IMG/VR virus record: IMGVR_UViG_3300014720_000152
Span: 1-27,161 of that record
Strand: one strand, 5' to 3'
DNA length: 27,161 bases
DNA from: a virus
The notes below the pieces were generated by a model. That model saw only the letters and a list, made by a program, of their open reading frames with translations, was not told the DNA's origin and ran no database searches. Positions 1 through 27,161 of the stretch are shown piece by piece. Numbering within the stretch: position 1 is the first letter of the stretch; each line of letters opens with the position of its first letter. Made by a program: the position numbers and the translations under genes.

Positions 1-72
1 CATTATTGGCTTGACTCCGTGGATAGAAAGTTTAAGATATTAGATGAAGAGATTAAAAAAGAATTAAAATGA
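1..72 (+). CDS. C-terminal end of an unidentified protein (partial)
   Basis: An open frame enters from the left edge and encodes 23 residues, charged and probably helical (ending EEIKKELK), before a TGA at 70-72. The last bases form an ATGA junction with the next gene, so the two are probably translationally coupled. Too little is present to name the protein. The frame has no internal stop and abuts a packaging/head operon, so it is likely the preceding gene of the same operon. Confidence 0.7.
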   Translation, partial: HYWLDSVDRKFKILDEEIKKELK

Positions 73-422
73 CCGATTCAAGAAAATTTTTTAAAGATAA
101 AAAATTTGATATTCAAGCTGAAAGAGTTGAGCTTTACAATGAATTGAAAAAAGTAGAACAAGCGGCTGTAGAATTAGACCCAGCAGAGGCGACTAATGCT
201 TTAATTAAATCCAAAATGACTAGAGTTAGATTACTAAATGATATGCAAGAATCTATCTACACAGAAGATAAAATTTTAATTGCAGCAGAATCAACAAGGA
301 AACAAGCAGATCATAATCTTAAACTCTATGTACCTAAATTTAAAGAAGTTAAAGGGAAAGACGGTAAAATCATATTAATTAAAGAAGAAACAAATATTGA
401 GGACATGAAACTGATTGAATAA
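69..422 (+). CDS. hypothetical protein, possible small terminase-like or packaging accessory
   Basis: A 117-residue protein starting at an ATG that overlaps the preceding stop (ATGA). Residues about 10-80 are rich in Lys, Glu, Leu and Ala and look helical or coiled-coil; the C-terminal third has a short basic beta-like segment (about 88-105). I do not recognise the family. Position two genes before the large terminase, size and helical character would fit a small terminase subunit, but I see no clear helix-turn-helix. No strong Shine-Dalgarno precedes the ATG, in keeping with coupling to the upstream frame. The functional suggestion rests on position only. Confidence 0.55.
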   Translation: MTDSRKFFKDKKFDIQAERVELYNELKKVEQAAVELDPAEATNALIKSKMTRVRLLNDMQESIYTEDKILIAAESTRKQADHNLKLYVPKFKEVKGKDGKIILIKEETNIEDMKLIE

Positions 423-463
423 AAAATGGTATAAGTTTTAACAGGAAACAAGGAGATAGAAAA

Positions 464-934
464 ATGAAAAAAGAAGAAATTGATTATTTATATAGGTTTT
501 ACCCTAATGGTGCTTTTGAGTATTTTTTAAAATTATTTCAAGAGAGGAGTAAATTTTTAAATTTGCCCTACACCGAAGAGCAAATAGAAAAAGCACTTTT
601 TGAAGGTTACTATATTACAGGGCAAACAGTTGCATCGTCCTTCCCTTTAGTTATTGGTTCTCAAGTTGAAATATCTATTGAGGATGTAAATTTTTACAGT
701 AGGGCAAAAGAAGCAGTTAGAAAATATCTTGAAAATAGAAAAATCTGGGATGAATGTTGTTTTTTAATTCATTTAACTTGTTTTGACAAGTATCTTACCG
801 TAAAAAGAAAACAAGAGCCATTTTTTGAATTTGTATCAAAGAGTTCAAGGGTGCTTAACTTAATTCAAAGGATTGAGAATGGGGATTTTGACGAAGCTAT
901 AATTTTTTGGGTAAGGAGTAATATCACTGAATGA
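464..934 (+). CDS. hypothetical protein upstream of large terminase
   Basis: A 156-residue protein with a good ribosome-binding site (AGGAG at 450-454, 9 nt before the ATG). It is rich in Phe, Tyr and charged residues and carries three Cys in the second half (two adjacent, near residue 106). No membrane segment or known motif is recognisable. Its 3' end contains AAGGAG (913-918), which appears to serve as the ribosome-binding site of the terminase that follows. It could be a packaging accessory, a small terminase or an inserted gene of other function; the sequence does not decide. Confidence 0.6.
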   Translation: MKKEEIDYLYRFYPNGAFEYFLKLFQERSKFLNLPYTEEQIEKALFEGYYITGQTVASSFPLVIGSQVEISIEDVNFYSRAKEAVRKYLENRKIWDECCFLIHLTCFDKYLTVKRKQEPFFEFVSKSSRVLNLIQRIENGDFDEAIIFWVRSNITE

Positions 935-2495
935 TGATTTAACTAATGTTAAAAATTGGCGGGATATTGCAGCAGACCCTACACATGCTTTGCATTATGC
1001 AAATGTTTACGATGCAAGCGAATATGTAGCCCCTGTAGAAAAATTTGATTCTAAAGTTACCGCAGAAGAATGTAACGAAATATTAAACAATTTATGGGGG
1101 AAGTTTGAGCCTACATTTTATCAGTATGATTGGTATAAATTTTTTAATTCAAGAGACGAAAACGGAAGATTAAGAAAAAACCTAGACGGGATAGCAATAG
1201 TCCATAGAAGAGCGGGGAAATCAACAGCAGTACCCCTATGTATCGCATTGCCTCGAATGATAGAAGATAGAGGCTTATATATTCATGCTTTCCCTAGCTT
1301 AACTCAAGCAAGGGCGGCAATATGGAACGGACTTGGAAGAGTAACAAGAGACCCTGATGAACAAGCTATCCCGTATTTAGAATTATTCCCTAAAAAGCTT
1401 TGGAAGCGTAAAGATAACCACGCAATGACATTAGAGCTTGTTAATGGTTCAGTTTACAGGCTTGTTGGCGTTGTTGGCTCAGATGGAACAGCTAATCATT
1501 TAAGAGGGTTAAACCCAATCGGTGTAATTTGCGATGAATACCCTGAATGGAGACCTGGAGTATTTGAAGAAATTTTTAGCCCAATCCTTGCTCAAAATGG
1601 CGGCTTTAGCTTTAAAGTTGGTACGCCAAAAGGCGAAAACCATGCACATAGAGATTATCTTTATAATATTGAACATGCTTCTAATACAAAAAAAGCATGG
1701 TTACTTGGCATAGAAGATACTTATTACAATACAGGTGAGCCAGTAATCACTAAAGAATATGTAAATGAATTAATTGCTAAAGGCATGGATCCCGAAATTG
1801 CAATGCAAGAATTTTATTGTTCTTTTAAAGCAAGTGCTTCAGGTGCATACTTTAAACATCAAATGCACGCTATAGATGAAGAAGGCAGAATAGCTTATGT
1901 ACCGCATAATTCAAACCTTCAAACTTTTGCAAGTTTAGATTTAGCAGAGGGAGAGGATTTAATGACGGCTGTTATACATCAACATCCTGAAAAGAATGTA
2001 ATTAACATTGTTGATAATTTTGTAAGCAGAGATATGGCTAGTGGGCAGTTTACGGACATGATTAAAAACAAATACAGTATTGACGTATGGTTTTTACCGT
2101 GGGACGGGGATAAAAGGCAGGACAGAACAGATAAGCTCCAATCAAGGGTAGAAGCGTTAAGAAAACAAAAAGGCTTAAAGATTATTACTATCCCGAAAAC
2201 AAAAGATTTAGCAGGGAATATTGAATGGGTAAAAGAAGTTTTAAGCTTTTGTTTTTTTGATAAAGAACGGTGCAGGCGATTAATTAATGATTTAAGAAAT
2301 TATAAGCGTAAAAAAAATGCAGAAGGAACATTTACTAAAGTGCCAGTCCATGACCAACATTCACACAATGCAGATGCTATAAGGTGTATGGCAAGTGCTT
2401 TTAAGTTAGATTTAATCCCAGTCCATCATTTACAGAAAAATAAACTTAGATTAAATCTTCCAAAATTTGCAAGTTACAAAAATAATGTAAAATGA
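927..2495 (+). CDS. terL: terminase large subunit (packaging ATPase/nuclease), apparent CTG start
   Basis: The motor that pumps DNA into the prohead and cuts concatemers. Counting from the TTG at 990, a Walker A motif (HRRAGKST) lies at residues 72-79, Walker B with the catalytic acidic pair (ICDEYP) near 180-185, and nuclease acidic residues near D317 (SLDLAEGED) and D462 (HSHNADAIR), the usual ATPase-then-RNase-H-fold order. No ATG, GTG or TTG occurs in frame between the upstream stop at 912 and TTG 990, yet the stretch before 990 reads as protein (NDDLTNVKNWRDIAADP). AAGGAG at 913-918 is ideally spaced for CTG at 927, so I place the start there (522 residues); TTG 990 is the conservative alternative and lacks a Shine-Dalgarno. 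Function is secure, start is not. Confidence 0.9.
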   Translation: MNDDLTNVKNWRDIAADPTHALHYANVYDASEYVAPVEKFDSKVTAEECNEILNNLWGKFEPTFYQYDWYKFFNSRDENGRLRKNLDGIAIVHRRAGKSTAVPLCIALPRMIEDRGLYIHAFPSLTQARAAIWNGLGRVTRDPDEQAIPYLELFPKKLWKRKDNHAMTLELVNGSVYRLVGVVGSDGTANHLRGLNPIGVICDEYPEWRPGVFEEIFSPILAQNGGFSFKVGTPKGENHAHRDYLYNIEHASNTKKAWLLGIEDTYYNTGEPVITKEYVNELIAKGMDPEIAMQEFYCSFKASASGAYFKHQMHAIDEEGRIAYVPHNSNLQTFASLDLAEGEDLMTAVIHQHPEKNVINIVDNFVSRDMASGQFTDMIKNKYSIDVWFLPWDGDKRQDRTDKLQSRVEALRKQKGLKIITIPKTKDLAGNIEWVKEVLSFCFFDKERCRRLINDLRNYKRKKNAEGTFTKVPVHDQHSHNADAIRCMASAFKLDLIPVHHLQKNKLRLNLPKFASYKNNVK

Positions 2496-2499
2496 TTGT

Positions 2500-2733
2500 A
2501 TGCAGGGTGGAATACCTAACGATTTAAACGAAGAACAGACCGCAGCGTTTGCAATGCAAAAAGCAAGGAAGCAGGCTTTAAAACAGTTAGCTTTACTCGC
2601 TGGAAGGAAGACTATAAGCGATTTTGATACTAACATACCATTAAGCCCACTTGACCAAATGAAACAGCAAGAAGAATTAAAAGCAGGTTTAATAATGCCT
2701 AAAGGGAAAAAGAATGAGCCAAAAATTATTTAA
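2500..2733 (+). CDS. small protein between terminase and portal
   Basis: A 77-residue protein with a helical Ala/Lys/Gln-rich middle (residues about 15-40) and a basic C-terminus. It starts four bases after the terminase stop and overlaps the portal start by 20 nt, so it belongs to the head operon. No obvious Shine-Dalgarno is seen, so translation may depend on re-initiation after the terminase. The family is not recognised. A structural or head-assembly accessory is plausible from position only. Confidence 0.6.
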   Translation: MQGGIPNDLNEEQTAAFAMQKARKQALKQLALLAGRKTISDFDTNIPLSPLDQMKQQEELKAGLIMPKGKKNEPKII

Positions 2734-4336
2734 GGCATTTGAAGATTGCGAAAAGGATAGAGCGAATTATGATAATGAATGGCGTTCTATTTCTGAATAT
2801 TTAAGCCCTGAATCAAGAGGATTTAACAGCACAAATACAGATGGATTTATAGACCAAAATAAAATTTTAGATTCAACCCCAGAAAGGGCAGCAGAAGATT
2901 TAAGCTCCGCTTTAGTTTCAATGATGGCAACGCAAAGCAAAAAATGGGGTTCGCTTGCGATTGAAGGATTAAGCGAAGAAGAGCAAGAATTTGAACTTAA
3001 AACAAATTTACAGATTGCCACAGACAGGGTTTTAGAGCATTTAGGCAGATCGAAAGCAAACTTTTATACCTGCTTTGGTGATGTAACTGATGATTTGATT
3101 TTATACGGGCAGGGTTACGCTTATATGCACTCAACGATTGAAGGCAAAGCAAAATATGTCAGGTTTTGCAGATTACCGCCACAAGATTGTTACATTAAGC
3201 GTAATAGTTATAATGATATTTTTTATTTTTTTAGAAAATACAAATTAGATTTAGATGTTTTGTTAAGTGAATTTGACGGATTAAGCAAAGCAGAATGTTC
3301 AGATCACGATAAAAAACAAATTAAAGAATCAGGGCAAAAAGAATATACAATTTTGCATTGCATAATGAAAAGCAAATATGCAGAAAATTTAGGCTGTTCC
3401 CTCAAAACTAAAAAAGATTATGTTTCTCTTTATTATATATACGATAAAAAAATAAAGATATGGGAAGATGGCTATAGTATTTTTCCTATTGTCGCTCCAT
3501 CTTGGAAGCGTAAAGCAGGTTCATCTTATGGGCGTGGCCCTGGGCATAAAGCCTTACCTGATATTAAAGTTTTAAATAACATGATTCAGTCAAATCTTGG
3601 TGCGGCTGAAACAATGATAACGCCACCAATGGCAGTACCTTACGATTTAATGGTAGATACAAGCGTTGATTTATCCCCTAAAGCTTTAGTGTATCTATCA
3701 ATGCAAGAAGCTTCACTAACTACAGGAATTATTAAGCCAGAGCCTATAGTCTCCGTATCGAATTTACCAATTAGTTTAGAAATGGAAGATCGCAGGCGTA
3801 ATGGAATAGTCCAAAGCTTTTTTTCTGATTTGTTAATTGATTTTAAAAATGCTGAAATGTCGGCAACTGAAACAAGCGTAAGAGAAAACGCTAGAGTTAG
3901 AAAGCTAACCAATTATATTTTACGCATTGAAGATGAGTTTTTAGCTCCAGCATTTTTATTTGTTTTTAATCAACTCCAAGAATGGAAAGACTTAAATATC
4001 CCTGATGATTTTGAATTTAAGGTAGAATTTAGAAGCGCTTTATATGATGCGGTTAATGCTCAAAAAGTTACTTTACTAGAAAGAGCTTTAATTAGCTTAT
4101 CGAATACAAAAGCAATAGACCCTAGTATTTTAGGGGCTTTAAAAGAAGAAAAATTAGTTAAGTACATATTTGATAATTTAGGTGCTGATTTAAAAATGAT
4201 TAAGTCGAGTGAAGAAATTGAGCAAGCAAAAGCACAAAGGCAAGAAGCAGAACAAGTAATGAATATGCAAGGTGCGGCAGGTGCAGTGAAAGATTTAAGC
4301 CAAGCAATGGCATTACAACAAGGTGGAATGGTTTGA
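2714..4336 (+). CDS. portal (head-tail connector) protein, T7 gp8-like
   Basis: A 540-residue protein, close to the roughly 536 residues of T7 gp8. The portal forms the dodecameric ring at one capsid vertex through which DNA is packaged and ejected. Recognisable features are the N-terminal helical region with NEWRSISEYLSPESRG near the start, a YGRGPGHKALPDIKVLN stretch near residue 270 typical of podophage connectors, and a C-terminal helical, Gln/Ala-rich tail (about 490-540). AAAGGGA precedes the ATG. It overlaps the upstream small gene by 20 nt and the next gene by TTGA. Family membership is confident; only the exact podophage subgroup is open. Confidence 0.9.
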   Translation: MSQKLFKAFEDCEKDRANYDNEWRSISEYLSPESRGFNSTNTDGFIDQNKILDSTPERAAEDLSSALVSMMATQSKKWGSLAIEGLSEEEQEFELKTNLQIATDRVLEHLGRSKANFYTCFGDVTDDLILYGQGYAYMHSTIEGKAKYVRFCRLPPQDCYIKRNSYNDIFYFFRKYKLDLDVLLSEFDGLSKAECSDHDKKQIKESGQKEYTILHCIMKSKYAENLGCSLKTKKDYVSLYYIYDKKIKIWEDGYSIFPIVAPSWKRKAGSSYGRGPGHKALPDIKVLNNMIQSNLGAAETMITPPMAVPYDLMVDTSVDLSPKALVYLSMQEASLTTGIIKPEPIVSVSNLPISLEMEDRRRNGIVQSFFSDLLIDFKNAEMSATETSVRENARVRKLTNYILRIEDEFLAPAFLFVFNQLQEWKDLNIPDDFEFKVEFRSALYDAVNAQKVTLLERALISLSNTKAIDPSILGALKEEKLVKYIFDNLGADLKMIKSSEEIEQAKAQRQEAEQVMNMQGAAGAVKDLSQAMALQQGGMV

Positions 4337-4623
4337 TAAAAAGTATTGCAAAATATATATCTGATTTTTTTACTGATAAAAAAGACTATTATCGAAATGT
4401 TAGGGAAGCTTATCAAAGTATTCCTAAAGCAACGTGGGATTTAATTATTGCTGATTTAATGGGATATGCTGAATTTCATAAACCATGCTGGGATAGTAAA
4501 TTTACTCCTTTTATTGAAGGCAAAAGAGCAGTAGTATTAAGATTATTAGCGAATATAGAGCTAACAGAACAAGAATTTTTATCGAGACTAGGAGAACAAG
4601 ATGAGCGAAGAAAACCAGATTGA
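4333..4623 (+). CDS. Bbp19-like small phage protein
   Basis: A 96-residue protein starting at TTG 4333, which overlaps the portal TGA (TTGA), with AAGGTGG upstream. Residues about 35-85 show the pattern of the Bbp19-like phage family: a DLM..A.F segment, an Asp-containing loop and an EGKRAVVLRLL helix followed by LTEQEF. Members sit between portal and scaffold genes in many podophages; the role is not established but is presumably in head assembly. It overlaps the scaffold start by 23 nt. The assignment is from pattern memory, not an alignment. Confidence 0.7.
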   Translation: MIKSIAKYISDFFTDKKDYYRNVREAYQSIPKATWDLIIADLMGYAEFHKPCWDSKFTPFIEGKRAVVLRLLANIELTEQEFLSRLGEQDERRKPD

Positions 4624-5410
4624 TTTTGAAGCAATCAAAACAAATTACTTAAATAATATTCAAGACGTAGCAGAAAAAGAAGCTTACACTAAAAATTTAG
4701 ATTCAGTTAAGGATATTAACAGCTTAATGACGGGATACGTTCATGCTCAAAGAGCAATGGGGACAAAGGTTAATTTACCTAATGAGAAGAGTTCTCAGGA
4801 AGACTGGAATAAGCTTTACAAGCAATTAGGCAGACCTGAGACACCAGACGGTTATGAGATTGAGACGCCTGATTATAAATTTGATGATGATGTTTTAAAA
4901 AGAATAAAGCAGGATGCACACGAGGCAGGTTTAACTAAAGGGCAAGCGAGCAAGTTGATTAGCTCTATCGCTAAAATGTCAAGAGAAGCTTATGAGGCTT
5001 TACAAGCAGACGAGAAAGCAAAAGTTGAGCAAATTAAAGCAGAACGTAGCAAATGGGATAACTTAAGTACAATTGAAACAACATTAGATACTTTCCTTAA
5101 GCAGAACGCAAAAACACCAGAACAATACAATAAATTAAAAACAAGGTTAGATACAGATAACGATTTGATGCAATTTTTATATGATGTTCAGGCTCAAAAT
5201 GCCCCTAAAGACATAGGTCAAATGACGGCAAACCAAGCGGCTAAAGAAACCCCAGAGGAGGTAGTTGGCAGGATATTGAGCGATAAATCTAACTTTAATG
5301 ACTATTATCGTAATGGTGGGCGTAATTTACCGCCTTCTGTATTATCTCAACTTAAGGAAGCGATGAGTAAATCTAATCCAAATGAAGTAGCTAAATATAT
5401 CAGACCTTGA
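4601..5410 (+). CDS. head scaffolding/assembly protein
   Basis: A 269-residue, highly charged and largely helical protein immediately before the capsid gene, the usual place for the internal scaffold that templates prohead assembly and then leaves. The signature LGRPETPDGYE lies near residue 77-87, common in podophage scaffold proteins. A helical Lys/Glu/Ala-rich middle (about 100-215) precedes a basic C-terminus of the type that contacts the coat protein. AGGAG at 4591-4595 supports ATG 4601. The stop is followed by a strong terminator (5446-5479), so this gene closes the packaging/head operon. Confidence 0.85.
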   Translation: MSEENQIDFEAIKTNYLNNIQDVAEKEAYTKNLDSVKDINSLMTGYVHAQRAMGTKVNLPNEKSSQEDWNKLYKQLGRPETPDGYEIETPDYKFDDDVLKRIKQDAHEAGLTKGQASKLISSIAKMSREAYEALQADEKAKVEQIKAERSKWDNLSTIETTLDTFLKQNAKTPEQYNKLKTRLDTDNDLMQFLYDVQAQNAPKDIGQMTANQAAKETPEEVVGRILSDKSNFNDYYRNGGRNLPPSVLSQLKEAMSKSNPNEVAKYIRP

Positions 5411-5416
5411 TATAAT
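5411..5416 (+). promoter_or_regulatory. possible extended -10 box just after scaffold stop
   Basis: TGATATAAT (5408-5416) matches the extended -10 form TGnTATAAT, with TGA being the scaffold stop. Initiation near 5423 would run only about 55 nt before the terminator at 5446-5479. No -35 is seen and TATAAT is common by chance in such AT-rich DNA, so this is weak. The 11-mer GATATAATTAA recurs at 17558-17568 before the tail-fibre gene. Confidence 0.25.
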
Positions 5417-5445
5417 TAATTTTCATTAGACCTTGTTTGTTTGAG

Positions 5446-5479
5446 TACCACCACACGTATAATGTGGTGGTATTTTTTT
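5446..5479 (+). terminator. intrinsic terminator after scaffold gene
   Basis: A perfect 10-bp stem (TACCACCACA with TGTGGTGGTA, 5446-5455 and 5463-5472), a 7-nt loop and a run of seven T at 5473-5479. It separates the packaging/scaffold operon from the capsid gene. Confidence 0.9.
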
Positions 5480-5490
5480 ATGTTATAATA
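5477..5490 (+). promoter_or_regulatory. probable promoter of the capsid gene (TTTAWGTTATAATA motif)
   Basis: TTTATGTTATAATA contains an exact extended -10 (TGTTATAAT, 5481-5489). It lies directly after a terminator and differs by one base from 14-mers at 6665-6678 and 23701-23714. Transcription would begin near 5496, giving a leader of about 133 nt before the capsid ATG. No convincing -35 is present. Confidence 0.6.
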
Positions 5491-5502
5491 AAATTAATTC
5501 TT

Positions 5503-5557
5503 GGCCAGTCCGAAAGGGTAGCTGGTTTAATAGTGAAGTCCGAAAGGGTAGCTTTAC
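5503..5557 (+). ncRNA. tandem bulged GAAA hairpins in the capsid mRNA leader
   Basis: Two hairpins share the 17-mer AGTCCGAAAGGGTAGCT at 5507-5523 and 5537-5553, a spacing of exactly 30 nt. Each can fold as a helix with a GAAA tetraloop closed by CC/GG, a U-G pair and a 3-nt UAG bulge. The lower stems differ but both pair: GGCCAG with CTGGTT (5503-5508/5522-5527) and GTGAAG with CTTTAC (5533-5538/5552-5557). A further imperfect hairpin (GCAAAG/TTTTGC, 5558-5581) and a small one (5581-5596) follow before the ribosome-binding site. This looks like a structured cis-regulatory RNA for the most highly expressed gene; its class is not recognised. Confidence 0.65.
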
Positions 5558-5628
5558 GCAAAGAAGAATATAGGTTTTTGCTTATCAGTAGATAGGCGTT
5601 TAATTATTTAAAAAAAGGATATAAAGCC

Positions 5629-6606
5629 ATGACTATTAGTCAAGCGTATATTAATCAATATACTGCTAATTTCCGTATTCTCTCTCAACAAATGGATTCA
5701 GTCTTTGAAAGACTGGTTACTATGGGTGATATTAATGCTGAGTTTAAATTTTTCCCAAGACTTGGCAGTATATCAATGAGTGAGAAAACAACCGCAAACG
5801 TAGCAAACACTTATACTAATGCTACTTTTAGCGTTCGTTCCGTTGATTTCAAAACTTTTGATGTTACTCAATTTGTAGATAAAAAGCTTGATGTTTCAAG
5901 GATGCTAACAGACCCTACTTCTTCTTATGTCCGTTTAGGCGTGGCAGCGTGGAAGCGTAAGATAGATGAAGTTTGTATCGCAGCAGCATTAGGTACAGCA
6001 GTTGATGGAAAGACCAGAGGCACTAACACTGCTTTCCCTACTTCCACTCAAACCGTTGATGTAAATTTCCTTGATGGAGACCCTATCGGTGCAGGTAACG
6101 GTACAGGTACTTGGACGAATAGAGCTCAATCAGGATTCACGTTAGCTAAAATTCTTAAAGCAAAAGAATTAGTTTACTCTAACTTTGCTTTAGAGCCGGG
6201 CGATAGAATTAACTGTGTAATTTCAGCAGCAGAAGAAACACAGTTGTATGGTATCCCTGAGTTTAAGAGTGGTGATTTTAGCCGTTTATACCCATACGAT
6301 AAACCAATGATGGGCGACCCTTACATTGGTACATGGTTAGGTATTGACTTCTACAGATCACAGCTACTAACTAACACTGACCCAGCAAGTGCAAATAACC
6401 ATTACAGATCATGCTTACTATTCCCTACAAGCGGATTAGGTGCATTTATCGCAGCGAATAACAGCTTAGAAATTCAAATAGCTGAAAACGTAGAGCGTGG
6501 ATTTGTTCCAACTATTTACATTAGTGGTGGACTTGGTGCAGTTAGAATCGAAGAAGTTAAGATGGTAGAAATTAGAACTTCTAGCGGTATCGCTGACCCT
6601 TCTTAA
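5629..6606 (+). CDS. major capsid protein
   Basis: A 325-residue protein following the scaffold, with a typical podophage coat N-terminus (MTISQAYINQYTANF) and a central EVCIAAALG helix near residue 118-126 followed by a Gly/Thr-rich loop. It forms the icosahedral shell (HK97-like fold is expected from the family, not shown here). AAGGA at 5615-5619 gives a good ribosome-binding site, 9 nt before the ATG. The gene stands alone between two terminators with its own promoter and structured leader, consistent with a need for very high, separately tuned expression. Compared with neighbours it uses more C-ending codons (for example ATC, TTC and TAC), as expected of a highly expressed gene. Confidence 0.9.
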   Translation: MTISQAYINQYTANFRILSQQMDSVFERLVTMGDINAEFKFFPRLGSISMSEKTTANVANTYTNATFSVRSVDFKTFDVTQFVDKKLDVSRMLTDPTSSYVRLGVAAWKRKIDEVCIAAALGTAVDGKTRGTNTAFPTSTQTVDVNFLDGDPIGAGNGTGTWTNRAQSGFTLAKILKAKELVYSNFALEPGDRINCVISAAEETQLYGIPEFKSGDFSRLYPYDKPMMGDPYIGTWLGIDFYRSQLLTNTDPASANNHYRSCLLFPTSGLGAFIAANNSLEIQIAENVERGFVPTIYISGGLGAVRIEEVKMVEIRTSSGIADPS

Positions 6607-6631
6607 TTTAATTCAATCCTAGTGAATTAAA
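6607..6631 (+). other. hairpin at the 3' end of the capsid mRNA
   Basis: A perfect 9-bp AT-rich stem (TTTAATTCA with TGAATTAAA) and 7-nt loop directly after the capsid stop and 1 nt before the terminator stem. It has no T-run of its own; it may protect the mRNA 3' end or assist termination. Confidence 0.5.
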
Positions 6632-6632
6632 G

Positions 6633-6667
6633 AATACCCTCATAGCAATATGGGGGTATTTTTTTTT
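6633..6667 (+). terminator. intrinsic terminator after capsid gene
   Basis: A 10-bp stem with one T-G pair (AATACCCTCA with TGGGGGTATT, 6633-6642 and 6651-6660), an 8-nt loop and nine T at 6659-6667. Confidence 0.9.
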
Positions 6668-6678
6668 AAGTTATAATA
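6665..6678 (+). promoter_or_regulatory. probable promoter of the tail/ejection operon
   Basis: TTTAAGTTATAATA, identical over 14 nt to 23701-23714 and one mismatch from 5477-5490. TATAAT (6672-6677) ends 7 nt before the ATG at 6684, so the predicted start of transcription falls on or next to the start codon, and no Shine-Dalgarno is present. This suggests a leaderless mRNA. Confidence 0.6.
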
Positions 6679-6683
6679 GATAT

Positions 6684-7265
6684 ATGCTAGTTTCTCGCTT
6701 GAATGTATTTAATCTTGCTTTATTGCAGTTAGGCAAAGAGCCAGTGCTAGACGTTAATGCTAATACGATAGAGATAGCAAAATTAAGAGAGGTAGAAACC
6801 TTTGCAATAGAAAGTTTATTGCAGGCTTCAAGATGGGATTTTGCTGTTAAAAAAACAGAATTAACATTTATTGCAGATTATACAAATGGTGAATTTTCTA
6901 AGTTATATTCTTTACCTAATGATTGTTTAGAGATATGGCGTGTTTATGACCTTGATAATCAAGATATAGACTATGCAAAGGTAGATCAAGGTTTAACATC
7001 TGATTCGTTGAGAGTGTTTGTTGAGTACACTAAGATCATGGGCGGTAACGATTACGGTAAATTTGATGCTACATTTTGTGAGGCATTAGCATTTAAGATG
7101 GCTGGTTTAGTCGCTCCAAGCGTTCAACATTCAGACACAAAAACAGATTATATTAATAGCAATTCTATAAAGAAGCAGGGCATAGCAGCAAGCAAAGCGG
7201 TCGGCAGAGGGTCAAGAACATATACTCAAAGTACAACTTGGCTTAATGGAAGGAATTTTAATTAA
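6684..7265 (+). CDS. tail tubular protein A, T7 gp11-like
   Basis: A 193-residue protein, essentially the length of T7 gp11 (196). It forms the ring that joins the portal to the tail nozzle. The N-terminus (NVFNLALLQLGKEPV, then LL.ASRWDFAVKK near residue 45-58) is diagnostic of the family. It overlaps the TTPB gene by one base (TAATG). The ATG has no Shine-Dalgarno and lies 7 nt from a TATAAT, so it may be translated from a leaderless transcript. Confidence 0.9.
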   Translation: MLVSRLNVFNLALLQLGKEPVLDVNANTIEIAKLREVETFAIESLLQASRWDFAVKKTELTFIADYTNGEFSKLYSLPNDCLEIWRVYDLDNQDIDYAKVDQGLTSDSLRVFVEYTKIMGGNDYGKFDATFCEALAFKMAGLVAPSVQHSDTKTDYINSNSIKKQGIAASKAVGRGSRTYTQSTTWLNGRNFN

Positions 7266-9406
7266 TGCCAAAATTTTGTATTAATCAAACTAATTTTAGT
7301 CAAGGTCAATTCTCTAAACATTATGCAGGGCGATTTGATTCTAAAGAATATTTGGAAGGTGCAGCAGAATTAACTAATTTTATAGTTAGACCAGAAGGGG
7401 GAATAGTTAGGAGGCCAGGCACACAGTTAATTCAAAATTATGATGATTATTCTAGGTATGTAAGTTTTCAAGTTACAGCAGGAACAGCAGCACATATTAT
7501 TTTTGAGCCAGACGGGCAAATACAGATTATAGACCCCGTGGAAGGGGGAATTTTTTTAAGCTCTACAGGTATTACGGGTAAAGCGGTACATGAATTTGAT
7601 TTTGCAAAGATTAGAAGTTCTTTAATTATTGTGCATAGAAATTTTGCTCCTAAAGAATTAAAAAGGACTTTTAATACAACTACTTCTTTATGGGAGTGGT
7701 CAATTGCTCCGTGGGTTTTTAAAGATGGGCCGTGGGATGAATTAAATTTAAACCCAGCTTACAAATTTAAGCCTCGCAGTGCAGGCACTCCTGTTTTTAG
7801 TTTGACAGATGATGGATATACAGGAACAGGACTTTTAGAAATTGTAAACAAAGCAGGGAATGCCAATAACTGGATAGGAACATCAGGAGCTTTATTTGAT
7901 GCTTTTGTGGCAGGAAGAAAGTTAAGATTTAGGCAGGCAGACACAAGTTCAGCAGAGGAGAAATGGGCGGTAATGACCATTAACTCTAAAACAACAACAG
8001 ACATAAATGTAACAGTAGACTCAGAGTATCCAATCTTAAGAGTTGGAACACACCATGAATCTAAAAATTGGCGTTTAGATGCTTGGTATGCAAACAACTA
8101 CCCAGAAAGGGTAGCACTTCATCAAGATAGATTATGGTTTTTCCGTGATGGTTTTTCATGGGCTACAATGGGTAGCAATTTAGATACTTTTAGTCCATCT
8201 ATTCCTAGCTTAAATGACGATACTTACCAAGTTACAGATGATTCAGGAATTGCAATAGAAGGAATTAATCCTAATACTACTTCTACTCAATGGGCTGTAA
8301 GTTATCAGGCTTTACATATAGGTACTAATGGAGGCGGACAGATCATACAAGGTCAGCAAATGTATTCTAAGATCACACCAAGCACAGTTAGTATTAATAC
8401 GCAGCACGCATTACCAATAAGCTCAATTAAGCCAGTCTTAGGGAGATATTTATATTTTACAGATAGTTCACAACAAAAGATTTTTAGGCTTGAATATCAA
8501 TATATTTATAATGCTTTTTTACCAATAGAAGTAACTAAAAACAATAGAGATATATTATTCCCAGGACTAAGGCAAATGGTTTATGTAACTTTCCCGTGGA
8601 AAATGCTTTGGTGCGTTTTAGAGGATGGCACTATCGCAGTAGGCACGATGGACGATAAAGAAGAAGATTTTGCATGGTCTAAAATTGTTTTAGCGAATAA
8701 TTATAAAGCTAGATACATTCAAACAGTTTATGAAGATTTAGATTTTCCAGCAAAACAAACCATATATTTATTAACAGAGGAAAGTTTACTTTTACGAGTA
8801 GGCGATATTGTTACAAGCAAAGGCGTAGGCACTACCCGTTTAACAAATAGTGATAGTTCGCCTTATTATGTTAGTACAACATATAAACCTAGAGAATATT
8901 TAGTAGATGTAGCTTTAGATGCTAGTGTTGGAGGACATTATAATCTTTCAACCTTGCCTGCTACATACTGTTTAGTGGATAAAACGACTTACGCTAACTA
9001 CCTAACTAAAAACGAGGTAATCACACCAGCAAATGATTATCAAGTAGGGGCAAGTTTTTATGCTACAGCAAAAATTAAGCCAATAGATTATATTCAATCC
9101 CAAACAAGCAACAAAAAAGATTTAAAAGCAATTACAAGAATATTTTTTAATCTTGTAGATAGCATGGATTTTCAGTTTAGAGATGAAAAGACAATAATGC
9201 AAGGTTCAGAATTTTGGCAGGATGTTAAGTTTAGATCAGTAACGGATAATGTAAATTTACCATCGCTTTTATTTACTGGTGAAAAAGAAGTACATTGTAG
9301 CTCTAGTAGTACAGTTAGTCCTACCTTAATGATTCGCCAAACAACAAATACCCCATTACAAATTAATTCTATAAGTTATGAAGTACAAATTAACGAGATC
9401 AAGTAA
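7265..9406 (+). CDS. tail tubular protein B (tail nozzle), T7 gp12-like
   Basis: A 713-residue protein, somewhat shorter than T7 gp12 (794). It builds the hexameric nozzle below the tail ring. The start (NFSQGQFSKHYAGRFD, then TNFIVRPEGGIVRRPGT) is the family hallmark, and residues about 270-300 (YPERVALHQDRLWF) match the conserved beta-propeller stretch. AAGGA lies upstream of ATG 7265. Its 3' end overlaps the next gene by 29 nt. Confidence 0.92.
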   Translation: MPKFCINQTNFSQGQFSKHYAGRFDSKEYLEGAAELTNFIVRPEGGIVRRPGTQLIQNYDDYSRYVSFQVTAGTAAHIIFEPDGQIQIIDPVEGGIFLSSTGITGKAVHEFDFAKIRSSLIIVHRNFAPKELKRTFNTTTSLWEWSIAPWVFKDGPWDELNLNPAYKFKPRSAGTPVFSLTDDGYTGTGLLEIVNKAGNANNWIGTSGALFDAFVAGRKLRFRQADTSSAEEKWAVMTINSKTTTDINVTVDSEYPILRVGTHHESKNWRLDAWYANNYPERVALHQDRLWFFRDGFSWATMGSNLDTFSPSIPSLNDDTYQVTDDSGIAIEGINPNTTSTQWAVSYQALHIGTNGGGQIIQGQQMYSKITPSTVSINTQHALPISSIKPVLGRYLYFTDSSQQKIFRLEYQYIYNAFLPIEVTKNNRDILFPGLRQMVYVTFPWKMLWCVLEDGTIAVGTMDDKEEDFAWSKIVLANNYKARYIQTVYEDLDFPAKQTIYLLTEESLLLRVGDIVTSKGVGTTRLTNSDSSPYYVSTTYKPREYLVDVALDASVGGHYNLSTLPATYCLVDKTTYANYLTKNEVITPANDYQVGASFYATAKIKPIDYIQSQTSNKKDLKAITRIFFNLVDSMDFQFRDEKTIMQGSEFWQDVKFRSVTDNVNLPSLLFTGEKEVHCSSSSTVSPTLMIRQTTNTPLQINSISYEVQINEIK

Positions 9407-9728
9407 CAAATTAGATCAAATTATAGACGGGTATGTATTAGATAGAATAAGAGAAAAGGGAGCTGAAACCATTGCTTTAGAGCGAGAAGATAAGCTTATT
9501 GCAACTGCTTCAATCTATCAAGATGGAACATGCGATTTTTATAGAATGTCTTTATTGACTAATCAAGAAAAAATTAGTTTTTTAAAGGCAATTAAAAGGG
9601 ATTTGAAAAGCAGGTCAGGGATTGCGGCTTATGTTCAAAAGGAAAGTAAGGTTAATAATAGATTTGCTCAATGGTTAGGTTTTAAACTTGATAAACAAAT
9701 TCAAGGGTATAATTTTTATATATGGTAG
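9378..9728 (+). CDS. T7 gp13-like internal protein with GNAT-type C-terminus
   Basis: A 116-residue protein in the slot of T7 gp13 (138 residues), between tail tube and gp14-like genes. The C-terminal pattern (residues about 88-114: N..FAQWLGF......GYNFYIW) resembles the end of a GNAT acetyltransferase fold, as also seen in T7 gp13. A clear acetyl-CoA loop (Q/R-x-x-G-x-G/A) is not visible, so enzymatic activity is doubtful. It begins inside the TTPB gene and ends 7 nt after the start of the next gene, suggesting coupling. No Shine-Dalgarno is seen. Confidence 0.7.
   Translation: MKYKLTRSSNKLDQIIDGYVLDRIREKGAETIALEREDKLIATASIYQDGTCDFYRMSLLTNQEKISFLKAIKRDLKSRSGIAAYVQKESKVNNRFAQWLGFKLDKQIQGYNFYIW
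9708..9713 (+). promoter_or_regulatory. possible -10 box for the gp14-like gene
   Basis: TATAAT inside the 3' end of the gp13-like gene, ending 9 nt before ATG 9722, which has no Shine-Dalgarno. The arrangement matches the other leaderless candidates, but the bases also encode part of gp13-like (GYNF), so chance is a real possibility. Confidence 0.3.
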
Positions 9729-10132
9729 ACCCAGCAACAGCAGCAATGGCGGCTAAAGCGACAGCAGATTTCGCAAAAGGTATTTTTGGTGCGATTGCAG
9801 CTAAACGTAGAGCGAATTATGTTACTAAACAACTTCAAGAACAAGAGAAGATGCTATCTATCCAATGGAATAGAAAGATCACGGAAGGTGTAGGGCAGGT
9901 TATGGGCGGCTTGGGTGAACGGGGGATAAGTTATTCAGGTTCAGTTTTAGATCAAGTTTTAGATACAGCTTTTGATTTAACTTTGCAAAAGCAAGCACAA
10001 AAACGTCAAATTCAAGCAGAGATCGGCAAAACTAAAGTCTTGGGTAGTGAAGCAGCTTTAGCGGCTTTAGGAAGAGGTACTGGTGAAGCAGTCGGGGAAT
10101 TTGCAGAATACAAAGCAAAAGAAGGTAAATAA
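9722..10132 (+). CDS. internal virion protein, T7 gp14-like
   Basis: A 136-residue protein, shorter than T7 gp14 (196). It begins with an Ala-rich segment (residues 1-27) that could insert in a membrane, followed by a long Lys/Gln helix and the GERGISYSGSVLDQVL motif (about 65-80) common in gp14-like proteins. In T7 this protein is ejected first and forms the outer-membrane channel for DNA entry; that role is inferred here from family and order. The 3' end contains AAGG, which serves as ribosome-binding site for the next gene. Confidence 0.8.
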   Translation: MVDPATAAMAAKATADFAKGIFGAIAAKRRANYVTKQLQEQEKMLSIQWNRKITEGVGQVMGGLGERGISYSGSVLDQVLDTAFDLTLQKQAQKRQIQAEIGKTKVLGSEAALAALGRGTGEAVGEFAEYKAKEGK

Positions 10133-10134
10133 TT

Positions 10135-12981
10135 ATGGGATATGCGTTTTTTGGTGGAGTAGCAGAAGGAGCAGAAAAAAGCATTGACCGTATCGGTCAA
10201 ATTATAGATCAGCGTGTTGAGACTGAAAATAATATTGAGGCGGTAAAACAGTTTAATGATTTTAGTGTAAATTATGAGCAAAGCTTGATGAAAGCTCAAG
10301 AAACATATAATTTTGAAGGTGATTTTGTTGAAAAGCAAAAAGTTCAGTTTAATACACTTAAAAGCCAAGTTCTGAGCGGAATTAAAAATAAAAATGTTCG
10401 TCAAAAATTTGAAAGCCTTGCAACGAAAGCAGAAGGCGATTATTTGAGCAGGTCAGCAGCATGGGAAACGCAGACTAAACGAGTTAAAACAAAACAAGAT
10501 GCAATGGATATTCAAGCACAGGGAGAGGGTGCTATTTATGAAATTGCAAACAATGCAGATTTAGAAACAACTGCTTTAGAAATTAACAAACAATATGATA
10601 CAGTCTCGGTATCACTTGCAGGGTTATCAGCAGAACAAAGACCAGCAGCAGAGCAAGATTTAAAAGATTCTTTTAGTAAAGCTGGTTACTTGGGTTATAC
10701 AAAAAAGCTAGAAAGGCAGTATGCAGAAGGGAATATCACTTTAGAAGAATTAACAGCAGAGCAGGATAAGCTATCTTCTTTTTTAACGTCAGGTAGACTT
10801 TCAATGAGTCCAGAATTAACCCAGCAGCTTTTAGCTGATTCAGATAGATTAGCTAATTCGTATTTAGAGAAATATAAAACACAGAATGAAGCTAATCTTA
10901 AAACCAAAGCAACATCATATTTAGATTTAAGGAATAGTGCAAAAGCTCCACGTGATTTAAGTTTTGAGGCTAGAGTTTTAAAATTTGCTCCAACAGAGGA
11001 AGATAAAAAAGAATGGCAAACAAAATTTGATTTAGCAGAAGAAGCCGCAGCAGCAACAATAAGCGTTCAATCGGGTAATTTAAACAATATTCAAAATCAA
11101 TTAAAGGGTTTAAATGAACAATTAGACAATGCGGTTAGCGGGGGAGACTACCAAAAAGCAGATTCAATTAAAAAGCAAATAAGCTTAATTCAGACAGCAA
11201 CGGCAGATTCAATTAAAGCTTTTAAAGATGACCCAGCAGGGGAAGTTCTTAAAATTAATTCTAATGCTCAACTTTTAAAAGCGAGTGGCGATTATAAAGG
11301 CTACTACAATGAAATAGCTTCTCAAGCTGCCACTATTGTTGGCAGAAGTAGAATAAGCCCACTCACTAAAGCAGAGCAGGAGCAAGCAGTTACAGTTTTA
11401 TCGTCAGGAAACGCACAAGAGATAGGACAGCTTCTTGATAGTTTTAAAAAATGGGATTATTCAAACGCACCAACTTTAACAGGGACAAGTTTAACGCCTA
11501 GAGATATTTTAATTTCAGAATTAAGCAAACATTTACCAAAAGAAAAAGACGGAACAACAACTAAACCATCAGCATTAGCTTTACTAGCTTATGGCGAAAC
11601 AAGCACAACATCAGCAGATTTAATTAATACTTTAAGAACCCCAATAGTCGTACCGAAAGGAATTGAGCGAAAGAAAATAGAAGAGTTGATAGAAACTGGT
11701 TTAAAGCCATACATTCGAGCTTTTGAAAATCAATCTAATGTTACTGGTGGTCAAACTCATTTTGTGGCAGGCAACCGAGCTATTTTAAACGATTTAGCTT
11801 TGCGTATTGCTTCTAAAGGAGGGGAAACTAGATCAGAAAAAGACATAGTTAATGAAGCTTTTAACATGACATTAGGCAAGGACTATGTAACGCAAAATAA
11901 AGGAGGCAATCCGATAACTGTTCATAAAAAATATGCAACTCCTGAATATGCCAATTATCTTAATTTTTTAGGGGATAAAACTTTACAAAGTTCATATTCT
12001 TTAGAAAAATTATTTGGGAAAAATAACACTTGGGATGCGTTACGGGCAACGAGCGAAACAAAATCAACGGGGATGATGCCTGCTTTAGCTAAATCTCTTT
12101 TAGATAAATCACGGGATGAAGTTTTAATTGAAGCGGAAAAACAAGGATTAAATATAAGCGAAAAAGATATAGATATAATTCAAGGTAAAGATTTTACGCA
12201 AAGAAAAACATTAAGCAAAGAAGGTTTATCTTTTATTCAAGGCAAAGAAGACCTCAAATTAGAAGCTTACCCAGATGCAGGAAGGTACAGCATTGGAAGA
12301 GGCACTATATCTTATGCAGGGGAAAAAATCACAAAAGAAGAGGCAGACAGAAGATTTGCTAAACATCTTGAAGGTAATATTGATATTGTAAATGACATTC
12401 AAGCAGAAAGAATTAGGCGTACTGGCAAAGGCTTAAGCCAAAAGCAATTTGACGCTTTAGTGAGTTTTGTTTATAACAATGGTGAAGGAAAAATGAGTAC
12501 CCTTAAAGAGTATGTAGTAAACGGCAATGACACGAAGGCAGAGCAGCAATTTAGAGCATACGTTAATGCTTTAGTTAAGGGGGAGATGGTGTCAATACAA
12601 ACATTAGTAAATAGGCGTGAAGAGGAATCTGTCATGTATAAAGCTGGTACTCAAGAATTAGATAAAGTAGTTAAATTAAGTCCTGAAATGGAAAAACTTG
12701 CAGGGATTAGAGAGACAGTTTTAAAGCGTAAATATGAAGCTGAAATAAGAAAAACAGGAGTATTTAAACCAGTAGGGAATACAGGCACAGCAAGGCTTTA
12801 TGTTACTTATACTATTCCAAATTCAAATCAACCTTACCACATGCCTTTAATTCTTGGAATAGATGGGGTGCAAGTTAAATATTTAGATGTAACCGCAGAG
12901 GAAGCGAAAAATATTAAACCTAAGCCGCCATCTACTGTTAGCCGCAGTTTATTTTTAACTGAGGATAAATTCTCCATTTAA
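10135..12981 (+). CDS. large internal virion protein with GH24 lysozyme domain
   Basis: A 948-residue protein in the T7 gp15 position. Residues 1-690 are mostly helical and Gln/Lys/Ala-rich. Residues about 693-838 form a T4-type (GH24) lysozyme domain: E705 (GKEDLKL), D714 (YPDAG) and S719 (RYSIGRG) occupy the places of the T4 lysozyme Glu-Asp-Thr triad, and RREEE..MY (827-835) matches the conserved end. The domain probably cuts peptidoglycan locally during DNA entry. In T7 the wall-degrading domain is a transglycosylase at the N-terminus of gp16, so both type and location differ. Start is supported by AAGG at 10122-10125. Confidence 0.85.
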   Translation: MGYAFFGGVAEGAEKSIDRIGQIIDQRVETENNIEAVKQFNDFSVNYEQSLMKAQETYNFEGDFVEKQKVQFNTLKSQVLSGIKNKNVRQKFESLATKAEGDYLSRSAAWETQTKRVKTKQDAMDIQAQGEGAIYEIANNADLETTALEINKQYDTVSVSLAGLSAEQRPAAEQDLKDSFSKAGYLGYTKKLERQYAEGNITLEELTAEQDKLSSFLTSGRLSMSPELTQQLLADSDRLANSYLEKYKTQNEANLKTKATSYLDLRNSAKAPRDLSFEARVLKFAPTEEDKKEWQTKFDLAEEAAAATISVQSGNLNNIQNQLKGLNEQLDNAVSGGDYQKADSIKKQISLIQTATADSIKAFKDDPAGEVLKINSNAQLLKASGDYKGYYNEIASQAATIVGRSRISPLTKAEQEQAVTVLSSGNAQEIGQLLDSFKKWDYSNAPTLTGTSLTPRDILISELSKHLPKEKDGTTTKPSALALLAYGETSTTSADLINTLRTPIVVPKGIERKKIEELIETGLKPYIRAFENQSNVTGGQTHFVAGNRAILNDLALRIASKGGETRSEKDIVNEAFNMTLGKDYVTQNKGGNPITVHKKYATPEYANYLNFLGDKTLQSSYSLEKLFGKNNTWDALRATSETKSTGMMPALAKSLLDKSRDEVLIEAEKQGLNISEKDIDIIQGKDFTQRKTLSKEGLSFIQGKEDLKLEAYPDAGRYSIGRGTISYAGEKITKEEADRRFAKHLEGNIDIVNDIQAERIRRTGKGLSQKQFDALVSFVYNNGEGKMSTLKEYVVNGNDTKAEQQFRAYVNALVKGEMVSIQTLVNRREEESVMYKAGTQELDKVVKLSPEMEKLAGIRETVLKRKYEAEIRKTGVFKPVGNTGTARLYVTYTIPNSNQPYHMPLILGIDGVQVKYLDVTAEEAKNIKPKPPSTVSRSLFLTEDKFSI

Positions 12982-12983
12982 CT

Positions 12984-14921
12984 ATGAGTCCAATTAACAT
13001 TCAAACTTATGATAATTTAGAGGTTCAAACAAACCCTGATTTATTTGCTTATTCAGGGGATTACGAAGCACAACAAAGATTAATACAAGGCTTTGAAGCA
13101 AATACAGCGACAGCATGGGGCGTTCAATCAGCAGCAGAGACAGGCTTAAGATTAATGCAAGGACTCAAGAAAGATGACTTAACCCTTTCAGCAGCAGAAG
13201 CAACAGAAAAATACGGAGTAGCAGGGAAGTTAAATTTTAATGAGCCTATCCCTGAATCTATCGCTAAATTACGTTTTAATAAATTTGTTGATAATCAAAC
13301 TAGGACAGAGATTTTAGATTCAGCAGGCAGAGATAATAAAGGCTTAGAATGGTTTTTGCAAAGTTTTGTATATCCAACAGTTCCAGCAATAGCAGAAGGT
13401 TTAGCTGGCGGTGCGATAATGGGAGCAGGAAGCAAAGTCGCTCAGTTTTTAATTAGCACGAATAAACTTGCGAAATTTGGAGCATTAGAAAAAGCAGTAG
13501 AGCTAGGCTTAGTTAATCCGTTTGCTTTAGGTTCAGGTACGGCTACAGGAATTACAAGGATAGCAGTAGGTGAAGCAATCTATGAAACGATTTTACAGAC
13601 AGGGATAAAAGCACAAGCAGAGCGTAACGGCTATGATTATGATGAGTTTATCGGCTTGGTTAGTATCGCTATCGCAGGCGGAGCAGGCGGTTTAGGTGGT
13701 TTATTTGTTGGGAAGCAAGCAGACAAAAGTTTAGAAATTTTTGGAAAGACAATAGACGATTATATTAAAGGGAATGTTAATGTAGAAACATTAGTTGATG
13801 ATATAGTCTCAGGTGGGGTTTTAAGTGTTGATGCTGTAACCGCTTCTGTCTCTAAGATGATGGCAGATGTAGAGATGGGAAAGATCACAGACCCACAAAT
13901 TATCACAGCAATTCAAAGAGTTAATCAATCAGAAGTTTTAAGAAGGCAGTTAGATGATTTAGTTAATGCAGGCTCTTTAGACGGAATTATCACTAAAGCA
14001 GAAATAGATAATTTAAGCGATATAGATTTATACAAAATTAGAAATGAATTGCTTTTTAAAAGTTATTTGAAAAGAGAGGGCAATGTTCAAACTCAATATT
14101 TAATTCAATATGCAGAAGAATTAAATCAAAAATTAGCAACACTAGAAACCCAAAAAGCATTTAACGAAAATTTAGGGAATGTGGGAATTGTTGAGAGTAT
14201 TCAAAAAACGATAAACAATTTACTACTTGAAAAATCTAGTATAGAAGCCTCAAGGACTTTAGAGTTTAATAATATTGTTGATGAAACTTTAGCGAAAGCA
14301 AAAAAAGAAGGATATATTAAATCTACTAGAATTAGTGAAAAATTTGCTGAAATTACTCCTACAAATCCATCTCAGCTTACATTTGAAGAATTTTTAAACG
14401 AATACAAGATACTTGCAAATAACATAAGAACACAAAAGGTTTTATCTTTAGAGAGTTTTCTTACTTTGAAAGAAGCAACACGAATAAACATTGCTAAACT
14501 TTTTCGTTTAGTAGACCCAATCACAGATAATTTTAAATTCAAAGATTTATTAAACCTTTCAGACAAAGACTTACAAGCAGCTTACACGAAACATTTATTT
14601 GGCAGGCAGAACATGCAGGCGATGACATTAGAGCAAGCACAAAAGGTTTTAAAAGAAACATTTACAGAAAATAAAGCAGTTGAAAAAGAGATCGCAGCAA
14701 GCTTAACTAAAGAGACAGAAGAATTAACACAACAATTAAACAAATTAGATAATGCTCAAGACATGGAGCTAGAAGAGCTTGCAAGGCAAATGAATGTACC
14801 TGAACAGGACATCCCCGATATAATTAAAGCCATAGAAGACGAAGCAAAGCAAGCAGATATAGAAGTCGCTAATTTAAAAGGCTTGCAAGTAGCGATGGCT
14901 TGCTTAAGGAGAGCTAGATAA
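12984..14921 (+). CDS. internal virion protein (gp15/gp16-like ejection protein)
   Basis: A 645-residue protein between two other large ejection proteins. Residues about 128-165 and 225-245 are Gly/Ala-rich and hydrophobic and could interact with membrane; the remainder (about 330-645) is mainly charged helix. No catalytic motif is recognised. It starts two bases after the previous stop without a clear Shine-Dalgarno, and ends with TAATG overlapping the next gene. By order and composition it belongs to the DNA-ejection complex assembled inside the capsid on the portal. Confidence 0.75.
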   Translation: MSPINIQTYDNLEVQTNPDLFAYSGDYEAQQRLIQGFEANTATAWGVQSAAETGLRLMQGLKKDDLTLSAAEATEKYGVAGKLNFNEPIPESIAKLRFNKFVDNQTRTEILDSAGRDNKGLEWFLQSFVYPTVPAIAEGLAGGAIMGAGSKVAQFLISTNKLAKFGALEKAVELGLVNPFALGSGTATGITRIAVGEAIYETILQTGIKAQAERNGYDYDEFIGLVSIAIAGGAGGLGGLFVGKQADKSLEIFGKTIDDYIKGNVNVETLVDDIVSGGVLSVDAVTASVSKMMADVEMGKITDPQIITAIQRVNQSEVLRRQLDDLVNAGSLDGIITKAEIDNLSDIDLYKIRNELLFKSYLKREGNVQTQYLIQYAEELNQKLATLETQKAFNENLGNVGIVESIQKTINNLLLEKSSIEASRTLEFNNIVDETLAKAKKEGYIKSTRISEKFAEITPTNPSQLTFEEFLNEYKILANNIRTQKVLSLESFLTLKEATRINIAKLFRLVDPITDNFKFKDLLNLSDKDLQAAYTKHLFGRQNMQAMTLEQAQKVLKETFTENKAVEKEIAASLTKETEELTQQLNKLDNAQDMELEELARQMNVPEQDIPDIIKAIEDEAKQADIEVANLKGLQVAMACLRRAR

Positions 14922-17551
14922 TGAATGAGTGTATAGATGAGATAGTTAAAGCAACAAAAGGGTTAGTAAGGGAAGCTGATGCAAGAGATATGCTTGCAGA
15001 CTTAGAAAGGCTCTTTATAAAAGAGGGCAGCGATGAAGATTTGTTTAACGCAGTGGGTCGTGATCTTGTTAATAAAACTCAAGAGCTTACTAGAAAAAAA
15101 ATGTCATACATTGAAAACGCAATAAAAGGAAAAAATTTAGAGCGACTTTTCAATGAGCAAAAGGCTTTTAAAGGTAAATTTCAATTTGAAATAGCTTACA
15201 ATGAGCTAATCAATGGTATTTCAGCAAGACAGAAATCTATTTTTAATCAGTTCCAAGTTCAAATGTCTAACATATTTGATGAAGAATTTGGCGGGCAGAT
15301 GACTTTAAAAGAATTTTTAAACCCTAGTAGAAAGTGGGATACGAAAAAATTAACAATGTTTATCGCTGAATTGGCAGATAATCCTACAGGAAGATCACTA
15401 AAAAGCATTAGTGCAGAAGATATGCCGCTTTACAAAATGGCTAAAGTCATTAAGCGAATGAATGATGAATTAAGGGTACGAATGGAAAGGGCAGGAATCC
15501 CATTAAAATATTTACCTGGCCGCATTGGGTTTCAATCATGGGATACGATTAAATTAAGAGCGAATAAAGAAGGCTTTATCCAGCAAGCGATGGTTAAGTT
15601 TGACTGGCAACGCATGGGGAAGGCTAATTTAGATGATGTGCAAAAAGATCAATGGCTTAGAGAATTTTATATTGATGTTGTAACGGGTGTTGAAAAAGCA
15701 GACCCAGACGGGTTAGGCTCTTTTACAAGCAAAGAGTTAGTGCAAAAGCAAAGCACTTATAATCGTGGGGCTGATTTGCAGAATATTTTAACGAAGAAAA
15801 GAGAGATATTTGTTAAGTCTAAATTTTGGGATGAAATGCAGCAAGAATTTGGAGGCGGAGATATTCTTATGAATACCGCAGAGTCGATAGCTCGCACTTC
15901 AAGAAATTTAGCAATGATAGATAAATTAGGCACTAATCCCGAAGCAGGCTTATCTACTTTTTTACAAAAATATTCAAAAGCTAATCGTGAAACGCTTAGT
16001 GCAAATGGAAAGAATATAGCGAATTTTGACGAAAATGATTTTAATTATCAAAAGTTTGGGGAGCTTGCAGGGCGATATGATAAGCCTGATAATTTTACTT
16101 TAGCAAGAGTAGCTCAATCTTTTAGAAAAACTACCAGCACGGTAAAGATGGGCGGTTCTTTAATTATTAACATTGCAGATGCAAGTGTAAAATCAACAAG
16201 GCGAAGCATGGTAGCAGGCGGCAACCCAATGAGACAGCTTTCAATGTTTACAGAAGAAATGGCTAATATGTTTAAATTAACTAAAGTCCAATATGGGGAT
16301 AAAGTGGCTAAACAAATTTGGGAAACAGCAGAAGCACATTTAGAAGATTCGTTATTTGATTTAAGCCGTCAATATCGTTTTGCTGATGTTGGTTCTAATG
16401 CTTTTGAAGTAGGTGGAAAATATAATCATGGGAATTTAAACAAGTTTTTAAATGTCTCAGACAAATTTAATGATGCGGTTTACCAGTACAATGGGATGGA
16501 ATTATTAACCAAAGCTAACCGAAAATCATCTTATGTAAGTATTGCTAGGGATTTTGGTTACATTGCAAATCAAGGCTATAAAGAATTAGAAGATATACAT
16601 AAATTTTGGCTTTCTGATTTAGGGATAGAAAAGGACGTTTGGGATTTAGTCAGAAGCAGAGTTAAAACAGGCGAAAATGGAAAAACCTATTTGGGTTCAG
16701 AGTTCATTAATGATTTAACAAATGATGAAGTAAAAGCTTTTTTAATTAAGAAAGGCGTAAAAGAGCCTACAGCATTAGGGATTCAAAAAGCAAAGGATGA
16801 CATTATTTTAAACTGGCATTCAGCTTATGGACGTGAAGCCGATAAAAGGGTTTTAAGTCCAGGTGCAACAGTCAAAGCGGTATTCAATAGAGGAACACAA
16901 AGGGGGACGATTACAGGTGAATTGCTTAGAAATTTTGCTCAACTTAAAAGCTTTCCAGTAGCATTAGTACAAGAAATAATTTTACCTGCTTTAATCCGCA
17001 AGCAATATACTTCATTAGGTGCATTTGCCACTACTTCTATCGCAATGATGACAGGACTAGCCATAGTAAAAGATTTATTAGCTAACAAAACCCCACGTAT
17101 GTTATTACCTGAATCAGATGATGATATAGGTACTGTTACTCAAAACTGGCTTGGTATTTTAGGAGCAGCAGCAGGCTTGCCATTTGTTCAAGAGATTTTA
17201 ACTGCTACAGGTGCAGCAGCAACAGAAGGAAGTTCTATAGCTCGTATTTCTATGGGAAAAACTTTACTTGGAATAACTGGCCCTGCGACGGGTGATTTAT
17301 TGAATACGGGTTTAAGTTTAGCAAGTGCAGCAGGTGGAATTGTTGGCGGTGAGCCTGAAAGAGCAGCTAGAGATGTTGGAGATATGGTTACTCATGCCCC
17401 ATTCATTGGGCCTTTAATGTATGGTCATTTTTTATCAAGAACATTAAGTGCAACTGTTTATAGTTCACTGTTTGAGCTTTGGGATCCCGATTATAGAGAT
17501 CGCTTAGAAAAAGCAGCAGAAGCACAGGGTAGCGAATTAATCCTTGATTAA
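14921..17551 (+). CDS. large internal virion protein (gp16-like ejection protein)
   Basis: An 876-residue protein, the last of the three large core proteins. AAGGAG just upstream, inside the previous gene, gives a strong ribosome-binding site. Most of the length is charged helix; residues about 699-830 contain several hydrophobic Gly/Ala-rich segments (for example IAMMTGLAIV) that could span a membrane, as expected for the protein that forms the inner-membrane channel in T7-like ejection. No lysozyme or transglycosylase motif is visible here; that function sits in the 948-residue protein. It is shorter than T7 gp16 (1318). Confidence 0.78.
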   Translation: MNECIDEIVKATKGLVREADARDMLADLERLFIKEGSDEDLFNAVGRDLVNKTQELTRKKMSYIENAIKGKNLERLFNEQKAFKGKFQFEIAYNELINGISARQKSIFNQFQVQMSNIFDEEFGGQMTLKEFLNPSRKWDTKKLTMFIAELADNPTGRSLKSISAEDMPLYKMAKVIKRMNDELRVRMERAGIPLKYLPGRIGFQSWDTIKLRANKEGFIQQAMVKFDWQRMGKANLDDVQKDQWLREFYIDVVTGVEKADPDGLGSFTSKELVQKQSTYNRGADLQNILTKKREIFVKSKFWDEMQQEFGGGDILMNTAESIARTSRNLAMIDKLGTNPEAGLSTFLQKYSKANRETLSANGKNIANFDENDFNYQKFGELAGRYDKPDNFTLARVAQSFRKTTSTVKMGGSLIINIADASVKSTRRSMVAGGNPMRQLSMFTEEMANMFKLTKVQYGDKVAKQIWETAEAHLEDSLFDLSRQYRFADVGSNAFEVGGKYNHGNLNKFLNVSDKFNDAVYQYNGMELLTKANRKSSYVSIARDFGYIANQGYKELEDIHKFWLSDLGIEKDVWDLVRSRVKTGENGKTYLGSEFINDLTNDEVKAFLIKKGVKEPTALGIQKAKDDIILNWHSAYGREADKRVLSPGATVKAVFNRGTQRGTITGELLRNFAQLKSFPVALVQEIILPALIRKQYTSLGAFATTSIAMMTGLAIVKDLLANKTPRMLLPESDDDIGTVTQNWLGILGAAAGLPFVQEILTATGAAATEGSSIARISMGKTLLGITGPATGDLLNTGLSLASAAGGIVGGEPERAARDVGDMVTHAPFIGPLMYGHFLSRTLSATVYSSLFELWDPDYRDRLEKAAEAQGSELILD

Positions 17552-17559
17552 ATATACGA

Positions 17560-17565
17560 TATAAT
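17560..17565 (+). promoter_or_regulatory. probable -10 box for the tail-fibre gene
   Basis: TATAAT in the 20-nt gap before the fibre gene, ending exactly 7 nt before ATG 17572, the same spacing as at 6684. No Shine-Dalgarno is present. The surrounding 11-mer GATATAATTAA also occurs at 5409-5419. Confidence 0.5.
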
Positions 17566-17571
17566 TAAAGT

Positions 17572-18612
17572 ATGGTAATATCCGCAGTAGCAGAAACGCA
17601 GATATTCAATGGGAACGGCTCTCAAACGAGCTTTAATTATCCATATCCATATACAGCGAATACCGATTTTAAAGTTTATGTTGGTGGAGTTTTACAAACT
17701 TTAACAACTCACTATACAGTTAATGCCACTGGTGCAGTAGTAGAAGGTAAATTTCCAGGTGCAAATATAGTTTTCCTTTCTGCCCCAGCAGCAGGTTCAC
17801 AAAATGTAAGAATTTCTAGGCGTATAACTAATGTTCAAAATACTGATATATCAAGTGTTACGCAGTTTAACACTACTGATATTGAGTTAGTTTTAGATAA
17901 AAATGTCATGGCTGTTCAAGATGCTGTGGATGTAGCCAACAGGGTATCAGTAGAAGCAGTGGATGCGGCAGTAACGGCTTCGGCAGCAGCAATAGCCCCA
18001 AGCGTGGCGGCAAGTGCAGCAAGTGCAGCAAGTGCAAGTAGTTCAGCTTCTACAGCTACCACTCAAGCAGGGATAGCTACCACTCAAGCAGGTAACGCTA
18101 GTGGTTCGGCAAGTGCAGCAAGTGCTTCGGCTACTTTAGCAGGAAATTACGCTAATTATGCAGAAGACAGTTTAGTACCAAGTGGTTCAGGTTATTCAGC
18201 TCTTCATTGGAGGAATAAAGCAGAAGATCAATATTTGCTTACGCAACAAATAGTAGATGCTTTGGGTCAAATAGTTAATGGTACATGGCTTTCAAGAGTT
18301 TTAAGAGAATCCCCTAATAGTAACGATTATTCTTTCACAACTGTTCCAAGTGGGGATTATTTAGTTAATTGTTTAAATCTTACCAGTGGTCAAAAAGTTA
18401 CCGCAAATTTACATGCTACGCCTAATATTGCAACTATTAATCGTTTTGAAATCAAGGCAAGTGCTGGAAAAGAATTTCATTTAAACGGCAACGGAAAAGA
18501 CATAGAAGGACACGAAGGAACTACCGCTTACATTGATGTTCCATGTTTACTTGAAGTGGCTTTTGATACACAGAAAGATAAATATGTAATTATTTTAAAA
18601 GGATTAATATAA
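17572..18612 (+). CDS. tail fibre protein with T7 gp17-like N-terminal domain
   Basis: A 346-residue fibre. Residues about 1-110 resemble the virion-attachment domain of T7 gp17 (F.YPYPYTANTDFKVYVGGVLQT, VRISRRI). Residues about 118-195 are an Ala/Ser/Thr-rich rod with a seven-residue repeat (ATTQAGI/ATTQAGN) and would form a trimeric coiled coil. YSALHWRNKAEDQ (about 206-218) is a common motif of phage fibres, and the C-terminal 120 residues look beta-rich. The short length suggests that receptor binding is done by the downstream adhesins, with this as the docking fibre. Confidence 0.85.
   Translation: MVISAVAETQIFNGNGSQTSFNYPYPYTANTDFKVYVGGVLQTLTTHYTVNATGAVVEGKFPGANIVFLSAPAAGSQNVRISRRITNVQNTDISSVTQFNTTDIELVLDKNVMAVQDAVDVANRVSVEAVDAAVTASAAAIAPSVAASAASAASASSSASTATTQAGIATTQAGNASGSASAASASATLAGNYANYAEDSLVPSGSGYSALHWRNKAEDQYLLTQQIVDALGQIVNGTWLSRVLRESPNSNDYSFTTVPSGDYLVNCLNLTSGQKVTANLHATPNIATINRFEIKASAGKEFHLNGNGKDIEGHEGTTAYIDVPCLLEVAFDTQKDKYVIILKGLI
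18009..18128 (+). repeat. short direct repeats in the fibre rod
   Basis: GCAAGTGCA/AGTGCAGCA units recur at 18010-18037 and 18108-18123, and the 18-mer AGCTACCACTCAAGCAGG occurs at 18054-18071 and 18075-18092 (21 nt apart, i.e. seven codons). These in-frame repeats could change rod length by slippage. Confidence 0.7.
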
Positions 18613-19836
18613 ATGGGTAAAATAAGTTTAGGGACTGGAGGGAGTGGAAATGTTGAGATTTTACAAGGATCTGCTTACACGACTGATTTAAGAATACCGT
18701 TGGTGCTTAAAAAAAATACTAACTCTGATTCTGATTTTTCAACAACTGGCTCTTTAACACTTAATGCGTTATTTTATTCTTTTAGAAATTTTACAGTTAA
18801 TTCAGGACATTTAGTTACTCTTAGTCCTGGTTTAACTATTATTCAATGTTCTGATACATTTAATCTAGGGGGTAGCGGAATCATCGGGCAGTTAGGTTCA
18901 CTAATTGGTATTTTCGATCAATATACTTTAGAAACAACTGGTAGTAATGGTTCTGGTGGAGCAGGCGGAGCTAACGGTTATTATTTGTTCCCAGATTATG
19001 TTAATGGAACTTCTGGCTCTATCGGTGGTAATGGTGGTCTTGGGGCAGCTGGCGGTGGCGGTGGCGGCGGTGCTGTAGGATTTGGAGCTCAAGGAGCTGA
19101 CCCTGGTCGTGCTGGTGGAACTAACTCTGCAGGTGTTAATGGTACTGGCAGCAATGGCAGTGCTGGCGGTGGAGGTGCAAGTGGTTTTGCTGGGGGTACT
19201 GGTGCTAATAATGCTGGGGGTACTGGAGGTGGATCAGCTGGATCAGCTGGTGGTAATGGTAGCAATCAAGCATGTGGATTAATTATTATTGCAAAAAATA
19301 TTATATTAGGTGCAAACATTGACCTTCGTGGCGGCGTTGGCGGTAACGGTGGTAACGGTGGTAACGGGGCTAGTTGGAATAGTTCTGGTAATGGAGCTGG
19401 CGGCGGTGGCGGCGGCGGTGGCGGTGCTGGTGGACGTGGTGGCTTTATTGGGCTTTATTGTTCAGCTTTATCTCAAACAGCTGGGCTTGTTTCTGCTTCT
19501 GGGGGAGATGGTGGTGTCGGTGGTTTAGGTGGTTCTGGTGGTAACGGAACTAGCACTAATGGATATGGTGGCGGCGGCGGCGGTGGCGGTGCTGGTGGAC
19601 GTGGTGGCACTGCTGGTTCAATAATTGTAGGTTACGAAACATTTTCACAAACTGGTGGAAGTATAACTGCCGCTGGTGGTAGTGGTGCAAGTCCAGGGGC
19701 TGGAGGTGGAGGGGGAGCAAGTAGCTCACCATATCCTAATGGTAGTGTTGGTGGTAATGGTGGGATTGGAGGCACTGGATTGAAAAATGCTGTTAAATTA
19801 AACAGAGAAATTAGAATAGGCGATCCCTTCCAATGA
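18613..19836 (+). CDS. polyglycine-rich tail adhesin
   Basis: A 407-residue protein with AAGGA upstream of its ATG. Residues 1-110 and several short islands are ordinary beta-like sequence; residues about 115-395 are dominated by Gly-rich runs of the form GGNGGNGG and GGGGGGGAGGRGG. Alternating Gly runs separated by short non-Gly loops resemble the polyglycine type II sandwich of T-even gp38-type adhesins; that comparison is by pattern only. The region is GC-rich in an otherwise AT-rich genome because of the Gly codons. It is probably the distal receptor-binding subunit, carried by the fibre encoded just upstream. Confidence 0.7.
   Translation: MGKISLGTGGSGNVEILQGSAYTTDLRIPLVLKKNTNSDSDFSTTGSLTLNALFYSFRNFTVNSGHLVTLSPGLTIIQCSDTFNLGGSGIIGQLGSLIGIFDQYTLETTGSNGSGGAGGANGYYLFPDYVNGTSGSIGGNGGLGAAGGGGGGGAVGFGAQGADPGRAGGTNSAGVNGTGSNGSAGGGGASGFAGGTGANNAGGTGGGSAGSAGGNGSNQACGLIIIAKNIILGANIDLRGGVGGNGGNGGNGASWNSSGNGAGGGGGGGGGAGGRGGFIGLYCSALSQTAGLVSASGGDGGVGGLGGSGGNGTSTNGYGGGGGGGGAGGRGGTAGSIIVGYETFSQTGGSITAAGGSGASPGAGGGGGASSSPYPNGSVGGNGGIGGTGLKNAVKLNREIRIGDPFQ
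19408..19608 (+). repeat. 36-nt perfect direct repeat in the polyglycine gene
   Basis: Positions 19408-19443 and 19573-19608 are identical and encode the same GGGGG-AGGRGG module 165 nt (55 codons) apart. Recombination between copies would remove exactly one module in frame. Confidence 0.85.
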
Positions 19837-19886
19837 GTCGAATAAAAATGGTTTAAAAATCAAAAAAAAAGGAGTAAAATAGAATT

Positions 19887-20180
19887 ATGTATAAAGAAAT
19901 AACAAAAGAATTAATTAACGGCAAAGAATACGAAGTTATTACACTAGATGATTTCGGGCAGTCTCAAACTATCTCTAATACATTTGAGGATGTAGTTAAA
20001 GCAAATGGTGTTTATACTTTAAGCTATGAAAAGAAAAAATACGGAGTTTTAGAGGTAACTTGCAATGACATTAGAATCCCTGAGACTGGCGAAAAAGAAA
20101 TAATAAAAATAAAACTAATTGCTGTAAAAGCTTTAGAAGAAATTTTAAAGGTTAAACCAAATGAAACAAACGACAAATAG
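19887..20180 (+). CDS. hypothetical protein in the fibre module
   Basis: A 97-residue protein rich in Lys and Glu with beta-like alternation, no membrane segment and no recognised motif. AAAGGAG (19868-19874) precedes the ATG with a rather long 12-nt spacer. It lies between the polyglycine adhesin and a run of small tail genes, and overlaps the next gene by 20 nt. A fibre chaperone or small structural protein is conceivable from position, but nothing in the sequence proves it. Confidence 0.65.
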   Translation: MYKEITKELINGKEYEVITLDDFGQSQTISNTFEDVVKANGVYTLSYEKKKYGVLEVTCNDIRIPETGEKEIIKIKLIAVKALEEILKVKPNETNDK

Positions 20181-20484
20181 TAATGGCGAAGGCATACAGG
20201 CTTTTAATACAGTAGGTAATGGTGAAGTATTACCGATGACTGGTAGCACTGTAATAAGTGCGGTTATCCCTGTCCGTGCGGTATGCGTTAAAGTTCAAGC
20301 CGATGGGGCAGACATCGTTTTCAAATTTGGGAATGCAACCCCAATGACAGTTAATGCAAGCACTGACCCTAATAAGGTTTTTAATGGTTCTACTGAAATG
20401 TTTACTGTGCCAAACGCCAAAAGATATATTCACGCGATTGGTGGTGCAGGCAATTTAAGGATAACGTATAGTTCAGATGAGTAA
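20161..20484 (+). CDS. small beta-rich structural protein
   Basis: A 107-residue protein with alternating hydrophobic residues, few charges and many Gly, Asn and Thr, consistent with a beta-sandwich (for example VCVKVQADGADIVFKFG near the middle and a C-terminal RYIHAIGGAGNLRITYS). Similar small proteins occur among phage tail and head-decoration proteins, but the family is not identified. It overlaps its upstream neighbour by 20 nt and the next small gene by 8 nt. Confidence 0.6.
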   Translation: MKQTTNSNGEGIQAFNTVGNGEVLPMTGSTVISAVIPVRAVCVKVQADGADIVFKFGNATPMTVNASTDPNKVFNGSTEMFTVPNAKRYIHAIGGAGNLRITYSSDE

Positions 20485-20626
20485 CGGATTAGATTTAGAA
20501 TTAGATTTAATGCTTGGGCAGGCAGCTAGTGGCGGTAGTCCAGTCGAGACTTTTTACATTTTGCAAGAAGATGGATTTAAAATACTACAAGAGAACGGGG
20601 ACGGACTTTTAAAAGAGAATGGCTGA
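20477..20626 (+). CDS. 49-aa protein with ENG-type repeats (short gene)
   Basis: ATG 20477 opens a 49-codon frame that overlaps the previous gene by 8 nt and the next by 8 nt (ATGGCTGA), filling what would otherwise be a 134-nt gap. The C-terminal half repeats the pattern Leu-x-Glu-Asp/Asn-Gly three times (LQEDGF, LQENGDG, LKENG), a motif seen in short phage tail-fibre-associated proteins. Tight overlaps on both sides and the repeat make it very likely real. Function unknown; probably virion-associated. Confidence 0.7.
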   Translation: MSNGLDLELDLMLGQAASGGSPVETFYILQEDGFKILQENGDGLLKENG

Positions 20627-20816
20627 CGATAAAATATCTGCATTAACAGAGGGAACAGTTGTTGATAAGGACAACGATTTTTTTGTTTTTGTTGATACTT
20701 CAGACACAACGCAGAGTATAATTACTGGCTCTACTAAAAAAGTTAAACCAGTAAATATGCCTATATCTACAGCAATGCAAGAGGAAATCAAAAGGATTAG
20801 TTTTGTTAGAGTATGA
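20619..20816 (+). CDS. small tail-associated protein (KISALTEGT type)
   Basis: A 65-residue protein beginning MADDKISALTEGT and continuing FFVFVDTSDTT.SIITGSTKKV, a pattern common in the N-terminal parts of phage tail-fibre and tail-spike proteins, where it seems to be a small attachment domain. Here it stands as a separate gene. It overlaps the preceding gene by 8 nt and the next by ATGA, so all three are probably made in fixed ratio. Exact role unknown. Confidence 0.7.
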   Translation: MADDKISALTEGTVVDKDNDFFVFVDTSDTTQSIITGSTKKVKPVNMPISTAMQEEIKRISFVRV

Positions 20817-21655
20817 TTATATTAAATGATGCTACAAATCTAACTTTAGAGCTTGGTAGTACAATAACCACAAATCAGCTACCTTGCTACGCTTCTTTTC
20901 GTGACTGTGCCGTGGGAGAATTGACTCCTTCTTTTACTGCGACAGACAGCAACAATACTACCGCTATTAGTTTAGTTCCTGCTGCTCCAAGTGGTAAAAC
21001 TAGAATTGTTGATTTTTTCAATGTGTTTAACTTAGATACTACGTCAAAACAAGTAATCATTACAGTAGGTGCAAGGAGATTATTTTCAGTAGTTCTATCC
21101 ATCGGGGAAACATTACAATATACGGATTCTCAAGGGTTTCAAGTCTTGACCAACGCAGGCAGCGTGAAACAATCCATTAATCAAGGAACGAATGTTGTAA
21201 GCTCAGAGATGCAGATAGTAGTTTTAGCTTCCAATGTAATAAACAACAATGCGATTGCGAACACAATGCAAGACGTTACAGGATTGAATTTTCCTATCCT
21301 GAGCGGAAAACTTTATGAATTTGAATTTAACATTCAATACACTGCGGCTGCAACCACGACAGGGTCTAGGTGGGGAGTTAATGCCTCGGCTGGTACAGCA
21401 GCTAATATGTCTTTAACCAGCGAGTATTCTTTAACTGCGACCACATCAACAAGAAACGCACGGATTCAAGCTTTCGACTCCCCAGCGGCTTCTAACGCCA
21501 CGTCAGCAACAACAGGAAACAACTTAGCTAACATTACAGGAACTATCAGAGCGACAGCAGACGCTACTTTCACGGCACGTTTCGCTTCGGAAGTCGCTAA
21601 TATTGCTATCACGGCATTAGCAGGTTCTACAGTAAAATGGAGACAAATAGATTAA
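20813..21655 (+). CDS. tail fibre/virion surface protein
   Basis: A 280-residue, Thr/Ser/Asn/Ala-rich beta protein. The C-terminal part (about 135-280: MQDVTGLNFPILSGKLYEFEF then TTGSRWGVN and a WRQID end) matches a domain I recall from many marine and environmental phage fibre proteins. Start is coupled to the previous gene by ATGA. It probably forms a trimeric surface domain used in adsorption; this is inferred from composition and location. Confidence 0.7.
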   Translation: MIILNDATNLTLELGSTITTNQLPCYASFRDCAVGELTPSFTATDSNNTTAISLVPAAPSGKTRIVDFFNVFNLDTTSKQVIITVGARRLFSVVLSIGETLQYTDSQGFQVLTNAGSVKQSINQGTNVVSSEMQIVVLASNVINNNAIANTMQDVTGLNFPILSGKLYEFEFNIQYTAAATTTGSRWGVNASAGTAANMSLTSEYSLTATTSTRNARIQAFDSPAASNATSATTGNNLANITGTIRATADATFTARFASEVANIAITALAGSTVKWRQID

Positions 21656-21665
21656 AGGGGTATTT

Positions 21666-21908
21666 ATGATTAATGGCTTTAAAGTAGTAGAGAATAATAC
21701 AAAATTAGAACTTACGCAGGGTAGCGTGACGATAAGGTTTGTGCCAGTTTCAGAAGAATTTTTAACAGTGCAATCACAAGATTCAGAGATGTTGTGGTCT
21801 GTGTCTTTGATTAATATTGACGACCCATCAGACGAAAGAACTTTTACTTTAGATGCAGAAGAAAAAGAAAATATTTCTGCTTTTTTATCACGGTATAATT
21901 TAAGTTAA
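21666..21908 (+). CDS. hypothetical protein in the fibre module
   Basis: An 80-residue acidic protein with a good ribosome-binding site (AAAGGGG at 21656-21662). Alternating hydrophobic and polar residues suggest a small beta fold followed by a C-terminal helix (EEKENISAFLSRYN). No known motif is seen. It sits between two fibre genes, overlapping neither. A chaperone or minor structural role is possible; unproven. Confidence 0.6.
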   Translation: MINGFKVVENNTKLELTQGSVTIRFVPVSEEFLTVQSQDSEMLWSVSLINIDDPSDERTFTLDAEEKENISAFLSRYNLS

Positions 21909-21919
21909 GGAGAAGAATA

Positions 21920-22756
21920 ATGTTTGGCGGTACAGCAGGAGCAGCAAAAATAACAAATGAATTAATCGCAGTTAGTGAACTGTTTACAGACAGATTTGAT
22001 AATCCTTTAAAAAACAGAATTAGTGAAGTATTTGAAGCTGAGTTTAATTCTAAGTTAGAAAAGGCTATAGAAAAAAACATTGGCAAACTTAAAGGTGAAA
22101 AAGGTAATAGTGGCGAGAAAGGCGACACTGGTAAAGATGGACTTAATGGCAAAGATGGTATCAATGGCATTGATGGTAAAGATGGATTGGACGGCAAAGA
22201 CGGCATTGATGGTAAAAATGGGCTAGACGGTAAAGATGGACTTAATGGTAAAGACGGTTTAGATGGCAAAGACGGTATCAATGGTATTAATGGTAAAGAT
22301 GCAGAATTTGATTATGAGTTTGCAAAGAAAGAGTTAGCTAGTTTATTTGAGGAGTGGAAAGCGAATCTAGGTGATCTTAATGGTAAGCAAGGGGAGCAAG
22401 GGCTTAAAGGTGATAAAGGCTTAGACGGGGCAGAATACCCTACTTACGAGAAACAGCTATTTTCAGAGGATTTAGCGTTAGTCGCACACCACAAATTGCC
22501 TAAGACCAATACACTGATTATAGTTTCGGTTTTTGCGATTTCTGGTCTTGGAAATTTTGTGCGTTTTGAAGAAGAAGTAATATTCCAAAATTTGGGTGGC
22601 GAAAGCAAACTACTAAGTAAGGGTTATTTTGTAAATGGCACGCCTAAAAATAAACCTAATTTATCTTACGAAATTAACATCGTTAATGGTTTTTTAAATG
22701 TTTTGGTAGCTGGTAAGACAAGCGAAATATTTGATGTTAAAGTAGTAATCAAATGA
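21920..22756 (+). CDS. collagen-like fibre protein
   Basis: A 278-residue protein with a strong ribosome-binding site (AAGGAG at 21907-21912). A helical N-terminus (1-58) leads into 23 uninterrupted Gly-X-Y triplets at residues 59-127, mostly GKDG(L/I)(N/D), then a helical spacer and six more triplets at 155-172. The last hundred residues are beta-like and probably form the globular tip. Gly-X-Y repeats form collagen-type triple helices in phage fibres and act as rods; Asp and Lys in the X and Y places replace hydroxyproline as stabilisers. It overlaps the next gene by ATGA. Confidence 0.85.
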   Translation: MFGGTAGAAKITNELIAVSELFTDRFDNPLKNRISEVFEAEFNSKLEKAIEKNIGKLKGEKGNSGEKGDTGKDGLNGKDGINGIDGKDGLDGKDGIDGKNGLDGKDGLNGKDGLDGKDGINGINGKDAEFDYEFAKKELASLFEEWKANLGDLNGKQGEQGLKGDKGLDGAEYPTYEKQLFSEDLALVAHHKLPKTNTLIIVSVFAISGLGNFVRFEEEVIFQNLGGESKLLSKGYFVNGTPKNKPNLSYEINIVNGFLNVLVAGKTSEIFDVKVVIK

Positions 22757-23157
22757 CAGAGACTTTAATCACTGCGAATGTTCCCGAATGGATAACTGCC
22801 TTCATGGGGTTTTTAGCAATGATTACAGGTATTGGGGTAATTGGGTTTCTTTGGAAAAATTTAGAGCCTTTAGTGGATGGGAGAATCGAAAATAAAAACA
22901 TTGAAACAAATAAAAGATTAGATCGTTTGGAGGAAAAATCAAATCGCCAAGATGAAAACATTAACGACAATAGAAGATCAATAGAAAAGATTAAAGAACT
23001 TGAACACCAACAAGATTTAAGCATCAATCAGTTAGTGAGCGACGTCAAACACTTAAACCAGTCTTTAAGCAGCTTAATTGATAAAATTGATAAAAACCAT
23101 AGCAACCTTGCTGATAGAATAGACAAGATTCACGTTTGTTTAGTCAAAGAAAACTAA
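22753..23157 (+). CDS. membrane-anchored coiled-coil protein (possible inner-membrane spanin)
   Basis: A 134-residue protein with a short N-terminus, one transmembrane segment (residues about 12-35, containing FMGFLAMITGIGVIGFLW) and a long polar coiled coil (about 45-130, rich in Lys, Asp, Asn, Leu and Ile at heptad spacing). This is the architecture of Rz-type inner-membrane spanins, which T7 also encodes downstream of its fibre genes. No outer-membrane lipoprotein partner is seen. A membrane-tethered tail or immunity factor remains possible. Start overlaps the collagen-like gene by ATGA. Confidence 0.6.
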   Translation: MTETLITANVPEWITAFMGFLAMITGIGVIGFLWKNLEPLVDGRIENKNIETNKRLDRLEEKSNRQDENINDNRRSIEKIKELEHQQDLSINQLVSDVKHLNQSLSSLIDKIDKNHSNLADRIDKIHVCLVKEN

Positions 23158-23226
23158 TTACTTCCCAGCTTTTTTAGGAGCTGGTTTAGTTTTAGCAGGT
23201 TTAGTGTAGACTTTAGCTTTTCTCAT
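23158..23226 (-). CDS. 22-aa Lys/Ala/Pro-rich basic peptide (short gene)
   Basis: On the minus strand an ATG at 23226 opens 22 codons ending at a TAA (23160-23158) directly next to the stop of the + strand coiled-coil gene. Nine of 22 residues are Lys or Arg, none is acidic, and KPAKTKPAPKKAG resembles the tail of histone H1 or of bacterial H1-like proteins. A TATAAT on the minus strand ends 8 nt before the ATG. The orderly composition makes chance unlikely, but the frame is short and there is no Shine-Dalgarno. It might bind nucleic acid. Confidence 0.45.
   Translation of the reverse strand: MRKAKVYTKPAKTKPAPKKAGK
23168..23198 (+). terminator. weak possible terminator after the coiled-coil gene
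   Basis: A 6-bp stem (CCAGCT with AGCTGG, 23168-23173 and 23183-23188) followed by TTTAGTTTTAG. The T-run is interrupted, and the same bases encode the minus-strand basic peptide, so this may be accidental. Confidence 0.3.
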
Positions 23227-23255
23227 AAATCTTATTATAATATATAATTTGTTTT
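23227..23255. promoter_or_regulatory. symmetrical divergent promoter, 29 bp
   Basis: TATAAT on the + strand at 23243-23248 ends 8 nt before ATG 23256. TATAAT on the minus strand (ATTATA at 23234-23239) ends 8 nt before the minus ATG at 23226. The two arrangements are mirror images about position 23241. Neither start has a Shine-Dalgarno. Confidence 0.5.
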
Positions 23256-23687
23256 ATGAGTTTACCTTTGCAGGATTTTGGAACGAAAAGAAAAAAGAAA
23301 TACTTAGAAGAGTTTTATTACTCTTTAATCGAAGAAACCAAAAAGCAATACGGAGATTTGATCTTCAGGGAATTACCTGATTTATTCTTGAGTATGTGTG
23401 AAGCTCTCGACAATGATTCTATCTCTCGGAATTGGTCTCACTTAATAGCCAACAAGCGACATTCAAGGCAAATTCAAACTAAAGCTTTAACTGAAATTTA
23501 TCAAGCTAGGGGCAATGAGCCTATAGCCATGCAAGAAATTCAAAGATTAATGAAAGAGAAATTCCCTGAAATTACGGCTGCTTCAGTGGTAGGGATTAAT
23601 CAAATCCTAAAAGGTTATGGGCTTTGCGAATTAGTTAAGAAAGGTGGTACTGTTACGATTTGGCGAGGAAAATTTGCAAATAAATAA
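23256..23687 (+). CDS. possible winged-helix DNA-binding protein
   Basis: A 143-residue protein whose C-terminal part (about 92-140: EIQRLMKEKFPEITAASVVGINQILKGYGLCELVKKGGTVTIWRG) reads as a helix-turn-helix followed by a beta wing, typical of a winged-helix domain. The N-terminal 80 residues are charged and helical. It could be a regulator acting on the divergent promoter next to it, or a small terminase-like DNA-recognition subunit; T7 has its small terminase near this place, between holin and spanin. The ATG has no Shine-Dalgarno and lies 8 nt after TATAAT. It is the last rightward gene. Confidence 0.6.
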   Translation: MSLPLQDFGTKRKKKYLEEFYYSLIEETKKQYGDLIFRELPDLFLSMCEALDNDSISRNWSHLIANKRHSRQIQTKALTEIYQARGNEPIAMQEIQRLMKEKFPEITAASVVGINQILKGYGLCELVKKGGTVTIWRGKFANK

Positions 23688-23700
23688 CTTATTCTTAACT

Positions 23701-23714
23701 TTTAAGTTATAATA
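23701..23714 (+). promoter_or_regulatory. TTTAWGTTATAATA promoter-like motif
   Basis: TTTAAGTTATAATA is identical to 6665-6678. Here no protein gene follows: an 8-bp hairpin with T-run and then a second terminator lie within 90 nt, so any transcript would be a short RNA. Confidence 0.5.
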
Positions 23715-23718
23715 TTGA

Positions 23719-23743
23719 ATGAGTTAATTAAACTCATTTTTTC
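23719..23743 (+). terminator. intrinsic terminator after the last rightward gene
   Basis: An 8-bp stem (AATGAGTT with AACTCATT) and 5-nt loop at 23718-23738, then a T-run to 23742. Confidence 0.6.
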
Positions 23744-23760
23744 ATTTCCGAATCCTTCCT
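23737..23760 (-). pseudogene. leader and start-codon remnant resembling the 88-aa gene
   Basis: Read on the minus strand, AAGGAAGG, CGGAA and ATGAAAAAA are followed at once by TGA. The 14-mer CGGAAATGAAAAAA is identical to the start of the 88-aa gene (26208-26195), and the CGGAAATG leader also precedes the 64-aa gene (25920-25913). It may be the stub of a lost small gene, or a shared translation leader. Confidence 0.4.
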
Positions 23761-23763
23761 TCT

Positions 23764-23801
23764 GCCCTCAAGTTTTTGATTTTCTTCTTGAGGGCTTTTT
23801 T
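23764..23801 (+). terminator. strong intrinsic terminator closing the rightward arm
   Basis: A 9-bp stem (GCCCTCAAG with CTTGAGGGC), a 14-nt loop and eight T at 23796-23803. It lies at the convergence with the leftward genes and has no T-run for the minus strand. Confidence 0.85.
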
Positions 23802-23999
23802 TTAATCTTTTTTAAGCCAAGACTGAATCAAAAAGGCTATTGAAAACCAAGCAGCAGTTAAAGATGGTGCGATTAATAAATGAGTTAAAATTATTCCAAA
23901 AATAAACGTAAAAATAAAAACCAAAAAAAGTTTAATTTTCAATTCATTTTTTGTGCAGAATTTTTCTATTTTAGCTAAAAGTAATTCTTCGTTAATCAT
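23802..23999 (-). CDS. two-helix small membrane protein, holin candidate
   Basis: A 65-residue protein when started at ATG 23999, whose A is also the last base of the endolysin stop (TAATG), a typical coupled junction. An in-frame start at 24032 would add 11 residues inside the endolysin gene and is less likely. Two hydrophobic segments (about residues 22-41, LFLVFIFTFIFGIILTHLLI, and 44-60) and a Lys-rich end fit a class II type holin, which would form the inner-membrane holes that trigger lysis. Adjacency to the endolysin is the main support; sequence alone does not prove holin activity. Confidence 0.65.
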   Translation of the reverse strand: MINEELLLAKIEKFCTKNELKIKLFLVFIFTFIFGIILTHLLIAPSLTAAWFSIAFLIQSWLKKD

Positions 24000-24415
24000 T
24001 AATAATTCCAAGTCGCATAATCGCTTCTGCAATCCAAGTGAATAAAATTAGCACTAGGATTAATAGCTCTACCGCCTTTTTTGAAAGTAGAATTAACAAG
24101 TTTTAATAATTCTTCCAATGGTACTCCAATGATGTGGAAGTCGGCAGCAAACCCTTTCGTGTGCATACTACCGCCTTTACGTCCTTGCTTCAATTCCCAT
24201 GCTGTAGGTCTGAATCCTGATGTGATAATCAAAGGTCTATCATAAAAATCTCTGATAATCTGTAATCTTTCAGCAATTCTTTGCAAGTTCCGTTCAATTT
24301 CTATGCTCCATGCTTTTTCGATAAAAGGTAGGATTTCAACTTTATTCACTGTACTGGTAAATAAAAGCTCATAGAGACTTATGTTAGAAGTTAATTGTCT
24401 GTTCAGAATAGGCAT
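23999..24415 (-). CDS. endolysin, peptidase M15A-like
   Basis: A 138-residue protein with the M15A (D,D-carboxypeptidase/L,D-endopeptidase) pattern: ITSGFRPTAWE near residues 64-74, then the zinc ligands H85 (SMHTKG), D92 (AADFH) and H126 (FIHLD). It probably cleaves peptide cross-links of the host cell wall at the end of infection. No signal peptide is seen, so it needs a holin, and the next gene encodes a candidate. AGAGG precedes the ATG by 12 nt. The pair lies beyond the terminator at 24537-24571 and so should have its own promoter, which I could not identify. Confidence 0.85.
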   Translation of the reverse strand: MPILNRQLTSNISLYELLFTSTVNKVEILPFIEKAWSIEIERNLQRIAERLQIIRDFYDRPLIITSGFRPTAWELKQGRKGGSMHTKGFAADFHIIGVPLEELLKLVNSTFKKGGRAINPSANFIHLDCRSDYATWNY

Positions 24416-24536
24416 GTTTATATTTTACCTCTTATTTGATTTTAGTGAGCGTAGCTAATACCAACGGTCAGTAAAACCTTTTGCTAGACTGGGTAATCTT
24501 ATTTGACTACCATATTTTCGATGTCGGGAAAATGGT
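24416..24536. other. intergenic region upstream of the endolysin
   Basis: A 121-nt stretch between the leftward terminator and the endolysin start. No reading frame, tRNA or clear promoter is visible. It contains TAGACTGGGT (24485-24494), whose reverse complement is at 24754-24763. Confidence 0.6.
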
Positions 24537-24571
24537 AAAAAAAACCCTGCAAGGCTGGGGAGCGAGCAGGG
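24537..24571 (-). terminator. intrinsic terminator of the leftward microprotein operon
   Basis: Read leftward: CCCTGC (24571-24566) pairs with GCAGGG (24550-24545) around a 15-nt GC-rich loop, followed by eight T (24544-24537). It ends the leftward operon before the lysis genes. Confidence 0.85.
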
Positions 24572-24613
24572 TAATTTTATGATCTCTTTAGTTGTAGCTA
24601 ATGATAGTTAAGA

Positions 24614-24733
24614 TTAGGCTAAATAATCAGGCAAATTATTAATTAATTCCTCATCCCATGCAGAATCATAATCAATATTACCTTCCAGTAAATTAACTAA
24701 ATCATTAATTAATTCATTAAAATCTTCATCCAT
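24614..24733 (-). CDS. 39-aa strongly acidic peptide (short gene)
   Basis: ATG 24733 opens a 39-codon frame overlapping the previous small gene by 8 nt (ATGGATGA). It contains 12 Asp/Glu and no Lys, Arg or His, and alternates hydrophobic and acidic residues (DFNELINDLVNLLEG) so it is probably an amphipathic helix or two. It is the last gene before the terminator at 24571-24537. Small acidic phage proteins often inhibit host nucleic-acid-binding enzymes, but no family is recognised and that is only a suggestion. Confidence 0.55.
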   Translation of the reverse strand: MDEDFNELINDLVNLLEGNIDYDSAWDEELINNLPDYLA

Positions 24734-24806
24734 ACCAATAAATCAAATGTTGAACCCAGTCTAATACCGAAAGGAAGTTTAATCTTAAATCGGCTATTAT
24801 TTTCAT
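24726..24806 (-). CDS. 26-aa peptide (short gene)
   Basis: ATG 24806 overlaps the preceding stop (ATGA) and has GGGGAT eight bases upstream, a fair ribosome-binding site. It encodes 26 residues rich in Leu, Ile, Trp and Tyr (LRLNFLSVLDWVQHLIYWYG), possibly membrane-associated. The chain of overlaps on both sides supports translation; function unknown. Confidence 0.45.
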   Translation of the reverse strand: MKIIADLRLNFLSVLDWVQHLIYWYG

Positions 24807-24853
24807 TTCTTATCCCCAATAGACCAAGTGATTAAACCACTTGCAAAAAGCAT
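24803..24853 (-). CDS. 16-aa peptide (short gene)
   Basis: ATG 24853 follows AAGAAG closely, 18 nt after the DUF1353 stop, and encodes 16 residues, ending in an ATGA overlap with the 26-aa frame. Alone it would not be credible; it is listed because it completes the chain of overlapping frames. It may serve only to carry ribosomes to the next gene. Confidence 0.3.
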   Translation of the reverse strand: MLFASGLITWSIGDKK

Positions 24854-24871
24854 ATCTTCTTAAATCAGTTA

Positions 24872-25273
24872 CTATTTCCATTTAGGGTTCTTTTTCCTAT
24901 TCCACGCTAACACAGCAATAAACATAGCTTGACGTTTCCAAAATGCCACGCCCTCCATCTTAAGTAATTCCCTAAAAAGAGAATGTGTAAACATTTGAGA
25001 TTTACTTTTCATTACGCATAAATAATCATGCACGATAGCAGGAATCATAAAATCCCTAGCCACTGCTTCACCGATTAAGGGCTGAAACCATGCAGGTATA
25101 GAAGCTCCATCGGAACACCAACCACGAGGGATGTAAACTTCTTCCTCTGAAACGTCAAAATTTTCTCTAACTGAAACGATTAAGCCTTTCTTTAGTTTGA
25201 CTCTTAAAGGGTCATATCCTGCGATCTCAAGATCATTAACAATATCAAAAGGAGTAATTCTAGTTACTTTCAT
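24872..25273 (-). CDS. DUF1353-family protein
   Basis: A 133-residue protein with the two signatures of DUF1353: GWCSDGASIP at residues 51-60 and VHDYL at 81-85, followed by an FRELL helix. DUF1353 members are common in phage genomes, often near lysis or tail genes; their biochemical role is not established, although the conserved Asp/Ser and His-Asp suggest a catalytic site. AAAGG precedes the ATG by 10 nt, and the gene starts 6 nt after the stop of the 51-aa gene. Confidence 0.8.
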   Translation of the reverse strand: MKVTRITPFDIVNDLEIAGYDPLRVKLKKGLIVSVRENFDVSEEEVYIPRGWCSDGASIPAWFQPLIGEAVARDFMIPAIVHDYLCVMKSKSQMFTHSLFRELLKMEGVAFWKRQAMFIAVLAWNRKKNPKWK

Positions 25274-25279
25274 GATTTA

Positions 25280-25435
25280 TTAACCTTTCAGTGTTTTAAT
25301 TTCTTCGTCTATATGCCTTATTTCTATTCTATATTTAACTTTCATTTCTTGATTAAAGGCGGTCACAGCTAGTCTTTCACGATCTTGTTTTCTTGCTTCA
25401 AGTATTTCAATTTGTTCTTCTTTCGTGTAGTTCAT
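25280..25435 (-). CDS. 51-aa coiled-coil protein (short gene)
   Basis: ATG 25435 overlaps the stop of the 69-aa gene (ATGA) and the 51-codon frame fills the gap before DUF1353. It is highly charged and helical throughout (KEEQIEILEARKQDRERL, later RIEIRHIDEEIKTLK), with heptad-like Leu/Ile spacing. No motif is recognised. The coupling and lack of an alternative make it likely real. Confidence 0.65.
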   Translation of the reverse strand: MNYTKEEQIEILEARKQDRERLAVTAFNQEMKVKYRIEIRHIDEEIKTLKG

Positions 25436-25641
25436 AATTTAATGATAACCCAGAAATTCCTTCTCCACTTACGAGGAGTGATAGAGACTTCTTTACCTTC
25501 TTTTGTGTGAAGAGCAGCAAAAATGCGAGCTTCTCTTTTATCTTTAAATCCGTAAGCTAGTTCTGTCTCTGATTCTTTTAATTGAGTAAAAGATGGGAAT
25601 TTTTGTTTAAAATAATCCCAAAATTCTTCTTCTGCTGTCAT
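25432..25641 (-). CDS. 69-aa hypothetical protein
   Basis: A small protein with an acidic N-terminus (MTAEEEFWDYF) and basic, aromatic C-terminus (RKWRRNFWVIIKL). No family is recognised. It overlaps the preceding 28-aa gene and the following 51-aa gene by ATGA, so it lies in the middle of a coupled chain. The mixed charge halves suggest a small alpha/beta domain that may bind nucleic acid, but this is speculative. Confidence 0.65.
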   Translation of the reverse strand: MTAEEEFWDYFKQKFPSFTQLKESETELAYGFKDKREARIFAALHTKEGKEVSITPRKWRRNFWVIIKL

Positions 25642-25724
25642 TCTTTAGTGCTTTCCTTAATTGCTTGTTTTAATTGGTATTGAAGTTCCTTTCTTAAGAG
25701 TTCTTTTTGTTTTGGTAGGGTCAT
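25638..25724 (-). CDS. 28-aa helical peptide (short gene)
   Basis: ATG 25724 overlaps the stop of the 64-aa membrane protein (ATGA) with AGGA just upstream, and its own stop overlaps the start of the 69-aa gene (ATGA). It encodes 28 residues, very rich in Lys, Gln and Glu (KQKELLRKELQYQLKQ), a probable single helix. Two perfect ATGA junctions support it; function unknown. Confidence 0.55.
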   Translation of the reverse strand: MTLPKQKELLRKELQYQLKQAIKESTKE

Positions 25725-25915
25725 TTCCTGCACTCCCAGCTTGTTTTAATGGCAGCAGCACCAGCGATTAATAACAATATAAATACTAAAAATATTAACT
25801 CTGGATTTATTCCGAGAAGTAAAAGCCAATCAGGTAAATGATAGCCAATGTAGGCACAACCACCAAACAAACCAAAAACAATAGTAGTTTTAAAAAAATT
25901 AATTAAAAATCTCAT
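25721..25915 (-). CDS. 64-aa membrane protein with two transmembrane segments
   Basis: Two hydrophobic stretches, about residues 7-27 (FKTTIVFGLFGGCAYIGY) and 31-55 (WLLLLGINPELIFLVFILLLIAG in part), separated by a short turn, with basic residues at both ends. AGGAG with the shared CGGAA leader precedes the ATG. It might be an alternative holin, an antiholin or a membrane-acting early protein; it does not sit beside the endolysin, which argues against it being the main holin. Confidence 0.65.
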   Translation of the reverse strand: MRFLINFFKTTIVFGLFGGCAYIGYHLPDWLLLLGINPELIFLVFILLLIAGAAAIKTSWECRK

Positions 25916-25936
25916 TTCCGTTTTCTCCTGTTATCA

Positions 25937-26203
25937 TTATTCTTTTTCTTGCCACTTACATTTCAAAGAAACTCTTTTTAAATAATTACTTCTATTTCTT
26001 TCTTTAATGGCTTCTTTGTTTTCATCCCTTTTAATTTTTGCTTTAGTCTTGGCTAACTCTTTTCTTACTGCATGATATTTTTTCTGGGATTCGCTCCAAT
26101 TACTTTCATCAGTTTTATTTTTTAAATAATAATCTCTCTGCTGTTGTCTTATTTTTTCTTTGTTCGCCTCATAATAAGACTTAGAATATTCAGTTTTTTT
26201 CAT
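25937..26203 (-). CDS. 88-aa Lys/Glu-rich protein
   Basis: A highly charged, helical protein with a repeated pattern SYYEANKEKIRQQQ and DYYLKN, of the sort found beside phage HNH nucleases, and a C-terminal CKWQEKE. No catalytic motif is visible, so it may be a detached DNA-binding part. GGAAAAAACGGAA precedes the ATG. Its 5' end is echoed at 23737-23750 and its 3' end at 26233-26259, suggesting copies of this gene once existed elsewhere in the region. Confidence 0.6.
   Translation of the reverse strand: MKKTEYSKSYYEANKEKIRQQQRDYYLKNKTDESNWSESQKKYHAVRKELAKTKAKIKRDENKEAIKERNRSNYLKRVSLKCKWQEKE
25945..25971 (-). repeat. 3' end repeat of the 88-aa gene, copy 1
   Basis: 27 nt shared with 26233-26259 at 25 of 27 positions (first 18 identical, TTTCTTGCCACTTACATT on the + strand). 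This copy encodes KCKWQE. Confidence 0.8.
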
Positions 26204-26232
26204 TTCCGTTTTTTCCTACTTTAAACATATCC

Positions 26233-26259
26233 TTTCTTGCCACTTACATTATAAAGAAA
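26233..26259 (-). pseudogene. remnant of the 3' end of an 88-aa-like gene
   Basis: Lies in the 60-nt gap between the RuvC-like gene and the 88-aa gene. It repeats the end of the latter at 25 of 27 positions, but the Lys codon AAA before TGT has become TAA, so the copy is not translatable. It looks like the scar of a duplication or gene loss. Confidence 0.5.
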
Positions 26260-26263
26260 TTAT

Positions 26264-26803
26264 TTAATTCTTCTTTCCTCCATAGACCGCCAACAATATA
26301 GCTTCTGCCATTCCGTCAGACTTAACCCTTCCCCTAGGTGGAATCAGATTAACTTCTGGGTAAAGCTCTTCTGCTTTAGCGATAGCTTCTTCCTTATCTG
26401 CTCCAATGTCAAAATATCCTTTCCATTTGTGCGGTCTTACACTTTCTAGTTTATATCGTTGAGATTCGATAATGCCTAGTATCCTACCCATGTTTCGTTC
26501 GATGGTAGTGGTGGAACGCCTGCTCTCTGTGGGTAAAGCAAAAGGCTCTTCTATAATCGTCAGATCAGGTTCAAAATCAGTAATCAAATCATATACGACT
26601 TTAGAATCTACGATAGTCTTAGTTTTGTAAACCGCTTGCTTAGACTTATGGAGCTTCTTTTCCTTAACTGTCATCTGCTTAACTTTTTTCTTGGTCTTGG
26701 TCTCTAACTGAGTTGTAGGCATTTTAACCACTTGGATTAAATGGTCATCTTCTAAGAAAGCGATACCGCCTTTTAGTCCTGGATCAATTCCTATTACCTT
26801 CAT
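26264..26803 (-). CDS. RuvC-like Holliday junction resolvase
   Basis: A 179-residue RNase H-fold nuclease. GIDPGLKGGIAF at residues 5-16 carries the first catalytic Asp (D7); IIEEP (83-87) gives the Glu pair; SDGMAEAILLAVYG (162-175) holds the last acidic residues D163 and probably E167. A Lys-rich insert lies at about 36-63. It should cut branched DNA before packaging and may also help degrade host DNA. It overlaps the HNH gene by ATGA, so the two nucleases are coupled. Confidence 0.85.
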   Translation of the reverse strand: MKVIGIDPGLKGGIAFLEDDHLIQVVKMPTTQLETKTKKKVKQMTVKEKKLHKSKQAVYKTKTIVDSKVVYDLITDFEPDLTIIEEPFALPTESRRSTTTIERNMGRILGIIESQRYKLESVRPHKWKGYFDIGADKEEAIAKAEELYPEVNLIPPRGRVKSDGMAEAILLAVYGGKKN

Positions 26804-27153
26804 CGCTTTTTAAAAAACTCCTTTAAAACTTGCTTAACGTGGTCATCTTTGACAAAATAATGGGGGTTTCGTTTATCATAGCCGACAATTCCAGCTTTGA
26901 TTAACGCACTAGATAAAGCTCTTTCTTGCCTATGGACTGCTTCGTGAGTCTGTGGGTCAAGCATGTGGATATTTTTAGGGTCAGGGTTCATTCTGTCTAA
27001 ATCTATATGATGTCTCTGCATTAGCTTTCTTTGGGCTTCACTTAATCCTTTAGTTTGAGGATTCGTTTTTAAAATTTCTTCCCTTGACGGGTAAAGTCTG
27101 CCACGTGAACCGCTCCAGTTAGGGATGTAATCAGGATAAATTATTTTAGTCAT
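26800..27153 (-). CDS. small HNH-like endonuclease
   Basis: A 117-residue basic protein. QRHHIDLDRMNPDPKNI at about 46-62 and LDPQTHEAVHRQ at 65-76 give the HNH-type order His-His, Asn, His, His (H48/H49, N61, H70, H74). No zinc-binding Cys pairs are seen. It may act with the adjacent resolvase in DNA metabolism, or be a homing-type enzyme; the coupled ATGA junction favours a role in phage DNA processing. The start, 8 nt from the window edge, cannot be checked against upstream sequence. Confidence 0.7.
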   Translation of the reverse strand: MTKIIYPDYIPNWSGSRGRLYPSREEILKTNPQTKGLSEAQRKLMQRHHIDLDRMNPDPKNIHMLDPQTHEAVHRQERALSSALIKAGIVGYDKRNPHYFVKDDHVKQVLKEFFKKR

Positions 27154-27161
27154 GTCATCAC

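What the first reader, a model, noticed from the sequence alone, without database searches (positions are those of the whole stretch)
5503..5557. Tandem bulged GAAA hairpins in the major capsid leader, with compensating stems
Seen: AGTCCGAAAGGGTAGCT occurs twice, exactly 30 nt apart, in the leader of the capsid gene. Both copies fold to a GAAA tetraloop helix with a 3-nt UAG bulge. The lower stems differ in sequence yet both pair over six base pairs, so structure rather than sequence is kept. Two more hairpins follow before the ribosome-binding site. Known: tandem small hairpins occur in some riboswitches (guanidine-II) and bulged stem-loops are common protein targets. Inference: an undescribed cis-regulatory or stability RNA controlling capsid synthesis, perhaps bound by a phage protein. 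I do not recognise it as a named class.
Basis: partly seen in the sequence, partly recalled or inferred. Interest (0 to 1): 0.78.

Follow-up and report, generated by a model that had tools for sequence, protein, structure and literature searches.

The report
Paired RNA hairpins before capsid genes
Just ahead of the gene for the virus shell protein, this phage carries two copies of a small folded RNA that is also kept, with changing letters but the same shape, in front of shell genes of many other phages including phages of cholera bacteria; it is in no RNA catalogue checked, and what binds it is not known.

Summary
AGTCCGAAAGGGTAGCT occurs at 5507-5523 and 5537-5553, inside two hairpins (5503-5527, 5533-5557) that start 14 nt behind an extended -10 box and end 71 nt before the major capsid (MCP) start. 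All 18 close relatives with enough upstream sequence keep both hairpins with different stems and loops. A covariance model built without this clade finds exactly these two places in the window. The conserved part is not the GAAA loop but a 4x1 internal loop, GUAG opposite U, in a covarying helix. It occurs in both strand orders, usually two and sometimes three copies per leader, before MCP genes of two Pfam families, including isolates phiVC8 (V. cholerae), Vibrio K300 and Alteromonas ZP6. In two gene-blind pattern scans, 33 of 101 and 13 of 27 distinct hits lay within 250 nt before an MCP gene; no other copy was found in the phage records searched. Rfam 15 has no match; HK022 put does not match either. 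I read it as an undescribed cis-acting leader RNA with tandem sites for an RNA-binding factor, most likely raising or protecting capsid mRNA. That mechanism is inferred; structure, conservation and gene association are shown.

The parts
5443..5475 (+). intrinsic terminator between the scaffold-like gene and the capsid unit
   Evidence: 13-pair stem plus T run
5481..5489 (+). extended -10 box TGTTATAAT of the likely capsid promoter (no good -35); transcript start expected near 5496 by usual spacing
   Evidence: sequence; relatives keep a -10-like box at a similar distance from hairpin 1
5503..5527 (+). hairpin 1, direct form, with internal loop GUAG (5518-5521) / U (5509)
5533..5557 (+). hairpin 2, direct form, with internal loop GUAG (5548-5551) / U (5539)
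5497..5502 (+). ATTCTT, which could pair with AAGAAT (5564-5569) and close a junction around both hairpins; conserved in the clade but without covariation, so open
   Evidence: fold; leaders; inference
5580..5597 (+). third hairpin GCUUAUC-AGUA-GAUAGGC; a counterpart of other sequence (GUUGCUC/GAGUAAC) in L005 and relatives, absent in L004; lineage-specific accessory
5609..5618 (+). purine-rich stretch (AAAAAGGA region) that is the likely ribosome-binding site of the capsid gene
   Evidence: sequence; inference
5629..6606 (+). major capsid protein gene (phrog_3437, PF19821 Phage_capsid_2)
6629..6664 (+). intrinsic terminator directly behind the capsid gene; with 5443-5475 it makes the capsid a stand-alone unit

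Best explanation
The two hairpins belong to an undescribed class of cis-acting leader RNA of major capsid genes. Each copy is a short helix interrupted by a 4x1 internal loop (GUAG opposite U, with variants such as AUAG/U, GCAG/U and AUAA/C). It is built in either strand order, two or three times per leader, the last copy usually ending about 40 nt before the start codon. Shown: the structure, its covariation, its conservation in distant phages and its near-exclusive place before capsid genes. Inferred: the loop is the recognition site of an RNA-binding factor. The core is almost unchanged across phages of different hosts and capsid families, so a widely conserved host factor is somewhat more likely than a phage protein. 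Binding to both copies would form a stable 5' structure that protects the capsid message and keeps its ribosome site open, so that a single gene is expressed far above its neighbours.
For: Relatives fetched by capsid protein alone: all 18 with enough leader keep two hairpins with changed stems and loops. Distant phages fetched by capsid protein alone (ZP6, K300, phiVC8, L064, L065, L073) have the same loop, often in permuted order. Gene-blind scans: 33 of 101 and 13 of 27 distinct hits lie before an MCP gene. Covariation: direct form 84.7% of cells paired against 68.4% in shuffles, score 0.457 against 0.167; permuted form score 0.602 against 0.183; sliding the partner destroys it. A model built without the window clade finds both window hairpins and all six in three relatives. 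Models find copies only in capsid leaders of the phage records searched. Among unselected 4x1 loops, GCAG/U, AUAA/C and AUAG/U are enriched in leaders. The gap between last hairpin and start codon is narrow (median 40 nt, n=37). In the window clade, ZP6, L065 and phiVC8 the capsid gene lies between a promoter and an intrinsic terminator.
Against: No binding partner, transcript or phenotype is known; the step from structure to stability or translation is inference. Many phages with related capsids (pelagiphages, epsilon15 group, several Manatee Spring phages) lack it, so it is not generally required. In many members no promoter was seen directly upstream and no terminator behind the gene, so the stand-alone capsid unit is not universal. 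The hairpins in A5 and A6 were chosen partly by pattern and by pairing, which inflates the percentage of paired cells.
Confidence: 0.45

Rival explanations
1. Put-like nascent RNA: the folded leader binds the host RNA polymerase elongation complex and suppresses pausing or termination, letting polymerase pass the terminator behind the capsid gene and the weak terminator-like hairpin in front of it.
For: Two stem-loops directly behind a promoter, as in HK022 putL (PMC9378689). A terminator follows the capsid gene in the window clade, ZP6, L065, phiVC8 and the L084 group. A terminator-like hairpin (5579-5598) lies between element and capsid gene. No single-subunit phage RNA polymerase was found in the 24 records searched (although its control rang nowhere).
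Against: Models R1 and R2 give no match at HK022 putL (sequence). In most lineages no terminator behind the capsid gene was seen, yet the element is kept. Its distance to the start codon is fairly constant while many members show no promoter nearby.
Confidence: 0.22
2. Autoregulatory operator: a phage protein made late (capsid, scaffold or another) binds the two loops and represses capsid translation when in excess, as coat protein does in RNA phages.
For: Multiple copies of one small loop near the ribosome site, found only at the capsid gene.
Against: The same core precedes capsid genes of two Pfam families (PF19821 and PF20911) with little sequence in common, so co-evolution of one operator with such different proteins is hard to explain. 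The last hairpin ends 31-71 nt before the start codon and does not cover the ribosome site.
Confidence: 0.18
3. Processing site: the hairpins are recognised by a host ribonuclease that cuts the late polycistronic RNA to release a separate capsid message.
For: In L084, L120, L197 and others no promoter was seen directly upstream of the element, so there it may lie inside a longer transcript.
Against: In ZP6, L065, K300 and phiVC8 a good sigma-70 promoter stands directly before the element, leaving little to cut off. Short interrupted helices are not typical RNase III sites (general knowledge).
Confidence: 0.08
4. Small-molecule riboswitch with tandem aptamers, as the first reader's guanidine-II comparison suggests.
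For: Tandem small hairpins in a leader.
Against: No Rfam riboswitch match. The conserved core is tiny, is built in either strand order, is confined to capsid genes and has no expression platform kept across lineages.
Confidence: 0.03
5. Chance repeat, or a DNA-level signal rather than RNA.
For: Two-copy short repeats are often chance; single-sequence fold scores are modest.
Against: Conservation with compensatory changes in distant phages, an orientation fixed to the transcript of the capsid gene, and a loop that keeps wobble-type partners (G with U, A with C), which would mean little in DNA.
Confidence: 0.02

Closest known systems
pan RNA motif (Weinberg et al. 2010, PMC2864571)
   Same: Simple stem interrupted by conserved bulged bases, mostly in tandem, in a leader, thought to bind a dimeric protein.
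   Different: Two bulged A instead of a GUAG/U loop; upstream of pantothenate genes in bacteria; no Rfam match here.
HK022 putL/putR antiterminator RNA (PMC9378689)
   Same: Phage leader RNA of two stem-loops close behind a promoter.
   Different: No GUAG/U loop; models R1 and R2 do not match putL; early operons, not capsid; polymerase binding not shown here.
Guanidine-II (mini-ykkC) riboswitch
   Same: Tandem small hairpins in a leader.
   Different: No Rfam match; no conserved hairpin-loop sequence; capsid genes instead of guanidine-related genes.
RNA-phage coat operator hairpins and lambda nut/boxB (general knowledge)
   Same: Small bulged or looped hairpins bound by a phage protein.
   Different: Single copy or another loop class; here the conserved part is an internal loop used in either strand order.

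Membership tests
Guanidine-II riboswitch (Rfam mini-ykkC) | match to the Rfam covariance model | tested here: not met
   no match at gathering or relaxed threshold
HK022 put RNA | sequence and structure of the put stem-loops | tested here: not met
   putL located in NC_002166; R1 and R2 with filters off give no hit there
HK022 put RNA | binding to the beta' zinc-binding domain and antitermination without a phage protein | not testable with these tools
   needs in vitro transcription
pan RNA motif | match to the Rfam model; stem with two bulged A | tested here: not met
   the loop here is GUAG/U
Kink-turn | 3-nt bulge followed by tandem sheared G.A pairs | tested here: not met
   the loop is flanked on both sides by standard pairs in alignments A5 and A6
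Capsid-leader GUAG/U RNA (defined here) | helix interrupted by GUAG opposite U (or a listed variant), direct or permuted | tested here: met
   window 5503-5527 and 5533-5557
Capsid-leader GUAG/U RNA (defined here) | two or more copies in the leader of a major capsid gene | tested here: met
Capsid-leader GUAG/U RNA (defined here) | in-cell folding and effect on capsid expression | not testable with these tools
   needs probing and reporters

The most novel reading that the evidence does not exclude
A widespread phage RNA element, distinct from put and nut, that captures a universally conserved host machine (RNA polymerase, ribosome or decay enzyme) through a recurrent 4x1 internal-loop module and devotes it to capsid production; the same module arose or spread in front of capsid genes of different families.
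Probability: 0.3. Interest if true: 0.88.

Novelty: new variant of a known kind. Interest (0 to 1): 0.74.

Why it matters
Phages that rely on the host RNA polymerase must still make far more capsid protein than anything else. A shared RNA module in front of their capsid genes, present in culturable phages of Vibrio and Alteromonas, gives a concrete handle on how they may do it. It is a defined RNA class, absent from Rfam, with a clear consensus, so it can be annotated now, used as a capsid-gene marker in metagenomes, and tested in laboratory strains. If the partner is a host factor, it would reveal a general way in which a 5'-terminal RNA raises expression.

Tried and rejected
Rfam at gathering and relaxed thresholds on window and relatives: nothing; the only gathering hit in 13 further loci was a group I intron in L120. 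HK022 put as a homologue: rejected by sequence and models. The E. coli rRNA operon as a mimicked host RNA: no match; the whole E. coli genome could not be searched. epsilon15, phiV10, BcepC6B, BPP-1 group, pelagiphages and several Manatee Spring phages as members: no element. Bacterial genomes: one specific permuted-plus-direct pattern over 85,000 genomes gave five hits that lack the rest of the second hairpin, judged chance. Phage-type RNA polymerase: none found, but the control rang nowhere, so weak. Literature: no description found in the held library; the 2011 paper on new antiterminator RNAs and the 2017 survey of RNA motifs (as I recall its DOI) are not held, so a prior description there cannot be excluded except through Rfam. 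A closing stem around both window hairpins (ATTCTT/AAGAAT): conserved but without covariation, left open. Assigning the bulge as UAG or GUA: both purines of the loop change together with the opposite base, so the data do not decide.

Full report
Observation. The repeat AGTCCGAAAGGGTAGCT lies at 5507-5523 and 5537-5553 and nowhere else in the window. Each copy is the core of a hairpin: 5503-5527 (GGCCAG-U-CC-GAAA-GG-GUAG-CUGGUU) and 5533-5557 (GUGAAG-U-CC-GAAA-GG-GUAG-CUUUAC). Single-sequence folding is only moderately better than shuffles, but two such hairpins never appeared in 20,000 shuffles of the leader. Upstream stand an intrinsic terminator (5443-5475) and an extended -10 box (TGTTATAAT, 5481-5489). 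Downstream comes the capsid gene 5629-6606 (phrog_3437, PF19821), followed directly by another terminator, 6629-6664.

Near relatives. A scan of viral contigs with the capsid protein alone brought 19 loci. One has too little upstream sequence; the other 18, one of them identical to the window in this region, all carry two hairpins at the same place. In L004-L021 the core reads AATCCG...CGGGTAGTT: the G-C pair below the loop has become A-U, the hairpin loops differ, and the stems are changed but paired.

Distant relatives and the permuted form. Capsid homologues at about 22-30% identity and their own relatives were then examined. In Alteromonas phage ZP6, Vibrio phages phiVC8, JSF9 and K300, and contigs L064, L065, L071 and L073, the same internal loop appears in the capsid leader, often with the strands in the opposite order: stem-GUAG-inner stem-loop-inner stem-U-stem. 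K300, for example, has GAGG-GUAG-CGUCCAUCG-U-CCUC followed by GAG-U-CCGAAAUCGG-GUAG-CUC. So the conserved unit is a 4x1 internal loop in a helix, whichever end carries the hairpin loop. The window clade is direct-direct, most others permuted-direct, ZP6 permuted-permuted; L077 and L106 have three copies.

Association tested without using genes. Of 101 distinct hits, 33 have a capsid gene starting within 250 nt downstream on the same strand; by my estimate chance would give less than one. The compensated pattern GAATCCGN{2,9}CGGGTAGTTC gave 27 distinct hits outside the window clade, 13 of them before a capsid gene. The capsid genes fall into two Pfam families, PF19821 and PF20911. Caveat: several reference capsids used came from hit loci; Pfam confirmed all eight that were tested as capsids. 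Covariance models find the element only in the capsid leader of each phage record searched. One exception is L129, where two copies lie within an open reading frame that is not a recognised capsid.

Covariation. For 37 direct hairpins 84.7% of cells pair (shuffled 68.4%), the covariation score is 0.457 (shuffled 0.167), and all six lower pairs show changes on both sides. For 28 permuted hairpins the score is 0.602 against 0.183. Sliding the partner by one column collapses both. Part of the set was chosen by pattern or pairing, which inflates the percentages. Model R3, built without the window clade, is free of that for the window: it finds exactly two hairpins in the window (E 4e-6 and 1.5e-4) and two in each of L004, L005 and L006.

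The loop itself. A scan for any 4x1 loop in 69 capsid leaders showed, besides GUAG/U and its register-shifted readings, GCAG/U (5 leaders), AUAA/C (5) and AUAG/U (3), against none in shuffles. The purines of the loop change together with the opposite base: G..G with U, A..A with C. That is what an isosteric wobble exchange would give, and it argues for a defined three-dimensional motif. The AUAA/C leaders come from few lineages, and the data do not say which of the two purines pairs with the opposite base.

Position. The last hairpin ends 31-71 nt before the start codon, median 40 (n=37). A sigma-70-type promoter stands just before the element in ZP6 and L065 (6/6 in both hexamers), K300, phiVC8 and L071, and a -10 box in the window clade; many others show none. 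The published promoter 2 of phiVC8 (5551-5601, PMC4802629) overlaps the direct hairpin and is probably a misreading of it; a better promoter lies upstream.

What it is not. No Rfam family matches. HK022 putL was located from the published description (PMC9378689) and is not matched by the models. The E. coli rRNA operon gave no match. The pan motif (PMC2864571) is the nearest in architecture: tandem interrupted stems thought to bind a dimeric protein.

How it may work. Shown: a conserved, covarying RNA module with tandem copies in front of capsid genes. Inferred: it is a recognition site. The near-constant core across phages of different hosts and capsid families favours a conserved host partner. 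The fairly constant spacing to the start codon, and the stand-alone capsid unit in several lineages, favour a role in the stability and translation of the capsid message. Antitermination of the put type (0.22) and autoregulation by a phage protein (0.18) remain open.

Verdict. Real, conserved, and apparently undescribed in the resources at hand; structure and association are strong, mechanism is open. Interest 0.74.

Noticed in passing
L120:3676-3894 (+): A group I intron (RF00028, 87.7 bits) lies near the start of the capsid gene, shortly after the leader element.
   Followed up: no
L069 (Vibrio phage phiVC8 JF712866, 5551-5601): The published promoter 2 of phiVC8 overlaps the direct hairpin of the element; a better sigma-70 promoter (TTGACT, 17 nt, TATAAT) stands upstream.
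   Followed up: partly
window 6629-6690: The terminator behind the capsid gene is followed at once by another TTATAAT box before the next tail gene, the same terminator-plus-minus-10 arrangement as before the capsid gene.
   Followed up: no
window 5579-5598: Terminator-like hairpin between the element and the capsid ribosome site; counterpart of different sequence in L005 and relatives, absent in L004.
   Followed up: partly
L129, minus strand near 9490-9550: Two direct hairpins of the element lie inside an open reading frame, where they encode a repeated serine- and glycine-rich stretch; the one clear tandem case not before a recognised capsid gene.
   Followed up: no
L197, L120, L130, L150, L215 leaders: Between the two GUAG/U hairpins lie two further predicted hairpins, one with several compensatory changes (consensus), so these leaders look like four-hairpin arrays.
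   Followed up: partly
window 21920-22756: Open reading frame with collagen-like Gly-X-Y repeats (KGEKGNSGEKGDTGKDG), perhaps a tail or fibre protein.
   Followed up: no
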